Assembly (NCBI RefSeq): GCF_026001925.1
Contig: NZ_AP021869.1
Location: 1,550,001-1,614,000, forward strand
Direction of reading: 5' to 3'
Source: Vibrio gangliei
Lineage (GTDB): Bacteria; Pseudomonadota; Gammaproteobacteria; Enterobacterales; Vibrionaceae
DNA: 64,000 bases
Part shown: piece by piece, positions 1 to 64,000 of the stretch
How positions within the stretch are numbered: the first letter of the stretch is position 1
How the letters are laid out: each line of letters opens with the position of its first letter
The notes under the pieces: model-generated
What the model saw: only the letters and a program-made list of their open reading frames with translations
What the model was told of the DNA's origin: nothing
The model's database searches: none
Translations under genes and position numbers: made by a program

Positions 1-1
1 G

Positions 2-562
2 CTTGTTCAACAAGTAGCGCGAAACGGAGATTGTGATTCCGCCGAGCTTAAAGCGACCTTGAATACAATTGTGAATATGAATCCTCGCAATACACTGGAT
101 GTATTTGGCGACGAATCAAACCTTAAACTGGGTTTAGAAACCATGGTGAAAGGGATTGATAGCACACCAAAAGGCAGTGAAGTGACTCGCTACATCATCA
201 GTATTATGTCTTTAGAGCGTAAACTCAGCGCTCGTTCTGACTCAATGTCACAGCTTGGTGATCGCCTCACTACCATTGAACGTCAACTGGATCACTATGA
301 CCTGCTTGATGAACAAATGATCAGCAACTTAGCCAGCGTCTACCTCGATGTGATTAGCCCAGTCGGCCCTCGCATCCAAGTCTCTGGTACGCCAGCGGTA
401 CTGCAACAAACATTAAATCAACATAAAGTTCGAGCTCTCTTATTGGCAGGCGTACGTTGTGCGGTACTGTGGCGCCAGGTTGGTGGACGTCGTCGTCACT
501 TATTGCTTGGTCGTAAAAAAATGCTCGAACAAGCTAAAATTTTACTCGCGAGATCGTGGTAA
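2..562 (+). CDS. hflD: HflD, high-frequency lysogenization protein (5' end outside window)
   Basis: The reading frame is open from base 2 to a TAA at 560-562, so about 186 residues are visible and roughly the first 20-25 are missing (E. coli HflD is 213 aa). The C-terminal half carries the family-typical segment [12 protein letters not shown] followed by an Arg-rich tail ([17 protein letters not shown]). HflD is a peripheral inner-membrane protein that, in E. coli, binds phage lambda CII and affects the lysis/lysogeny choice; its role outside that setting is unclear. It lies 58 bp upstream of purB, the order usual in gammaproteobacteria (mnmA-hflD-purB), which supports the call. The upstream mnmA would be just outside the window. 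Confidence 0.93.
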
Positions 563-596
563 TACGATCCGAACCTATTTCACCCTCTTTTTTTAG

Positions 597-1994
<1,398 letters not shown>

Positions 1995-2070
1995 TCTAAC
2001 GGTTATCGAGGCTCGGGCGCTTTGCTGCTCGAGTTTCGAAAAGATTAACACTCGTCACTCCAAAAGCTCA

Positions 2071-2179
2071 TCATTCCAAAAGTGAGGTACGAGCTGTTTG
2101 GAATCTCCTACGTTAAGCTGTGAAGTCGATAGCTTTAGGAGATCCTGAACTACACTCCTTCGTCGTTATTCAGGATGAC
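2071..2179. repeat. Palindromic intergenic repeat, two units (copy A)
   Basis: The 347-base gap between purB and roxA contains two related imperfect palindromes. Unit 1 (2071-2110) runs from TCATTCC to GGAATCTCCTA; unit 2 (2136-2179) runs from TAGGAGATCCTGAA to TTCAGGATGAC. Unit 1 contains a 17-mer at 2078-2094 whose exact reverse complement occurs at 24829-24845 in copy B, showing that this is a dispersed repeat family and not a local palindrome. It has no coding capacity. It may be a REP- or MITE-like element. The rest of the gap shows no gene. Confidence 0.7.
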
Positions 2180-2341
2180 GCTGTTAATTCACTCATAAGC
2201 ATACACCACGGGTTAGCTTCGGCTAGCCCTTTTCTTTTTTTGTATTCAACCTCATCCCTTGCTATTGCTTCATTTCCCTTTAATCTGTGCTTTCTGTTAC
2301 ACTCTGAGCCCTGTTCCGTTTCATCTCAATGTAGGCACCAC

Positions 2342-3502
2342 ATGTACCAACTCTCTTTCTCGCTTGAACAATTTCTTGCTGAATACTGGCAAAAGAAACC
2401 CACGGTTATCAAAGGTGGTTTTTTCATACAATCGCCTGAACAAGGCTTTATTGATCCGCTGTCTCCTGATGAATTAGCGGGCCTTGCGATGGAGGAAGTG
2501 GTCGACTCTCGCTTTGTCTCTAACAAAAATCAGCAATGGCGCGCTGAGCATGGCCCGTTTGCAGAAGATAAGTTTGCTGACTTACCGGAAAGTCATTGGT
2601 CTTTAATTGTGCAAGCGGCGAATCATTGGCATCCAGAAGTGGCACAATTGGTGTCTCCTTTTCAGTCCATGCCGAGTTGGTTGTTTGATGATGTGATGAT
2701 CAGTTTTGCCGTCGAACATGGTGGCGTGGGGCCACACATCGATCAATATGACGTATTTATTTGCCAAGGTATGGGTAAACGTCACTGGCGTGTTGGCGCC
2801 AAAGATGAAGGCCAATATGAAGAAGTCATTCAAGCGCAAGCACTGCGTCAAATCAAACAGTTTGATGCCATTATTGATGAAGTACTCGAACCAGGCGACA
2901 TCTTATACATTCCACCAGGATTCCCTCACGATGGTTATGCCTTAGAGCCATCAATGAGCTATTCGGTTGGCTTCCGCTCCCCCAAAGAACAAGAACTGCT
3001 CAGTAACTTTGCCGACTACATTTTGGCGCATGATATTGGCGATGTGCATTTACATAACCCTGAGCAAAAAACGCAAACCGGATTTGGTATGATCCAAGCC
3101 CAAGATGCTCAGCATTTAACGTCGATGCTCACCTCAGCATTGCAAGATCAGGCCCGTATTAATGACTTTCTAGGTTGTATGTTAAGCCAATCACGCCATC
3201 AGCTTAATATCATCGTACCTGAAGAAGAATTCGATGCCGATGAACTGATGCAGCACATTCAAACAGAACAGCCTTTATATAAAGTGGCCGGATTACGAGC
3301 GGTTTATCATGAACACAACCCGAATACCTTGTACATCAATGGAGAGGTATTTGAACTAGAAACGGGATTAGAACCATTAGCGCAAATCTTATGTGATTAT
3401 GACGATATTGAACCACAGACCCTAGCGTCTCTGACCAGTATTCCAGCTGCAATGAACTTACTTACTCAGCTCATGAATAAAGGCTATTGGTTCGTAGAAT
3501 AA
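2342..3502 (+). CDS. roxA: JmjC-type ribosomal protein L16 arginine hydroxylase (RoxA/YcfD)
   Basis: Fe(II)/2-oxoglutarate-dependent oxygenase that in E. coli hydroxylates an arginine of ribosomal protein uL16. The frame is open further upstream, but the family N-terminus is MYQLSFSLEQFL, giving ATG 2342 and 386 aa (E. coli YcfD is 373 aa). The Shine-Dalgarno before it is weak. The iron-binding facial triad is visible: H132 and D134 in GPHIDQYDVF and H196 in IPPGFPHDGY. The C-terminal part matches the winged-helix/dimer region of YcfD. The codons from 2120 to 2341 overlap a palindromic repeat, so I treat them as non-coding. A strong terminator follows at 3543-3582. Confidence 0.93.
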   Translation: MYQLSFSLEQFLAEYWQKKPTVIKGGFFIQSPEQGFIDPLSPDELAGLAMEEVVDSRFVSNKNQQWRAEHGPFAEDKFADLPESHWSLIVQAANHWHPEVAQLVSPFQSMPSWLFDDVMISFAVEHGGVGPHIDQYDVFICQGMGKRHWRVGAKDEGQYEEVIQAQALRQIKQFDAIIDEVLEPGDILYIPPGFPHDGYALEPSMSYSVGFRSPKEQELLSNFADYILAHDIGDVHLHNPEQKTQTGFGMIQAQDAQHLTSMLTSALQDQARINDFLGCMLSQSRHQLNIIVPEEEFDADELMQHIQTEQPLYKVAGLRAVYHEHNPNTLYINGEVFELETGLEPLAQILCDYDDIEPQTLASLTSIPAAMNLLTQLMNKGYWFVE

Positions 3503-3542
3503 CCGCCTAATAACCCATTCCACACCCATGTAACGTCGATAT

Positions 3543-3582
3543 ATAGGCGCTGATTGTCCATACTCAGCGCCTATTTTTTTTA
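3543..3582 (+). terminator. Rho-independent terminator after roxA
   Basis: Perfect 11-bp stem (ATAGGCGCTGA at 3543-3553 with TCAGCGCCTAT at 3564-3574), 10-base loop, followed by a run of T. It lies 40 bases after the roxA stop. Confidence 0.9.
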
Positions 3583-3691
3583 ATCCTACTGAATACAATT
3601 CCAACAAACAGCGCCCATACCATACCCTATCATTAAAATGCTCTGTATGATGGTAGACATTCTCAATACGAACGGACTGGAATAACTGATA

Positions 3692-4498
3692 ATGAAAGTG
3701 ATCTCATTCAATATTAATGGCCTACGCGCCCGCCTTCACCAACTGCAAGCCATCATTGATAAGCATCAACCGGATGTGATTGGCTTACAAGAAATCAAAG
3801 TACACGATGAAGCCTTTCCGCTGGAAGATGTACAAGCCATGGGTTATCACGTTTATTTTCACGGTCAAAAAGCCCATTACGGTGTGGCAATGTTGTGTAA
3901 ACAAGAACCGATTGCCGTTCAGCGCGGTTTCTCAACCGATACTGAAGAACATCAACGCCGCATGATCATGACGACGTTTGAAGATGAAAATGGACAAAAA
4001 ACCACAGTGATGAACGGTTATTTTCCGCAAGGTGATAACATTCATCACGAAACCAAATTCCCATACAAGCGCCAGTTCTATAAGGACTTAATGACTCACC
4101 TCAACACGCACCACAGCAGCGGTGAGCAGATTATCGTAATGGGAGACATCAATATCAGCCCGATTGATTTAGACATTGGCATCGGTGAGCCTAACGCTAA
4201 ACGCTGGCTAAAAACTGGTAAATGCTCATTCCAACCAGAAGAGCGTGAATGGCTGAAAACCTTATTAGATTGGGGATTTGAGGACACTTTCCGTAACTTA
4301 CATCCAACGGTTGATGATCAATTCTCGTGGTTTGATTATCGCTCACGCGGTTTTGATGACAACCGTGGCCTACGTATCGATGTCATTTTAGCGACCCCTA
4401 GCCTAGCGGCAAAATGTGTTGAAGCCGGCATTGATTACGAATTGCGTGGCATTGAAAAGCCTTCCGATCATGCACCGATTTGGTCAGTGTTTAAATAG
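3692..4498 (+). CDS. xthA: Exonuclease III (XthA)
   Basis: 268 aa, the same length as E. coli XthA. It is an apurinic/apyrimidinic endonuclease and 3'-5' exonuclease of the endonuclease/exonuclease/phosphatase fold, acting in base-excision repair in the cytoplasm. Catalytic motifs are intact: LQEIKV with the metal-binding Glu at residue 34, GDINISP around residue 151, and the C-terminal SDHAP with the Asp-His pair at 259-260. It is transcribed on its own after the roxA terminator and ends in a shared bidirectional terminator against the ABC transporter operon. Confidence 0.97.
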
Positions 4499-4527
4499 CA
4501 TTTTAAACAGTAAGCGCAACAAATAAA

Positions 4528-4557
4528 AACGCCAGTGACTTCACAATCACTGGCGTT
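4528..4557. terminator. Bidirectional terminator between xthA and the ABC importer operon
   Basis: AACGCCAGTGA (4528-4538) pairs perfectly with TCACTGGCGTT (4547-4557). On the minus strand it is followed by a T-rich stretch, so it can end the convergent importer operon as well as xthA. Confidence 0.85.
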
Positions 4558-4581
4558 ACATTTTGTTTATCTCACATTCAT

Positions 4582-5259
4582 TTAGCTCAATGGTCTAGCG
4601 TATGCTAGAAAACGTTTTTCCGCTTGCTTAAAGGCAAAGATAATCGCCATGCTCAATATCATATAGAAGATACCGGCGGTAAAGAAAGCTTCAAACGGTG
4701 CGTAAGTTCTTGAGTTAACTAATCGAGCTACACCAGTAATATCCATGACGGTTACTATCCCAGCCACCGCTGAACCATGCAGCATAAAGATCACTTCATT
4801 GCTATATGCTGGCAATGCACGACGTAAGGCGCTTGGCAATATAATGCGCTGATAAATTTTACGTTTAGACATGCCATAGGCTTTAGCAGCCTCCACCTCA
4901 CCTTTGTCTAACCCTTTAATCGCTCCCGCAAAGATTTCTGCTGTGTACGCTCCAGTATTCAATACAAAGGCCACTAAAGCACAAAACCAAGCGTGTTCCC
5001 ATAAGGTATCACGCACTTCCATAAACTGGTTGCTGCCGTAGTAAATCAAATAAAGCTGTACCAATAATGGCGTGCCACGGAAAAAGTAGCTATAGCACCA
5101 TACGGGGAAATTGATTACCGGATTTTTGCTGGTTCGTGCAATGCCAGCAGGAATAGCAATACCAAGTCCAATAATCAAAGACAGCCCCACCAGCCAAAAT
5201 GTGGTCCATAATCCTTCGAAATATAAAGGCAAGCTGTCGAATACAACTGAAAAATCCAT
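4582..5259 (-). CDS. Amino-acid ABC importer permease, HisM/ArtM type
   Basis: 225 aa inner-membrane permease of the polar-amino-acid family, with about five hydrophobic segments. The EAA loop that contacts the ATPase is seen as GEVEAAKAYGMSKRKIYQRI near residues 140-160, followed by LPSALRRALPAYSNEVI, which is close to HisM and AotM. The N-terminal SVVFDSLPLYFEGLWTT and FRGTPLLVQLYLIYYG are typical of this subfamily. It is the last gene of a four-gene operon (ATPase, binding protein, Q permease, M permease), two bases after the Q permease. The substrate is probably arginine/ornithine or the wider His/Lys/Arg/Orn set; sequence alone does not separate these. Confidence 0.92.
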   Translation of the reverse strand: MDFSVVFDSLPLYFEGLWTTFWLVGLSLIIGLGIAIPAGIARTSKNPVINFPVWCYSYFFRGTPLLVQLYLIYYGSNQFMEVRDTLWEHAWFCALVAFVLNTGAYTAEIFAGAIKGLDKGEVEAAKAYGMSKRKIYQRIILPSALRRALPAYSNEVIFMLHGSAVAGIVTVMDITGVARLVNSRTYAPFEAFFTAGIFYMILSMAIIFAFKQAEKRFLAYARPLS

Positions 5260-5261
5260 GC

Positions 5262-6011
5262 TTACCTCGTATGTAATGTGTATTTACGTTCCAACACTCT
5301 AAGAAGACCAATGGAAATACTGGTAAAAATTAAGAAGATAACCGACACCGTCATATAAAAAGTAAACGGCATTTTAGTCGAACCCGCCGCCAATGCACCG
5401 ACTCGAACCATGTCATCTAAACCTATGATCGAAACCAATGCGGTGGTTTTCAATAGCACCAGCCAATTGTTACCAAACCCAGGGATAGCGTGACGAATCA
5501 TCTGCGGTAATAATATGCGGCGAAAAGCCAATACGCTGCTCATGCCATAAGCTTTTGCGGCTTCTAATTCTCCCCTATCGACAGCCATAATCGCACCACG
5601 AAAGGTTTCAGCCATATACGCGCCGAAGATAAAGCCGATAGTTAATACGCCGGCACTGAATGGGCTAACATCAATATAGTCGGGTAAATACGATGTCCAT
5701 TCATGACTCGGATCATAGCTCGTCATCCACGCATTGAATTGCTCATTAAGCGCATATAAAGAATTGTTGAGCAAAATTTGCCCACCAAAGAAAATCAGCA
5801 TCATTAACACCAGATCAGGGATCCCGCGAATGATAGTGGTATACGTTGTGGCAATGGCACGCGCCCATCGATACGGCGATAGTTTCGCTAATGCGCCCAA
5901 TATACCGAGTATTACTGCTACCACCAAAGAAAGAACGGCCACCTCTATGGTAAGAAGTGCACCTTGTAAAATGGTGGTTTCATAGCCTTGTAAAAAATCT
6001 AACATCGTCAT
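5262..6011 (-). CDS. Amino-acid ABC importer permease, HisQ/ArtQ type
   Basis: 249 aa, partner permease of the M subunit. The EAA loop GELEAAKAYGMSSVLAFRRI and the following LLPQMIRHAIPGFGNNWLVLLK are diagnostic of HisQ/ArtQ/AotQ permeases. About five transmembrane segments are apparent. It contains an insert of roughly 35 residues around residues 80-115 (NSLYALNEQFNAWMTSYD and onward) rich in aromatic and acidic residues, a periplasmic loop longer than in E. coli ArtQ. Two bases separate it from the M permease, so the two are translated together. A perfect hairpin at 6024-6052 separates it from the upstream binding-protein gene. Confidence 0.92.
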   Translation of the reverse strand: MTMLDFLQGYETTILQGALLTIEVAVLSLVVAVILGILGALAKLSPYRWARAIATTYTTIIRGIPDLVLMMLIFFGGQILLNNSLYALNEQFNAWMTSYDPSHEWTSYLPDYIDVSPFSAGVLTIGFIFGAYMAETFRGAIMAVDRGELEAAKAYGMSSVLAFRRILLPQMIRHAIPGFGNNWLVLLKTTALVSIIGLDDMVRVGALAAGSTKMPFTFYMTVSVIFLIFTSISIGLLRVLERKYTLHTR

Positions 6012-6023
6012 TTCTACTTCTTA

Positions 6024-6052
6024 GCTCGAGGCAGAAAAATATTGCCTCGAGC
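6024..6052 (-). other. Intercistronic hairpin between binding-protein and permease genes
   Basis: GCTCGAGGCA (6024-6033) and TGCCTCGAGC (6043-6052) form a perfect 10-bp stem with a 9-base loop and no T-tail. It sits between the binding-protein stop and the Q-permease start. By analogy with other binding-protein operons it probably stabilises the upstream mRNA and lowers permease expression; that is inference. Confidence 0.6.
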
Positions 6053-6071
6053 AAGCTCTTAATACTGCGAA

Positions 6072-6842
6072 TTATTCGCCGTAAACATCATAAGCAAAGT
6101 ATTTAGCGGCAATCTCTTGATAGATGCCCTTCGCGCGAAGTGAATCAATCGCTTTGTTTAATTGCTCAGCAAGATCTTGATCTTGTTTACGCACTGCAAT
6201 ACCAAAACCTTCACCGAACCATTTTTCATCCGTTAAAGATGGGCCAGTAAATTCATAGCCTTCTTTCTTATCTAACATGCCACTTTGTAGTGCAGATGCA
6301 TCACCAAATACCGCATCAATACGGCCACCTTCTAGGTCAAGATAAGCCTCGTCGAATGTACCGTAGCGAGAGACATCAACAATGCCTTTGTAGTTATCTT
6401 CAATGTATTGATCATGCGTCGTTGAACGCTGAACACCAATTTTCACGCCTTTCAGCCCTTCTTTGGTAAATTCAATATTCGCACCTTTTTTCGCAATAAA
6501 CTTGTTTGGAATAAGAGCGTACTTATGCGTAAAAGCGACTTTCTTTTTGCGTTCTTCAGTAATCGACATGCCAGCAATGATAGCGTCGTACTTACGAGCA
6601 AGTAGTGCCGGAATGATGCCATCCCAGTCTTGCGCAAGAATTTGACACTTCGCCTGCATTTCTTTACATAATGCGTTCGCTAAATCCACATCAAAGCCCG
6701 CGAGCGTGCCATCAGCATTAGTGTAGTTAAATGGAGGGTAAGCCCCTTCTGTTGCAAAACGTACTGTCTTCCAATCCTTAGCTTGTGCCGCACCAGAAAG
6801 CGCTGTTGCTGCCAATGTCGCCGCTAAAAACCACTTTTTCAT
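6072..6842 (-). CDS. Periplasmic lysine/arginine/ornithine/histidine-binding protein (HisJ/ArtI-like)
   Basis: 256 aa with a cleavable signal peptide (MKKWFLAATLAATALSGAAQA, cleavage after AQA), then the type 2 periplasmic binding fold: FATEGAYPPFNY, GFDVDLANALC and DWDGIIPALLARKYDAI are the ligand-binding segments shared with HisJ, ArgT and AotJ. An in-frame ATG lies at 6848, but the AGGAG element is only 1 base from it and 7 from the ATG at 6842, so 6842 is the likelier start. It captures a basic amino acid in the periplasm and delivers it to the Q-M permeases. The cysteine pair CKEMQAKC is consistent with the disulfide known in HisJ-type proteins. Confidence 0.92.
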   Translation of the reverse strand: MKKWFLAATLAATALSGAAQAKDWKTVRFATEGAYPPFNYTNADGTLAGFDVDLANALCKEMQAKCQILAQDWDGIIPALLARKYDAIIAGMSITEERKKKVAFTHKYALIPNKFIAKKGANIEFTKEGLKGVKIGVQRSTTHDQYIEDNYKGIVDVSRYGTFDEAYLDLEGGRIDAVFGDASALQSGMLDKKEGYEFTGPSLTDEKWFGEGFGIAVRKQDQDLAEQLNKAIDSLRAKGIYQEIAAKYFAYDVYGE

Positions 6843-7042
6843 ATCCATACTCCTGTGATTATGACTTTTGTTATGTTGTGTTTTGTTTTGTTGTTATTTA
6901 CTTTGCCAGCTTTGTCTAAATTATTTTGTTTCATCCACTCGCAAAGTGTTTGGATTAACTGCTGCTATTAAAAATAATAAGCCACAGTTAAATTTGAACC
7001 TGACTGCTTAAACCTAGCTACTTAAACCTATCTTCAAGGGTA

Positions 7043-7813
7043 TCAATACACCGATGAGATAAATTGCTTAAACCTTTCTGATTCTGGATTATTAAATAGT
7101 TTACTTGGCGCGCCTTGTTCTTCCACCTTTCCTTGGTGCAGGAACATCACATGAGTAGAGACATCGCGAGCAAAGGCCATTTCGTGCGTAACCACCAACA
7201 TGGTTCTGCCTTCTTCTGCCAGATCACGCATCACGCCGAGCACTTCCCCCACTAATTCAGGGTCAAGAGCTGAAGTTGGCTCATCAAATAACATCACTTC
7301 AGGCTCAACAGCTAATGCACGAGCGATAGCAGCACGTTGTTGCTGACCACCAGACAAATGACCTGGGTAATAATCTTTACGTTCGTACAAGCCTACTTTT
7401 TTAAGCAGCAATTCTGCATTTTCAATCGCTTGAGTTTTTGGCACACCTAATACGTGAACTGGAGCCTCGATCACATTTTCGAGTACCGTGAGATGCGACC
7501 AAAGGTTAAAACTTTGAAAAACCATCGCCAGACGTGAACGAATTCGTTGCACTTGTTGTTCATTAGCCGGAGAGGTTTCATTACGTCGATTGGTTTTCAT
7601 TTCGATCAATTCACCATTGACCCAAATATCACCCGAGGTTGGCGTTTCAAGTAAGTTGATGCAGCGAAGGAAAGTACTTTTACCGGAACCCGATGAACCG
7701 ATAATAGAAATAACATCGCCTTTATGGGCGGAAAGTGAGATGCCTTTAAGAACTTCGTTTTTCCCAAAGGTTTTATGTAAATCTTTGATATCTAGCGCGG
7801 GTACATCCGTCAT
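7043..7813 (-). CDS. Amino-acid ABC importer ATPase, HisP/AotP type
   Basis: 256 aa cytoplasmic ATPase. Walker [10 protein letters not shown] at residues 39-47, signature LSGGQQQR, Walker B VMLFDEPTSALD and the switch His in VVTHEM are all intact. Length and the insert before QVQRIRSRLAMVFQ match HisP (257 aa) better than ArtP (242 aa). It is the first gene of the operon; the start ATG 7813 has AAGGGAG 9 bases upstream. A gap of about 200 bases separates it from the binding-protein gene, where a second promoter could lie. A candidate ArgR box lies 122-139 bases upstream. Confidence 0.94.
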   Translation of the reverse strand: MTDVPALDIKDLHKTFGKNEVLKGISLSAHKGDVISIIGSSGSGKSTFLRCINLLETPTSGDIWVNGELIEMKTNRRNETSPANEQQVQRIRSRLAMVFQSFNLWSHLTVLENVIEAPVHVLGVPKTQAIENAELLLKKVGLYERKDYYPGHLSGGQQQRAAIARALAVEPEVMLFDEPTSALDPELVGEVLGVMRDLAEEGRTMLVVTHEMAFARDVSTHVMFLHQGKVEEQGAPSKLFNNPESERFKQFISSVY

Positions 7814-7934
7814 GCGCCATTACTCCCTTGTATTGTAAACGTCCATCTTCCTGATGGTTAAAATCAACCTAGCACTGGTTTTAGAGGCTTGCAATCCGTC
7901 TGCCTCGTATAATTAATTCCATACAACCGCTTAT

Positions 7935-7952
7935 TTTGAATTTTTATGCATG
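7935..7952. promoter_or_regulatory. Candidate ArgR (ARG) box upstream of the ABC importer
   Basis: TGAAT-TTTT-ATGCA (7937-7950) matches the ARG box core TGAAT-N4-ATTCA at 9 of 10 positions. It lies in the upstream region of the HisP-like gene. In E. coli art genes are repressed by ArgR, so the site fits a basic-amino-acid importer. Only one clear box is visible, whereas functional ARG boxes usually come in pairs. Confidence 0.45.
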
Positions 7953-8197
7953 ATATAGACATTTTCACCTACATCAAGTCTGGATATCACTACTATTGAC
8001 TGATCGCTCAAAATAAAAGCACAATCTCAACACTCGTCGAAACGCCTAAACAATCACTTTCTTCCACTATGATCATCCCCACTCCCGTAAGAACCTTATT
8101 CATTAACAAGCATAAAACCTGCCAAAATATCCATTTCAAAAAAAATTATAGAATTTATAAAAAGATTTTTAAATTTACACAAATTGTTTAGATAAAA

Positions 8198-8211
8198 TGA
8201 TCGAGATCAAC
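8198..8211. promoter_or_regulatory. Candidate FNR site upstream of pflB
   Basis: ATGAT-CGAG-ATCAA matches the FNR consensus TTGAT-N4-ATCAA at 9 of 10 defined positions. It lies about 340 bases upstream of the pflB start, consistent with oxygen-limited activation through a long leader, as known for pfl in enterobacteria. Confidence 0.6.
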
Positions 8212-8551
8212 ACATTTGGGTGTGTCTATTGTTAAGTTTTGACGACAGTAAATCATAAGTATCAATTTTGATTATACTGAGAAGAACGTCGATAACTCAT
8301 ATTACGAACTGGTATGAACGGACTAATCTCTTGGTCCAAAACTTAAACCCAGCACAGAGTGAAATGAGGGTTCGGTTTTTAATTTCATTTGAGTGCGATA
8401 CGATGTCGCGGCTTTGAATGCTAATACTAATGGGTTAGCTTATAGCTCATCAGTATTATTAATCTGAGTGTACTGTGCTTAATAGCAGTGGCGACTAAAA
8501 CTGGTAGCTCACAACAGTACGTATTTTTTCTACTAAAAAGGTAGGTATGTC

Positions 8552-10828
8552 ATGGCAGAGCAATTTGCTAAAGCTTGGGAAGGTTTTGCTAACGGTAATT
8601 GGCAAAACGAAGTAAACGTTCGTGATTTCATTCAAAAGAACTACACACCGTATGAAGGTGATGAATCTTTCCTAGTTTCTGAGGGTACTGAAGCAACGAA
8701 AACGCTTTGGGCTCAAGTAATGGAAGGCATCAAGCAAGAAAACAAAACTCTTGCTCCCGTTGATTTCGATACTTCTGTTATTTCTACCATCACTGCACAC
8801 GATGCAGGTTACATCAACAAAGATCTAGAAACTATCGTTGGTCTTCAAACTGAAGCGCCACTAAAACGTGCGATCATCCCTAACGGTGGTATTCGCATGG
8901 TTGAAGGTTCTTGTAAAGCATACGGCCGCACGCTAGACCCAGAAATCTCTAAAATCTACTCTGAGTACCGCAAAACACACAACCAAGGTGTTTTCGATAT
9001 CTATACTCCAGACATCATGAAATGTCGTAAATCTGGCGTATTGACTGGTCTTCCAGATGCTTACGGCCGCGGTCGTATCATCGGTGACTACCGTCGCGTA
9101 GCGCTATACGGTATTGATTTCTTGATGAAAGATAAATTCGCTCAATTCACGTCTCTACAAGAGCGTTTCGAAAACGGCGAAGACCTAACTGCAACAATGC
9201 AACTTCGTGAAGAAATCGCAGAGCAACACCGTGCTCTTGGCCAAATCAAAGAAATGGCTGCGAAATACGGTTATGACATCGGTCGCCCTGCTGAAACTGC
9301 ACAAGAAGCTATCCAATGGACTTACTTCGGTTACCTAGCGGCTGTTAAGTCTCAAAACGGTGCTGCAATGTCTCTTGGCCGTACTTCAAGCTTCCTAGAT
9401 ATCTACGTAGAACGTGATATCGCTGCTGGTCGCATCACTGAAGAACAAGCTCAAGAAATGATCGACCACTTCGTAATGAAACTACGTATGGTTCGTTTCC
9501 TACGTACTCCTGAATACGATGAGTTGTTCTCTGGTGACCCAATCTGGGCGACAGAATCAATGGGTGGTATGGGTCTTGACGGACGTACACTAGTAACTCG
9601 TACTAACTTCCGTTTCCTAAACAGCCTATACACAATGGGTCCAAGCCCAGAGCCAAACATCACTGTTCTTTGGTCTGAGCAACTACCTGCTGGCTTCAAG
9701 CACTTCTGTGCAAAAGTATCTATCGACACTTCATCTATCCAGTATGAAAACGATGATCTAATGCGCCCTGACCTTCAATCTGATGACTACGCAATCGCAT
9801 GTTGTGTATCTCCAATGGTTGTTGGTAAACAAATGCAGTTCTTCGGTGCTCGTGCGAACTTAGCAAAAACAATGCTATACACCATCAACGGTGGTATCGA
9901 TGAAAAACTGAAAATCCAAGTTGGTCCTAAAATGGACAAAATCGCAGGTGAATACCTAGATTACAACGAGTTGTGGGTAAAAATGGACCACTTCATGGAT
10001 TGGTTAGCAAAACAATACGTGACTGCGCTAAACGCAATCCACTACATGCACGACAAATACAGCTACGAAGCGTCTCTAATGGCTCTTCATGACCGTGACG
10101 TACGTCGTACAATGGCTTGTGGTATCGCAGGTCTATCGGTTGCAGCTGACTCACTATCTGCAATCAAATACGCTAAAGTTAAGCCAATTCGTGACGAAGA
10201 CGGCCTAGCGATCGATTTCGAAATCGAAGGCGATTACCCTAAATTTGGTAACAACGACCCACGCGTTGATGATATCGCATGTGAACTTGTTTCTGTATTC
10301 ATGGGCAAAATCCGTAAGCTTAAGACTTACCGTGATGCGACTCCTACTCAGTCTATCCTTACTATCACTTCAAACGTGGTATATGGTAAGAAAACGGGTA
10401 ACACGCCAGACGGTCGTCGCGCTGGTACACCATTCGCTCCAGGTGCTAACCCAATGCACGGTCGCGATGAGAAAGGTGCTGTAGCTTCTCTAACTTCAGT
10501 AGCGAAACTACCGTTTGCTGATGCACAAGATGGTATCTCTTACACCTTCTCTATCGTACCTAACGCTCTAGGTAAGACTGACGAAGCGAAGAAAGCGAAC
10601 CTTGCTGGCCTAATGGATGGTTACTTCCACCACGAGGCAGGCGTTGAAGGTGGCCAACACCTAAACGTAAACGTTCTTAACCGTGAAACGCTAGAAGACG
10701 CTGTTAAGCACCCAGAGAAATACCCTCAGCTAACTATCCGTGTATCGGGTTACGCTGTACGTTTCAACTCTCTGACTACAGAACAGCAACAAGACGTTAT
10801 CGCACGTACTTTCACTGAATCTCTATAA
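8552..10828 (+). CDS. pflB: Formate C-acetyltransferase (pyruvate formate-lyase) PflB
   Basis: 758 aa glycyl-radical enzyme converting pyruvate and CoA to acetyl-CoA and formate in anaerobic metabolism. The catalytic cysteine pair is in IACCVSPM (Cys417-Cys418) and the glycyl-radical site in RVSGYAVRF (Gly733), 25 residues from the C-terminus. Codon use is highly biased and the AGGTAGGT element precedes ATG 8552, as expected for an abundant enzyme. No focA is adjacent, unlike E. coli. A strong terminator follows and the activase pflA comes next. Confidence 0.98.
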
Positions 10829-10852
10829 TCTTTTAGAGAAATCAGAACCATC

Positions 10853-10882
10853 AAGCCCTGCTCTTCGGAGTGGGGCTTTTTT
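10853..10882 (+). terminator. Rho-independent terminator after pflB
   Basis: AGCCCTGCTC-TTCG-GAGTGGGGCT with a UUCG tetraloop followed by six T. It lies 25 bases after the pflB stop and would reduce read-through into pflA. Confidence 0.9.
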
Positions 10883-10987
10883 ATCGCCTTTACCTAACAG
10901 TCTGCCTACAAAAAACTCATGCTTCTGCTAGGTTAACCCTATCTTTTGTAATAAAATAAAAACATTACAAAGCTAAGGAATTATCCT

Positions 10988-11728
10988 ATGTCTACTATTG
11001 GTCGTATTCACTCTTATGAATCTTGTGGCACTGTTGATGGCCCAGGTATTCGTTTCATCGTTTTCATGCAAGGCTGCTTAATGCGTTGTATGTATTGTCA
11101 TAACCGCGACACGTGGGATACCCATGGCGGCAAAGAGGTGACCGTAGATGAGATCATTAACGAAGCGAAGTCTTATCGTCACTTCATGAACGCTTCAGGT
11201 GGCGGCATCACTTGCTCTGGTGGTGAAGCCATGCTTCAACCGGAATTTGTGCGCGACCTATTCCGCGCCGCACAGGCCGAAGGCATCCACACTTGCCTAG
11301 ATACTAATGGTTACATTCGCAAACACACGGATGTCATTGATGAAGTGCTTGATGCTACCGATTTAGTTATGCTCGACATCAAACACATGAAAGATGAAAT
11401 TCACCATGACTTTATTGGGGTATCCAACCGTCGCACACTCGATTTCGCGCGTTACCTTCACAAAATTGGTCAAAAAACATGGCTACGTTACGTAATCGTA
11501 CCTGGCTATACTGATGACCTCGAAGCGGCAGAAATGCTAGGTGAATTCATTAAAGATATGGATAACATCGAAAAAGTTGAGCTATTGCCTTATCACAAAC
11601 TTGGTGCCCATAAATGGGAGGCACTTGGTCACGATTATCCTCTGGAAGGTGTGAATCCACCATCAAAAGAAACGATGGAAAAAGTGGTTTCTGTACTAAG
11701 CAAATACCACGATAACGTGATGTTTTAA
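10988..11728 (+). CDS. pflA: Pyruvate formate-lyase activating enzyme PflA
   Basis: 246 aa radical-SAM enzyme that installs the glycyl radical on PflB. The 4Fe-4S motif CX3CX2C is at Cys30, Cys34 and Cys37 ([12 protein letters not shown]), and the glycine-rich SAM segment [14 protein letters not shown] is intact. Start ATG 10988 has an AAGGAA element. It has its own upstream gap of 105 bases after the pflB terminator, so it may have its own promoter in addition to read-through. Confidence 0.97.
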
Positions 11729-11795
11729 TCCTTATCGACTCGACTATATTTGCTCGTTTATTTACCAAATTCAAATTAGATTTTTGAGGTCCACA

Positions 11796-12296
11796 ATGGA
11801 AATGACACATGCACAGCGTTTGATCCTTTCAAACCAATACCGCCTAATGGCAAGCCTTGAGCCAAGTGAAGCTAAGAAATTTAAACGCCTGCAAACCATC
11901 GTAGAACGTGGTTACGGTCTGCAAATGCGTGAATTAGATAAAAACTTTGGTTACATGGAAGAAGAAGCATGCCGTGAAATCATCGACATCATGGAAATGT
12001 ACCATGCAATGCAAGAATCTAATAACATGCTGTCAGATGCAGACAAAGCCAATGTTGACCAACGTCGCCTACAGTTCCTAGGCTTTGATATTGCTACCGA
12101 ACACCAAGCTATGAATTACGTTCGTTTCTTGGTCGATTCAGAAGGCTTATACCCTCAGTTTGATAAAGCAGACCATCACTTCAACGCGCAAATGCCAATG
12201 ATTGATAAATATCGCCGTATGCTAAACACTTGGCGTAACTGCCCACGTCAATATCACCTTTCTGCTACGGAATTAACGCAGATTTTTAATGCTTAA
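11796..12296 (+). CDS. yfbU: YfbU family protein (UPF0304)
   Basis: 166 aa, close to E. coli YfbU over its whole length ([15 protein letters not shown] at the N-terminus, [13 protein letters not shown] at the C-terminus). The frame is open to 11784, but MEMTHAQ at 11796 is the family start and has an AGG element. The structure of the family is alpha-helical. In E. coli overproduction of YfbU has been linked to MazF-related cell death, but its biochemical role is not established. It follows pflA by 67 bases on the same strand. Confidence 0.9.
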
Positions 12297-12343
12297 CTAC
12301 TCATAAAGCAAAAAGTCGAAAAGCAAAAAGGTTACAGCATAAA

Positions 12344-12380
12344 GCGCGGCGACAGGAACGATTTTTGAAGCCGCGTTTTC
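12344..12380 (+). terminator. Weak terminator after yfbU
   Basis: CGCGGC (12345-12350) pairs with GCCGCG (12370-12375), followed by TTTT. The loop of about 19 bases makes it a moderate candidate. The rest of 12297-12639 is AT-rich and shows no gene; it must hold the yeaG promoter, but I could not assign one. Confidence 0.5.
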
Positions 12381-12639
12381 TGTTTTTATTTCTCTTAATT
12401 TAGCACCTAATTCTGCCTCTTTTGTCCTACTCGCTATTTCCCTTTTTCACACCCTGCTACTCGTGACACACAGCAAATGCTGACATAAATAAGTACATAA
12501 TTGTTAAGCAGAATCCAAAATCGAGTCTAGTCTTAGTTCTAGGGGGTATGTATTCAAGCAGCTGGAAACCATATCTTGCGTAACTTGGATACCACGTCAT
12601 CAGTTACCCCATCATTCGATATGTTCAAGGGGATTCGCT

Positions 12640-14574
12640 ATGAGTATTTTTGACCACTACCAATCACGCTACGAAGCCGCTAAAGATGAAGAATTGTCTC
12701 TGCAAGAGTTTCTTACGTTATGCCATCAGGACAAAAGTGCTTACGCCAATGCGGCCGAACGGCTACTCATGGCCATTGGTGAACCAGAAGTAATCGATAC
12801 TTCTAAACACCCGAGGTTAAGCCGGATTTTCTCTAACCGTGTCATTTCACGTTATAAAACATTCGAACACTTTTATGGCATGGAAGATGCGATAGAACAA
12901 ATCGTGTCTTACTTAAAACATGCCGCACAAGGTTTAGAAGAGCGCAAACAAATTCTCTATCTACTAGGCCCTGTGGGTGGTGGTAAGTCATCATTAGCTG
13001 AAAAACTGAAAGCCTTAATGCAACAAATGCCCATTTATGTCCTTTCTGCTAATGGGGTACGTAGCCCAGTCAATGATCACCCATTCTGCCTATTTAACGT
13101 GGAAGAAGATGGTGCTCTGCTCAAAAGTGAATATGGTATCGACCCTCGTTACTTACGTTCCATCATGTCGCCTTGGGCCGCCAAACGTTTAAAAGAATTT
13201 GGTGGTGACATTACTAAATTCAAAGTGGTCAAAGTACGCCCGTCCATTCTCAACCAGGTTGCTATTGCTAAAACCGAACCGGGTGATGAAAACAACCAAG
13301 ACATTTCTTCTTTGGTCGGTAAAGTTGATATTCGTAAGCTGGAGCATTTCTCACAAGATGACCCCGATGCCTACAGCTACTCTGGTGCGCTTTGTCGTGC
13401 TAACCAAGGTGTGATGGAATTTGTGGAGATGTTTAAAGCGCCGATTAAAGTATTACACCCACTATTAACAGCCACTCAAGAAGGTAACTACAACGGTACC
13501 GAGGGGCTTTCTGCTCTTCCATTTGAAGGCATGATCCTAGCGCACTCTAATGAATCTGAGTGGCAGACCTTCCGTCACAACAAAAACAACGAAGCCTTTT
13601 TAGACCGGGTTTACATTGTCAAAGTGCCCTATTGTTTACGCGTATCGGAAGAGAAAAAAATCTACAAAAAACTATTACTTAACAGTGAATTATCCGAAGC
13701 GCCATGTTCACCAAGCACGCTCGATATTTTGGCACAATTCAGTATCTTGTCTCGCTTAAAAGAGCCTGAAAATTCGTCCATTTTCTCCAAAATGCGCGTT
13801 TATGATGGCGAAACATTAAAAGACACCGATCCTAAAGCCAAAAGCTATCAGGAATATCGCGATTACGCGGGCGTTGATGAAGGTATGTCCGGTTTATCAA
13901 CCCGCTTTGCCTTTAAAATTTTGTCTCGCGTGTTTAACTTCGATCAAACGGAGGTGGCGGCAAACCCTGTCCATTTGTTCTATGTAATTGAGCAACAAGT
14001 CGAGCGCGAACAATTTCCTCAAGAGACCGCTGAACGCTATCTTGAATATTTGAAAGGTTATCTAGTACCAAAATATGTGGAATTTATTGGTAAAGAAATC
14101 CAAACCGCCTACTTAGAATCCTATTCTGAATATGGGCAAAATATCTTTGACCGTTATGTCACCTACGCGGATTTTTGGATTCAAGACCAAGAATATCGCG
14201 ACCCAGAAACGGGCCAATTATTCGACCGCTCTGCCCTAAATGAAGAACTAGAAAAGATTGAGAAAACCGCAGGGATCAGTAACCCGAAAGACTTCCGTAA
14301 TGAGATTGTGAACTTTGTTCTTCGTGCTCGCGCTAATAACAATGGACAAAACCCAGTATGGACCAGCTACGAGAAACTTCGCACTGTTATCGAGAAGAAA
14401 ATGTTCTCCAATACCGAAGAGCTACTGCCGGTTATTTCATTTAATGCAAAAACCTCGCACGATGATCAAAAGAAACACGACAACTTTGTGGCGCGCATGA
14501 TGGAGAAAGGTTACACCAAGAAACAAGTTCGTTTACTTGCAGAGTGGTATTTGCGTGTACGTAAGTCCTCATAG
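12640..14574 (+). CDS. yeaG: PrkA-type serine protein kinase YeaG
   Basis: 644 aa. An AAA+ domain with P-loop GPVGGGKSS at residue 110 is followed by the PrkA C-terminal kinase-like region. In E. coli, YeaG is induced by RpoS and in nitrogen starvation, and together with YeaH affects RpoS-dependent stress survival. ATG 12640 is preceded by AAGGGGA. It is the first gene of yeaG-yeaH-spoVR, a cluster conserved across proteobacteria. The three are co-directional; the yeaG-yeaH gap is 91 bases. Confidence 0.95.
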   Translation: MSIFDHYQSRYEAAKDEELSLQEFLTLCHQDKSAYANAAERLLMAIGEPEVIDTSKHPRLSRIFSNRVISRYKTFEHFYGMEDAIEQIVSYLKHAAQGLEERKQILYLLGPVGGGKSSLAEKLKALMQQMPIYVLSANGVRSPVNDHPFCLFNVEEDGALLKSEYGIDPRYLRSIMSPWAAKRLKEFGGDITKFKVVKVRPSILNQVAIAKTEPGDENNQDISSLVGKVDIRKLEHFSQDDPDAYSYSGALCRANQGVMEFVEMFKAPIKVLHPLLTATQEGNYNGTEGLSALPFEGMILAHSNESEWQTFRHNKNNEAFLDRVYIVKVPYCLRVSEEKKIYKKLLLNSELSEAPCSPSTLDILAQFSILSRLKEPENSSIFSKMRVYDGETLKDTDPKAKSYQEYRDYAGVDEGMSGLSTRFAFKILSRVFNFDQTEVAANPVHLFYVIEQQVEREQFPQETAERYLEYLKGYLVPKYVEFIGKEIQTAYLESYSEYGQNIFDRYVTYADFWIQDQEYRDPETGQLFDRSALNEELEKIEKTAGISNPKDFRNEIVNFVLRARANNNGQNPVWTSYEKLRTVIEKKMFSNTEELLPVISFNAKTSHDDQKKHDNFVARMMEKGYTKKQVRLLAEWYLRVRKSS

Positions 14575-14665
14575 CCTAGCTCTTAATACCTAGAATAAAG
14601 AGTGACGAGATAGTGTTTCTCGTTACTTTTTAACCGCTATTCATGAGGCAGTTTGGGGAGGCGCT

Positions 14666-15940
14666 ATGGTACAATTTATCGACCGACGTTTGAATGGGAA
14701 AAATAAGAGTACCGTCAACCGGCAGCGGTTTATTCGTCGAAATAAAGAGCAGATCAAAAAGTCTGTCGCAGAAGCCGTTAAAAAACGTTCTATCACCAAT
14801 ACTGAAACCGGTGAAGATGTCACGATTCCCAATCAAGACATTACTGAGCCAACATTTCATCAAGGCAAAGGCGGCACTAAAGAACGCGTGCATCCAGGCA
14901 ATGATCAATTCACCACTGGAGATAAAATCGATCGCCCACCAGCAGGCGGTTCTGGTGGTGGCTCGGGTCAAGGTGATGCCAGTAATGATGGCGAAGGACA
15001 AGATGACTTTATTTTTCAAATTTCAAAAGATGAATACTTAGATATTCTGTTTGAAGATCTTGCGCTACCTAATTTGAAGAAAAACCAAGTCAATAAAATT
15101 ACCGAGTGGAAATCCCACCGTTCGGGCTATCAAACTGCCGGTATTCCATCAAACATAGCAATTGTGCGTTCATTACAACAGTCACTCGCTCGACGCACAG
15201 CAATGACGGCCGCAAAGCGTAAACATTTACGTGATCTTGAAAGCCTACTTGATGAAATTCAAATGTCGGAGCCTGCGCAACCACTTGAAGAAACACGTAT
15301 AAAAGCCGAGATCGCGGAACTTCGCGAAAAAATTGCCAGCGTGCCATTTATCGACACCTTTGACCTACGTTATAAAAACTACGAGCGTAAACCGATTCCA
15401 TCGAGCCAAGCAGTGATGTTCTGTTTGATGGATGTCTCAGGTTCAATGGACCAGCCTACCAAAGACATCGCTAAGCGTTTCTACGTTCTGCTTTATTTAT
15501 TCTTAACTCGTACCTATGAAAATGTCGAAGTGGTATTTATTCGTCACCACACACAGGCAAAAGAGGTGGATGAGCACGAGTTCTTCTATTCTCAAGAGAC
15601 AGGTGGCACCATTGTTTCCAGTGCCTTAAAACTCATGAGCGATATCGTTAGAGACCGCTACCCCACTAACGAATGGAATATCTATGCAGCGCAAGCCTCT
15701 GATGGTGATAACTGGGCTGACGATTCTCCCCGCTGTAAAGATCTATTAGTCAAAAACCTATTACCTTATTGCCAATATTATTCGTACATCGAAATCACCA
15801 AACGTGCACACCAAACCTTATGGCGTGAATATGAAAGAATCGATGAAGCCTACGAAAACTTTGCCATGAAAAACATTCAATCTGTGGATGATATTTTCCC
15901 AATTTTCCGCGAGCTCTTTCAAAAGCAAGCTCAATCTTGA
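14666..15940 (+). CDS. yeaH: YeaH family VWA-like protein (UPF0229)
   Basis: 424 aa, DUF444/UPF0229. A charged Gly-rich stretch around residues 80-115 ([11 protein letters not shown]) separates a basic N-terminal part from a von Willebrand A-like domain with MIDAS motif DVSGSM at Asp256. It is the usual partner of YeaG and thought to act with it in stress/nutrient-limitation signalling, though no reaction is known. A GGGGAGG-like Shine-Dalgarno precedes ATG 14666. It ends 11 bases before the SpoVR start. Confidence 0.94.
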
Positions 15941-15951
15941 GGGGATACGTT

Positions 15952-17517
15952 ATGGTCACAAAAACACAAGATACCATTGAGCGAGAACAACACCATCCAG
16001 GCTACCCATTACCGACAGGCCCGGATTGGACATTTGATTTATTAGAGCTTTACCACACTGAAATTAAACGTGTGGCCGAACATTATCGCTTAGATACGTA
16101 TCCAAATCAGATTGAAGTGATTACCGCAGAACAAATGATGGATGCCTATTCCAGTATCGGCATGCCCATCAATTACAACCATTGGTCTTTCGGTAAACGT
16201 TTCATTCAAACGGAACAAAATTACAAACATGGTCACATGGGGCTAGCCTACGAAATTGTCATCAACTCCAACCCATGTATTGCCTATCTCATGGAAGAAA
16301 ACACCATCACCATGCAAGCGCTTGTTATGGCGCACGCTTGTTATGGGCATAATTCATTCTTTAAAGGCAACTATCTATTCCAGTCATGGACTGATGCCAG
16401 CTCGATTATTGACTACTTATTGTTTGCTAAACATTACATCACTCAATGTGAAGAAAAATACGGAATAGCTGAAGTGGAAAAAATTCTCGATTCTTGCCAT
16501 GCCTTAATGAATTACGGCGTCGATCGTTACAAGCGACCAGAAAAGATTTCGATTTTAGAAGAAAAAGCACGGCAAGAATCTCGTGAGGCTTATCTGCAAT
16601 CACAAGTGAATGAATTGTGGCGAACCGTGCCTAAATCTAAGCAAGATGAGCATCATGACAGCCAACGTTTTCCAAGCGAACCACAAGAAAACCTGTTGTA
16701 TTTCATCGAAAAACACGCCCCACTGCTAGAGCCATGGCAACGTGAAGTGGTTCGTATTGTTCGTAAAGTCAGCCAGTACTTTTACCCACAAAAACAAACC
16801 CAAGTCATGAATGAAGGCTGGGCGACTTTCTGGCACTACACCATTTTGAACCATCTATATGATGAAGGCGTCGTAACGGATTCTTTCATATTGGAGTTTC
16901 TACACAGCCACACCAGCGTAGTTGCACAACCTGAATACAACAGTAAGTATTACAGCGGCATCAACCCTTATGCACTCGGGTTCGCCATGTTCCAAGATAT
17001 TCGCCGCATCTGTGAACACCCGACCGATGAAGACAAAGAATGGTTTCCCGAAATCGCTGGCAGTAATTGGCTCGACACCTTGCACTTCGCCATGCATAAC
17101 TTCAAAGATGAAAGCTTTATCAGCCAATATTTATCCCCCAAAGTTATCCGTGATTTCAGGTTATTTTCGGTCTTAGATGATGATAGAAAAAATTATGTTG
17201 AAATCAGTGCCATTCATAACGAAACCGGCTACCAAGCGATTCGTGAAAAATTGGCCTCTCAATACAACCTCAGTAATTTAGAGCCGAATATTCAAGTGTG
17301 GAATGTGAATGTACGTGGCGACCGCTCACTCACCTTGCAACATATTCCGCAAGATAGGATCCCACTTAACAACAGTTACCCTGAAGTACTGAAACATTTA
17401 CACCGCTTATGGGGGTTTGATGTGATTTTGGAAGAGGTAAAAGATTCTGGCCGACGTGAAATCCTCGCGACCTGCCCACCAACGCCATCACAACATCATG
17501 GACATGGGATTTCTTAG
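15952..17517 (+). CDS. SpoVR family protein (YcgB)
   Basis: 521 aa, about the length of E. coli YcgB (510 aa). The frame opens at a TTG at 15937 overlapping yeaH, but ATG 15952 has GAGGGG at good spacing and is preferred. SpoVR is named after a Bacillus sporulation cortex gene; in non-sporulating bacteria it travels with yeaG and yeaH, as here, suggesting a common stress role of unknown mechanism. Family-typical features include the conserved ITAEQMMDAYSSIGMP and NEGWATFWHYT motifs. It is the last core gene before the accessory region. Confidence 0.92.
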   Translation: MVTKTQDTIEREQHHPGYPLPTGPDWTFDLLELYHTEIKRVAEHYRLDTYPNQIEVITAEQMMDAYSSIGMPINYNHWSFGKRFIQTEQNYKHGHMGLAYEIVINSNPCIAYLMEENTITMQALVMAHACYGHNSFFKGNYLFQSWTDASSIIDYLLFAKHYITQCEEKYGIAEVEKILDSCHALMNYGVDRYKRPEKISILEEKARQESREAYLQSQVNELWRTVPKSKQDEHHDSQRFPSEPQENLLYFIEKHAPLLEPWQREVVRIVRKVSQYFYPQKQTQVMNEGWATFWHYTILNHLYDEGVVTDSFILEFLHSHTSVVAQPEYNSKYYSGINPYALGFAMFQDIRRICEHPTDEDKEWFPEIAGSNWLDTLHFAMHNFKDESFISQYLSPKVIRDFRLFSVLDDDRKNYVEISAIHNETGYQAIREKLASQYNLSNLEPNIQVWNVNVRGDRSLTLQHIPQDRIPLNNSYPEVLKHLHRLWGFDVILEEVKDSGRREILATCPPTPSQHHGHGIS

Positions 17518-17528
17518 ATACTTACTTG

Positions 17529-17575
17529 CGGGCGAACTTGAAACATGGCGATAGTGCGTCATTCAGGTTCGCCCG
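17529..17575. repeat. Inverted repeat between spoVR and the GNAT gene
   Basis: CGGGCGAACTTGAA (17529-17542) pairs with TTCAGGTTCGCCCG (17562-17575), 13 of 14 positions, between two convergent genes. There is no T-tail on either strand. It may be a bidirectional transcription end or mark the left edge of the accessory region. Confidence 0.6.
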
Positions 17576-17585
17576 TGAGTCATGG

Positions 17586-18011
17586 TTATTCAGAGATCGT
17601 TTTCGACATCCAATAGAACCTATCGTCATCACTATCAACCACAAAACCCGATCTTTTATAAAGATTAAATGCAGGACTGATTCTAAATACACGCAATGTT
17701 AGCTTGTTGAAACCAGACTCCGTAGCTAACCGTTCGCATTCAGACAAAGCCGCAGCGCCAATACCTTGATTTTGATGTTTCTGACTCACCTGCAAATCAC
17801 GGATATAACAGCTCTCATCATCAAAGGCTAATCTAATCGCTCCAGCAATTTCACCATCAAATAAGATATCGATATTCGTCAGTTCACGGATTTGCTCTTC
17901 GATTTTCGAACTCTCCCAATCAACCGCATAATGCTCATAATATGAACGCATATTTAAGTAAGTGAGATTGGCTGAAGCTGCTAAATCTATTGTATTTTGA
18001 TACGTAATCAT
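17586..18011 (-). CDS. GNAT family N-acetyltransferase
   Basis: 141 aa from ATG 18011, which has CAGGG upstream; the frame also opens at a TTG (18032) that I consider less likely. The acetyl-CoA-binding motif A is seen in LQVSQKHQNQGIGAAAL (Q-x-x-G-I-G), with YIRDLQV strand before it and FNLYKRSGF motif B after it. The substrate is not predictable. It lies 71 bases after the PhzF-like gene on the same strand and is the last gene of a three-gene run (DUF1778, PhzF-like, GNAT). It does not resemble the TacT toxins usually paired with DUF1778 antitoxins. Confidence 0.85.
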   Translation of the reverse strand: MITYQNTIDLAASANLTYLNMRSYYEHYAVDWESSKIEEQIRELTNIDILFDGEIAGAIRLAFDDESCYIRDLQVSQKHQNQGIGAAALSECERLATESGFNKLTLRVFRISPAFNLYKRSGFVVDSDDDRFYWMSKTISE

Positions 18012-18082
18012 TGCTACCCTGTTGCTATACAAAAATTTTTATATCCAAGAACGTAATTGCGTTATTAAGAGTTAACCCTCAC

Positions 18083-18874
18083 TCACACGTCAATAGAACC
18101 TTTAAGATACAAAACCCCTTTTCCTGAAATAACAACACTGTCTCCAGAGACGTGACATTTTAACGTTCCGCCTCGCCTTGATGCTTGATAGGCAAGTAGC
18201 TCCACTTTATCCAGTTTTTCAGCCCAATACGGTGCTAAACCTGAATGAATAGAACCTGTCACCGGATCTTCTTCGCCCCCATTGGCTGGCCAAAAATAAC
18301 GAGAAACAAAATCATAATGGTCAGATTTAGCCGTAACCACGACATCGAAAGGTGCAAGTTGTTTTAACTGTTCTGCATCATAGGATATATCCAAAACCTC
18401 TTGCTCATTATCATAAACGGCAAAATACGCTTGCCTGTTTTTGAGCACTTCGATGGGTCTATTTGAAAGCCCATCGAGAAGTTGAGACGGAATGGCAGAG
18501 ACGATATCTGGTTTCTGATTTGGGAACGTCATTTGAATTTCATTGTTGGCATTACGAATAACGGTTAGGTTGCCCACTTCACGAGTAATGAACTCAATCT
18601 GGTCTTCAATACCCAACTCGTTAAATAGCACATAGGCAGACGCCAAAGTCGCATGACCACAAAAATCGATTTCAGTTAATGGTGAAAACCAGCGAATTTC
18701 ATATCGATTCTCACCAATATTTTTGATAAAAGCGGTTTCTGATAGGTTATTTTCAACCGCGATATTCTGCATTAAATCTTCAGATAGCCATTCAGCGACC
18801 GGAACAACAGCAGCAGAGTTACCTTTAAACTGTTGATCGGTAAATGCATCAACAACAAATATATCCATTTTCAC
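18083..18874 (-). CDS. PhzF family isomerase-like protein
   Basis: About 263 aa. The N-terminus MDIFVVDAFTDQQFKGNSAAV and the motif FCGHATLAS are diagnostic of the PhzF/YddE fold (two diaminopimelate-epimerase-like halves). The second half has EEDPVTGSIHSGLAPYW. GTG 18874 has GGAG 8 bases upstream and is chosen; ATG 18868 two codons later is the alternative. Known members isomerise trans-2,3-dihydro-3-hydroxyanthranilate, but most, like this one, have no assigned substrate. No phenazine genes are nearby. It begins 47 bases after the DUF1778 gene. Confidence 0.87.
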   Translation of the reverse strand: MKMDIFVVDAFTDQQFKGNSAAVVPVAEWLSEDLMQNIAVENNLSETAFIKNIGENRYEIRWFSPLTEIDFCGHATLASAYVLFNELGIEDQIEFITREVGNLTVIRNANNEIQMTFPNQKPDIVSAIPSQLLDGLSNRPIEVLKNRQAYFAVYDNEQEVLDISYDAEQLKQLAPFDVVVTAKSDHYDFVSRYFWPANGGEEDPVTGSIHSGLAPYWAEKLDKVELLAYQASRRGGTLKCHVSGDSVVISGKGVLYLKGSIDV

Positions 18875-18921
18875 TTTATGAACTCCATGTTCTTTATATC
18901 TAGGTCGCACTGACTAAATCA

Positions 18922-19215
18922 CTACCAACGAACCCTTTCCCCAAACTCACTTATGCCACTCGCGTCTGTGAATTTGGCAGCGTCAAGCAGAGCCTGGTTC
19001 GGCGCTTTTGCTTTATCACATGCAATCATAAATTCGTCAAAAACTCGGGCTTTAACCACAATAGTTTCATACTCTTTAATGACATGAGTTGCATCTTCAT
19101 CCATAAGTCTAACTACATACTCATTGAGACTTTTTAAACCAAGTAAAGCTGTTGCTTTTTCAGCTTTTGCCTTAATCTCTTCATCAAGGCGAATATCTAA
19201 ACGTGTTGTTGCCAT
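18922..19215 (-). CDS. DUF1778 (TacA-like) antitoxin, apparently without its toxin
   Basis: 97 aa. The N-terminal ATTRLDIRLDEEIKAKAEKA is a ribbon-helix-helix DNA-binding domain typical of DUF1778 antitoxins; the C-terminal tail (AKFTDASGISEFGERVRW) is the toxin-neutralising type. The cognate GNAT toxin normally overlaps the antitoxin end, but the next gene here is a PhzF-like protein. RBS GGAG lies 5 bases before the ATG. A palindrome at 19229-19245, 14-30 bases upstream, is a likely autoregulatory operator. It may be a remnant of a TA module. Confidence 0.85.
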   Translation of the reverse strand: MATTRLDIRLDEEIKAKAEKATALLGLKSLNEYVVRLMDEDATHVIKEYETIVVKARVFDEFMIACDKAKAPNQALLDAAKFTDASGISEFGERVRW

Positions 19216-19228
19216 AATTACTCCTATG

Positions 19229-19245
19229 TACGGATCTATTCCGTA
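19229..19245. promoter_or_regulatory. Palindromic operator candidate upstream of DUF1778 gene
   Basis: TACGGA-TCTAT-TCCGTA is a perfect 6-bp inverted repeat with a 5-base spacer, 14-30 bases before the antitoxin start. The half-site TTACGGA occurs again at about 19297-19303. Ribbon-helix-helix antitoxins usually repress their own promoter through such repeats. Confidence 0.55.
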
Positions 19246-19310
19246 ACACTAGTGGTTATAGTGCAAATATAGAGCGCATTCAATTTGTACAGATAGTTTA
19301 CGGAAACACA

Positions 19311-19652
19311 GCCACCACGTCGATTATTCGTAATATTCCTGAGCTTGGGTATATTACCAATAAGCAAGCGGCCTCTCTTATCGGCGTTGCACCGATAACC
19401 AAAGAAAATGGCCGCTATAAAGGCAAAAGAATCATTCAAGGTGGTCGAGCCCAAGCAAGGACGGTTCTCTATATGGCAATGATGTCAGCGATGCAATGCA
19501 ACCCAGTATTTAAAGCCACTTATCAGCATCTTTTAGACGCAGGAAAACCGAAGAAAGTTGCTATTATTGCCTGCGTAAGAAATATGGTTGTAACTTTAAA
19601 TTCGATGTTAAGAGATGTCGTCATGTGGGATGAAAATAAAGCTAAAATTTAG
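19311..19652 (+). pseudogene. IS110-family transposase remnant (C-terminal part)
   Basis: An open frame without a start runs to TAG 19650-19652 and encodes the C-terminal Transposase_20 half of an IS110-family enzyme (PELGYITNKQAASLIGVAP, GGRAQARTVLYMAMMSA, RDVVMWDENKAKI). The whole N-terminal DEDD domain is missing. It lies opposite in strand to the surrounding cassettes. It is clearly different from the intact transposase at 22485-23639. The right end of the element abuts an attC stub (19665-19680), so this element also appears to have inserted into an attC; the left side has been deleted up to the DUF1778 promoter. Confidence 0.85.
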
Positions 19653-19664
19653 CTATTGACGCCA

Positions 19665-19680
19665 TACTCGTTTGTTAGCT
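19665..19680 (-). other. Truncated integron attC site (5' core only)
   Basis: On the minus strand, three bases after the Shedu stop, the sequence AGCTAACAAACGAG begins like a Vibrio attC (R'' core ending in TAAC followed by AAACG). The rest of the site is missing and IS110-remnant sequence follows at once. Confidence 0.6.
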
Positions 19681-19682
19681 TT

Positions 19683-20747
19683 TTAAAACTCGAAATCTAA
19701 CCAATCATCATTGTCTACAGAATTGTCCTCACTTTCAGTACATTGACTGGGTTCAAGTAGATTCACGAGCCTTTCACCTTGGTTCAAAAGGTGATCGTAA
19801 GTCATTATTGACAAACTCGTTAGCCTTGAATTCAAGCCATGTAGCGCTTTGTGTTTTTCAGGAGACCAATCGTAAGAACGACCAATAACAATCGTTGCTC
19901 TTGGATGATATGCAACAATTTCGGGGTGATCTGCTAACCCTTTGGATGCAACATCATTAAAGACATCCATATACCTATGGCATTGGCCAATTGCCTTAGA
20001 GACTTCAGAAGAAAAATAGAAATTCCGATGCGAACTATCGTAGTTTAAAACTTCCATATTTGGGCGCTTCAACTCGATGATATCCCTAAAGCCACCAATG
20101 ACATTGGATAACATCAAATCTAAGTGGTCATGAGGGGAGATGGCTCTAACATCGTCGTTAACGACGTAGGCATTACCAAATGCCCAAGGATATTCCTCAC
20201 ACCATTTTTGGTATATCTTTTCATCGTTTTCTTGGTTGTTCAGATGGTTACGCAATTGATTAACTGCTGACTTCATGTCTTTTAGGCGGATAGAGCCTTT
20301 TAACGCATTTGCTAATTCATCAGATAGGTCTGTATTTTCCAGATGCTTAACGATTTCTGTTTGAGATAACACTGCTGTTAACGCATTAGCAACTGATTGA
20401 GGGTCATGCTCAGCTAATTGTGCTGTACCGTCATTGACACGAATTAGAAGAAAGTCGCCCTCTGTTTCATCTTTAACCGCAACGTGAGATTTAATTGCTT
20501 CATATAGTTTGAGCAACGACCCTGCTTGTAATGACACAGACTTCTCATCAACGGGAAGCCACCCAAAAGGAGTTTTGTCTTTCTTGTACGTAATGATCTT
20601 TCCAGCAAGCTCTACGCCTTGAGATTTAGTTATATAGAATGGAACAAAGTCAATTCTTGAACGAGTGGTTTCATGGATCGTTACTGGATCACTGTACCCA
20701 ACGTTTCCTGACTTTGCTTGCTTTTTACCAATTGAGCCTACTGCCAA
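19683..20747 (-). CDS. Shedu anti-phage nuclease (SduA, DUF4263) as integron cassette
   Basis: 354 aa from TTG 20747, which has GGAGG 5 bases upstream; a further TTG at 20765 adds six residues. The C-terminal half is a DUF4263/Shedu PD-(D/E)XK nuclease: WCEEYPWAFG, then Asp210 (HLDLML), Glu225-Leu-Lys227 (RDIIELKRPN) and the conserved Gln255 in SEVSKAIGQCHRYMD. The N-terminal half is a sensing domain of unknown specificity. Shedu is a single-gene phage-defence system. The gene is bracketed by a full attC upstream (20771-20875) and an attC stub downstream, the layout of an integron cassette. Low-biased codon use contrasts with pflB. Confidence 0.85.
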   Translation of the reverse strand: MAVGSIGKKQAKSGNVGYSDPVTIHETTRSRIDFVPFYITKSQGVELAGKIITYKKDKTPFGWLPVDEKSVSLQAGSLLKLYEAIKSHVAVKDETEGDFLLIRVNDGTAQLAEHDPQSVANALTAVLSQTEIVKHLENTDLSDELANALKGSIRLKDMKSAVNQLRNHLNNQENDEKIYQKWCEEYPWAFGNAYVVNDDVRAISPHDHLDLMLSNVIGGFRDIIELKRPNMEVLNYDSSHRNFYFSSEVSKAIGQCHRYMDVFNDVASKGLADHPEIVAYHPRATIVIGRSYDWSPEKHKALHGLNSRLTSLSIMTYDHLLNQGERLVNLLEPSQCTESEDNSVDNDDWLDFEF

Positions 20748-20770
20748 ATTTACCTCCGAACTCAAAAGAA

Positions 20771-20875
20771 AGTTAACGTCACATTGAAGGGCGCTTTCAC
20801 TGGATTTTCAACAACAGCCGAACTCTAAACCACAAGTGCTAAGCGTTCGGCGTCCCTTTGAATGTTTTGTTAGAG
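20771..20875 (-). other. Integron attC site (VCR-like) after the HEPN cassette
   Basis: Read on the minus strand it begins CTCTAACAAAACATTCAAAGGG, has GCCGAACGCTTAGCAC, a central stem GCCGAAC/GTTCGGC, then CGCCCTTCAATG and ends GACGTTAACT. The outer arms CATTCAAAGGG and CCCTTCAATG are complementary with one extrahelical base, the hallmark of folded attC sites. The R'' and R' cores fit RYYYAAC and GTTRRRY at 6 of 7 positions each. It lies 5 bases after the HEPN stop and 24 bases before the Shedu start. Confidence 0.8.
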
Positions 20876-20880
20876 CACTG

Positions 20881-22344
20881 TTAAATGAGTGGTACATCAT
20901 TTGATAACACACTCAACTTATTATCTTTTTTTGCAAACTTTTCGGTGAAGTTAATAGCCAAGCATAGATATATTAATGCATGTCTCGTTTGTTTGAAAAC
21001 ATACATTCCTTTATCAACTAGCTCATCAGACGTAATTTTATACGCATAATCATGTTCGTTTTTCCAAGTAGAGAAACCTTCAAAACCAGGGTTCACAACT
21101 CTAACCCAACCGTGTTCTAGTTCATTGCGTAGTTCTCGCACTTCGAAAGCCGAATCATCAAGCCAATAAGAAGGTCTTCTCTCATCATCATCGTGCTGGG
21201 TAAAGTCTTTGCTTAACCAGAACAATGCAGTTAAAAATGGATTGTTCTGGTCTTTTAATTTTTTCTGCGTATCAAACCATTGCCGATTAAACGCAATCTT
21301 GGAGCTGTTTAATTCATAGTACTTATCTAAGAGTCTTGAGATTTTGTCTAGAACACTAAAACAGCCTTTCAAAGCGCTCTTTATTTTTTCAATGTATCCT
21401 TCGTAGATTACACCGTCTAATGTGTCTGTTAGATATTTATCTTTGTCAGTGAATTTTACGTATTTTTTATTCAACCCTTCGTAGAACAAATGACGAAAGT
21501 AGCAATACTCATTTTTCATTGATGAAAATGCCGCAGATAGATATGGGCCTTCAAAAACTGGAGTGCTATATGATGGAAAATTGAGAACATCGTGATCTAC
21601 AACCCAAGCATTTTCTAGATCATTTAATGGGTTGAGGAATAGTATATTATCTTTACACCAGCTCCGATATTTTGTTTCTTCTTTTGAATAGTCTGGCTTA
21701 TAAGGGTGAGCTAATAGATCAGGATCTTCGTCAAATGAATTTTGAACATGTTGAAGGAAGCGTCCAAATTCAGATCCTGAATCAACTTTGATACTTTCTC
21801 TAATACCATTATGATAAATTTCATCTTTAGCTAGTAGTTTTTTTGCATAGTTGTATGCATATAGCTGGTAATAATAAATATGCTCTTCATCGTATAAATA
21901 GTGAGAAATCCAAAGCAGACCTGTTGTAAGTCTATATAACCCGACTTCTTCGGCATCACCAAAATGGGAAATACCTTGTTTCCAAAGAGGAATGGCTTCA
22001 AAGGTTCTACATAATGTCTGTAGTGTATTTGCATGGTTTACTTCTACTTGAGGAAGTAGTTCATAAGCCTGACTTTTATATCGATAAAATTTCCTATGGC
22101 AAATGATAGCATTACCATAATTTGGATTGTTCCATCTGTCATTTCTATCAGAAGCTAAATGCTGGTATATATTCGACAAGTAGTAAGTCAATATACTTTT
22201 TATAATATCGGGAGCTTCACTTTCATCAGAGATGATTTTCTTTAACTCATCACAAAAACGTACTAAAGAGTCAATATCATTAGATTCAATACAAGTATCA
22301 ATGTTTCCTGCAAAAAAAGCGATCTTTTCGTTCCATTCGTCCAT
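20881..22344 (-). CDS. LA2681-like HEPN domain protein (putative ribonuclease) as integron cassette
   Basis: 487 aa. The C-terminal region has the HEPN active-site motif R-N-x3-H in LRNELEHGW (Arg406, Asn407, His411) within a helical domain, resembling the LA2681-like HEPN family. The N-terminal ~200 residues are helical and TPR-like (ANTLQTLCRTFEAIPLWKQGI; LYAYNYAKKLL), a likely sensor part. HEPN proteins of this kind are commonly metal-independent RNases in toxin or defence systems; the target is unknown. The gene is followed by an attC 5 bases after its stop and preceded by the remnant GTT/AGAC core split by the IS. AT-rich codon use differs from core genes. Confidence 0.75.
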   Translation of the reverse strand: MDEWNEKIAFFAGNIDTCIESNDIDSLVRFCDELKKIISDESEAPDIIKSILTYYLSNIYQHLASDRNDRWNNPNYGNAIICHRKFYRYKSQAYELLPQVEVNHANTLQTLCRTFEAIPLWKQGISHFGDAEEVGLYRLTTGLLWISHYLYDEEHIYYYQLYAYNYAKKLLAKDEIYHNGIRESIKVDSGSEFGRFLQHVQNSFDEDPDLLAHPYKPDYSKEETKYRSWCKDNILFLNPLNDLENAWVVDHDVLNFPSYSTPVFEGPYLSAAFSSMKNEYCYFRHLFYEGLNKKYVKFTDKDKYLTDTLDGVIYEGYIEKIKSALKGCFSVLDKISRLLDKYYELNSSKIAFNRQWFDTQKKLKDQNNPFLTALFWLSKDFTQHDDDERRPSYWLDDSAFEVRELRNELEHGWVRVVNPGFEGFSTWKNEHDYAYKITSDELVDKGMYVFKQTRHALIYLCLAINFTEKFAKKDNKLSVLSNDVPLI

Positions 22345-22408
22345 GCATTCTCTCGATTAAATGTAATGTGGATTTAGGTGGTCTAGACATAATGACTCCC
22401 ATGAAGGT

Positions 22409-22484
22409 GCTAGCCTCCAATATCGTGGGTTAGCTAAGCCAGAGCCATAATTAGTTTGCTAAAGAACTAAATTAGGAGGCTAGC
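22409..22484 (+). promoter_or_regulatory. Hairpin masking the transposase Shine-Dalgarno
   Basis: GCTAGCCTCC (22409-22418) is perfectly complementary to GGAGGCTAGC (22475-22484), which holds the GGAGG Shine-Dalgarno immediately before ATG 22485. A transcript reading in from outside would fold and block translation, a common protection of IS elements against read-through expression. Confidence 0.65.
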
Positions 22485-23639
22485 ATGAATAACGATAGCA
22501 CTATTTTTATTGGGTTAGATACCCATAAATCCTTCACCCAAGTCGCACTTTTAAAAGATAAACGTGGAGAAGCCCCTTCATCGTACAGTCGTATTCAATC
22601 AACTAAATCAGCATTTATAAAACTCAGCCAAACACTCCAATCCCAATTTCCTAAAGCTACCCTGAATTTCATTTACGAAGCTGGTCCTTGTGGATATTGG
22701 ATTTATCGATTGCTCACAAGCATTGGACACCAATGCTACATTGTTGCGCCATCTTTAATCCCCAAAGCGCCTGGCGATAAAATCAAAACCGATAAAAGAG
22801 ATGCCGCCAAATTAGCGCGCCTTTTTCGAGCAGATGAACTCAATGCCATCTATGTACCTGAAGCAGAAGATGAAGCTATACGTGATTTATCTCGCGCACG
22901 AGAAACGGCAATGAAAGATTTAAAAGATGCCAAATTCCAACTCAAAGGCTTCTTACTACGAAATAATATTACGGCAACGGTCAAAGATAACTGGTCTAAA
23001 AAACATTTAAGATGGTTAACAGAATTAGTGCTCCCTCATCACAGCCAACAAATTGTGCTGCAAGAGATGATTCAAATCATCTCGGAACGAATGCAACGAT
23101 TACAAAGGCTCGATAATGAGCTGCTATATCAAGTTAAAAACTGGCGTTACTACCCTGTTGTAAAAGCGATTCAAGCGATGAGAGGCGTTCGTTTACTCGT
23201 GGCATTAGGAACCATCGCTGAACTGGGGGATTTAAGGCGTTTTGACCACCCGAGAAAGCTCATGTCCTACCTTGGGCTTGTCCCATCTGAGCACTCTAGT
23301 GGACAAAAACGAAGACAAGGCAGTATTACAAAATGTGGCAATAAACGAGCTCGACGATTATTAGTTGAAAGTGCACATACTTATAAACACAAACCCAATA
23401 TCTCAGCAGAGCTGCAAATACGACAAGAAGACTTATCAAAAGAAATTATTGATATTGCTTGGCAAGCTCAGCTTCGGTTATGTCGGCGCTACCAACGATT
23501 AATGTTTTTAGGAAAGCACCGCAGTGTCGTCGTCACAGCGATAGCCCGTGAAATGGTCGCATTTATTTGGGCGATTGCTCGGGAGGTGGTAATCATACCG
23601 ATTGATCCACGCCAAAGAATATCAAGGTTACCAGTATGA
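22485..23639 (+). CDS. IS110-family transposase (IS1111 group), intact
   Basis: 384 aa. The N-terminal DEDD RuvC-like domain shows IGLDTHK, YEAGPCGYW and KTDKRDAAKLARL with the expected acidic residues; a coiled-coil-like linker follows; the C-terminal Transposase_20 domain has MRGVRLLVALGTIAELGDL and LGLVPSEHSSGQKRRQGSITK, which carries the serine nucleophile region. All motifs and length are intact, so the enzyme may be active. IS110-family recombinases are guided by a bridge RNA; in the IS1111 group this lies in the right non-coding end, matching the structured region at 23649-23865. The gene is antisense to the cassettes. Confidence 0.93.
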   Translation: MNNDSTIFIGLDTHKSFTQVALLKDKRGEAPSSYSRIQSTKSAFIKLSQTLQSQFPKATLNFIYEAGPCGYWIYRLLTSIGHQCYIVAPSLIPKAPGDKIKTDKRDAAKLARLFRADELNAIYVPEAEDEAIRDLSRARETAMKDLKDAKFQLKGFLLRNNITATVKDNWSKKHLRWLTELVLPHHSQQIVLQEMIQIISERMQRLQRLDNELLYQVKNWRYYPVVKAIQAMRGVRLLVALGTIAELGDLRRFDHPRKLMSYLGLVPSEHSSGQKRRQGSITKCGNKRARRLLVESAHTYKHKPNISAELQIRQEDLSKEIIDIAWQAQLRLCRRYQRLMFLGKHRSVVVTAIAREMVAFIWAIAREVVIIPIDPRQRISRLPV

Positions 23640-23648
23640 ATAATAAAT

Positions 23649-23865
23649 TAGTGTTAGCGCAACGCATTAAGCATCGGGTGTGGCATAAACTCCGACGGCG
23701 TTAGGATGGCAATAGCCTAACGGCTATTGAACCACGAGCATAGACTGCAGACAGGTGCCACGACGGAATAAGTAAGGTAAGCTCTGCTCACTTTAGAGTG
23801 AGTAATCTACGAATACCAGCATGATAACCGACGAAAGTACTTGCTTGAGCAATGCGTTAACACTA
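23649..23865 (+). ncRNA. Candidate bridge (seek) RNA of the IS1111-group element
   Basis: The non-coding segment after the transposase is closed by a long-range pairing: TAGTGTTA plus AACGCATTAAGC (23649-23672) with GCTTGAGCAATGCG-TTAACACTA (23843-23865). Inside lie stems CGTTAGG/CCTAACG (23699-23705 with 23716-23722) and CTCACT/AGTGAG near 23786. The segment GGCGTTAG at 23697-23704 equals the attC R' core context into which this element is inserted. Location on the 3' side fits the IS1111 group. Existence as an RNA is inferred. Confidence 0.6.
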
Positions 23866-23940
23866 TCTCTTTTTTAAAGAAAAATGCCCAAAATAACTGG
23901 GTAGAATTTTTGCGCTCTACTTGACAGTGGGAGTCATACC

Positions 23941-24062
23941 AACGCCCAATTAAGGTGTGAAGCACGCAATACCGATGCTACCGTATACCGCCTTAATCAC
24001 TAAAATTAACGCATACCAAAAATGCCACGCGTGTTGAATCACTCTTAAGTTGTTTGTTATGT
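23941..24062 (-). other. Integron attC site (VCR-like), split at its 3' core by the IS
   Basis: On the minus strand it starts ACATAACAAACAACTTAAGAG, contains CAACACGCGTGGCATTTTT and GGTATTGCGTGCTTCAC, and ends CTTAATTGGGCGTT, then continues across the IS as AGAC. The GCGTGGCATTTTT segment and the CTTAA...GGGCGTT end are characteristic of Vibrio attC sites. Length is about 122 bp plus 4. It begins 12 bases after the stop of the 110-aa cassette gene. Confidence 0.85.
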
Positions 24063-24074
24063 ATATACTTGCTG

Positions 24075-24407
24075 CTATTCTTGGAGCCAAGAAATTTCAT
24101 TTATCAACTTACACTCAAGGCTCGTCTGCAGCATTGATCTGGAACCTTCCTCTTTGTTACCGTTTGCATAAGTGTCAATAAGAGAATCCAAGACCAATAT
24201 AATATCGTTGACTTGCTCATCACTTAAGTCAAATTCTGCTTTGTAGTTCGGCGTGTTAACTACTTGCCATTGTTTTGCGTCAATATTTATATTTCTCGAA
24301 TAGAACGATGATAAGCTTTTCTTATTATCCAGGGTCACTGTAGCTTTCAACTCTGTAACAGGTTGCTCTATAGATAATTTTTCAATAGCTAAAGTACATT
24401 TTTTCAT
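24075..24407 (-). CDS. Unknown protein, first integron cassette
   Basis: 110 aa that I do not recognise. It starts at ATG 24407 with TTTGGAGGAA well placed 9 bases upstream. The N-terminal half is predicted beta-rich (LAIEKLSIEQPVTELKATVTL), the C-terminal half helical (DLSDEQVNDIILVLDSLIDTYANG). No signal peptide or membrane segment is visible. It is immediately followed by an attC and lies nearest the integrase relic, so it would be the first, most recently acquired cassette of the array. The attI site should lie between it and intI (24408-24644), but I could not define one. Confidence 0.7.
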   Translation of the reverse strand: MKKCTLAIEKLSIEQPVTELKATVTLDNKKSLSSFYSRNINIDAKQWQVVNTPNYKAEFDLSDEQVNDIILVLDSLIDTYANGNKEEGSRSMLQTSLECKLINEISWLQE

Positions 24408-24614
24408 TCTGCATTTCCTCCAAATATATAAAGCTTATTAGACGGCAAAGTGCCGCTTTTCCTGACAACTCTTTGCCTGTTTAGTTTTTCCACTATACAG
24501 CAAGTAGCCCTCAAGCCTATGTATAGAAATGACTATTTGTTTCATTCTTTAGATATGAATCAGAAAAGAAGGCACTTTTCCTGTTATCTATTGCTGAAAC
24601 CCGACACCCTTAGC

Positions 24615-24630
24615 CTGTACATAAAAACAG
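24615..24630 (+). promoter_or_regulatory. LexA (SOS) box in front of the integrase relic
   Basis: CTGT-ACATAAAA-ACAG is a perfect CTGT-N8-ACAG LexA site, 14 bases before the integrase ATG. SOS control of intI through a LexA box at this place is known in V. cholerae and class 1 integrons, so the site independently supports the intI assignment. Confidence 0.85.
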
Positions 24631-24644
24631 TATCAAGGTACCCA

Positions 24645-24809
24645 ATGAAATCTCCTTTTTTAACTTATATCCATGAATTTATGGTTAGCCGCCACTATGC
24701 AAATAAAACGATCAAATCGTATTTATATTGGGTACAACTATTCATAATTATCAGTCGATATTTTGATATGAAATATAAATTCTTGTGCATTGAAGTAATA
24801 GCAATATAA
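24645..24809 (+). pseudogene. Integron integrase (IntI) relic, N-terminal ~45 residues only
   Basis: The frame from ATG 24645 (AAGG 7 bases upstream) encodes MKSPFLTYIHEFMVSRHYA and NKTIKSYLYWVQLFI, which resembles the N-terminal core-binding domain of Vibrio integron integrases (V. cholerae IntIA begins MKSQFLLSVREFM, with YYAKKTIEAYLHWI). After about residue 45 similarity stops and the frame ends at 24809; the catalytic domain with the Arg-His-Arg-Tyr residues is absent. The orientation, divergent from the cassettes, and the LexA box are as expected for a chromosomal integron. A palindromic repeat (24811-24925) abuts the break and may have been involved in the deletion. Confidence 0.82.
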
Positions 24810-24810
24810 A

Positions 24811-24925
24811 TAGGAGATTCTGAATTGCGCTCGTACCTCACTTTTCAGAATGACAGGAAATATTAAGTTTTTTAGGGCGTCATTCCGTACAACGAGCGCA
24901 GCGAGTGAAGATACGGAATCTCCTA
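24811..24925. repeat. Palindromic intergenic repeat, two units (copy B)
   Basis: Unit 1 (24811-24854) runs from TAGGAGATTCTGAA to TCAGAATGAC; unit 2 (24879-24925) runs from GTCATTCCGTA to TACGGAATCTCCTA in the opposite sense. Unit 1 shares an exact 17-mer, in inverse orientation, with copy A at 2078-2094. It follows immediately after the broken integrase gene. The remaining bases to kdsB hold a terminator and no gene. Confidence 0.7.
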
Positions 24926-25010
24926 AAAGCTCGTTGAGACAAATGGGGTAGGAACGCGTATTACATGATTTTGAGTCACTCTCCTACCTCACTTACTCTG
25001 TAAGCAAAAA

Positions 25011-25034
25011 AAAGCTCAGAAAAATCTGAGCTTT
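25011..25034 (-). terminator. Rho-independent terminator after kdsB
   Basis: AAAGCTCAGA (25011-25020) pairs with TCTGAGCTTT (25025-25034); on the minus strand the stem is followed by a run of eight T. It ends the comEC-kdsB operon. Confidence 0.9.
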
Positions 25035-25053
25035 AACAATCTAAATATTCCAA

Positions 25054-25809
25054 CTACGCTAATTTCGATAAAATCTTACGCACGATTTCTAAGTCTTCCG
25101 GCGTGTCTACACCTGCGGCTGGGGCTTCTTTGGCTAGTGCGACATGGATTTTTTCGCCATACCAAAGTACGCGTAGTTGCTCTAGAGATTCAATTTGCTC
25201 TAGCGCGCTTGGTTGCCAGTTAATGTAGGTGTTAATAAAACCGGCGCGATATCCGTAAATACCGATGTGGCGCATAAGCGGTTGGCGGATGGTTTTGTCT
25301 TCTTTAGCCCAGGCGTCACGATCCCAAGGAATCGATGCACGGCTAAAGTACAGTGCGTAACCTTGTTCATCTGTTACCACTTTAACGGCATTCGGGTTGA
25401 ATACTTCTTGTGGCTCATCAATGTTCACCCCTAGCGTTGCCATTGGCGCTGTGCTATTGGCTAAGTTGTCTGCCACTTGTTTGATGATAGAAGGCGGAAT
25501 TAACGGCTCATCACCTTGTACATTCACGATAATGTGGTCATCGGCAATGCCCATCTTCTCAACCACTTCGGCTAAACGTTCGGTGCCAGATTGGTGATCC
25601 GGCGAGGTCATACACACTTCGCCACCAAAGCCTTTCACGACCGCTTCAATACGAGCATCGTCAGTGGCAACAATCACTCGTTCGGCACCGGCCTGAATCG
25701 CTTGCTCGTGTACCCACTGAACCATAGGTTTACCGGCAATATCTGCCAGTGGCTTACCCGGTAAACGAGAAGATTGGTAACGTGACGGGATAACGACAGT
25801 AAATGACAT
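25054..25809 (-). CDS. kdsB: 3-deoxy-manno-octulosonate cytidylyltransferase KdsB
   Basis: 251 aa. It activates KDO to CMP-KDO for lipopolysaccharide core assembly in the cytoplasm. The nucleotide-binding N-terminus [13 protein letters not shown] and the motifs VQGDEPLI and [11 protein letters not shown] are intact. It is the last gene of comEC-msbA-lpxK-ycaR-kdsB, with its start overlapping the ycaR stop. This gene is the first core gene to the right of the integron relic. Confidence 0.97.
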
Positions 25810-25988
25810 TAGCGCCCCTCGTCCATCGACATTTTACGTGCTTCAACTTCCAACATCACTGGAATGCCATCTTTAATTGGGTAGGCTAAACGGTCAAACT
25901 TACAAATAAGCTCTTGTTTTTCATTGTCCAATACCACTTTACCTTTGCATACTGGACAAGCCACGATTTCAAGTAGACGATGATCCAT
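25809..25988 (-). CDS. ycaR: Trm112-like small zinc-ribbon protein YcaR
   Basis: 59 aa from ATG 25988, the family start [16 protein letters not shown]; the frame remains open upstream inside lpxK, but that part is lpxK sequence. Trm112/UPF0434 family with one CPVCKG pair of cysteines and a later Cys in [20 protein letters not shown]. Its role in bacteria is unclear; its fixed place between lpxK and kdsB suggests envelope-linked co-expression. The start lies within the last 20 bases of lpxK, and its stop overlaps the kdsB start. Confidence 0.92.
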
Positions 25989-26976
25989 ATTGACTCTTAA
26001 CCTCTGTGATTTTTTCAATAATATTCTGTTTATCTTGCGCTGAAATATTGGCCGACACGGGTAAATACCACCAGTTATCTTCGGCAAATTGATAGCATTT
26101 CACCGCATCTTTTTCTGTCATGATTAAATGCTTACCCTGTTTGGCAAGCTGCTGTAATTCCGATTGTTCGAATGCTTGATGATCGGCAAACGCCTGAGTT
26201 TTGATCACTTCAGCATCTAAGGTTTCTAATGTTTTAAAGAAACGCGGCGGATGACCGATACCTGCAAAAGCCACCAATTGTGACAGCGAATTAACAGGCA
26301 CTTTCTCGCCCGTTTTTAGGTTCACTGCGTCACTCGGCTCAAGCGTCATCGCGATTTCATTGCTTTGAGCTTGACCACCATTAGTGATCAAGAAATCGAC
26401 TTCATCTAATCGTTCTAGCCCTTCACGTAATGGGCCAAATGGAATGTAGTGCTGATTACCAAAACGGCGCTGGCCATCAATCACAACAAATTCAATATCT
26501 CGCTCTAAAGCGTAATGCTGCAAACCATCATCGGTGATGATCACGTCGACATCATGTTGCAATAAGGCTTGTACAGCTTGGCTTCGTACTGGATCAACCG
26601 CAACAGGTGCACCAGTTCTACGTTTAATTAAAGCGGGTTCATCGCCCGATTGCGAACTAGGCGTATCAAGTTCAACAACCAAAGGATACTTGGCTGCTTT
26701 GCCACCATAACCACGGGAAACCACACCCGGTTTCATTCCAAGCGCTTGCAACGTCTCGACTAGCCATATCACCACCGGCGTTTTGCCATTGCCACCAGCG
26801 GTAATATTACCGGCAACAATAACTGGCACAGGCGCGCGGTAACGAGGTTTGTCGCCGGCCATATATGACTGGCGACGTTGACGGCTTATCAGCTTAAACA
26901 ATTGACTTAACGGCCATAATAACGGCGCAAGCACATAACCTAGCGGATGACGATGAAACCAAATTTTCTCAATCAT
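25969..26976 (-). CDS. lpxK: Tetraacyldisaccharide 4'-kinase LpxK
   Basis: 335 aa inner-membrane-associated kinase that phosphorylates the 4' position of the lipid A precursor. P-loop segment [15 protein letters not shown] is near residues 55-70; [17 protein letters not shown] and RSQAV are further family motifs. An N-terminal hydrophobic helix ([18 protein letters not shown]) anchors it. It overlaps msbA at its start by one base and ycaR at its end, so it is translationally coupled. Confidence 0.96.
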
Positions 26977-28742
26977 TATTCACCAAATTGAATACGGTGA
27001 AGTTGCGCATAAGCCCCATCTTTGGCAAGCAATTCAGGGTGATTACCACGCTCAATGATCTCGCCTTCATCGACAACGAGAATTTCATCAGCATTTTCAA
27101 TGGTGGATAAACGGTGCGCAATCACAATCACGGTTTTGTTCTTTTGCAGTTCATCGAGTGCCGCTTGAATCGCACGCTCAGATTCCGTATCCAGTGCAGA
27201 TGTGGCCTCATCAAGAATCAAAACAGGAGCATCACGTAATAAAGCACGAGCAATGGCTAAACGCTGACGCTGACCACCCGATAAGCTCACCCCGTTTTCA
27301 CCGATAATGGTGTCGAAACCTTGATCCATATTTTCAATGAATTCGGTCGCGTGAGCTAAATCCGCTGCATGTTTGATTTGCTCAAAGCTGTAACGCTCGG
27401 TCGCGGCATAAGCAATGTTATTGGCGATGGTGTCATTAAATAAGTGCACATTTTGCGATACTAATGCGAAGTGAGTACGCAAGTTCGCTAAGGTGTAATC
27501 ACGAATTTCGGTCTCATCTAAATAAATTTCACCAGAGTCAATATCGTAGAAACGGGTAAATAAGTTGGCAATGGTACTCTTACCCGAGCCTGAACGACCT
27601 ACTAACGCCACGGTTTTACCGGCAGGAACATCGAATGAAACGTTACGCAATGCTGGGGCATCTTTAGTTGGGTAAGTGAAGGTCACGTCTTTCACGCTCA
27701 AGTTACCTTTTACTTTTTCAATCTCTTTTTTGCCGGTGTCGACTTCAGGTGTTAATTCAATAATTTCAAATAAAGTCTGACAAGCAGCCATACCTTTTTG
27801 GAAATCTGAGGTCACGTTCGTAAGCGATTTCAATGGGCGCATCAAAGCAAACATGGCCGAGAAGATCACAGAAAAAGTACCCGGCGTTAGGTCTGCTTTG
27901 ATTGAATCAATACTGGCTAGATACAACACCACAACTAACGCAATAGACGCGATCACCTGAATAATCGGGTTAGCTGCTGCTTGAGCTGCCACTAACTTCA
28001 TGGATTGTTGACGCATTTTGTTGCTGACAGAATCAAAGCGTTTCTTCTCAACATGTTGGCCGCCATAGCTTAAAACGACTTTGTGCCCTTTTAGCATTTG
28101 TTCGGCAGATGAGGTCACATTACCCATCATGTCTTGCATGTTTTTACTGATCTTACGAAAACGCTTCGAAACAATGCGGATCGCATAAGCCACCAATGGC
28201 GCGACTGCCAGTAAGACCAATGACAATTGCCAGCTGTTATAGAACATTAAGAACAATAAACCGATGATACTGGCGCCTTCACGCACAATGCTCACCAACG
28301 CTTTACTGGTTGCCGCTGCGACTTGCTCTGAATCGTAAGTAATACGCGATAACAACGAGCCAGCTGATTCTTTATCGAAATAGCTGACTGGCATTTGCAT
28401 AAAATGGTTGAATAAACGACGACGCATTTCCATCACTACATTGCCTGAAACCCAGCTTAAGCAATAGGTTGAAACGAAGCCACTTAACCCGCGCACAATC
28501 ATCATACCCATCACAATGAAAGGTAAAATACGTAGGAAGTTGGATTCGGCATTACCAAAGCCTTCATCGAGCAATGGCTTCAATAATGAAACCAGATACG
28601 TATCACTGGCAGCGTTAATGATTAATGCGATAGTGGCAACGAATAGACCGGCTTTATACAAGCTGATCATCGGCCATAGTTTTTTAAACGTTTGGAACGT
28701 GCTTTCGTCTTTTGATGACGGAGTGTCTGTTTGTTGAGTCAT
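26976..28742 (-). CDS. msbA: Lipid A flippase ATPase MsbA
   Basis: 588 aa half-transporter: six transmembrane segments in the first ~320 residues, then an ABC ATPase with Walker [10 protein letters not shown] near residue 380, signature LSGGQRQR and Walker [13 protein letters not shown]. It flips core-lipid A across the inner membrane. The loop [17 protein letters not shown] is conserved with E. coli MsbA. Its stop overlaps the lpxK start. Confidence 0.97.
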
Positions 28743-28824
28743 AAAAACTTATTATTAGTTAACTGGTAATTTAGATAAGAAAACGACGAGTCATCCAAAC
28801 CACAAGTTAGTGAGACAATTAGAT

Positions 28825-31215
28825 TCATTCTAACCCGTTACGCACGATCTGCCTATACCATGGTTGATATTGGTCTCGCCTCTTTTGCTCGATAGACCAA
28901 TCATTTGAATAAATTGACAGCGTTATTTGTCCACCTGTCCCCGTATCGAGCCACGGTATTCCCGCTTGCTGATAACGCTGTTTCACCATTTGGCTCGGCA
29001 AGCCCCACTGATTATTGAGCGCTAATGAGGCAACCGCAACCTTGGGCTGAAATACTTCAAGTAGAGTTGGAAATGACGACGTCGAGCTTCCGTGATGCGG
29101 CACTGTCATGACATCAACAGGTTTGATACCGGCTTCACGAGTTAAAAGAATTTCAGAAATTGCATCAATATCGCCAGTTAATAATAGACTGAATGTAGAA
29201 TCGGAAATACGAACCACACAAGAATGTGGATTGTAAGCACGCGTAACCTGCTTTGGCGGCCATAACGCTTCAAATTGTAAACCTTGCCATTGCCAACTCT
29301 GCCCTTTCACGCAAGGTTGATAACCAGAAATCAGCTCACTACTGCGCTTCCATTTGGGGTTGAGAGAGTGCTCGGCATCTTTACGTCCACCGGCATGATC
29401 AAAATCGGTATGGCTGATAATAAGCCCATCCAATTGCCACTCTCCAGACTGGTTTAATAGCGGGGTAACAATGGAGCGAACCATGCTTCCACCTTGCCAG
29501 CCAATTCCCGTGTCGTACAACACACTGCGGCCATCTTTACGAATTAAAATCGCTAACCCTTGCCCAACATCGACGACTTGTACTTGCCAGCGTGGTGAAT
29601 GAACAGCTTGAAACATTCCAAAATGTAATACGCCTGCAAGTAATAGCACCACAAACAAGGTGACGAAACATCGAAATCGCCATAACAACACACTCATAAC
29701 CAATATCAAGCACAGCCAAACTGATTGATTGGAAAGCGGCCACCATGCACCTTCAGCCCAATCAAGCAGCTTAGTAATTGGCTGTAAACTTATGTCTACT
29801 ATCTTCCAGCCTGTCGCTAATAAGTCATGAACGAATTCTGTATCACTAAGCAAAGGCGAATCATCAGAATGGTCTGAAACCGAACGCTCAATAAACAAGG
29901 AAGACAGAGCTAGCATAAGAAAAATCAGTGGGACGACAATCACGCTAACCCAAGGAATAGCGACGAGATTCACTAAGGGGGATACCCAACTTAAACCACC
30001 GAAAACCGATGCGGAAATAAACGCCAAACCAATAAACAATCCCATTTGAACAGTCAGTATGCGTATTAGCCGGAGTTTAAATCGATGTTGTGACGAGGTT
30101 TCTTCGGGTTTCATGCAAAACCATAGCGATAAATAAATCACCATGATTGCACTAAACGATAACCAAAAACTGGCTTGTAAAATTGAGAAAGGTTGCCAAG
30201 CGAGGACCAACACTAAGCTGAATAATAAAATTTGCCAAATCGACCAATGGATTCGAAAAAGAAGCGTTAACAACCACAACGTTCCCATGACCAAGGCTCG
30301 TTGCGTTGGCAATGAAAAGCCCGCCAGGTAGGAATACATCACCGCCAATCCAAAACTCATCAGCATGGGTAACATACGCATAAGTTGCCCTACAGCATAA
30401 TAACCAGCTGGATAACCAATCGCGCCTATCGTTTTTATGATGCGTCCAAGCTGCCAACCTATCCCCATAGCGAGTGCAATATGCAAACCTGAAATCGCCA
30501 TCAAATGCGCTAAGCCTGAATCACGGAGTTGTTGCCATTGCTTATCGGTAATTAAACTTCTATCACCAAAAGCAAGCGCAAGAATAAACGATTGGCTAGG
30601 CAGTGAAGCCGTTGCCAATTTGATATCATTATGCAGAGATAATCGCCACGATGAACTTGATTTCAAAAGCGTATTATTCGCATTTTCCGATTCAATAACC
30701 GCTTTACCATGCCATTGATTAGATACATAATAGCGCTCGTTATCAAAGCCCGCGTCGTTTAACCGACCTATCGCTGGCTTAACCTCAAGTTGCAGTTGCC
30801 ATAACTCACCAAGTTTTAATGGCGGTTGATTAGGGCTTGCATAGTAAGCTTTAACTTGGGGCTGCGCATAAAATGGTAAAACATCACCGTTGATGCGCTG
30901 AATGGATAGAATCGTTTGTGCCCCATGCAATGTGGTTTGATTCAACGCAACGATTTTCGCTTGTACCGTAATTAGACTCCCATGTGAAAAAAGTTTCTCT
31001 GTCACATGGCGATAATGATTCCCATGGATGATGATAAGTAAGCAGCCAAGGCAAACACCTTGTAGACAATATGCATTTTTTGTGGAGAAAAGGACAAGAA
31101 AGAGTACTACAATCGGCAACAGCAGGATCAGCGACGGCATAGTTGGCCATATAGCCCCACTTGCCATGCTAAAAAAACAACCGAGCAGAACATAATTACG
31201 ATTAATACGAGCCAC
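28825..31215 (-). CDS. ComEC/Rec2 DNA-uptake channel protein
   Basis: 796 aa polytopic membrane protein. It has an N-terminal soluble/OB-like part, the Competence domain with many transmembrane helices (AISGLHIALAMGIGWQLG around residues 240-260), and a C-terminal metallo-beta-lactamase domain with HTDFDHAGG and VPHHGSS motifs. ComEC imports single-stranded DNA across the inner membrane during natural transformation, known in Vibrio. The start GTG 31215 is only 5 bases from the divergent DUF2062 start and its Shine-Dalgarno is poor, so the exact start is uncertain. It heads the msbA operon as in E. coli (ycaI). Confidence 0.93.
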   Translation of the reverse strand: MARINRNYVLLGCFFSMASGAIWPTMPSLILLLPIVVLFLVLFSTKNAYCLQGVCLGCLLIIIHGNHYRHVTEKLFSHGSLITVQAKIVALNQTTLHGAQTILSIQRINGDVLPFYAQPQVKAYYASPNQPPLKLGELWQLQLEVKPAIGRLNDAGFDNERYYVSNQWHGKAVIESENANNTLLKSSSSWRLSLHNDIKLATASLPSQSFILALAFGDRSLITDKQWQQLRDSGLAHLMAISGLHIALAMGIGWQLGRIIKTIGAIGYPAGYYAVGQLMRMLPMLMSFGLAVMYSYLAGFSLPTQRALVMGTLWLLTLLFRIHWSIWQILLFSLVLVLAWQPFSILQASFWLSFSAIMVIYLSLWFCMKPEETSSQHRFKLRLIRILTVQMGLFIGLAFISASVFGGLSWVSPLVNLVAIPWVSVIVVPLIFLMLALSSLFIERSVSDHSDDSPLLSDTEFVHDLLATGWKIVDISLQPITKLLDWAEGAWWPLSNQSVWLCLILVMSVLLWRFRCFVTLFVVLLLAGVLHFGMFQAVHSPRWQVQVVDVGQGLAILIRKDGRSVLYDTGIGWQGGSMVRSIVTPLLNQSGEWQLDGLIISHTDFDHAGGRKDAEHSLNPKWKRSSELISGYQPCVKGQSWQWQGLQFEALWPPKQVTRAYNPHSCVVRISDSTFSLLLTGDIDAISEILLTREAGIKPVDVMTVPHHGSSTSSFPTLLEVFQPKVAVASLALNNQWGLPSQMVKQRYQQAGIPWLDTGTGGQITLSIYSNDWSIEQKRRDQYQPWYRQIVRNGLE

Positions 31216-31220
31216 CCTTT

Positions 31221-31730
31221 ATGCCAAAGAAATTGATTAAACGCTTCATGCCAGACCATGAAAAAATCAAAAACCAAAAAGCTTTAAAAATTTTTGGTAG
31301 CGTTTTATATAACCCCAATTTGTGGTGTTTGAATCGTCGTTCGGCTGCGGGTGCTTTTGCGGTTGGCTTATTTATCGCTTTTGTGCCACTCCCAAGCCAA
31401 ATGATCATGGCTTCAGGTGCGGCGATTCTATGCGGTGTCAATTTGCCTCTATCGGTTGCCCTAGTATGGGTCAGTAATCCTATTACCATGCCATTTTTGT
31501 TCTATTTTGCTTATCGGATTGGCGCTTGGATTATGCATACGCCAGAGCAATCTTTTCATTTCGAGCTCACGTGGCATTTCTTTGTTGAACAAATCAATAC
31601 CATTGGCCCACCACTGTTATTAGGCTGCCTCGTCTGCGGTGCTGTTCTCTCGATCGTAGGTTATTTCGGTATCCAAGGCCTGTGGCGTTATTCCGTCGCC
31701 CGCAGTTGGAAAAAACGCCGTTCAAGATAA
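31221..31730 (+). CDS. DUF2062 membrane protein
   Basis: 169 aa. DUF2062 family with a basic N-terminus (MPKKLIKRFMPDHEKIKNQKALK), then the signature FAVGLFIAFVPLPSQMIMA and two to three membrane segments ending in WRYSVARSWKKRRSR. Function unknown. It is divergently transcribed from comEC with almost no intergenic space, so the two promoters must overlap each other's coding start. Confidence 0.88.
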   Translation: MPKKLIKRFMPDHEKIKNQKALKIFGSVLYNPNLWCLNRRSAAGAFAVGLFIAFVPLPSQMIMASGAAILCGVNLPLSVALVWVSNPITMPFLFYFAYRIGAWIMHTPEQSFHFELTWHFFVEQINTIGPPLLLGCLVCGAVLSIVGYFGIQGLWRYSVARSWKKRRSR

Positions 31731-31809
31731 AGCAGCTATAAATTTCACGATAAAGCAGCTATAAATAAAGTCAGCTGTTATCCAATAAAAAAACCAACAC
31801 AAATAAAAA

Positions 31810-31864
31810 AGTGCTACCAAGTTAACGTTCTAAATGAACAAACTTGATAGCACTCTTTTTTTTA
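31810..31864. terminator. Strong bidirectional terminator between DUF2062 gene and lolE
   Basis: AGTGCTACCAAGTT (31810-31823) pairs with AACTTGATAGCACT (31841-31854), 13 of 14 positions, followed by nine T on the plus strand and preceded by an A-rich tract, so it also works for the convergent lolE. The gap 31731-32003 also contains a short direct repeat, AAAGCAGCTATAAAT twice near 31728-31768, and no gene. Confidence 0.85.
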
Positions 31865-32003
31865 AGACAACTTACGACGCTCGGCTCTCGGGCGTTTCAC
31901 TTCTCGTGTCTCGAGGCCTAACGGTTCCCCTATTAAAGCAACAACTAAAGCAACAACATAGAGCTACGAGAAACGAAAAGCGCAGCGCTCGAGCTACGTC
32001 ACC

Positions 32004-33242
32004 CTATTTCGCACTCAGCACCGTTGCTGGATTCAACTTGCTCGCTCTTGATGCTGGGTACCAGGTTGCGAGTAGGCTCAAAGTGATCGCGGTGCCGGAA
32101 ACCAGCAATACATCTGACCACGCAACTTGCGAAGGAAGAAAATCAATAAAATAAATATCGCCCGATAAGAATTGATGTCCAATTAGGCTTTCTAACCCTT
32201 TGATGATTGGCGTTAAATTATATGCCACCAGCACACCAATAATGCTGCCAACAATGCTACCAAGCACACCAGAAAGCACGCCATACCAAACGAAAATACG
32301 TTTAATTAAGCCATCACTCGCGCCCATCGTGCGTAAGATAGCAATATCTGAAGCGCGATCTTTTACCGCCATCATCAAGGTAGAAACAATATTAAAGCTC
32401 GCCACCCCAATCACCAGTATCATCACTAAATACATAATGGTTCGTACCATTTGAATATCATGGTGCAAAAATCCGTACTTCTCTTTCCAGCTTTTGAGGT
32501 AAGCGTAAATCGGAATATAAGCGCCGACTTCACGAACGATTCGGTCAGCTTCAAACACAGGAGAGACTTTAAGCGACACACCGGTTACAGCATCACCCAT
32601 GTTCATGTAGTCTTGACCGTCTTCCAGTGGAATCATCACTAGGCCATGATCAATCTGACCACCGAGTGTGAGAAAGCCAGTCACATGCACGCGAACGCGC
32701 TTCGGTGCACTTAAATCTTGGCTATTACCCGCAGGTGGGATCAAAATCGTCAGGCCATCGCCTACTTTCACACCTAACTTATCGGCCACCCCTTTACCCA
32801 ATACAATTTGGCCTTCACCGGCACGAAAGTTTTTCCACGCGTCTTTATCAACAAAGTTGGATAAACTATTCACCGCACGTTCATAATCGGCATCAACAGC
32901 ACGGACTTCTACCGCTTTAAGCTGGCTGCCACGCTCGAGTAATGCAGTAAAACGGACATAAGGCGCAACGGCTTTGACTTGTTTATGTTTATTGGCAATA
33001 GCGGCAATTTGATTCCAGTTTTGTACCGGGTCTCGTACCCCTTCAATTTCCGCTTGCGGGATCACTGATAACACGCGATTTTCCAGTTCACGTTCAAAAC
33101 CGTTCATCGCAGAAAGACCAATAATGATCACCGCAACACCGACTGCAATCCCAATCGTGGAAGAAAATGAAATAAAAGAAACCAGCTTATTGCGTTCTTT
33201 CGCTCGGCTGAATTTTGAACCAATAAATAGAGATAAAAACAT
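32004..33242 (-). CDS. lolE: Lipoprotein-releasing system permease LolE
   Basis: 412 aa FtsX/MacB-type permease: one N-terminal transmembrane helix (SFISFSSTIGIAVGVAVII), a large periplasmic domain, and three C-terminal helices (MVRTIMYLVMILVIGVASFNI onward). With LolC and LolD it extracts mature lipoproteins from the inner membrane for transfer to LolA. The start lies 2 bases after the lolD stop. Third gene of lolC-lolD-lolE. Confidence 0.94.
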   Translation of the reverse strand: MFLSLFIGSKFSRAKERNKLVSFISFSSTIGIAVGVAVIIIGLSAMNGFERELENRVLSVIPQAEIEGVRDPVQNWNQIAAIANKHKQVKAVAPYVRFTALLERGSQLKAVEVRAVDADYERAVNSLSNFVDKDAWKNFRAGEGQIVLGKGVADKLGVKVGDGLTILIPPAGNSQDLSAPKRVRVHVTGFLTLGGQIDHGLVMIPLEDGQDYMNMGDAVTGVSLKVSPVFEADRIVREVGAYIPIYAYLKSWKEKYGFLHHDIQMVRTIMYLVMILVIGVASFNIVSTLMMAVKDRASDIAILRTMGASDGLIKRIFVWYGVLSGVLGSIVGSIIGVLVAYNLTPIIKGLESLIGHQFLSGDIYFIDFLPSQVAWSDVLLVSGTAITLSLLATWYPASRASKLNPATVLSAK

Positions 33243-33244
33243 CT

Positions 33245-33955
33245 TTACTCACCTGCCACATCAAGTGAATCGTCATCTTGTTGCCAAGCGAGTACACCAT
33301 CGCGCATGGTATATTGCTTATCCATTTTCTGAGCTAATTGGGCATCATGCGTCACCACCAAAAATGCGGTACCAAAATCACGATTTAGCTGACGCATTAA
33401 ATCATAAATTTCTAGTGCGGTTTTTTGGTCAAGGTTACCGGTGGGTTCATCAGCCAACACCAAATCGGGTGAATTCACTAACGCTCTCGCAATGGCAACC
33501 CGTTGACGCTCACCGCCGGAAAGCTCTGATGGACGATGTTCTAAACGGTGGCCTAACCCGACTTTTTCTAAAATAGCCTGTGCTTTTTGTTTAGCATCCG
33601 CTGCGCTTAATTTGCCAATTAATAATGGCATTGCAACATTTTCTAACGCGGTAAAATCTGCCAACAAATGGTGGAATTGGTATACAAAGCCGATGTGCTG
33701 ATTACGCAGTTTCGCTTGCTTATTACCAGAAAGGCTCAGTAAGGATTGTCCGAGCACCGTCACATCCCCGGCACTGGCATCATCTAAAGCACCAAGAATA
33801 TGAAGCAATGTACTTTTACCTGAGCCAGAAGAGCCGACAATCGCTAAAAAATCGCCTTTATTAATGGATAAACTCACCCCTTTCAGCACTTCGGTTTCGA
33901 GACTGCCCTCTTGGTAAGTTTTACTGATATTTTGACAGCTTAATAAAGGATTCAT
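33245..33955 (-). CDS. lolD: Lipoprotein-releasing system ATPase LolD
   Basis: 236 aa. Walker [10 protein letters not shown] near residue 40, signature [16 protein letters not shown], Walker [12 protein letters not shown]. This belongs to the MacB/LolD branch, consistent with the LYDLMRQLN region and [18 protein letters not shown], the motif that distinguishes LolD. It provides ATP hydrolysis for LolCE. It sits between lolC and lolE. Confidence 0.95.
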
Positions 33956-34004
33956 ATTTATTGCCTTGTTGAGTTTTGAAAGTAGAACAACTCATTAATC
34001 AAAA

Positions 34005-35228
34005 TTATTCGTAACGCAGCGCTTCTGCGGGTTTGACTGAAGCCGCGCGATAAGATGGAAACAATGTCGCCAGAAGACTTAAACCAATCGCAAGTATGAT
34101 CACCACCACCACTTGCAGCGGTTCAATCACAACCGGCAATTCTGTGCCAGGTGCAAATAGTGACAAACCAAACCCATCCATGATGCTGTTTAAATTCGCC
34201 GCCAATGCCGTACCTAAAACACCGCCCACAATTGCGCCAATCACGCCACTGCTCGCACCTTGCACCATGAAAATGGCAAGGATCTGATGATTCGACATAC
34301 CTTGAGTTTTTAGAATCGCGACTTCAGATTGCTTCTCCATCACCACCATGATCAGCGCAGAAATAATATTAAAAGCCGCAACCGCAATGATTAAACCTAG
34401 CATCAGCCCCATCATATTCTTTTCCATACGCACAGCTTGGAATAACTCGCCACGTTGGTCACGCCAATCAGACCAATACCATTTTTCAGGCAGTAATTGT
34501 TCATGCTTTACCTGTTGAGCCAAGTCAGCCACCACAAATGGGTCATCAAAGAACAATCGCCAACCAGAAATCGTATTACTTGAATAACGCAATAAACGGC
34601 CAGCATCTTCAATATTGGTGACCATCAACATACCATCGACATCGGAACCGGTATTAAAAATCCCAGCCACAGTAAAGTTACGTTGACTAGGAATTCGGCC
34701 AAGCGGCGTAAATTGACTCGCATTCGTTACCATTAAACGCACCTTTGAGCCGACATTGACTTTCAACGTTCTCGCCAGCGTATGACCAAGAAAAACATGA
34801 TAACTGCCCGGTGAGAGCTGCGATATTTGCCCCATCATCATGCGGCGCGCAATAGGGTCATTGTCTCTTGGCTCAATGCCCACCATTAAACCAGCACTGA
34901 GTTTACTTGCACTTTGAATGATGGCTTCACTGCGTACAACGGGAGAAATGTCTTCCACATGGGGGATGCGATTAAGGAAGTCCGGTGGTGTTTGGCTCAT
35001 CGCCGTTTTATCGTTGGCTTGGCTGACAACCGCTTGCGGCAGCACACCAAGAATTTTTTGTTTGAGTTGGCCTTCGAAACCATTCATCACGGATAACACG
35101 GTCACTAACGAAAGCACACCAATCGAAATGCCAGCCGTTGACATATAAGAAACAAATCGACTGAATTTATCGCCTGATCGACCTTTCAAATAACGCAAAC
35201 CAATGTAGGCCGAAACTGGGTGAAACAT
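34005..35228 (-). CDS. lolC: Lipoprotein-releasing system permease LolC
   Basis: 407 aa from ATG 35228 (MFHPVSAYIGLRYLKGR), with AGGGATGG 5 bases upstream; the frame extends to 35324 but those codons are not family-like. FtsX-type permease with one N-terminal and three C-terminal transmembrane helices around a periplasmic domain that recruits LolA. It heads the lolCDE operon and is divergent from mfd. Confidence 0.94.
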   Translation of the reverse strand: MFHPVSAYIGLRYLKGRSGDKFSRFVSYMSTAGISIGVLSLVTVLSVMNGFEGQLKQKILGVLPQAVVSQANDKTAMSQTPPDFLNRIPHVEDISPVVRSEAIIQSASKLSAGLMVGIEPRDNDPIARRMMMGQISQLSPGSYHVFLGHTLARTLKVNVGSKVRLMVTNASQFTPLGRIPSQRNFTVAGIFNTGSDVDGMLMVTNIEDAGRLLRYSSNTISGWRLFFDDPFVVADLAQQVKHEQLLPEKWYWSDWRDQRGELFQAVRMEKNMMGLMLGLIIAVAAFNIISALIMVVMEKQSEVAILKTQGMSNHQILAIFMVQGASSGVIGAIVGGVLGTALAANLNSIMDGFGLSLFAPGTELPVVIEPLQVVVVIILAIGLSLLATLFPSYRAASVKPAEALRYE

Positions 35229-35435
35229 GCCAACCATCCCTGAAGAAAAATAATGAAAACAGAGCATAACGGTCTCTGTAAATTTTACCAAGAGCAAAGC
35301 GAAGAATTCACACGCTTCTAGCAAAAAAATGGCGATTTCAATAGCATGAGGATAACTATTGCTCAGTTTGCCTTGATAAGTTCGCCCACATGACGATAAT
35401 CAAACCATTAAAGGCTGTTCGAGCGATACAAGTAT

Positions 35436-35531
35436 GTTCTAACCAAAAACTAGGTTTGAACTAAAAAACTATGTTTGAACTAAAAAAACATGTTCGAACT
35501 AAGAAATGTATGTGCGAACGAAATAAAGCAT
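35436..35531. repeat. Short imperfect tandem repeat upstream of mfd
   Basis: Five consecutive units of 18-20 bases, each starting GTTYGAAC or a close variant followed by an A-rich half (for example GTTTGAACTAAAAAACTAT). They lie between lolC and mfd, 46 bases before the mfd start. The units contain in-frame ATGs that create spurious upstream starts for mfd. Confidence 0.7.
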
Positions 35532-35576
35532 GTTCGGCCAGTCGAGCCATCCCATAGAGAAAAGCCAAGTCCAATT

Positions 35577-38500
35577 ATGTCTGAAAATTCTTCTAAGTCA
35601 GCGTCTTCCCTACTTCAACTCCCATTGCCGAGTAAAAGCGGCGATAAAAAGCACATTGGCCACCTGGTTGGCGGTGCGATGGCATTATCCATTGCCGAGT
35701 TGTCGCAGCAACATCAAGGGGTGACATTGCTTGCCGTACCCGATCATCAGCTTGCGATAAAACTTCAGCATGAAGTCAGTCAATTTACCCCGCATTCTGT
35801 GTCTATTTTCCCAGACTGGGAAACGCTGCCTTATGATAATTTTTCACCTCATCAAGACATTATTTCCGACCGCATAGCACAGTTGTATCAACTACCAACA
35901 CAAAAGAATGGTTTGATCATTGTGCCAATCAGCACCTTATTACAACGTCAGTCGCCAAAGGATTTCTTATTAAAGACCACTTTGATGGTCAAGAATGGTG
36001 ATTTGTATTCGTTGGAAAAACTGCGTATGCAACTTGAACACTCTGGTTATCGCCATGTTGACCAAGTCTTTGGACCGGGTGAATACGCGAGCCGCGGCTC
36101 CATCATCGATCTCTTTCCTATGGGTTGCGAAAATCCATATCGTATTGATTTCTTTGATGATGAAATTGACAGCATCCGTACTTTCGATGCCGAAACACAA
36201 CGCACCATAGAAGACATTCAAGAAATTCGTCTGCTACCCGCTCATGAATTTCCAACCACTGAAGCGGCGATTGAAGATTTTCGTATTCGCTGGCGTCAAC
36301 GCTTTGAAGCGCGCCGAGAGCCTGAATCTGTCTATATGCAGGTATCAAAAGGAACCTGGCCTGCCGGTATTGAATATTGGCAACCGCTGTTTTTTGAACG
36401 TACTGATACTCTGTTCGATTACCTGCCTGATAACACGTTATTGCTCACCACAGGCGATTTAGAAAAAAGCATTGATACCTTTTTAGCGGATGTCGATTAT
36501 CGCTTTGAACAACGTAAAGTAGACCCATTGCGCCCATTGCTCGAACCGCATGAATTATGGTTACGCAAAGATGAGTTATTCAGCCACTTCAAAGGTATGC
36601 CACAAGCAACCTTGTCAGTTGAAAGCATTGAAGAAAAGGCCGGACGTAAGAATGCCGCTGTCACGTTATTGCCCAACCTGCATGCACAGCATCAGTTAAA
36701 AGAACCGTTATCTGCCCTGCGTCAATTTTTAGAGCAATACACAACCGAACATCCTAAAGGCAAAGTCATTTTCTCAGTTGAATCGGAAGGCCGTCGTGAA
36801 GCGCTCAACGAACTCCTTGCGCCCATTAAAGTGAGACCCAAAGAATGTGACGACTTACAGCAAGCGCTTACTTCAAAAGATAAATACTCACTGGTGCTGG
36901 GCTCAACTGAGCACGGTTTCATTCATACTTCACCAGACTTTGTATTCATTTGTGAAAGTGATGTGTTAGGCGATCGCGTTATTCAGCGTCGCAAAAAAGA
37001 TCGCAAAGCGGTCAACAGTGATACCGTGATTCGTCATCTCGCTGAACTCAAACCGGGGCAACCTGTGGTTCACCTTGATCACGGCATTGGTCGCTATATT
37101 GGCTTGCAGACTCTTGAAGCGGGTGGTCTGGCGACAGAGTACGTCACACTGGAATATTTAAACAACGCCAAGTTATACGTGCCGGTTTCTTCACTGAACC
37201 TCATCAGTCGTTACTCTGGTGGCGCAGAAGAAACGGCACCACTGCATAAACTCGGTAGTGATGCCTGGAACAAAGCGCGCCAGAAAGCCGCGGAAAAAGT
37301 GCGTGATGTCGCCGCTGAATTACTCGATGTTTACGCTAAGCGTGAAATCAAAAAAGGCTTTAAATTTATTCACGATAAAGAACAATACGCTAACTTTAAA
37401 GCCACGTTCCCATTTGAAGAAACCGACGATCAATCGCAAGCCATTAATGCCGTGTTATCTGACATGTGCCAAGCCAAAACGATGGACCGCCTTGTGTGTG
37501 GTGATGTTGGCTTTGGTAAAACCGAAGTCGCCATGCGTGCGACTTTCTTAGCCGTAGACAATAGCAAGCAAGTCGCCGTATTAGTCCCCACGACACTGCT
37601 AGCCCAACAACACTTTGAAAACTTCCGTGACCGCTTCGCTAACTTACCGGTTCGAGTTGAAGTGTTATCGCGCTTTAAATCAGCCAAAGAACAAAAACAA
37701 ATTTTGGCCGATGTGGCAGAAGGGAAAGTCGACATCATTATTGGTACTCACAAACTGCTGCAAGATGACATCAAATTCCGAGATTTAGGGCTCTTGATTG
37801 TCGATGAAGAACACCGCTTTGGCGTACGTCAAAAAGAAAAAGTGAAAGCGATGCGTGCCGATGTCGATATTTTGACACTGACTGCCACCCCAATTCCACG
37901 TACTTTAAATATGGCAATGAGTGGCATGCGCGATCTTTCGATTATTGCCACCCCACCCGCACGTCGCTTAGCGATTAAAACTTTTGTGCGACAAAGTGAA
38001 GACAGCGTGATCCGTGAGGCGGTACTGCGTGAAATCATGCGCGGTGGTCAAGTGTACTTCTTACATAATAATGTAGAAACGATTGATAAAGTTGCGGAAA
38101 GCCTTGCCAAACTGGTTCCCGAGGCGCGTGTGGTGACTGCTCATGGACAAATGCGCGAACGTGAACTCGAAGGCATAATGAACGATTTCTATCACCAGCG
38201 TTTTAACTTGTTGGTATGTACCACCATTATTGAAACCGGTATCGATGTGCCGACCGCCAATACCATTATTATGGACCGAGCAGATAAACTCGGCCTGGCG
38301 CAGTTACATCAATTACGTGGCCGTGTGGGTCGTTCTCACCACCAAGCCTATGCGTACTTGCTCACACCGCATCCGAAAGCCCTAAGTAAAGATGCCGTTA
38401 AACGCCTTGATGCTATCGCTTCATTAGAAGATCTTGGCGCAGGCTTTACCCTTGCTACCCACGATTTAGAAATTCGTGGTGCTGGTGAATTATTAGGTGA

Positions 38501-39074
38501 CGAACAAAGTGGTCAAATTCAGTCCGTTGGCTTCTCGTTATACATGGAGATGCTAGAACAAGCGGTCAATGCGTTAAAAGAAGGCAAAGAATTGTCATTA
38601 GACGAACTTTTACGTGAACAAACTGAAGTAGAATTACGTTTACCTGCATTACTGCCTGATGACTACATTCCTGACATTAATACACGCTTATCGATGTACA
38701 AGCGTATCGCCAGTGTCAGTAATGAAGATGAATTGGCAGAAATGAAAGTGGAACTGATTGATCGCTTTGGCACACTGCCCGATGCAGCAAAAAATTTATT
38801 GGTTATCAGTGAAATGAAACTTCAAGCTGCTAGAATAAAAGCGAAAAAAATTGAGGCTCATGATAAAGGTGGCTACATTGAATTTTTACCAACCGCAGAT
38901 ATCAACCCTGCATTCTTGGTGAAATTATTGCAATCGTCACCGAAAAAATTTGCAATGGAAGGCCCCACAAAGTTCAAGTTTACTGTACCATTAGCAGATA
39001 GACGTGAACGGGTGAACTTTATTAACGATTTACTAGCCCAGTTTCATCAAAACCGCTTACCTCAAGCTAGTTAA
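35577..39074 (+). CDS. mfd: Transcription-repair coupling factor Mfd
   Basis: 1165 aa from ATG 35577 (MSENSSKSAS); the upstream in-frame ATG at 35490 lies in a tandem repeat and is rejected. Order: UvrB-homology module (PDWETLPYDNFSPHQDIIS), CarD-like RNA-polymerase-interacting domain (GQPVVHLDHGIGRYIGL), SF2 translocase with Walker A GDVGFGKTEVA near residue 642 and DEEH box at about 742, TRG motif region, and C-terminal UvrA-inhibiting domain. It removes stalled RNA polymerase at lesions and recruits UvrA. It is followed by csiV on the same strand. Confidence 0.96.
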   Translation: MSENSSKSASSLLQLPLPSKSGDKKHIGHLVGGAMALSIAELSQQHQGVTLLAVPDHQLAIKLQHEVSQFTPHSVSIFPDWETLPYDNFSPHQDIISDRIAQLYQLPTQKNGLIIVPISTLLQRQSPKDFLLKTTLMVKNGDLYSLEKLRMQLEHSGYRHVDQVFGPGEYASRGSIIDLFPMGCENPYRIDFFDDEIDSIRTFDAETQRTIEDIQEIRLLPAHEFPTTEAAIEDFRIRWRQRFEARREPESVYMQVSKGTWPAGIEYWQPLFFERTDTLFDYLPDNTLLLTTGDLEKSIDTFLADVDYRFEQRKVDPLRPLLEPHELWLRKDELFSHFKGMPQATLSVESIEEKAGRKNAAVTLLPNLHAQHQLKEPLSALRQFLEQYTTEHPKGKVIFSVESEGRREALNELLAPIKVRPKECDDLQQALTSKDKYSLVLGSTEHGFIHTSPDFVFICESDVLGDRVIQRRKKDRKAVNSDTVIRHLAELKPGQPVVHLDHGIGRYIGLQTLEAGGLATEYVTLEYLNNAKLYVPVSSLNLISRYSGGAEETAPLHKLGSDAWNKARQKAAEKVRDVAAELLDVYAKREIKKGFKFIHDKEQYANFKATFPFEETDDQSQAINAVLSDMCQAKTMDRLVCGDVGFGKTEVAMRATFLAVDNSKQVAVLVPTTLLAQQHFENFRDRFANLPVRVEVLSRFKSAKEQKQILADVAEGKVDIIIGTHKLLQDDIKFRDLGLLIVDEEHRFGVRQKEKVKAMRADVDILTLTATPIPRTLNMAMSGMRDLSIIATPPARRLAIKTFVRQSEDSVIREAVLREIMRGGQVYFLHNNVETIDKVAESLAKLVPEARVVTAHGQMRERELEGIMNDFYHQRFNLLVCTTIIETGIDVPTANTIIMDRADKLGLAQLHQLRGRVGRSHHQAYAYLLTPHPKALSKDAVKRLDAIASLEDLGAGFTLATHDLEIRGAGELLGDEQSGQIQSVGFSLYMEMLEQAVNALKEGKELSLDELLREQTEVELRLPALLPDDYIPDINTRLSMYKRIASVSNEDELAEMKVELIDRFGTLPDAAKNLLVISEMKLQAARIKAKKIEAHDKGGYIEFLPTADINPAFLVKLLQSSPKKFAMEGPTKFKFTVPLADRRERVNFINDLLAQFHQNRLPQAS

Positions 39075-39179
39075 TGTAAGCGAGCAATATCATGATGTTT
39101 AGTCCTTTAAAAGCCAAACATCACACAACACTATTACTGAGGTGCTTAACGAATGAGTACCTCTGATTACGGAGTAACA

Positions 39180-39923
39180 ATGAAAAAACTGATTTTATTT
39201 CTATTGGTTTTTGTTTCATTACCAACATTTGCGCGTTCTTTTGACGTTGAAGTCATCATTTTTAAACGCAATGTTGAGCCTTCTCAAGTTAACGAAGCAT
39301 GGCCACAAGACTTAGAGCCAATTAACTATGACCGTGCTTTCTCATACCGCGATAGTGCCGCTATGTCTGAGCACAGAGCTAGCCTATTATCAAGTGGCTA
39401 CTACCGTTTAAACAATCAATACCAAGCGCTTAACCGTCATGCCGGTTTTAAACCGCTAGTTCACGTGACTTGGCGTCAGAATGATCGTGGTGAGCGCACT
39501 TCCCCTGTGCTTCATATTCAAGCCGGTCAAGATTTTTCCGGTAAATACGCCCCTGATGGCCGCTCGCTAAAAGAAATCGCTGCCGATGGTACGCCAACAT
39601 CGATTGAAAAATCGCCTCTTTATGAGCTAGAGGGCACGGTTCAGGTTTACGTTCAGCATTACTTATACTTAAAAACCAACCTAAACTTACGTGTACCTGG
39701 CAAAAATGAAGTGGTATTAAAAGATTCAGTGATCGAACCCTCTTCTGAAGATGAAGGTGATGAAGTGCAAGTCGGTAATCTTGAGCCAATCAAGCCAAAA
39801 GTTGAAGTGCAAGATTTCTTAAATAGCTACCGTATGCAGCAAAAACGCCAAATTCGCAGTGGTGAGATTCATTACTTAGACAATCCATTCCTAGGTGTGA
39901 TTATACGTATCGACAAAGCGTAA
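39180..39923 (+). CDS. csiV: CsiV, peptidoglycan-binding cell-shape protein
   Basis: 247 aa from ATG 39180 with GGAG 5 bases upstream (a frame extension to 39153 is rejected). A signal peptide MKKLILFLLVFVSLPTFA is followed by SFDVEVIIFKRN, the CsiV/DUF2730-like start. In V. cholerae CsiV is a periplasmic protein that acts with LpoA to activate PBP1A and is needed for growth with D-amino acids. Its place just after mfd is as in Vibrio. Confidence 0.85.
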   Translation: MKKLILFLLVFVSLPTFARSFDVEVIIFKRNVEPSQVNEAWPQDLEPINYDRAFSYRDSAAMSEHRASLLSSGYYRLNNQYQALNRHAGFKPLVHVTWRQNDRGERTSPVLHIQAGQDFSGKYAPDGRSLKEIAADGTPTSIEKSPLYELEGTVQVYVQHYLYLKTNLNLRVPGKNEVVLKDSVIEPSSEDEGDEVQVGNLEPIKPKVEVQDFLNSYRMQQKRQIRSGEIHYLDNPFLGVIIRIDKA

Positions 39924-39989
39924 ACGAATCTCGACATACTAATTGCTCGAGATACCACAGGTTCGAGATAGACAAACTAAGATATGAAT

Positions 39990-40023
39990 AACAATAAGAG
40001 GCCGAATATGGCCTCTTATTGTT
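39990..40023 (+). terminator. Rho-independent terminator after csiV
   Basis: Perfect 14-bp stem AACAATAAGAGGCC/GGCCTCTTATTGTT around a 6-base loop, followed by T-rich sequence. Confidence 0.88.
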
Positions 40024-40050
40024 TCTCTAGAATAAAAACTAAGGACATCC

Positions 40051-40590
40051 ATGACTCCTGACCATCGTTTAGTCACTCCAAGATTGAAATTACGTATGAT
40101 CACGGCAGATGAAAGTGCGATTTTCGCTCAAGCTATTCAAAGTTCGCCTTCTCTTTATCCTTGGTTAGATTGGTGCCATACCGGGTTTTCACAAGATGAA
40201 GCGAGCGATTTCATCATGCATACTCGGCTAAATTGGGTAAAAAACACCGCTTATGGGTTTGGTATTTATACGCAAAAGAAAGGCGAACTTATTGGCATGG
40301 TGGCACTAACCGATGTGGCATTAACCTTTAACATGGGCACGATTGGCTATTGGATTTGTGACCAGTTTCAGCACAAGGGCTATGGAAAAGAAGCCACATT
40401 GGCCCTAATAGACTTTTGCTTTTCAACTCTGCAACTGACTCGCTTAGAGTGTATTTGCGATCCAGACAATGTCGATAGTCACTATTTAGCAGAAAGCTGT
40501 GGTGGATTAAAAGAAGGGCTAGCGCGTAATCGTTACTTGTATGATGGCAAGCCTAAAGATGGCATCGTTTATTCATTTATTCCTGAATAG
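40051..40590 (+). CDS. GNAT acetyltransferase, RimJ/RimL type
   Basis: 179 aa. The N-terminal LVTPRLKLRMITADE and the motif A segment GYWICDQFQHKGYGKEAT are typical of RimJ/RimL-like N-acetyltransferases; RLECICDPDNVDSHYLAE is motif B. It probably acetylates a protein N-terminus or small amine; the substrate is unknown. A single gene between two terminators, with ATG 40051 27 bases after the csiV terminator. Confidence 0.88.
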   Translation: MTPDHRLVTPRLKLRMITADESAIFAQAIQSSPSLYPWLDWCHTGFSQDEASDFIMHTRLNWVKNTAYGFGIYTQKKGELIGMVALTDVALTFNMGTIGYWICDQFQHKGYGKEATLALIDFCFSTLQLTRLECICDPDNVDSHYLAESCGGLKEGLARNRYLYDGKPKDGIVYSFIPE

Positions 40591-40630
40591 TCCAAAACTC
40601 AAAATTGAAACGCCATACGCTAAAAACAAC

Positions 40631-40652
40631 AAAGGCTCCATCCGGAGCCTTT
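40631..40652. terminator. Bidirectional terminator between GNAT gene and ndh
   Basis: AAAGGCTCC-ATCC-GGAGCCTTT, a perfect 9-bp stem between two convergent genes. Confidence 0.85.
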
Positions 40653-40672
40653 AGTAATATAACGAACTGCTC

Positions 40673-41962
40673 TTAGTGCAGTTTCAGGTTTGGTCGTAAT
40701 ACACGGTTAATGCGGCCAACCAGCATCATCAAGCCCGTCTTAAAGCAACCATGCAGTGCAACAAGGTGCATCCGGTACAACGAGATATACACTACGCGTG
40801 CAATACGTCCCTCAATCATCATCGAGCCTTTGGTCAGGTTCCCCATCAAGCTACCGACAGTTGAAAAGCGGCTTAATGAAACCAAAGAACCATGATCTTT
40901 GTAGGTGTAAGCCTTTAAAGTATGACCGTTCATTTGTGCCACGATATTACGATAAGCTAGGCTTGCCATTTGGTGCGCAGCTTGAGCTCGAGGTGGAACA
41001 AATGTGCCATCTTTTTGCTGACAAGATGCCAAGTCACCAATGACGTAAATATCGTCATCACGTGTTGATTGCAACGTCTCTTTAACCACAATCTGATTAA
41101 TGCGGTTGGTTTCAAGACCCGCAATCTCTTTCATAAAGTCAGGTGCTTTGATACCCGCCGCCCAAACCATCAACTGTGCTGGAATACGCTCGCCATCTTT
41201 GGTCACTAAACCTTCAGAATCCGCTTGCGTGACCATAGTTGCAGTACGAACATTCACCCCTAACTTAGTCAATTCGCTATGCGCTGCCGCTGAAATGCGC
41301 GGTGGTAGAGCTGGTAAAATGCGCTCGCCCGCTTCCACTAAGTTAACGTTCAATTTGGTTGAATCAAGATCTTCGAAACCATAGGTGTGCAATTCTTTAA
41401 TTGCATTATGCAGCTCTGCTGAAAGCTCAACACCGGTTGCACCACCACCGACAATCGCAATATCCACTGTACCTTCACCGTGCTTAGCATGCAGTTTTAG
41501 GAACAGGTTATTCATTTCTTTACGGAAACGGTGCGCTTGCTCTGGGCTGTCAAGGAAGATGCAGTTTTCTTTCACTCCAGGAGTGTTGAAATCATTCGAC
41601 TTAGAACCAATCGCGAGTACCAAAATATCGTATTCAATTTCACGGCTTGGGATCAGCAGTTCATCGTTTTCATCACGAATTTCGCTCAACGAAATCACTT
41701 TGCGTTCACGGTCGATGCCCTCTAGGCTGCCCATTTGAAAATCAAAGCTGTGATTCTTGGCATGAGCACGGTAGCTTAATGCATCCACCCCTTCATCTAA
41801 TGAACCTGTTGCCACTTCATGCAACAATGGTTTCCATAAGTGACTGGCTTTACGATCGACCAAAGTTACCGTGGCACGACGTTTGCGCCCTAATGTTCGG
41901 CCTAATTTGGTTGCAAGTTCAAGACCACCTGCACCACCACCTACAACAACGATTCGCGTCAT
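40673..41962 (-). CDS. ndh: Type II NADH:quinone oxidoreductase Ndh
   Basis: 429 aa single-subunit, non-proton-pumping NADH dehydrogenase at the inner membrane. FAD-binding [11 protein letters not shown] at residues 5-15, NADH-binding [15 protein letters not shown] near 170, and the AQAAHQMA segment near the C-terminal membrane-binding part. In E. coli ndh is repressed by FNR; the upstream region has a TTGAT-containing palindrome at 42213-42227. Order ycfP-ndh is as in enterobacteria. Confidence 0.95.
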
Positions 41963-42212
41963 CTGACACTCCTAAATAAATTAAAAATCAAATCGGCATA
42001 AAATTAAAATTGGATCAGCTCGGCCACAACCCAACTGAGAAATTCTTCATGTTTGTCGATACAGTTCGTTCACCATGCCACGCTTATATTTTGAATCTCA
42101 GGCGAACTTAAAGGACCATCTTTGAGAGATGAAAAAGTTGTTTCGTATCGGTGAAATCAAATTGCGATATTGTGAGATGTTGTGCATTTTTGATTTAATT
42201 TATTTTGAAAAT

Positions 42213-42227
42213 ATCAAAAAATTTGAT
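42213..42227. promoter_or_regulatory. Palindrome upstream of ndh (possible regulator site)
   Basis: ATCAAA-AAA-TTTGAT with an adjoining TTGAT-CTAG-CTCAT; the latter fits the FNR consensus at only 8 of 10 positions. It is in the 307-base stretch upstream of ndh (41963-42269), which otherwise is AT-rich and shows no gene. Confidence 0.35.
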
Positions 42228-42270
42228 CTAGCTCATTATATCCAGACAAAAGTTTGAATCAATAGAAATA

Positions 42271-42300
42271 AAAAAAGAGCCGCAAGAAAGGCTCTTTTTT
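42271..42300 (-). terminator. Terminator after ycfP
   Basis: AAAAAAGAGCC (42271-42281) and GGCTCTTTTTT (42290-42300) form a symmetric stem with T-runs on both strands; it ends the hinT-ycfP gene series. Confidence 0.85.
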
Positions 42301-42319
42301 GATGATTTTTACAACGGTT

Positions 42320-42859
42320 CTATGCTTGTTTGAACGCTTTTATCTTTTGTAAATGCTGAGATATTTTTTTGAATTTATGCGTTTCTTTTTCATCCCATTC
42401 CACTTGATAGTACGGTGAAAGCTCATCATAAACATCTTGATTATCACGAATTTCATCATGGCGAGATAAAAATACAATACAGTTATCTTTGTTTTGCTCT
42501 CGATAATCTTTGATACATTTAGTTGCAATATCCGCGTACTCTTCAGGTCGATCAATTCGACCTTGCATATTCTCTTGTGGTTTTAAGTTAGGATTAAAGA
42601 TAGCTTGCTTGATACCACATAAAAAGCCGATACGCTCAGACCAATAACCGCCTAAACCAACACCACAAATCAACGGAGATGGGTCATCACTTTCTTCGAT
42701 GACCTTAGTCACTTCTTTTAGCAAATGCTGCATGTCGTGTTTAGGATGAAGTGTGCTGTAGTTGATGAATCGCACATCACTGTCAATAAATTGCAGCTGC
42801 AATACTTTTTCATGATTGCCTGGGCTAGTGCTGTCGAAGCCATGTAAATAAATGATCAT
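42320..42859 (-). CDS. ycfP: YcfP family alpha/beta-hydrolase-like protein (UPF0227)
   Basis: 179 aa, E. coli YcfP is 180 aa; the two share IIYLHGFDS at the start, [18 protein letters not shown] (nucleophile elbow region with Gly-rich GVGLGGYW) and FNPNL. Family members are esterase-like; the usual nucleophile Ser is replaced in GVGLGG, so catalytic activity is uncertain. It lies between the thiK-like gene and ndh; E. coli has nagZ before it, absent here. Confidence 0.92.
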
Positions 42860-43006
42860 TGAACCATCCTCAGTTCTCGATAGATAAACTCAATCTACCA
42901 CGATTATTATGGTTTTAAACCACTGTTTCTACAATTTATGCTTTATGAAACATGAATAGTGATCTACGTAACTCTTACCATTCGACATTGCATAATTAAT
43001 AACCGC

Positions 43007-43972
43007 CTAATAACCGTCGAGAGCGAGTTGACGACTTAATATTTGTATCGCTTCTTGGTCTGAAGCTCGCCCATATAAAGAGTAAGTAATGCTATGCCAC
43101 AACAAAGCCATGAAGCGTAATAAAGGAATCCAGCGTTGAACCATTTCTCGCCATAACGGCTCATTGATGGCTTTAGCATGTGTATTGCCATTTTTTATAT
43201 CCATTGCAAGTCGCCATTTCGCATACGCTTTAACACTCAAATCAACATCAAACTGCCCGGCAAGAATGCTGGTTGAGACATCCAAAATGGGGCTCGCCAT
43301 AGCGGCATATTCCCAATCGATAATCACTAATTCTGAATCGTCTTTCTGAATAATATTATAGTCGCCCAGATCGAAGTGACATAAACAAGCAGGCGCAACA
43401 GAAAGCGTCTCTTGATACAAGTCATCACACAGAGACAATAAATGGTTAAAACGATAAGTTTGGCTAGGCGTTCGCTGTTCTGGTTCTAATGACTGCCAAT
43501 ACGTTTTTATGCAGCGGGCATAATCAAATGATCTAACAGGGTGTGAAGACATTAAATCATCGTCAAATAGCGTATTTCCCTCTTCAAATCGATGTAACAA
43601 CGACAAACACTTCATCACACTCTCTAGAGCATCATGATGGTCAACTTGAGTGAGAGTAGTACCATCCACCCACTCGACCAACAAGCCTTCAGAAAAAAGG
43701 TTTTCTACCCGTGGTGAAAATGGTGCTTGCTGTAGAACGGATAATATTTGAAATTCATTCCCACGCTCAAGCGATAAAGCCTGCGTAGAAACAGAATGTG
43801 GCCGCCATACATAATGGCGGCCACATTGGGTGGATATTTTCCAACATTGATTGGTCAATCCTCCAGAAAGAGGCTGAGCACTGATAGTTTGTTTAAACCA
43901 TTGTTTTTCTAGCATCACTAAACTCGGTTCTTGTTTAGTGGCTTGTAACCAGCACTCAGTCACTGACAACAT
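43007..43972 (-). CDS. Aminoglycoside/choline kinase-like phosphotransferase (thiamine kinase ThiK-like)
   Basis: 321 aa. The kinase-like motif LCHFDLGDYNII (Brenner-type HxDxxxxN, with His-Phe-Asp) and the metal-binding IIDWEYAAMASPILDVS are those of the APH/choline kinase fold. E. coli has thiK (ycfN) at the same place between lpoB and nagZ, so thiamine kinase is the likely role, though this protein is longer (321 against 274 aa). The start ATG 43972 overlaps the last base of lpoB, indicating translational coupling. Confidence 0.8.
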   Translation of the reverse strand: MLSVTECWLQATKQEPSLVMLEKQWFKQTISAQPLSGGLTNQCWKISTQCGRHYVWRPHSVSTQALSLERGNEFQILSVLQQAPFSPRVENLFSEGLLVEWVDGTTLTQVDHHDALESVMKCLSLLHRFEEGNTLFDDDLMSSHPVRSFDYARCIKTYWQSLEPEQRTPSQTYRFNHLLSLCDDLYQETLSVAPACLCHFDLGDYNIIQKDDSELVIIDWEYAAMASPILDVSTSILAGQFDVDLSVKAYAKWRLAMDIKNGNTHAKAINEPLWREMVQRWIPLLRFMALLWHSITYSLYGRASDQEAIQILSRQLALDGY

Positions 43973-44556
43973 TACATTCCGAAGAAACTTTTCGACTCTT
44001 GCTTACGGATCTCAGTTTCATCAGCCCATTGGATCAGGCCGGTTTTCAAATCCATTAAACGCATGGTCATTTTGTAGTACACGTCTTTATCACTACCCGC
44101 TTCTTTCACAATGCTTGATAGGTTGCCATAAAGCATGTATTGCGCCCCCATCATTTGACCAAATTTGATTGCACTGCTTTGGTCAACCAACTCGTCATTG
44201 TTTTGGAAGTTCAATTGCTTACGAACATCTTCTACTTTTGTCATGTCAACCAGCTGGAACTTACCAGAGTTCAGCATTTTAGTGGTGATTGAATCTGTGA
44301 TGGATTCTGTATCAATATGCTCACTGGTTTTGTTACGAATGTTGTCCACATACACAATTGGACGACCTTGAATGGCGGCAACAGAACCCGAAGCCAGCAT
44401 GCTGTCTGCCATTTCATTGGCAATTTTTTGTAGATCAGTCGAGCCGAAATCTACTGTTGTGGTTTCCGCAGAATTGGCGTCGCCATACTGAACCTTATTT
44501 GAACAGCCACCTAAAATGACAGCTAAGCTAATTAATGCAATTGCTGTTTTTTTCAT
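43972..44556 (-). CDS. lpoB: Penicillin-binding protein activator LpoB
   Basis: 194 aa outer-membrane lipoprotein. The signal peptide ends in lipobox LGGC (MKKTAIALISLAVILGGCS), then a Ser/Thr-rich linker and the globular LpoB domain (YVDNIRNKTSEHIDTESI, YMLYGNLSSIV). LpoB reaches through the periplasm to activate PBP1b in enterobacteria; Vibrio also uses a related system with CsiV/LpoA. It lies between ycfL and the thiK-like gene. Confidence 0.88.
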   Translation of the reverse strand: MKKTAIALISLAVILGGCSNKVQYGDANSAETTTVDFGSTDLQKIANEMADSMLASGSVAAIQGRPIVYVDNIRNKTSEHIDTESITDSITTKMLNSGKFQLVDMTKVEDVRKQLNFQNNDELVDQSSAIKFGQMMGAQYMLYGNLSSIVKEAGSDKDVYYKMTMRLMDLKTGLIQWADETEIRKQESKSFFGM

Positions 44557-44572
44557 TCGTTACTTCCTTTCA

Positions 44573-44962
44573 TTAATCTTGTGGGCGAATTTGAATGCGG
44601 AATTGTGTCGCATTCGGGTTCACAGACACTTCACTTAAAGTCATTGATTCATAACCGCGTAGGATAAACTGACGCCAAGCCCCTTGCTTCGCATTCACTT
44701 CTAGCCCTTGCTCATCATACCAATAAAAACGATATTGCAGATTTTGCGTATCTTGAGAGTTATTGATGATCTTTACTAAACCGCGAGTATTACCGTTATT
44801 GGCTTGAGTATCAATGGAGTCAATTGTCAAATCATCATCTAGTGCCGTGTCACTATATAAAACTTGCTGACTGGCGCTATCAATACGCAATCCAGCGGTA
44901 TTACTGCTAGAACATCCCGCTAAGGCAACAAGTCCTAAGCCTATCACTAACCATTTTTTCAT
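44573..44962 (-). CDS. ycfL: YcfL family lipoprotein
   Basis: 129 aa. Lipobox LAGC in MKKWLVIGLGLVALAGCS, followed by a single beta-rich domain ending in NPNATQFRIQIRPQD, with WYDEQGLEV in the middle. The YcfL family has an immunoglobulin-like fold and unknown function. It begins within the stop codon region of the COG3014 gene (4-base overlap) and precedes lpoB by 16 bases. Confidence 0.87.
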   Translation of the reverse strand: MKKWLVIGLGLVALAGCSSSNTAGLRIDSASQQVLYSDTALDDDLTIDSIDTQANNGNTRGLVKIINNSQDTQNLQYRFYWYDEQGLEVNAKQGAWRQFILRGYESMTLSEVSVNPNATQFRIQIRPQD

Positions 44963-46428
44963 TGAATTACTCCTAATTGTTTATGCCAAGCTGTTACTGT
45001 ATTCCCTTGACGCGAAAGCCATAAAAACGTTCGGCGATTTTCTTTTACCTCAATTGAGTATTGATGGCTACCCGAGGAAATCGTGTATTCACCAGGCGTA
45101 AGATTAATACTGCTGCTAAAAACTTGAGCCGGTAATGTTTGCCAGCTGCGCGTGTCAGGCTGCTCTGTGACAATATTCCATATATTCGCAATCAACTCTG
45201 ACACACCAGAATCATCGGCTTTGGCTGCTTGATGCCTTAACTGATCTTTGGTGTACAAACGTAGCCCTTGTTTCAGCACCATAGTGGGAATACGCTCACT
45301 GAGATCATTTTCTGCCATTAAATTGGTATCAGATAAAAGGCTAGCAGTTAACGCTTGATTATTTAATGTTAACGGGCTGAAATTTTGTACTTTAACATTC
45401 TTATACACAGGCAACGCGACACTATAAAACTTGGTTCGACCCGAGCTGTCCCAAATCGGCAATGAAAGACGCCAACTACCACGTTGTGCCACCACGCCCC
45501 TTTCATCAATCACGATAAGTTGTCCATTGCCCCGAGGAACCGCCTTCGTATCACCATATTGTTTCACCAAAGCATCCAAATCTTGTCGCATGCCCAATTT
45601 TTTTGCTACACGGATGGTGGCATCAATAATCTCACGGTTTTCTGGATAAACTGCTAATGCACGTTTGTAGTCAATGTAAGCATCATTAAGTTGATTATCC
45701 GCTTCAAATAGTAATGCAGATAAGTATAACAAATACCCATTTTGTACAGCTTGCAAGGTTTTCCCTGCATCAGGGTACTGAGAAATAATGCTGCCAAGAT
45801 TCGGCTGAACCCCATTCTTTTTCATTTGTGCCTGTGCGTCTTTTAACTCCGCATCTCGGCTTTTACGCGCTTTTTCTTGTACTTGATTGGCACGGCGCAT
45901 TTCAACTAATGCGCCTTGAAAATCATTATTCTGTAAATAATTTAACCCTAAATACAGATGTAAATAACCAAGCTCATAATCGGCAGGGTTATACGTGGTT
46001 AAATTATCATTGGTTGCTAAGGAACCCGCTTGATTCGCACTTTCACTTACAGAGATAGTCGCGCGTCGAGACAGTTCAGTATAGGCTTTATCACTCAGTT
46101 GAAACGACGCAAAACTGTTTGGGTAATTCTCAGCTAAGAATGACACCCGCCCCTTTTCCATATTACTTAAAACCGGGCCACCGATGTCTGAGTCAATGAT
46201 TTCTTGCTCTGCACTTTTAAAATCGCCTTTCGCGACATCTTGGTACATATCTTTATTTTGTGCAGAGTAATGACTAAAAAGATTACCTGCAGATAAATTC
46301 GCGCAAGCACTTAACGTTAAACAGCATACTGCAATCATGATCATTTTTATCGAGCGGCCCCAATACGAAGCAGCAGTAAACTGAAAAGTCGAAACTGGTA
46401 ACGATTTTATCTGCATTGATTTCATCAT
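44959..46428 (-). CDS. COG3014 family lipoprotein with helical repeats
   Basis: 489 aa. A signal sequence ends in lipobox LSAC (MIMIAVCCLTLSACANLS, Cys at residue 42 from the chosen start); the upstream ~28 residues are an unusually long n-region, so ATG at residue 29 is an alternative start. The middle part is helical and TPR-like (LGLNYLQNNDFQGALVEMRRA; YIDYKRALAVYPENREII) and the last ~150 residues are beta-rich. The family is known next to ycfL/lpoB and its function is unknown; an envelope role is implied by context. Confidence 0.82.
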   Translation of the reverse strand: MMKSMQIKSLPVSTFQFTAASYWGRSIKMIMIAVCCLTLSACANLSAGNLFSHYSAQNKDMYQDVAKGDFKSAEQEIIDSDIGGPVLSNMEKGRVSFLAENYPNSFASFQLSDKAYTELSRRATISVSESANQAGSLATNDNLTTYNPADYELGYLHLYLGLNYLQNNDFQGALVEMRRANQVQEKARKSRDAELKDAQAQMKKNGVQPNLGSIISQYPDAGKTLQAVQNGYLLYLSALLFEADNQLNDAYIDYKRALAVYPENREIIDATIRVAKKLGMRQDLDALVKQYGDTKAVPRGNGQLIVIDERGVVAQRGSWRLSLPIWDSSGRTKFYSVALPVYKNVKVQNFSPLTLNNQALTASLLSDTNLMAENDLSERIPTMVLKQGLRLYTKDQLRHQAAKADDSGVSELIANIWNIVTEQPDTRSWQTLPAQVFSSSINLTPGEYTISSGSHQYSIEVKENRRTFLWLSRQGNTVTAWHKQLGVIQ

Positions 46429-46441
46429 AATGTTTAGCGGC

Positions 46442-46792
46442 CTAGTTAACTAACATTGGCCCTAAAGGTTCGCCACCTACTAAATGCATATGAATATGAT
46501 AGACCTCTTGTCCACCATGAGCATTGCAGTTCACGATAAGTCGGTATCCATTTTCGGCAATGCCTTCTTGTTGAGCAAGTTTCTTTGCCACGGTAAATAA
46601 ACGCCCGAGTACACGTTCGTCGTCTTCTTCTACATCGTTTACTGTTGGAATTAACTTATTTGGAATAATTAAAATATGGCTTGGCGCTCTTGGATTAATA
46701 TCGCGAAACGCAGTGACAAGGTCATCTTGATACAGCATATCTGACGGGATCTCTTTACGGATAATCTTGCTAAAAATCGTTTCTTCAGACAT
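46442..46792 (-). CDS. hinT: HinT purine nucleoside phosphoramidase
   Basis: 116 aa HIT family protein hydrolysing adenosine 5'-phosphoramidates. The histidine triad HxHxH is in [12 protein letters not shown] and the N-terminus [23 protein letters not shown] is typical of HinT. It heads hinT-COG3014-ycfL-lpoB-thiK-like-ycfP, all on the minus strand with short gaps. Confidence 0.95.
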
Positions 46793-47289
46793 TTCTCACT
46801 CCTAATTCGCTAATCGATATTATTGCCTTACGCCACATGCTGGATATTCATCCATCCAATTGATCTGGAATAACTTTCACCATGTAGGGCTTATTAGTAT
46901 GCGACAAGCCTGCGGATATCACAATATTTTCTCTTGCCAGATTTCCTTGCTTAGAGCGCTGAATTTACAAGCGAAATTGAATTTAATTTGGAACTGATCA
47001 CACTTTTTATAGTCTAGTTTATACATGCAGTATGTGGTTTTGAGCATGACGAGTGACTTATTTTACTAAATAATCAACGCTTGCCTTGTTATTACCCCCG
47101 GTTAGCCACATATTGAATATGAGACATAAGTCACTGTACTTTTTATCTATTACTCCGTTTGACTGTGACTTAAAACATTGACTATCGATTACTTACCTTT
47201 CCTGTGTTCATCGCTTCATACCTTCGACACACTAAAGTTGAGTCATTGAATTTATTATATTTTAGCTAATGCTAACAAAGGAAATTAAG
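46793..47289. other. Intergenic region between hinT and the DUF1887 gene
   Basis: About 500 AT-rich bases without a gene. Two pairs of complementary segments lie in pseudoknot order: TATGTGG near 47031 with CCACATA near 47106, and AGTGACTTAT (47051-47060) with ATAAGTCACT (47126-47135). No terminator-like T-tail is seen. Confidence 0.4.
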
Positions 47290-48453
47290 ATGGCGGTTCA
47301 TGTTGGAATCATAGATCAAGACCCCGTTCGTTTAATCACCCCACTTTTGGATAACCGCTCTGAATGTACTCACATGGCATTTATCGGTGACCATGAGCAA
47401 CTCGAAATGTATCAACGACTCGAAACCGTCGTCAGCTCTCGCGGGATCAGCTCTGAGTTTTTCGAAATCCCAAGTGCGGTTAATACTTCAGCTATAAAGG
47501 CAAAAGTCAAAGAACTCGCAGAACGTTTAAGAACACGTGATGACAAAATCTTTCTTAATGCCAGTTGTGGGTTAAGACACCGACTACTCTCGGTTTATGA
47601 AGTGATTCGCAGTTATAACTGGCCTATCTTTGTTGTTGAACCGTTTAGTGACAATCAATGCTGGCTGTATCCTGACAACCAACCTGAACAACAAGTACAA
47701 GACCATATTCGCATCAGTGATTATTTAACCATTTTCGGTGCTCGCAGCGAATTTCCAACCAATGAAATTCCAGCCCCACTTGATGCCAAATTACATGAAT
47801 TAGGTAAACGTTGGGCAGGTAATGCTTTGGAGCTTGGCCCAGGTCTTGCGACTCTAAACTACTTGGCTACAACCTGCCGTAAAGAGCAAAAACTGGATGT
47901 TGAACTAACCGAGAAACAACAAGGTTACCGTGAACTTGATATGTTAATCTCCGACTTAGTTGACATCGAACTTGCCACTTATGAAAACGGCATTCTCACC
48001 TTCTACAATGAAGATGCTCGCCGTTTCTCAAATGGTGAATGGTTGGAAAACCTTGTTCACAATACGGTACGTGAAATTCAAGATGAATTGCCCACAATTC
48101 AAGATCACTCTTTAAACGTGCAAGTGTACCGTGAAAGTGGTAGTCGCGAAGTGCGTAATGAATTAGATGTAGCGACAGTGGTCAACAATAAGCTGCATAT
48201 TATTGAATGTAAAACCAAAGGCATGCGTGATGATGGTGACGATACCTTATACAAACTGGAGTCGTTACGTGATTTACTCGGTGGCTTACAGGCTCGGGCT
48301 ATGCTCGTGAGCTTCCGACCAATGCGTCACAATGATATTTCTCGTGCCCAAGATCTTGGGTTAGCATTAATTGGTCCAGATGAACTCAAAGATCTGAAAA
48401 GCTATCTCACGGCTTGGTTTAATGAGGCTGGCGGTCACGAAGAGAATTTATAA
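47290..48453 (+). CDS. DUF1887 CARF-nuclease protein (VC1899/Card1-like)
   Basis: 387 aa from ATG 47290 (AAGGA 8 bases upstream; the ATG at 47269 lacks a Shine-Dalgarno). The first ~130 residues form a CARF-like Rossmann domain (VHVGIIDQDPVR; FLNASCGLRHRLL), followed by a winged-helix-like linker and a PD-(D/E)XK nuclease with Asp293 (ELDVAT) and Glu306-x-Lys308 (IIECKTK). It is the family of V. cholerae VC1899 and of type III CRISPR effectors Card1/Can2, which are activated by cyclic oligoadenylate. No CRISPR array or cas gene is in the window, so its activator here is unknown. Confidence 0.85.
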   Translation: MAVHVGIIDQDPVRLITPLLDNRSECTHMAFIGDHEQLEMYQRLETVVSSRGISSEFFEIPSAVNTSAIKAKVKELAERLRTRDDKIFLNASCGLRHRLLSVYEVIRSYNWPIFVVEPFSDNQCWLYPDNQPEQQVQDHIRISDYLTIFGARSEFPTNEIPAPLDAKLHELGKRWAGNALELGPGLATLNYLATTCRKEQKLDVELTEKQQGYRELDMLISDLVDIELATYENGILTFYNEDARRFSNGEWLENLVHNTVREIQDELPTIQDHSLNVQVYRESGSREVRNELDVATVVNNKLHIIECKTKGMRDDGDDTLYKLESLRDLLGGLQARAMLVSFRPMRHNDISRAQDLGLALIGPDELKDLKSYLTAWFNEAGGHEENL

Positions 48454-48497
48454 CTTTCGCTTTATGAGACAAAACCCAAAGCGAAGCCCGCAACAAC

Positions 48498-48530
48498 AAA
48501 GCCCAATGATCGACATCATTGGGCTTTTTT
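48498..48530 (+). terminator. Terminator after the DUF1887 gene
   Basis: AAGCCCAATGAT-CGAC-ATCATTGGGCTT, a perfect 12-bp stem followed by T-run. Confidence 0.9.
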
Positions 48531-48572
48531 ATATGATTAATGCGCTGGATTTATAAAATTTCTATTTTACTT

Positions 48573-49343
48573 TTACAGTAATTTTCTCGCCGCATTCACT
48601 ACCACTTCGATCGAGCGAGTTTCTGCTTGTTTTAGCGTCTCATGATCTGGGATTTCATCTTTACTACGGTTCACAATCACACCGGCAACACAGCCCGCTT
48701 TAAGACCAGAACTCGCACACATGGTCAGCAACGTTGCCGACTCCATTTCAAAGTTCAACACGCCCATTTCTTGCCATTCTTTCATTGAACCCTGAAAGCG
48801 TGATACGACACGACCAGTAAAGGTATCGTAGCGTTCTTGGCCTGGGTAGAACGTATCGCTTGATGCTGTGACACCAGTATGTACTGTGCAACCCACTTCT
48901 TGCGCAGATTGTTTCATCGCAGTGGCAACATCAAAATCCGCTACAGCAGGGAATTCCATTGGAGCAAAATGCAAACTTGCCCCATCTAAGCGTACAGAGC
49001 CGGTGGTGACAATCATATCACCCACATTCAAATGAGGTTGAATCGCCCCTGTTGTACCCACACGCAAGAAAGTACGAACACCAAGTTGCGCCAACTCTTC
49101 TACCGCAATAGAGGTTGATGGGCCACCAATACCGGTAGAACATACCACAACAGACTTACCATCAAGTTTCGCACGAAATACCGTGTATTCACGGTGACTA
49201 GCTAAAAACTCAGGCTCATCCATTAACTTAGCAATTTTTTCTACACGCGCTGGATCGCCCGGAATAATTGCAAGCGTTGCGCCATTTAAATCTTGTTTGT
49301 TCACGCCTAGGTGGAATACGTTTTGAGAATCGGTTGGTGCCAC
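48573..49343 (-). CDS. udp: Uridine phosphorylase Udp
   Basis: 256 aa. It cleaves uridine to uracil and ribose-1-phosphate. The frame extends to 49463, but GTG 49343 ([14 protein letters not shown]) has AAGGAG 6 bases upstream and aligns with E. coli Udp (253 aa). [35 protein letters not shown] and [10 protein letters not shown] are the phosphate, nucleoside and base-binding motifs. A CRP site lies 82 bases upstream, as expected from udp regulation in E. coli. Confidence 0.95.
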
Positions 49344-49424
49344 AATGTGCTCCTTAGTTATCGTCTGCCAGAGGGTTTGGCTAAAAAAGATGTTGCTACT
49401 GTAATGCCGCCGCATCGCTATTAA

Positions 49425-49440
49425 CGTGATTAAACTCACA
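49425..49440. promoter_or_regulatory. CRP site upstream of udp
   Basis: Minus-strand TGTGA-GTTTAA-TCACG matches TGTGA-N6-TCACA at 9 of 10 positions, 82-97 bases before the udp start; udp is a CRP/CytR target in E. coli. Confidence 0.65.
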
Positions 49441-49532
49441 TCATCAATGCAACATGTATACATAATAAATCAGCTAAACGGTTGCCATCACATTTTAATT
49501 CACTTCAGTTGAGGTTCATCATTTGAACCAAT

Positions 49533-49558
49533 AAAAAAGGCCGCATCGATATGCGACC
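49533..49558 (-). terminator. Terminator after the CBS-domain gene
   Basis: On the minus strand GGTCGCAT-ATCG-ATGCGGCC followed by TTTTTT; a strong hairpin between the CBS gene and the udp upstream region. Confidence 0.85.
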
Positions 49559-49597
49559 CAACAATCTGGTGTAGATTACACTATACCCGAGTGACGA

Positions 49598-50014
49598 TTA
49601 TAGTTGATGCTTGAAGCTCTTATCTAGATTATCGCTAATGGCTTTGAGCACTTCTCGGCGAGAAATAATCCCCACCAATTTCTTATTCTCAACCACAGGA
49701 TAAACTTTAGGTTTACCTTCTTGCATCATGTTCGCCAACTCAATAACCGACATTTCAGGGCTAATAGTAAATGCGTCTTTACGCATACAATCACCCACAG
49801 AGTGCGTATCTTGGCAATGATAGCTCACCTGAATTAAACGATTGAGTAAATCTTGTTCTGATAAAAAACCGACCACTTCATTTTTTTCATTCACCACAGG
49901 CCCCCCAATATTTTGGGCGGCTAGCACTTTTTCCAAAGCAATCGGCAATGTCATATCAACACTAAAGGTGACGGCTCTTGGGCGCATATAATCTCGAACT
50001 TTTAACGATGCCAT
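49598..50014 (-). CDS. CBS-pair domain protein
   Basis: 138 aa made of two CBS domains (RDYMRPRAVTFSVDMTLPIAL; DCMRKDAFTISPEMSVIEL, GIISRREVLKAI). ATG 50014 with GGAG 6 bases upstream is preferred to TTG 50020. Such proteins bind adenine nucleotides and regulate partner enzymes; the partner is not evident here. It is a single gene with its own terminator. Confidence 0.88.
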   Translation of the reverse strand: MASLKVRDYMRPRAVTFSVDMTLPIALEKVLAAQNIGGPVVNEKNEVVGFLSEQDLLNRLIQVSYHCQDTHSVGDCMRKDAFTISPEMSVIELANMMQEGKPKVYPVVENKKLVGIISRREVLKAISDNLDKSFKHQL

Positions 50015-50140
50015 AAACAACTCCTTTTATTTTGTATTTATCAGGGGCTTTCGTTTTATGTAGCACATTTGGCTTGTTCTTTAAGTGTCGCCTAATTTCT
50101 TGATTTTACTAAATGGATTGCGTCAATTTTGTTAATAGCT

Positions 50141-50191
50141 GTTGCCAATGACACGTTTATCTAGGCCCAAAGACCCTACGTCATTGGCAAC
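50141..50191. repeat. Inverted repeat after the GNAT-nitrilase gene
   Basis: GTTGCCAATGAC (50141-50152) and GTCATTGGCAAC (50180-50191) form a perfect 12-bp stem with a 27-base loop and no T-tail; it could still end or stabilise the transcript of the upstream minus-strand gene. Confidence 0.6.
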
Positions 50192-50204
50192 ATTAGGACG
50201 AAAG

Positions 50205-51749
50205 TTACTTCTTCGCGCGGTTATTCACTGGTGAGAATTTATACAACTCGGGGCGTCGATGTTTGAGGTTGGTCACTGAACCTTCACTATGTAGCATTTT
50301 CAGTTTCGATAAGTCCACATCGGCATAAATCATCATCTCCGTATTCGGATCGGCTTCAGCAATGATGGCATCATGAGGGAAATATACATCCGATGGAGAG
50401 AACACCGCCGATTGCGCGTATTGAATATCGACGTTATCAACGCGAGGCAAATTACCGACACTACCACTGATTGCGACATAGCATTCATTTTCAATCGCCC
50501 TTGCCTGCGCACAAATGCGAACACGTAAGTAACCATTCTTGGTATCTGTCCAAAACGGCACAAACAAAATTTGAATACCTTGCTCAGCTAGCATCCTTCC
50601 TAATTCAGGGAATTCGACGTCGTAACAAATTAAGATACCAACTTTACCGGCATCCGTTTCCATCACACGAACTTTATCGCCACCTTCAATTACCCAATCC
50701 CACTCTTCATGTGGCGTGATATGGATTTTATATTGCTCTTCGATGATTCCGTCACGGTGTAACATGTATGCAATATTGTACATCTTTCCGTCACGCATCA
50801 CAGGCAAACTACCAGCAATGATATTGATGTTATAAGTGACCGCTAGGTGGGAGAATCGTTGAATAATTTCATCTGAATACTCACTTAAATAACGCATCGC
50901 TTCCACCGAGCGTAAATCCGGAGCCAGCCCCATTAGTGGCGCACTGAAAAACTCTGGGAATAAAGCAAAATCCGATTGGTAATTCGCAAGAGAAGTAATG
51001 AAGAATTCCGCTTGGTTCACCAAATCATCTAATGACATGACATGACGCATTTGCCATTGCACCACCCCAATGCGGACAATGTTTTTTTCCGTCGCGTGAA
51101 TGGAAGCCACTTCTTCTTCGTAAAAAATGTTATCCCACTCTAACAACGTGCCGTAACCTTGCGATTTTTCATCTTCAGGTAAATAACCACGCATCAAACG
51201 TTTTACATCGAAATCGTTAGATAATTGGAAGGATAAAATAGGATCGTGAATCTCTTGGCGTTTCACTTTATCGATGTATTCACTGACTTTCATCTCATCG
51301 GAATACTTTTTAAAACCAGGGATACGGCCACCGGTCAAAATGGCTTTCAAATTATTGGCGCGGCACATTTCTTTACGAGCTTCGTACAAACGACGCCCTA
51401 AGCGCAAGCCACGATAATCTGGGTGCACAAATACATCCAGACCATACAATGCATCCCCTTTCGAATTATGCTGAACCACATCATTCTCGTTGACCAAATC
51501 GCTGTTTTTATGCGGAAGAGAAAAACGGCTGTACGCCACTTTCATGGTCAACGCTGCCGCGACCATACGGCCGTTATCTTCAATGCAAACTTGGCCATCT
51601 GGAAACTGCGTAATCAAATCACGAATAGTCGATTCAGGCCAGGCACCACCCACATCAGGAAAGACGAGATCCATCAATGCGGCCAGTTCTTCGTAATCTT
51701 CAGGAGTGACCGTTCTTAAATTTAACAGCGGGGTATTATTTTCATCCAT
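50205..51749 (-). CDS. GNAT-nitrilase/amidohydrolase fusion protein
   Basis: 514 aa from ATG 51749 (GGAG 9 bases upstream; the frame opens five codons earlier). Residues 1-~215 form a GNAT acetyltransferase (VHPDYRGLRLGRRLYEAR); residues ~230-514 form a carbon-nitrogen hydrolase with Glu in ALFPEFFSAP, Lys in EEQYKIHITPHEEWDW and Cys in GILICYDVEFPE, the Glu-Lys-Cys triad. Such fused proteins are found across proteobacteria; the reaction has not been assigned. No obvious operon partners. Confidence 0.9.
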   Translation of the reverse strand: MDENNTPLLNLRTVTPEDYEELAALMDLVFPDVGGAWPESTIRDLITQFPDGQVCIEDNGRMVAAALTMKVAYSRFSLPHKNSDLVNENDVVQHNSKGDALYGLDVFVHPDYRGLRLGRRLYEARKEMCRANNLKAILTGGRIPGFKKYSDEMKVSEYIDKVKRQEIHDPILSFQLSNDFDVKRLMRGYLPEDEKSQGYGTLLEWDNIFYEEEVASIHATEKNIVRIGVVQWQMRHVMSLDDLVNQAEFFITSLANYQSDFALFPEFFSAPLMGLAPDLRSVEAMRYLSEYSDEIIQRFSHLAVTYNINIIAGSLPVMRDGKMYNIAYMLHRDGIIEEQYKIHITPHEEWDWVIEGGDKVRVMETDAGKVGILICYDVEFPELGRMLAEQGIQILFVPFWTDTKNGYLRVRICAQARAIENECYVAISGSVGNLPRVDNVDIQYAQSAVFSPSDVYFPHDAIIAEADPNTEMMIYADVDLSKLKMLHSEGSVTNLKHRRPELYKFSPVNNRAKK

Positions 51750-51958
51750 AAATTTATGCTCCATAACAATCTATAAATTCATTATGCAGACTCGAAATAT
51801 AAATTCCACCACTCTAATCCACATTACTTGAAAATCAGCAGCTTATACATTCACTAAGTGAGTACTATTTGCTCCTTCCGTATATTTTTCATTCAGCAGC
51901 TTTGCTATCATGCGCGCATTACCTCCCAATTCAACACTCATGGTTCAACATTTACGCA

Positions 51959-53143
51959 ATGAAAAAACTACTTTATTCACTGTTCCCAGGCAATCAGCCA
52001 GATCAAACGTCGGTCTCCCTACTATTTACTTGCTTTTTCGTAGGAATAGCAGGCGCATTTACCATGCCGACCATGAGTTTATTCATTTCTGAAGAAGTCG
52101 GAGCGCGCCCTTATTTGATCGGTGTTTTTTTCATGGTAATGACGATTTCCGGTGTCATTGTGAGCCAAATTATTGGTTGGTGGTCAGATCAAGGTATAGA
52201 CCGAAAACGACTCATTTTAATCTGTAACATGATGGGAGCGATTGGTTTCATTATTTTTGCCTTCAATCGTAATTACTGGGTGCTTTTGGTGACTTCCGCT
52301 GTTTTCATTAGCGCTACGTCAGCTTCTATACCACAGGTGTTTGCTCTCGCTCGTGAAATACTAGACAGAAACACACGCCCCTCTGAAACGTTCAGTTCTC
52401 TGCTTCGCGCGCAAATTTCATTAGGTTGGGTAATCGGCCCTCCTATTGCATTTATGATCGCGACCGGCGTAGGTTTTACTCAGCTATTTTTATTAGCCGC
52501 CAGTATGTTCATCATTCTGTGTGCAGTCACGTATTTAACCCTACCGCAAATGGACCCTACGCCTAAGCATACTCATTTTGACCCAAGCGATTCTATTTGG
52601 CGTGACAAAAACATCATCTTACTGGCGTTGTCTTTTGTATTCATGTACTGCTCAAACAACATGTACATCATCAGCATGCCTCTTTACATTACTCACGACA
52701 TGCAGCTCGATTCTTCTGTTGCAGGGATCATGATGGGTACCGCCGCGTTAATTGAGATTCCAATTATGCTGCTTTCCGGTCGTTATGCGCTTAAATTTGG
52801 TAAGAAGAAGATGATCACTGCCGCCATTTTAGCAGGCAGCCTGTTCTACGTTGGCGTGATCCTTAACAGCAGTTTTGTTGGCTTTGTTTTATTACAATTC
52901 TTAAATGGTATTTTTATTGGCGTAACCGCGGCTTTAGGGATCTCTTATTTCCAAGATTTAAAACCGAAGAAAATGGGACAAATCACCACGTTGTACTCCA
53001 ACGCCATTAAAACCGGTGGCGTATTAGGTGGTGTTTTAGCTGGCATGATTGCGGATATTTTTAGCTTTGAGATGGTGTTTTGGGCATCGTTGGTACTTAG
53101 CCTGATGTCCTTTCTTACGATTCTAAAAGTGCGTGATGTGTAA
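51959..53143 (+). CDS. MFS sugar efflux transporter, SetA/SetB-like
   Basis: 394 aa from ATG 51959 (MKKLLYSLFPGNQ), close to the length of E. coli SetA (392 aa); the frame extends upstream to 51869 without family similarity and the Shine-Dalgarno at 51959 is weak, so the start is uncertain. About 12 membrane segments; MFS loop 2-3 motif SQIIGWWSDQGIDRKRLI. It probably exports sugars or sugar analogues. The flanking genes give no further clue. Confidence 0.82.
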   Translation: MKKLLYSLFPGNQPDQTSVSLLFTCFFVGIAGAFTMPTMSLFISEEVGARPYLIGVFFMVMTISGVIVSQIIGWWSDQGIDRKRLILICNMMGAIGFIIFAFNRNYWVLLVTSAVFISATSASIPQVFALAREILDRNTRPSETFSSLLRAQISLGWVIGPPIAFMIATGVGFTQLFLLAASMFIILCAVTYLTLPQMDPTPKHTHFDPSDSIWRDKNIILLALSFVFMYCSNNMYIISMPLYITHDMQLDSSVAGIMMGTAALIEIPIMLLSGRYALKFGKKKMITAAILAGSLFYVGVILNSSFVGFVLLQFLNGIFIGVTAALGISYFQDLKPKKMGQITTLYSNAIKTGGVLGGVLAGMIADIFSFEMVFWASLVLSLMSFLTILKVRDV

Positions 53144-53256
53144 CAGTCCGTCCTCCTGAACCGTCCTATATGAATTAGAGACACATTTTTTATGTGGTTT
53201 ATATTATCGAAATATTTAGTTACATTGATATAAATTAAGTTTTACAGGGGTGAGTT

Positions 53257-54102
53257 ATGCAAAAGGCACTGGTAGTGGAAGGCGGAGCGATGCGTGGGAT
53301 CTTTTCTGCAGGTGTGCTTGACCATTTTCTCGACAATCAATATCAACCCTTTGATTTTTGTATTGGTGTCTCAGCTGGCTCAACAAGCCTTGCCGCTTGG
53401 ATCACTCAGCAACAACGCCGAACTTATACGGTGATTACTGACTACTCTTGTCGCCCAGAATTTATTGATTTCAAACGTTTTGTTCGTGGTGGCCATTGGC
53501 TTGATCTGGATTGGCTGTGGGATATTACCATCAAAGAAATTCCAATTGATATTGACGCTCTTCACCATCAAACCATTCCTTTTTATGTCGTCACAACCAA
53601 CATTCAATCTGGACAGGCACACTATATTCAATCGACATCAGATAATGTGATTGAACTATTAAAGGCATCTTGCTCTGTACCTTTGGCCTACCGAGATTTT
53701 CCCGTGATTGATGGCATGTCGATGACAGATGGTGGCGTCGCCGATTCTATTCCTGTTGAGCAAGCCTATAAAATGGGTGCCAAAGACATTACTGTGATTT
53801 TATCTCGCCCACTTGGCTATCAAAAAAAGCCGTCGAAAGCACCATGGCTCACTCGTAAGTTTTTAGCTCAAACACCAAACTTAGCGGAAGCGGCACTGAA
53901 ACGCGCCGAAAACTACAACAAAAGCATCGAATTTATTCAATCTCCTCCGCCAGATTGCAACATTACGGTGATAGCGCCACCTGCAGATTTTCCGGTTGGT
54001 CGTTTAACCAAAGATTTAAATAAGCTCGATATGGGTTATGAAATGGGCATAAGTGCAGCAAAACAAGTACTGCAACGGCACCAGCTCGCCGCTACTGCCT
54101 AG
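53257..54102 (+). CDS. Patatin-like phospholipase (YjjU-like)
   Basis: 281 aa. Patatin fold with oxyanion segment VVEGGAMRGIFSAGV, nucleophile elbow G-V-S-A-G (CIGVSAGSTS) and catalytic Asp in MTDGGVADSIP. Function as lipid acyl hydrolase is expected; related cytosolic proteins include E. coli YjjU. No signal peptide. GGGG upstream of ATG 53257. Confidence 0.88.
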   Translation: MQKALVVEGGAMRGIFSAGVLDHFLDNQYQPFDFCIGVSAGSTSLAAWITQQQRRTYTVITDYSCRPEFIDFKRFVRGGHWLDLDWLWDITIKEIPIDIDALHHQTIPFYVVTTNIQSGQAHYIQSTSDNVIELLKASCSVPLAYRDFPVIDGMSMTDGGVADSIPVEQAYKMGAKDITVILSRPLGYQKKPSKAPWLTRKFLAQTPNLAEAALKRAENYNKSIEFIQSPPPDCNITVIAPPADFPVGRLTKDLNKLDMGYEMGISAAKQVLQRHQLAATA

Positions 54103-54116
54103 CTTATTAGTATCCA

Positions 54117-54180
54117 CAAGGCTTAGTCCCCCAGAAAGCTTAGTTTCCAAAAGGCTTAGTCTTAAAAAATACTTAGCCTC
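54117..54180. repeat. Short imperfect tandem repeat between patatin gene and eamA
   Basis: Four imperfect units of about 16-18 bases around the core AGGCTTAGTC / AAGCTTAGTTT / AGGCTTAGTC / TACTTAGCC. No gene function is apparent. Confidence 0.5.
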
Positions 54181-54223
54181 ACCAATTAACGTTATTGCTC
54201 CACACATTTTTCAAGGAAGAAAT

Positions 54224-55126
54224 ATGAATGCACGCAGTCTTGGCCTCATTTTATTGGTGGTGTTTGTTTGGGGCATTAACTTTGTCGTTATTACCATCGG
54301 GGTAAAAGAAATCCCACCTTTCTTTATGGCAGGGCTACGTTTTTCGTTTCTCGCTTTCCCATTAGTTTGTTTCTTGCCTAAACCCGAAGTGCCGACTCGC
54401 TGGTTGATTGCTTATGGTATGACCATCAGTTTTGGTCAATTCGCCTGCTTATTTTATGCACTGTATATTGGGATGCCTTCTGGTCAAGCATCGCTCATTT
54501 TGCAATCACAAGTTTTTGTTACCGCCCTTCTTGGTGTGATCATTTATCAAGATAAACTCACTCCGCTGCAATTATTTGGCGGAGTCTTAGCCCTCGCTGG
54601 CATCGGACTATTATTGTATGGGGTTTTAGAAACCAACATTTCGATCCTAGGTTATGTCTTTACTTTTGCCGCGGCCTGCTCTTGGGGCGTGGGTAATTTA
54701 TGTAATCGCACCATTTCTATGCGCTATCAGAACACCAATATGATGCAATTAGTTGTTTGGGGAGCGCTGGTGCCTATCATTCCATTTTTCTTTATCAGCT
54801 TTTTGCTCGAAGACCATCAACAGATCGCTTACGCAGTGACTCACCCAAGCCTGTCGGCCATACTGGCATTAGCTTATTTAATCTTAGCGGCATCCCTATT
54901 TGGCTACACCGTTTGGGGCCTATTAATCGCAAAACATGGCACCGCCAACGTAGTCCCATTTGCGCTACTGGTGCCAGTTGTTGGGCTGTTTTCTGGTTGG
55001 ATTTTCTTAGGCGAAACACTTAACTTGATTCAAGCACTTGGTTGTTTAGTTATAATCTCTGGCCTGAGCATTTATTCTTTTCACAACAAACTGCGCCAGG
55101 TGGCTTTACGCGAAAGGACGCAATAA
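54224..55126 (+). CDS. eamA: EamA-type cysteine/O-acetylserine exporter
   Basis: 300 aa from ATG 54224 (AAGGAAG upstream); the frame opens earlier at 54053 inside the patatin gene and the repeat, which is rejected. Ten membrane segments in two EamA halves; close to E. coli EamA over its length (LVVFVWGINFVVI; TISFGQFACLF; AAACSWGVGNL). It belongs to the drug/metabolite transporter superfamily; the substrate here is by homology. Confidence 0.85.
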   Translation: MNARSLGLILLVVFVWGINFVVITIGVKEIPPFFMAGLRFSFLAFPLVCFLPKPEVPTRWLIAYGMTISFGQFACLFYALYIGMPSGQASLILQSQVFVTALLGVIIYQDKLTPLQLFGGVLALAGIGLLLYGVLETNISILGYVFTFAAACSWGVGNLCNRTISMRYQNTNMMQLVVWGALVPIIPFFFISFLLEDHQQIAYAVTHPSLSAILALAYLILAASLFGYTVWGLLIAKHGTANVVPFALLVPVVGLFSGWIFLGETLNLIQALGCLVIISGLSIYSFHNKLRQVALRERTQ

Positions 55127-55269
55127 ATCAGCGAGTAAAAATAAGCGATACCCAGTGGCATCAAGGTGCAGAATTCAGAGCTATCATTCACGCTTTTTAA
55201 ATAAGTTGATTGTATTTATTGACATTTCACTTATCTTAAACGCACGTTTAACTTTAAAGGATGAAGGTA

Positions 55270-55701
55270 ATGACAAACTTATTAGATGGCTTTCCTGTGG
55301 TCACAGAAATTCCTGTTGCTTGGGGTGAAATGGATGCGCTACAGCACGTCAATAACGTCACTTATTTTCGCTATTTTGAAACGGCTCGAATCGACTATTT
55401 CAAACACATCGACATGATGGAAAATATCGCCATCACCCAAATCGGCCCCGTCGTCAGTGAAACCAGCTGCCGTTATAAAATCCCGGTAACCTTTCCTGAC
55501 ACTTTGCTCGTCGGCTCCAAAATTACCGATTTACAAGACGACCGATTCACCATGAAGTATCAGATCGTAAGTAAAAAAATGAATAAGGTCACAACATTAG
55601 GTAGTGCAACCGTGGTGATGTTTGATTTTAAAACCAACCAGAAAGCCAACCTCTCACCTGAAATTTTAGCGACCATCCAACAATTGGAAAATTTACGCTA
55701 A
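55270..55701 (+). CDS. Hot-dog fold acyl-CoA thioesterase (4HBT type)
   Basis: 143 aa from ATG 55270 with AAAGG 9 bases upstream (a further ATG at 55261 directly abuts the Shine-Dalgarno). The 4-hydroxybenzoyl-CoA thioesterase signature WGEMDALQHVNNVTYFRYFE holds the catalytic Asp and the helix start. Small cytosolic thioesterase of YbgC/FadM type with unknown acyl substrate. Confidence 0.88.
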   Translation: MTNLLDGFPVVTEIPVAWGEMDALQHVNNVTYFRYFETARIDYFKHIDMMENIAITQIGPVVSETSCRYKIPVTFPDTLLVGSKITDLQDDRFTMKYQIVSKKMNKVTTLGSATVVMFDFKTNQKANLSPEILATIQQLENLR

Positions 55702-55704
55702 ATA

Positions 55705-55718
55705 ACCTCAGCTGAGGT
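55705..55718. promoter_or_regulatory. 14-bp palindrome upstream of qmcA (with a related copy)
   Basis: ACCTCAGCTGAGGT is a perfect palindrome starting 4 bases after the thioesterase stop. A related CTCAACTGAGGT lies near 55929-55940, 46 bases before qmcA. The pair may be operators. The remaining sequence 55702-55986 shows no gene. Confidence 0.4.
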
Positions 55719-55986
55719 CAAATCTTTCTTTCGAGTGGAGTTAAACACCGACTCCGCTCAATCTCCCTGCTATCAAGTTTCTATTATTTAAGAAACTTCT
55801 CATTCAACGACATTAAACCCTCTTTTTATTCGCATTTTTTCAAAACAAACAAGCTAATTACAATAAAACCCCTTAATATGTCGGTATTTTCTATTTGCCT
55901 GTTTTCATATTTGCCATACAGCTGATCTCAACTGAGGTTAGGTACACAAAGATGCACAGGTCACTTACTTATATTAGGAAGATATT

Positions 55987-56934
55987 ATGAACGACCCTCT
56001 TGATCTTATATTGAATAACTTGGTGTTAATTGTCGCTTTCGTTTTGGTGCTTGTTATCCTCAAAAGCGGGATCAAGTTTGTTCCGCAAAACCAAGCCTGG
56101 GTAGTAGAACGATTTGGGAAATTCCACTCGACCAAATTAGCCGGTATTAACTTTATTATTCCTTTTATCGACCGTGTGGCTGCAATCCGTAGCTTGAAAG
56201 AGCAGGCTCAAGATGTCCCTTCTCAATCAGCCATTACAAAAGATAACATTTCGTTAGTTGTCGATGGTGTGCTCTACTTCCGCGTTCTTGACCCGTACAA
56301 AGCAACCTACGGTGTGGATGATTATGTCTTTGCCGTCACCCAATTAGCTCAAACCACCATGCGTTCTGAACTGGGTAAAATGGAGCTGGATAAAACGTTT
56401 GAAGAGCGTGATTTGCTGAACACAAACATCGTGTCGGCGATTAATGTAGCGTCAGAACCTTGGGGCATCCAAGTTTTACGTTATGAGATTAAAGATATTG
56501 TTCCGCCTCAATCCATCATGGAATCCATGGAAGCGCAAATGAAAGCTGAGCGTGTGAAACGTGCTCAAATTTTGGAATCAGAAGGTGACCGTCAAGCCGC
56601 CATCAACGTTGCTGAAGGTAAAAAACAAGCGCAAGTATTAGCCGCTGAAGCAGATAAAACCGAACAAATTCTAAAAGCAGAAGGTGAAGCGAAAGCTATT
56701 ATTGCGGTTGCCAACGCACAAGCTGAAGCGCTAAAAACCATCGGTGATGCGGCCAATACTGAAGAAGGTCAAAAAGCGATTCAACTGGACTTGGCCACCA
56801 AAGCGATTGAAGCGAAACATGCGATTGCTAAAGAATCTTCTGTGGTACTCTTACCAGAAAATGGAACCGATGCCAGCTCATTAGTGGCGCAAGGCATGTC
56901 AATTATCAATACTTTGAATAAACACCAATCTTAA
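55987..56934 (+). CDS. qmcA: SPFH/Band 7 stomatin-like protein QmcA
   Basis: 315 aa. One N-terminal membrane anchor (LVLIVAFVLVLVILKSGIKFV), SPFH domain with VVERFGKFH and EQAQDVPSQSAITKDN, then a long coiled coil rich in Ala/Glu/Lys (KAEGEAKAIIAVANAQAEAL). It forms membrane microdomain assemblies, possibly controlling proteolysis. Paired with the NfeD gene 10 bases downstream, as usual. Confidence 0.93.
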   Translation: MNDPLDLILNNLVLIVAFVLVLVILKSGIKFVPQNQAWVVERFGKFHSTKLAGINFIIPFIDRVAAIRSLKEQAQDVPSQSAITKDNISLVVDGVLYFRVLDPYKATYGVDDYVFAVTQLAQTTMRSELGKMELDKTFEERDLLNTNIVSAINVASEPWGIQVLRYEIKDIVPPQSIMESMEAQMKAERVKRAQILESEGDRQAAINVAEGKKQAQVLAAEADKTEQILKAEGEAKAIIAVANAQAEALKTIGDAANTEEGQKAIQLDLATKAIEAKHAIAKESSVVLLPENGTDASSLVAQGMSIINTLNKHQS

Positions 56935-56944
56935 GGTTAATGCT

Positions 56945-57412
56945 ATGGAGTGGATTGCCAGTTATTTACCGCAGGTTTTAATGACGCTCGGTGTTATCGC
57001 GCTAATTATAGAAGCGGCGGTATTAGGCTTTGCTACCTTTATTTTATTTTTTGTCGGTTTGTCATTCGTTATCAGTGGCTTTTCTATGTATATGGGCTGG
57101 CTTCCTGATACCGTTAACAGCGCTATTTGGAGTAACATTATCTTCACCGCGGCATTAGCGGTTGTGCTATGGCGCCCGTTAAAACAACTGCAAAATAAAC
57201 CATCAACGCAAAAACTGACCTCCGATTTTGCGCAAAAAACGTTTGTGCTTGATGCAAACGTTGATGCCGACAGCGAAACGATATTGCATTCCTACTCTGG
57301 CATTACATGGAAAGTCAAAAGTGAGACTCCATTAGCCGCTGGACAAAAAGTCAAAGTAGTCAAAACAGAAGTTGGCGTGATGTGGGTAGAAGCCGTTCAA
57401 GAGCCGAGGTAA
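56945..57412 (+). CDS. NfeD-like membrane protein (YbbJ type)
   Basis: 155 aa. Two to three membrane segments (LPQVLMTLGVIALIIEAAVLGFATF; FFVGLSFVISGF) followed by a C-terminal OB-fold (ILHSYSGITWKVKSETPLAAGQKVKVV). Short NfeD proteins act with SPFH partners such as QmcA. Downstream of qmcA in an operon; a strong terminator follows. Confidence 0.9.
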   Translation: MEWIASYLPQVLMTLGVIALIIEAAVLGFATFILFFVGLSFVISGFSMYMGWLPDTVNSAIWSNIIFTAALAVVLWRPLKQLQNKPSTQKLTSDFAQKTFVLDANVDADSETILHSYSGITWKVKSETPLAAGQKVKVVKTEVGVMWVEAVQEPR

Positions 57413-57453
57413 CAGTCCAATCTAGTCCCGCATAATCCAGACATTAACACTAA

Positions 57454-57485
57454 AAAAGCGATGAGTTTAACGGCTCATCGCTTTT
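57454..57485. terminator. Bidirectional terminator after the nfeD-like gene
   Basis: AAAAGCGATGAG (57454-57465) and CTCATCGCTTTT (57474-57485) form a perfect 12-bp stem with T-rich ends on both strands. Confidence 0.88.
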
Positions 57486-57489
57486 GCTT

Positions 57490-57585
57490 TTAATGTATTC
57501 CGCTTTGAACTTTGTAATATACACCCGCAAATATTGCAGCAAATACCACTAAAGTGATCAGCACTTTAAGCCACAAAAATTTCAT
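57490..57585 (-). CDS. Small single-span membrane protein (31 aa)
   Basis: Minus-strand ATG 57585 with AAGGG 8 bases upstream opens a 31-codon frame, MKFLWLKVLITLVVFAAIF then AGVYYKVQSGIH, ending in TAA at 57490-57492. A basic N-terminus followed by about 18 hydrophobic residues fits a single transmembrane helix. It lies in the gap between nfeD and the SDR gene and uses the bidirectional terminator at 57454-57485. Small proteins of this kind are common in Vibrio, but I know of no name for it. Confidence 0.55.
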   Translation of the reverse strand: MKFLWLKVLITLVVFAAIFAGVYYKVQSGIH

Positions 57586-57696
57586 TTTCTTAACCCTTAT
57601 CGATCCATTTGAACGCTTATCGGCAGAGTATACGATACCCGCATATTGATAACAGTTATTATGACAAACAAAAATGGCAGCTATTAATGAACTTAA

Positions 57697-58452
57697 TTAT
57701 AAAAACATACCACCAGAGGCTTCAATACGTTGCCCAGTCATCCAGTAGGTTTTGTCGCTGAGAATGGTTGCTATCATGTCGCCAATGTCATCTGCTTCGC
57801 CGGCTCGACCCTTCGCCGTGACTTGACTAACAAAACCATTTACTTGCGGATTATCTCGCACATTACCACCATTAAAATCAGTCGCAATCGCACCTGGTGC
57901 AAGGGTATTGACGCTGATGCCACGTTCACCGAGTTCTTTAGCCAAATAACGAGTCAACACCTCGACGCCACCTTTCATTACCGCATAGGCACTCGAACCT
58001 GGTAGAGAAAAACGTGCCAAGCCAGAAGAGACATTCAAAATATGACCTTTATCTTCAATCAAATCTAACAAGGCTTGAGTGAAGAAATAAGGCGCTTTTA
58101 AATGCACTTGGTATAAATCATCAAACTCTTGCATTGATGTATCAACAAACGGTTTATGTAACCCCGTGCCGGCATTATTGACCAAGTAATCAAAAGTATT
58201 ACGACCAAATGCGCTTTGCAGTTGTAGCTTAAATGCTTCAACAAACGCGGGATAAGAAACGAAATCTCGCGTATCAAGCTGCATCGCCACCGCTTTTTGG
58301 CCCAATGCAGAAATGTCATTAACCACTTCTTGCGCCGCTTGCTCATTATTTAAATACGTGATCACCACATTCACACCTTGTTTTGCCAATGCGATAGCAC
58401 CACTACGCCCTAAACCACGGCTACCACCAGTAATTAATGCGACTTTATTCAT
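57697..58452 (-). CDS. Short-chain dehydrogenase/reductase (SDR)
   Basis: 251 aa classical SDR. Cofactor-binding TGGSRGLGRSGA at residues 8-19, NNAG motif at ~95 (LVNNAGTG), catalytic Ser (NVSSGLARFSLPG) and Tyr-x3-Lys (SAYAVMKGG). Probably NADPH-dependent given SRGLGR. Substrate unknown. Divergent from the lysR gene that probably controls it. Confidence 0.92.
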   Translation of the reverse strand: MNKVALITGGSRGLGRSGAIALAKQGVNVVITYLNNEQAAQEVVNDISALGQKAVAMQLDTRDFVSYPAFVEAFKLQLQSAFGRNTFDYLVNNAGTGLHKPFVDTSMQEFDDLYQVHLKAPYFFTQALLDLIEDKGHILNVSSGLARFSLPGSSAYAVMKGGVEVLTRYLAKELGERGISVNTLAPGAIATDFNGGNVRDNPQVNGFVSQVTAKGRAGEADDIGDMIATILSDKTYWMTGQRIEASGGMFL

Positions 58453-58550
58453 TGTATTTACCCTCTATTGTTTTATTGAATGCGTCTGAAACAGTAAATA
58501 CAGATTAGGCGAAATATTTACATTGATAAATCAGACCAAAAAGATAAGAC

Positions 58551-58569
58551 TGTTCATCCAATGTGAACA
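58551..58569. promoter_or_regulatory. Candidate LysR-type operator
   Basis: TGTTCA-TCCAATG-TGAACA, a 6-bp inverted repeat with 7-base spacer of the T-N11-A kind, 12 bases before the lysR start and between it and the SDR gene. Confidence 0.5.
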
Positions 58570-58581
58570 ATGGAGATTGAT

Positions 58582-59475
58582 ATGGATAGAATTGAAACCA
58601 TGAAGCGCTTTGTCGCCGTTGCACGCACTGAAAGTTTTACTCAGGCAGCAGAACAGCTAAATGTGCCGAAATCTGCTATTTCAAGTTCCATTAGTCAGCT
58701 GGAAAGTCATTTGAAAACACGTTTATTGAACCGAAGCACACGCCGAGTCAATTTAACCGAAGCCGGTGAACGCTATCTTCCCCGCTGTATTCAACTGTTA
58801 GAAGAACTCGATATTCTCGAAGAAGCCTTTCAAACCGAAAATCAAAGCCTGTCAGGTATGATTCGAATTGATATGCCCAGTCGATTTCTTTCTACCATTG
58901 TGATGCCAAGATTATCGGAATGGTTTGAGTTACATCCACACACTCAAATTCACGTGCTCGGGGCTGATCATCGTATTGATCCGATAAAAGAGCGGGTCGA
59001 TTGCGTCATTCGTGCAGGAAAGCTCGATAATAACGACCTCATCGCTAAGCCTCTTGGGCAAATGGAAATGGTCAATTGTGCCAGCCCTGATTATCTTGCT
59101 CGTTATGGAACGCCAACTCGTCTAGATGATCTTAGCCAGCACTTCATCGTCGATTACACCCCCAATCAACGACAAAATAACAGTGAGTTTGAGTATTTTA
59201 ACCAAGAAGCCGAACACACCATTCCAGTTCCGAGTGTCATTTCTGTCAGCACAACCGATGCCTACCTTTCCGCAGCCTTACATGGACTTGGTATTATCCA
59301 GCTCCCCAAAAATGGCGTTAAAGAATATTTAAGGAATGGTGAATTGGTTGAGGTGTTACCTGAGTTTCAATGCCAGCCGATGCCTATCGCGATTATTTAT
59401 CAGTCCAGGCAACAAATGCCAAAACGCATTCGCTGCTTTATGGAATGGATTGAAAGTATCTTTTTACAACAATAA
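58582..59475 (+). CDS. LysR-family transcriptional regulator
   Basis: 297 aa from ATG 58582 (GGAG 6 bases upstream; the ATG at 58570 overlaps the Shine-Dalgarno). N-terminal winged helix-turn-helix (FVAVARTESFTQAAEQLNVPKSAISSSISQLE), then the type 2 periplasmic-binding-like effector domain, of the CrgA/DsdC-like subgroup. Divergent from the SDR gene, the usual arrangement with its target. Confidence 0.93.
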   Translation: MDRIETMKRFVAVARTESFTQAAEQLNVPKSAISSSISQLESHLKTRLLNRSTRRVNLTEAGERYLPRCIQLLEELDILEEAFQTENQSLSGMIRIDMPSRFLSTIVMPRLSEWFELHPHTQIHVLGADHRIDPIKERVDCVIRAGKLDNNDLIAKPLGQMEMVNCASPDYLARYGTPTRLDDLSQHFIVDYTPNQRQNNSEFEYFNQEAEHTIPVPSVISVSTTDAYLSAALHGLGIIQLPKNGVKEYLRNGELVEVLPEFQCQPMPIAIIYQSRQQMPKRIRCFMEWIESIFLQQ

Positions 59476-59485
59476 GCCTTAAAAA

Positions 59486-59509
59486 ACGGCAGCTCCGAAG
59501 AACTGCCGT
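59486..59509 (-). terminator. Terminator after the alcohol dehydrogenase gene
   Basis: On the minus strand ACGGCAGTTC-TTCG-GAGCTGCCGT followed by TTTTTT; ends the adh gene and faces the lysR stop. Confidence 0.88.
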
Positions 59510-59534
59510 CATAGATTAACTTAGCGATTGAGCA

Positions 59535-60581
59535 TTAAGCTTCTAATGAACTCATATCAATCACATAACGGTGAGCGAGATCGCCCGCAGCTAGACTCTT
59601 GAATGCATCATTAATTTGATCCATACGGATGATTTCACATTCAGGATACACATCATGCTCAGCACAGAAATCTAAGACTTCTTGCGTTTCTTTAATGCCA
59701 CCAATTAATGAACCCGCCACACGGCGACGACCCAAAATCATTGGAGCTGTCGATGGTTCTTCTAATGGCCCAACTTGGCCAACAATGACTAATGAGCCAT
59801 CAATATCCAATAGCGGTACATAAATATTGATGTCATGTTTGGTCGGCACAGTATCAATGATCAAATCAAACGACGATCCTGCTGCGCTCATTGCAGCTTC
59901 ATCGCTAGATGCCAAAATACCTTTCGCGCCAAGCTCTTTCGCTTGCGCTTCTTTTTTGTTGGAACGACTGATCACGGTCACCTCAGCGCCCATTGCAACA
60001 GCAAGTTTTACTGCCATGTGGCCCAAACCACCTAAACCAATCACACCAACACGCGAGCCTTTACCTACGTTCCAAGTGCGCAGAGGCGAGAAGGTTGTAA
60101 TACCAGCACATAGAATCGGTGCCGCACGGCTAATGTCCATGTTGTCAGGAATTGATAGCACAAACTCTTCACGTACTACGATGTGTTTTGAATAGCCACC
60201 TTGTGTGATTTCACCTGAAATACGATCAGGTGCGCCGTACGTTGGCGTCATGCCATTGCGACAATATTGCTCTTCACCATGATGGCACTGGTCACACTCT
60301 TGGCAACTATCAACCATACAGCCAACCGCAACACGGTCACCCACTTTGTATTTAGTGACATCAGAACCGATTGAAGTCACCACACCGACGATTTCATGGC
60401 CAGGCACAAGCGGATATGGTTGTGGGCCCCAATCGCCATTCACTGTGTGTAAGTCAGAGTGGCATACACCGCTATGGGAAATTTCAATAGCGACATCGTT
60501 TGAACGTAAATCACGACGCTCGAAATGATAAGGAACCATGAGCGCATCATCTGAATGTGCAGCATAACCAACTGTTTTCAT
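59535..60581 (-). CDS. Zinc-dependent NADP(H) alcohol dehydrogenase (YahK/cinnamyl-ADH type)
   Basis: 348 aa. Catalytic zinc Cys/His in SGVCHSDLHTVNGDWG and PGHEIVG, structural zinc Cys cluster C-x2-C-x2-C-x7-C at about residues 92-106, Rossmann GLGGLGHMAVKLA. Related to E. coli YahK, a broad aldehyde reductase; here the physiological substrate is unknown. An RBS AAGGAGA precedes ATG 60581. Confidence 0.92.
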   Translation of the reverse strand: MKTVGYAAHSDDALMVPYHFERRDLRSNDVAIEISHSGVCHSDLHTVNGDWGPQPYPLVPGHEIVGVVTSIGSDVTKYKVGDRVAVGCMVDSCQECDQCHHGEEQYCRNGMTPTYGAPDRISGEITQGGYSKHIVVREEFVLSIPDNMDISRAAPILCAGITTFSPLRTWNVGKGSRVGVIGLGGLGHMAVKLAVAMGAEVTVISRSNKKEAQAKELGAKGILASSDEAAMSAAGSSFDLIIDTVPTKHDINIYVPLLDIDGSLVIVGQVGPLEEPSTAPMILGRRRVAGSLIGGIKETQEVLDFCAEHDVYPECEIIRMDQINDAFKSLAAGDLAHRYVIDMSSLEA

Positions 60582-60832
60582 AAAACTCTCCTTGGGTTTG
60601 TAGCCAGATTTGGAAAACCAACGTCTTTTTCATCGGCATTTTCAACACACTAATCATAGAAGTGAATGATATACAGCGTTAGCTTGATCCTGTTTAATTA
60701 TTACCTAATCTTCCAAAATTTTGTTTTTGGGACCATTCCGTTCATACTGTGCACCCTTCCACGACTAGTCTAATTAACCTCGGCTGTAGATAATTAGCTG
60801 TACGTACAACTCGTTACTCAAGGAAATGGATA

Positions 60833-61312
60833 ATGGATCAGATTTATTTAGCCGGCGGCTGTTTATGGGGCGTACAAGAATTCATTAAATATGTACCGGG
60901 CGTCTTAGACACCGAAGCAGGCAGAGCCAACGGCAGCAGTTCCTCGACCACCAGTGAATATGATGGTTATGCAGAATGTGTGAAAGTGGTGTTTGACCCG
61001 CAACTAACGAGTGTCTCTAAGCTGATGGATGCGCTATTTGAAATCATCGACCCATACAGTGTGAACCAGCAAGGCCCCGATATTGGATTGAAATATCGCA
61101 CCGGCATTTATAGTCAAAATGATCAGCATTTGCTGGAAGCGAAACGCTATATCCAACAACGCAAAGATGCCGATAAGATCCAGCTTGAAGTGCTCCCACT
61201 GACTCACTACATCCCAAGCGATGACGAGCATCAACATCATCTTACTCATCACCCTGAGAATCATCACCTATGCCATATCCCGTGGGATTTATTGCATAAG
61301 TATAAAAGTTGA
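60833..61312 (+). CDS. Peptide methionine sulfoxide reductase MsrA-like protein
   Basis: 159 aa. N-terminal active-site motif AGGCLWGVQEF (Cys10; canonical is GGCFWG), then Gly-Ser-rich segment GRANGSSSST, and YGYAECVKVVFDP, HPENHHLCHIP. A free-standing MsrA without MsrB, shorter than most MsrA (about 170-210 aa), so perhaps a divergent paralogue reducing Met-S-sulfoxide. ATG 60833 has AAGGAAA. Confidence 0.85.
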   Translation: MDQIYLAGGCLWGVQEFIKYVPGVLDTEAGRANGSSSSTTSEYDGYAECVKVVFDPQLTSVSKLMDALFEIIDPYSVNQQGPDIGLKYRTGIYSQNDQHLLEAKRYIQQRKDADKIQLEVLPLTHYIPSDDEHQHHLTHHPENHHLCHIPWDLLHKYKS

Positions 61313-61403
61313 TAAGCGATTCGTTCCCTATTCAATGAAAATAGTGCCGCTTTTCAAATACCCAACAATTCGCTGCAAATCATCTCCAAAGCTCAACAGG
61401 CCC

Positions 61404-61453
61404 TAGGTTGCCTACCAAAGAAAAGCTTCAAGCTTCTATCAATAGGCAACCTA
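61404..61453. repeat. Inverted repeat between msrA-like and GH16 genes
   Basis: TAGGTTGCCTA (61404-61414) and TAGGCAACCTA (61443-61453) form a perfect 11-bp stem around an inner AAGCTTCAAGCTT element; it lies between convergent genes and may be a bidirectional transcription end. Confidence 0.55.
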
Positions 61454-61479
61454 CTTAGTTCATAGCAAGACTATCGCAT

Positions 61480-62274
61480 TCAGCTTTTATCACTGCCGGC
61501 TTCAGTGCTAAGCATTAGCATTAATTTACCATCATTGACGATAACGTTATCAGGTGAAAATGTGACTAAGTTTCCAGGAAAACCCCAATCACCTTTGCCC
61601 CAGCGTTTTTGATCAAAGCGGTCAAAATCATCTCTCCACTTGAGAGAATAGCTACCATCATCTTTATATTCATAGTATTCAATCCAATCGACAACCTGAT
61701 AAGCAGGAAGTGATACTGGATCAAACTTACCCACCCAACCAATGGCTTCAGAAATCCAGACATTCATTCGATATGTTTGAGGTGTATCACGCATATCGAC
61801 CACTTGCTGAGAGTTTTCAGCCAGCTCCTTATGAATTTCTCTGCCATCAACTTTCCAGCTAATAAAGTCAGGCGTCCATTCTAATGTATAAGTATGATAA
61901 TCAGTTAAGTTCTCAACTGTGTGCTTGGTTTCAGAGTGAATTCGCTTATCCAATTCCCCAGTGATTAAATTAGTTTGTAACACATCAGGCTTGATACCGA
62001 TCGCTTCGATATCAATTTCACGCCATGGTCGCCCTTCTCCTTGCCATGATTGATTGTCATAAGTAAAAAAAGAAGACACGGAACCAGGAACAGAAAGCAT
62101 TTTCATTTTAATGACAAACTTCCCAAAATGTACGGTATCTAAGCTATACAACTCAGCTCCATATAAAGGTGTTGATGAGATATTTTTCTCCCCATTTTCG
62201 GTCAAAGTATCTTGATTCACCTCTTGAGCCTGCACATTAAAAACTGCAAAACAGAGCAAAAGCCAATATTTCAT
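61480..62274 (-). CDS. Secreted GH16 beta-glucanase with circularly permuted fold
   Basis: 264 aa. Signal peptide MKYWLLLCFAVFNVQA, then GAELYSLDTVHFGKFVIKM and catalytic motif E-I-D-I-E (Glu86, Asp88, Glu90). The strand region normally at the N-terminus of GH16 (WRDDFDRFDQKRWGKGDWGF with VNDGKLMLMLST) is at the C-terminus. This is the arrangement known for the Fibrobacter succinogenes 1,3-1,4-beta-glucanase, a naturally permuted lichenase that it resembles. It probably hydrolyses mixed-linkage or related beta-glucan outside the cell. Single gene, no operon partner. Confidence 0.85.
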   Translation of the reverse strand: MKYWLLLCFAVFNVQAQEVNQDTLTENGEKNISSTPLYGAELYSLDTVHFGKFVIKMKMLSVPGSVSSFFTYDNQSWQGEGRPWREIDIEAIGIKPDVLQTNLITGELDKRIHSETKHTVENLTDYHTYTLEWTPDFISWKVDGREIHKELAENSQQVVDMRDTPQTYRMNVWISEAIGWVGKFDPVSLPAYQVVDWIEYYEYKDDGSYSLKWRDDFDRFDQKRWGKGDWGFPGNLVTFSPDNVIVNDGKLMLMLSTEAGSDKS

Positions 62275-62591
62275 ATTTTTATCCTTATTTAAGTTTCCAT
62301 CCTCGATAACTCCACCAGTTAGCTTGTTACCCTAAGCCACTGCTAAGTATTTCAATCATTTAAACTCTATATAAATATGAATTTTTCAACTACGAGGCCA
62401 ATCACACCCATCAACAACCTATATTTTTATGAAACTCCCATGTTTGACCTAATCCTAATTTTCTTTTGTATTTCAAATAGCTAAAAAACATACTAAGAAA
62501 AATTAGCTTAACTTGTTTCATAGTGAACATTGAACGGTCTCACAGAGAGCTAGCCAAACGTTCAACCTAAAACACCGAATAACTATGTATA
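62275..62591. other. Intergenic region between GH16 gene and umuC
   Basis: 317 AT-rich bases, including the GH16 promoter region and a short inverted repeat TTGAACG/CGTTCAA near 62531-62565. No gene or clear terminator is seen. Confidence 0.4.
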
Positions 62592-63848
62592 TCAACACCG
62601 CACCACCGGAATATCTTGCCACATTGTGGTGTATTGAGGCGTCAGCCTATCCCGCTTCATCGCCCATTTTTGCTCAATGCCTTGCGCCGCTAAAAATAGA
62701 CAATCTTGGCCATAACGCTGATTCAAGCTATCAAACACCGTCATTAGTTTCGGATTTTCTGGCTGAGGATTGAGCCAATCCAGTTGCGCATACTGCTCAT
62801 TGATTAAACCCATCAAACCAACACCAATTTTGTAATAGCGAACATTGGGCTTGAACATCGATTCCGCCATGCGCATAACCGTTTTAGTAAGAACACAGGT
62901 GTCTGACGTTGGATGCACAAAACGATGCACCGCTTTATCACTCACAGGATTCACATCATGCGGTGAACTTGCCGCAAAGCACATCAAAGTACGACATAGC
63001 GATCCTTGCTTACGCGCTTTCATGGCGGCAATACCCACATGCTTACTGAGCGCTTGCTGCAGTTCATCCAAAGACTCAATGCGGCGGCCAACACTGCGGG
63101 TTGAGAAGATCTGCTGCTTATCAATTTTCGCCTCATCCCAGTTTTTACACACTTGGCCATTTAACTCTCGCACCGTGCGCTCAACTTCAATGCTAAATTG
63201 GCGTTGCACTAATCGCGGGTCAAGGTTTGCCAAATCAAACGCGGTTTTTACCCCCATCATGTCGAGCTTGGCGGTGAGTTTTCGCCCTACGCCCCAGACA
63301 TCGGATACCGCAATCTGTTTCAGTAAACCCACTCTTTGTAACGAGGAATCAATCACACACACGCCGCGATAACCTGGTACTTTTTTGGCTGCGTGGTTCG
63401 CCAGTTTCGCCAACGTTAAAGTCGGCCCCATCCCTACACAAACTGGCAAACGGCATTCTTTCCACACCGTTTTTCGAATGAGCAACCCATGCTCAAATAA
63501 ACAAGGAATCGCCTTTGAACAATGCTGAAACGACAAAAAAGATTCATCAATAGAATAGACATGTTGAGATGGTGCAAAGCGGCCAATCACCGCCATCATT
63601 TTGGCTGACAAATCGGCGTACAACTCGTAATTTGATGAGAGCGCAATCACGCCTAATTTTTCACATTGCTTCTGCACTTTAAAAAATGGCGCGAATTTAG
63701 GTATTCCCAACGCTTTCGCTTGACGATTGGCCGCCACAATACAGCCGTCATTATTGGACAACACGACTAACGGTTTACCACGCAAATCAGGCCGAAACAC
63801 TTGCTCAGCGCTGCAATAAAACGAATTGGCATCCACCAAAGCAAACAT
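62592..63848 (-). CDS. umuC: DNA polymerase V subunit UmuC
   Basis: 418 aa Y-family polymerase. [17 protein letters not shown] holds the first catalytic Asp and the steric-gate region, YSIDESFL the Asp-Glu pair, followed by thumb ([11 protein letters not shown]) and little-finger domains. It performs error-prone translesion synthesis in the SOS response. ATG 63848 follows the umuD stop after a single-base gap, so the pair is coupled. The LexA box controlling the operon would lie upstream of umuD, outside the window. Confidence 0.96.
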
Positions 63849-64000
63849 CTAGCACCACGACACAGGCAAGTGACAACGAATCGAGCAAATCACCACGCCT
63901 TCAACCGAAAAGGCATCCAAATCATGAATTGCCACTGGGGCAAAGTCCTGATTAGAAGAAAGCAGTAACCCCCGTTGAGTATCAATGCGCTTACAGACAA
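63849..64000 (-). CDS. umuD: UmuD, C-terminal part (5' end outside window)
   Basis: About 49 codons of a LexA/UmuD-fold peptidase: VCKRIDTQRGLLLSSN with the probable catalytic Lys, then DFAPVAIHDLDAFSVEG and VVICSIRCHL, ending in a TAG just before the umuC ATG. UmuD self-cleaves to UmuD', the processivity/regulatory subunit of polymerase V. The C-terminal tail WC is short, and the Ser catalytic residue lies off the window. Confidence 0.85.
   Translation of the reverse strand, partial: VCKRIDTQRGLLLSSNQDFAPVAIHDLDAFSVEGVVICSIRCHLPVSWC

Follow-up and report, generated by a model that had tools for sequence, protein, structure and literature searches.

To our knowledge, the route by which defence genes exit the integron reservoir and become permanent is not settled, and this question is raised by a locus in a window of 64,000 nucleotides that we analysed in Vibrio gangliei (all coordinates below are those of the window). 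The locus is a decayed sedentary Vibrio integron, with an integrase stub, two kept attC sites, a Shedu attC stub joined to an insertion sequence (IS), and two open genes. We consider, with a probability of about 0.78, that it is such a remnant, that its last two cassettes encode a predicted HEPN RNase and a Shedu protein, both likely anti-phage, and that they have been maintained by selection.

The array is composed of three units, all on the minus strand and at the places described in the first-pass annotation. Cassette 1 (24075..24407) encodes a 110-aa protein, cassette 2 (20881..22344) a HEPN protein of 487 aa, and cassette 3 (19683..20765) a Shedu (SduA) protein. For the 110-aa protein no Pfam family exceeded its cut-off; five relatives besides itself were found, those with a species name coming from V. 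parahaemolyticus and V. vulnificus, and its AlphaFold model was weak (pLDDT 69).

Each unit had been said to end in an attC or its stub. The Rfam gathering scan of the window gave 0 hits, so an attC model was not obtainable from it, and we trained a covariance model (R1) on 20 attC sites lying elsewhere than in the window, of which 18 belong to the other arrays of the genome and two to Marinomonas. R1 revealed the attC of cassette 1 at 23939..24060 (minus strand, 100 bits, E 6.1e-24) and that of cassette 2 at 20773..20873 (minus strand, 39.3 bits, E 6.4e-8), both with intact cores; up to E 10, one further match alone was found in the window (11.7 bits, E 1.2). At the end of the Shedu unit R1 found no match, and the site is an R''-like box alone, recognised from the sequence (19669..19679, minus strand). 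The annotation therefore holds with two attC sites and a third as a stub. The distances of 12, 5 and 3 bases that it gave from stop codon to attC fit its own coordinates, but the first two become 14 and 7 with the R1 boundaries.

Could the attC-like sequences be chance occurrences near unrelated genes? Their folding energy was not separable from that of shuffled sequences, either on the minus strand (z -0.84 and -1.58) or on the plus strand (z 0.53 and -0.66), which would agree with chance, and R1 contains only 11 base pairs, so that attC identity rests mostly on primary sequence. However, E values of 6e-24 and 6e-8 came from a model trained without any window site, and the cassette boundaries are where homology breaks in other lineages; chance is thus very unlikely. 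The attC of cassette 1 showed up to 93% identity with attC sites in other genomes of the genus.

No intact intI was detected beside the array among the window ORFs or by profile searches; there is only a 54-aa ORF adjoining kdsB (24645..24809, plus strand), the N-terminal stub of a truncated integron integrase. This stub matched positions 1-35 of the 315 of TIGR02249 (E 2.1e-5, profile search with the ORF taken from 24633) and residues 2-34 of PDB 2a3v (E 4.2e-5). In the relative G182 an intact integrase follows kdsB (TIGR02249, 469 bits, cut-off 265) and is identical to the stub at 20 of 34 residues; no attC was found in 4.3 kb of G182, of which the contig ends shortly past the integrase. In G041, the ORF after kdsB encodes 378 aa and is accompanied by an attC (70 bits), and no integrase was present among the nine ORFs listed there. 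Comparison with these two relatives indicates that an integron was once resident at the kdsB locus. Having two attC sites at the E values given above (from R1, not IntegronFinder) and no complete integrase, the window locus falls under the definition of a CALIN, at least two attC sites without a complete integrase. No attI was recognised; a scan with the promoter consensus found 8 sites against 15.5 in shuffles, the segment 24429-24577 recurs twice elsewhere in the genome, and a tRNA scan of the window found none.

The array had been called frozen. This is exact for Shedu, of which the attC is lost, but the other two attC sites keep their core and the genome contains three intact integrases of 327 aa, one on contig C1 and two on the 118-kb contig C3. 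The C1 integrase (TIGR02249, 400 bits, cut-off 265) heads an array of which the two fetched 20-kb stretches contain 16 attC sites reaching E 1e-5 or better; 11 of these sites belong to the R1 training set. With two attC cores and intact integrases elsewhere, recombination in trans is possible, and the array may be still active, its cassettes being excised and inserted by these enzymes. Against this, three cassettes are all that remain at the locus, and the intact integrase is only 45% identical to that of G182 and agrees with the stub at 15 of 34 residues, compared with 20 of 34 for G182, which indicates that it is of another type than the stub. We regard continued activity in trans as possible but doubtful, and keep the reading of a remnant.

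Two IS elements were found in the array. An intact IS1111-type element of 1556 bp (22385..23940, plus strand) separates the 110-aa unit from the HEPN unit; it is inserted where the cassette 1 attC ends, directly after the GTT of this site. Its DEDD transposase (22485-23639, 384 aa) matched NF033542 with 265 bits, and 10-bp subterminal inverted repeats with 7/3-bp extensions and a 301-nt downstream non-coding region were recognised; together with the insertion at an attC end, these features place it in the IS1111-attC group. The genome has three identical copies, each abutting an attC end. The best guide match between the non-coding region and attC was 8 nt, equalled in 488 of 2000 shuffles and hence not significant. 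This element was absent from the first-pass annotation.

The second element is the 3' remnant of an IS110-type element (19302..19668, plus strand), the right end of which is joined to the Shedu attC stub, and this element would be the one that broke the Shedu attC. Plasmid records with a match numbered 48, and the 15 that were listed carry IS110 elements of 73-79% identity to the remnant; in all three fetched copies (L055, L056 and L057) the same kind of junction into the R'' box was found. The same Shedu attC stub occurs in two other Vibrio genomes, G184 and G066. The shared stub was not adopted as proof of one ancestral IS insertion, because IS110-type elements strike one fixed base, so that repeated insertion is possible.

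The Shedu gene is a genuine member of its family (PADLOC PDLC00402, 590.6 bits; PF14082, 55.6 bits, cut-off 27), with a DUF4263/SduA_C domain carrying the PD-(D/E)xK residues; its anti-phage activity is predicted. D228, E231 and K233, which we take to be the catalytic residues, are invariant in 25 aligned sequences, and the more likely start is a TTG at 20747, preceded by GGAGG. A sequence search against solved structures revealed nothing relevant, the two chains at E 0.9 being unrelated. Phage records gave no match to Shedu, and the four plasmid records with a match were all below 60% identity. In a class-wide search, two of 369 genomes matched at E 1e-40, one of them the window's own.

The HEPN protein has a helical TPR-like N-terminal part and a HEPN_LA2681 domain (PF18733, 163 bits, cut-off 27) with the RNxxxH motif, in which R406, E410 and H411 are invariant and N407 nearly so among 51 aligned sequences. 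Its AlphaFold model has a pLDDT of 88, and a fold search with this model gave nothing at E 0.001 or better; the weak matches shown included many TPR proteins. The annotation had named a Shedu nuclease and an LA2681-like HEPN protein as two probable phage-defence genes; both families were confirmed, but the defence label is matched in PADLOC for Shedu and not for HEPN, whose RNase activity and defence role are predicted from its superfamily. HEPN matched one phage record (29% identity) and 14 plasmid records, all below 60% identity.

Both genes also occur as cassettes elsewhere. The Shedu cassette was found at 98% protein identity in G184 and G066 behind attC sites of 53.6 and 32.1 bits respectively, both outside the training set; the HEPN cassette was found in Marinomonas gallaica. 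The Marinomonas copy has 96% DNA identity over 1533 aligned bases and a different attC (50 bits with R1, though this site belonged to the training set). The alignment starts at the cassette junction and stops about 20 bases inside the attC, and when the IS is omitted, the window junction differs from that of Marinomonas at two of 48 bases from the GTT into the gene (by eye).

Both proteins appear to be under selection, judging from their low dN/dS. Between the window and G184, Shedu has 31 synonymous and 7 non-synonymous changes (omega 0.056); between G184 and G066, 9 and 5 (omega 0.15, p 7e-4); and HEPN has 26.5 and 25.5 between the window and Marinomonas (omega 0.22, p 9e-7), these values being averages over both lineages that are not assignable to the time after the window array decayed. 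Between G184 and G066, dS was 0.04-0.05 in three cassette genes against 0.785 in the neighbouring permease gene, and the high identity extends about 300 bases into the latter. By this sequence comparison, the cassette block was transferred between the two lineages together with flanking chromosomal DNA.

The two genes might have a role other than phage defence, for instance as array-stabilising toxins or in a general response to stress. HEPN domains are present in toxin-antitoxin systems, and a function as dormancy RNases was proposed for HEPN proteins of integrons (PMC3710099); but these cassettes have no second ORF of at least 60 aa outside the two genes, so that an antitoxin partner was not seen, and the anti-phage system Shedu is described as consisting of a single protein (PMC12409362). 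We judge such a role unlikely and prefer anti-phage function for both proteins.

It was also supposed that HEPN and Shedu side by side form a small defence array. They might be a cooperating two-nuclease pair that cuts RNA and DNA and is selected to stay adjacent. In both known cassette arrangements a HEPN-type gene immediately precedes Shedu. In the window this gene is LA2681-HEPN; in G184 and G066 it encodes an unrelated protein of 308 aa, which carries two RNxxxH motifs and weakly matches HEPN-type Pfam families, PADLOC PDC-S19 and Csx1/Csm6. Among the cassette ORFs of 20 array stretches, 410 distinct ones in all, only five contain the RNxxxH motif; all five were scanned in Pfam and four in PADLOC. 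Yet there are only two arrangements, judged post hoc, G184 and G066 counting as one since the block passed from one lineage to the other; the 308-aa protein lies under every Pfam cut-off, and the motif count overlooks HEPN proteins without the N. Moreover, the Marinomonas HEPN cassette has no adjacent Shedu gene (by eye), G029 carries the 308-aa protein as a cassette with zero Shedu matches, and the Shedu relative in G442 (53% identical) has no recognisable HEPN gene directly upstream. These three genomes, showing one without the other, led us to reject an obligate pair, and a cooperating pair kept together by selection seems rather improbable. The 308-aa type was also observed in a fourth genome, G195.

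On infection, the Shedu protein of the integron remnant would cut phage DNA and the HEPN protein would cut RNA, possibly halting growth. No consensus promoter was found in the short leaders of the two genes, so their expression would rely on cryptic promoters or read-through; the IS insertion, which looks recent, probably reduced what the integron's own promoter supplied. Acting in trans, an integrase could still excise the IS-HEPN segment, which is flanked by two attC sites; Shedu, not excisable, would move only via homologous recombination or another route.

We might speculate further, as a single and improbable claim, that RNA-guided IS elements targeting attC lock mobile defence cassettes into place as fixed chromosomal immune genes. 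In this view, an IS110-type element would have hit one and the same base of the Shedu attC in three genomes and at two chromosomal sites, always behind a HEPN RNase cassette, and homologous recombination would afterwards have carried the locked HEPN-Shedu block from species to species as a defence unit of two nucleases. The locus offers a concrete test case of whether attC-targeting IS elements domesticate defence cassettes. Possible steps lie side by side: the integrase is intact at kdsB in G182, a stub in the window and not listed in G041; HEPN has a whole attC, next to a Shedu attC truncated at an IS remnant; and the cassette block of G184 and G066 moved with flanking chromosomal DNA. The LA2681-type HEPN protein, without a PADLOC match, is put forward as a candidate defence gene.

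Shedu in integron cassettes and defence genes in Vibrio integrons are already known, and it is the decay that is unusually legible in the window. Sedentary chromosomal integrons of Vibrio are described as reservoirs in which anti-phage genes are kept (Darracq 2025 and Getz 2025, as cited in PMC12409362); the window resembles them in carrying attC cassettes, some with defence-type genes, on a Vibrio chromosome, but it has an integrase stub, three cassettes and two IS elements in attC sites. The term CALIN denotes clustered attC sites that lack an integrase (IntegronFinder 2.0, PMC9024848). The window locus agrees in its two attC sites and lack of a complete integrase, and differs in that a recognisable stub remains, so that its decay can be read. 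ISKpn4 and ISPst6 are given as IS1111 elements targeting attC (PMC11187229), and the window element is like them in the 7/3-bp subterminal extensions, the downstream non-coding region and the attC-end insertion, whereas its repeat is of 10 bp instead of the usual 11-13 stated there. The LA2681 HEPN family is characterised by a conserved Rx4-6H motif and listed with TPR fusion (PMC3710099; PF18733). The window protein shares the motif and has a TPR-like N-terminal part, but its gene is an integron cassette; the integron HEPN named in PMC3710099 is another one, PDB 3jrt. Shedu was reported in Xanthomonas integron cassettes (PMC12444791), where it is likewise carried as a cassette; the window differs in genus and in the loss of the Shedu attC, and therefore its Shedu gene is no longer a mobile cassette.

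The locus is a decayed sedentary integron in which two defence-type cassettes have been kept, a reading that we consider real and well supported. Three units lie on the minus strand. A gene for a 110-aa protein (24075-24407) is first from the integrase side and is followed by an attC, the cassette recombination site; the HEPN gene (20881-22344, 487 aa, leader of 40 bases) is also followed by an attC; and the Shedu gene (19683-20765, 360 codons) is followed by an attC stub and an IS110-type remnant. The first-pass annotation had proposed that the adjacent HEPN and Shedu genes would form a small defence array that is now frozen. It was right in substance, with correct coordinates and content for all three units, and we add the IS1111 element (22385-23940, plus strand, opposite to the cassettes) that separates the first attC from the HEPN gene.

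Rfam gave no attC match in the window, so we built our own covariance model, R1, from 20 attCs (18 from other arrays of the window's genome, G000, and two from Marinomonas; none from the window). The covariance-model check proposed in the annotation, run with R1, recovered both sites, at 23939-24060 (100 bits, E 6.1e-24) and 20773-20873 (39.3 bits, E 6.4e-8), where the scores reflect mostly sequence, since R1 contains no more than 11 base pairs. Up to E 10 there were three matches in the window in all, the third with 11.7 bits. Single-strand folding of the two window attCs did not separate them from shuffles.

The 54-aa product of an ORF at 24645-24809 aligns with residues 2-34 of the V. cholerae integrase (structure 2a3v). 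This stub is identical at 20 of 34 residues to the integrase of genome G182, versus 15 of 34 to the intact one of G000. The order in G182 is msbA, lpxK, kdsB (named by eye, shared synteny), an intact integrase (469 bits for TIGR02249, whose cut-off is 265), a 125-aa ORF and the contig end; no attC was found in the stretch examined, which stops at that end soon after the integrase. The 378-aa ORF after kdsB in genome G041 has an attC (70 bits), and none of the ORFs listed there encodes an integrase. Because of the intact integrase, the attC cassette and the stub identity, kdsB is likely the home of the integron in this clade, and the window's copy is decayed.

Of the three contigs of G000 (C1 to C3), C1 encodes one intact 327-aa integrase and the 118-kb C3 another two. 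The C1 integrase (TIGR02249, 400 bits) heads a cassette array; in the 40 kb fetched, 16 of its attCs reach E 1e-5 or better, and 11 of these 16 were used to train R1. The C3 integrases (25062-26009 and 47508-48455) are near-identical and about 22 kb apart; one is identical to the chromosomal copy and the other differs by one residue. Genome G052 has a likewise shortened integron integrase (L096 2910-3416, 168-aa ORF, TIGR02249 202 bits, cut-off 265) beside infC- and rplT-like ORFs (by eye); the stretch holds five attCs.

Upstream of the first cassette, segment 24429-24577 is repeated at C2:721137-721285 (77%) and C1:575686-575802 (75%), and may be a simple repeat or a copy of an attI or promoter. 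Immediately downstream of the C1 copy is a solitary ORF that looks GNAT-like (by eye) and has an attC (46.9 bits); a gene pair resembling a toxin-antitoxin system (by eye) is at the same place. A short intergenic repeat near kdsB (24812-24855) has two copies in G041 and another close to the solitary cassette at C1:575.6 kb. Window 18922-19215 holds a TacA-type antitoxin gene (PF08681) with no GNAT toxin adjoining; a PhzF-like gene separates it from the GNAT gene at 17586-18032.

The IS1111 element is 1556 bp long, and its three genomic copies, each abutting an attC end, are identical, which suggests recent movement. Described IS1111 elements have repeats of 11-13 bp, extensions of 7 and 3 bp, and in addition a downstream region (PMC11187229); ours is alike in its 7- and 3-bp extensions and its non-coding region (301 nt downstream versus 100 nt upstream), whereas its subterminal repeats are 10 bp. 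With the element omitted, the junction differs from that of Marinomonas at 2 of 48 bases (by eye).

The IS110-type remnant ends at 19668, where it runs into the R'' box of the Shedu attC stub with its right end. The junction is alike in 3/3 IS110 copies fetched from plasmid records, two of which (L056, L057) also have the left end in an attC arm (both by eye). The same right end remains at the Shedu gene in genomes G184 and G066, so that no attC follows in any of the three close copies. This shared end may stem from either one ancestral insertion or repeated insertions at a fixed base.

Recurrence as cassettes elsewhere, raised in the annotation, was found for both genes. A single scan of the genome collection located the HEPN gene at one locus, in Marinomonas gallaica, a species outside the genus Vibrio, with 96% identity over 1533 bases from the cassette junction to about 20 bases inside the attC. 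The attC centres differ (L030 9472-9567 in Marinomonas versus window 20773-20873; by eye), so this cassette offers a natural case for how genes change their attC. Within the genus, 3/196 genomes match HEPN (its own and two at 28%), and a protein-database search at E 1e-3 gave 682 relatives, including 17 that are 61-95% identical over about full length. Shedu matches 9/196 genomes: its own, G184 and G066 (both 98%), and six at 25-30%. It stands behind an attC in G184 (53.6 bits) and G066 (32.1 bits). Both genes are cassettes in other genomes. For the 110-aa protein, five relatives other than itself were found; in the genus sample it matches 2/196 genomes including its own, and the second match, in G141, is a piece of 26 residues next to a similar attC.

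The gene directly upstream of Shedu in G184 and G066 encodes a protein of 308 aa. This protein has two RNxxxH motifs (by eye), matches DUF3644, RiboL-PSP-HEPN and DUF4145 of Pfam below threshold and, weakly, PDC-S19 and Csx1/Csm6 of PADLOC, and is not significantly similar to the window HEPN (E 0.09). It occurs in 4/196 genomes (neighbourhoods viewed in three, G184, G066 and G029), and in G029 its gene is behind two attCs. A HEPN-type neighbour in 2/2 Shedu cassette arrangements is notable (n=2, noticed afterwards). The base rate was taken from 20 stretches of 14 genomes picked around attC matches (521 attCs by R1, 523 by the counting profile). Among 502 intervals, 83 had no ORF of at least about 50 codons and 419 had one, giving 410 distinct ORFs after removal of 9 repeats. 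RNxxxH was present in 5/410, a count which HEPN proteins without the N escape: one was above a HEPN cut-off, one had a sub-threshold HEPN match, one a weak PADLOC RTasHEPN match, and two had neither (one scanned by Pfam only). Set against the pairing of HEPN and Shedu, genome G442 has a 53% identical Shedu with no attC match and no recognisable HEPN-type neighbour; the next gene after Shedu there (L099 2675-3520) encodes a DUF6602 protein, which PADLOC matches to PD-(D/E)xK and NucC types.

Between the window and G184, changes in Shedu number 31 synonymous against 7 non-synonymous (omega 0.056); between G184 and G066, both already with the broken attC, 9 and 5 (omega 0.15, p 7e-4). HEPN compared with Marinomonas shows 26.5 and 25.5 (omega 0.22, p 9e-7). 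For G184/G066, dS was 0.04-0.05 in three cassette genes versus 0.785 in the neighbouring permease gene, and identity along L040 6065-9561 was at least 95% in 32/35 steps of 100 columns (the others 92%, 94%, and 83% at the attC), dropping past 9561 to 63-89% across the next nine steps. Because low cassette dS is joined to a high-identity run beyond the cassettes, the block must have been transferred together with DNA from its flank, for which homologous recombination is the simplest route, and lost cassette mobility did not end horizontal movement there. The window's own Shedu has no such shared flank. "Frozen" is an exact term for Shedu, whose attC is gone, and for nothing else in the array.

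D228, E231 and K233 of Shedu, taken as its catalytic residues, are invariant in 25 aligned sequences. HEPN R406 and H411 are invariant in 51 sequences; its protein model is confident (pLDDT 88), and the fold search gave weak matches including many TPR proteins, none at E 0.001. According to the literature, Shedu acts against phages as a single protein and has a PD-(D/E)XK-type domain (PMC12409362), while most HEPN domains are RNases and the LA2681 type is listed as fused to TPR (PMC3710099, a review of HEPN). From these described functions and the invariant residues, a defence role of both genes is likely. No consensus promoter was found in the scanned stretch upstream of HEPN on its strand, and one weak match (9 of 12), at 20949-20920, lies upstream of Shedu within the HEPN gene; with 8 sites in all versus 15.5 in shuffles, neither matches nor gaps prove anything. 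The IS contains three terminator-like hairpins on the cassette strand (6 in all versus 3.0 in shuffles).

Our literature search found no paper joining integron, phage defense, Shedu and HEPN. A decayed integron with defence-type cassettes is not categorically new. Defence genes in Vibrio integrons are already established (PMC12409362), and Shedu is reported to be carried in Xanthomonas integrons too (PMC12444791).
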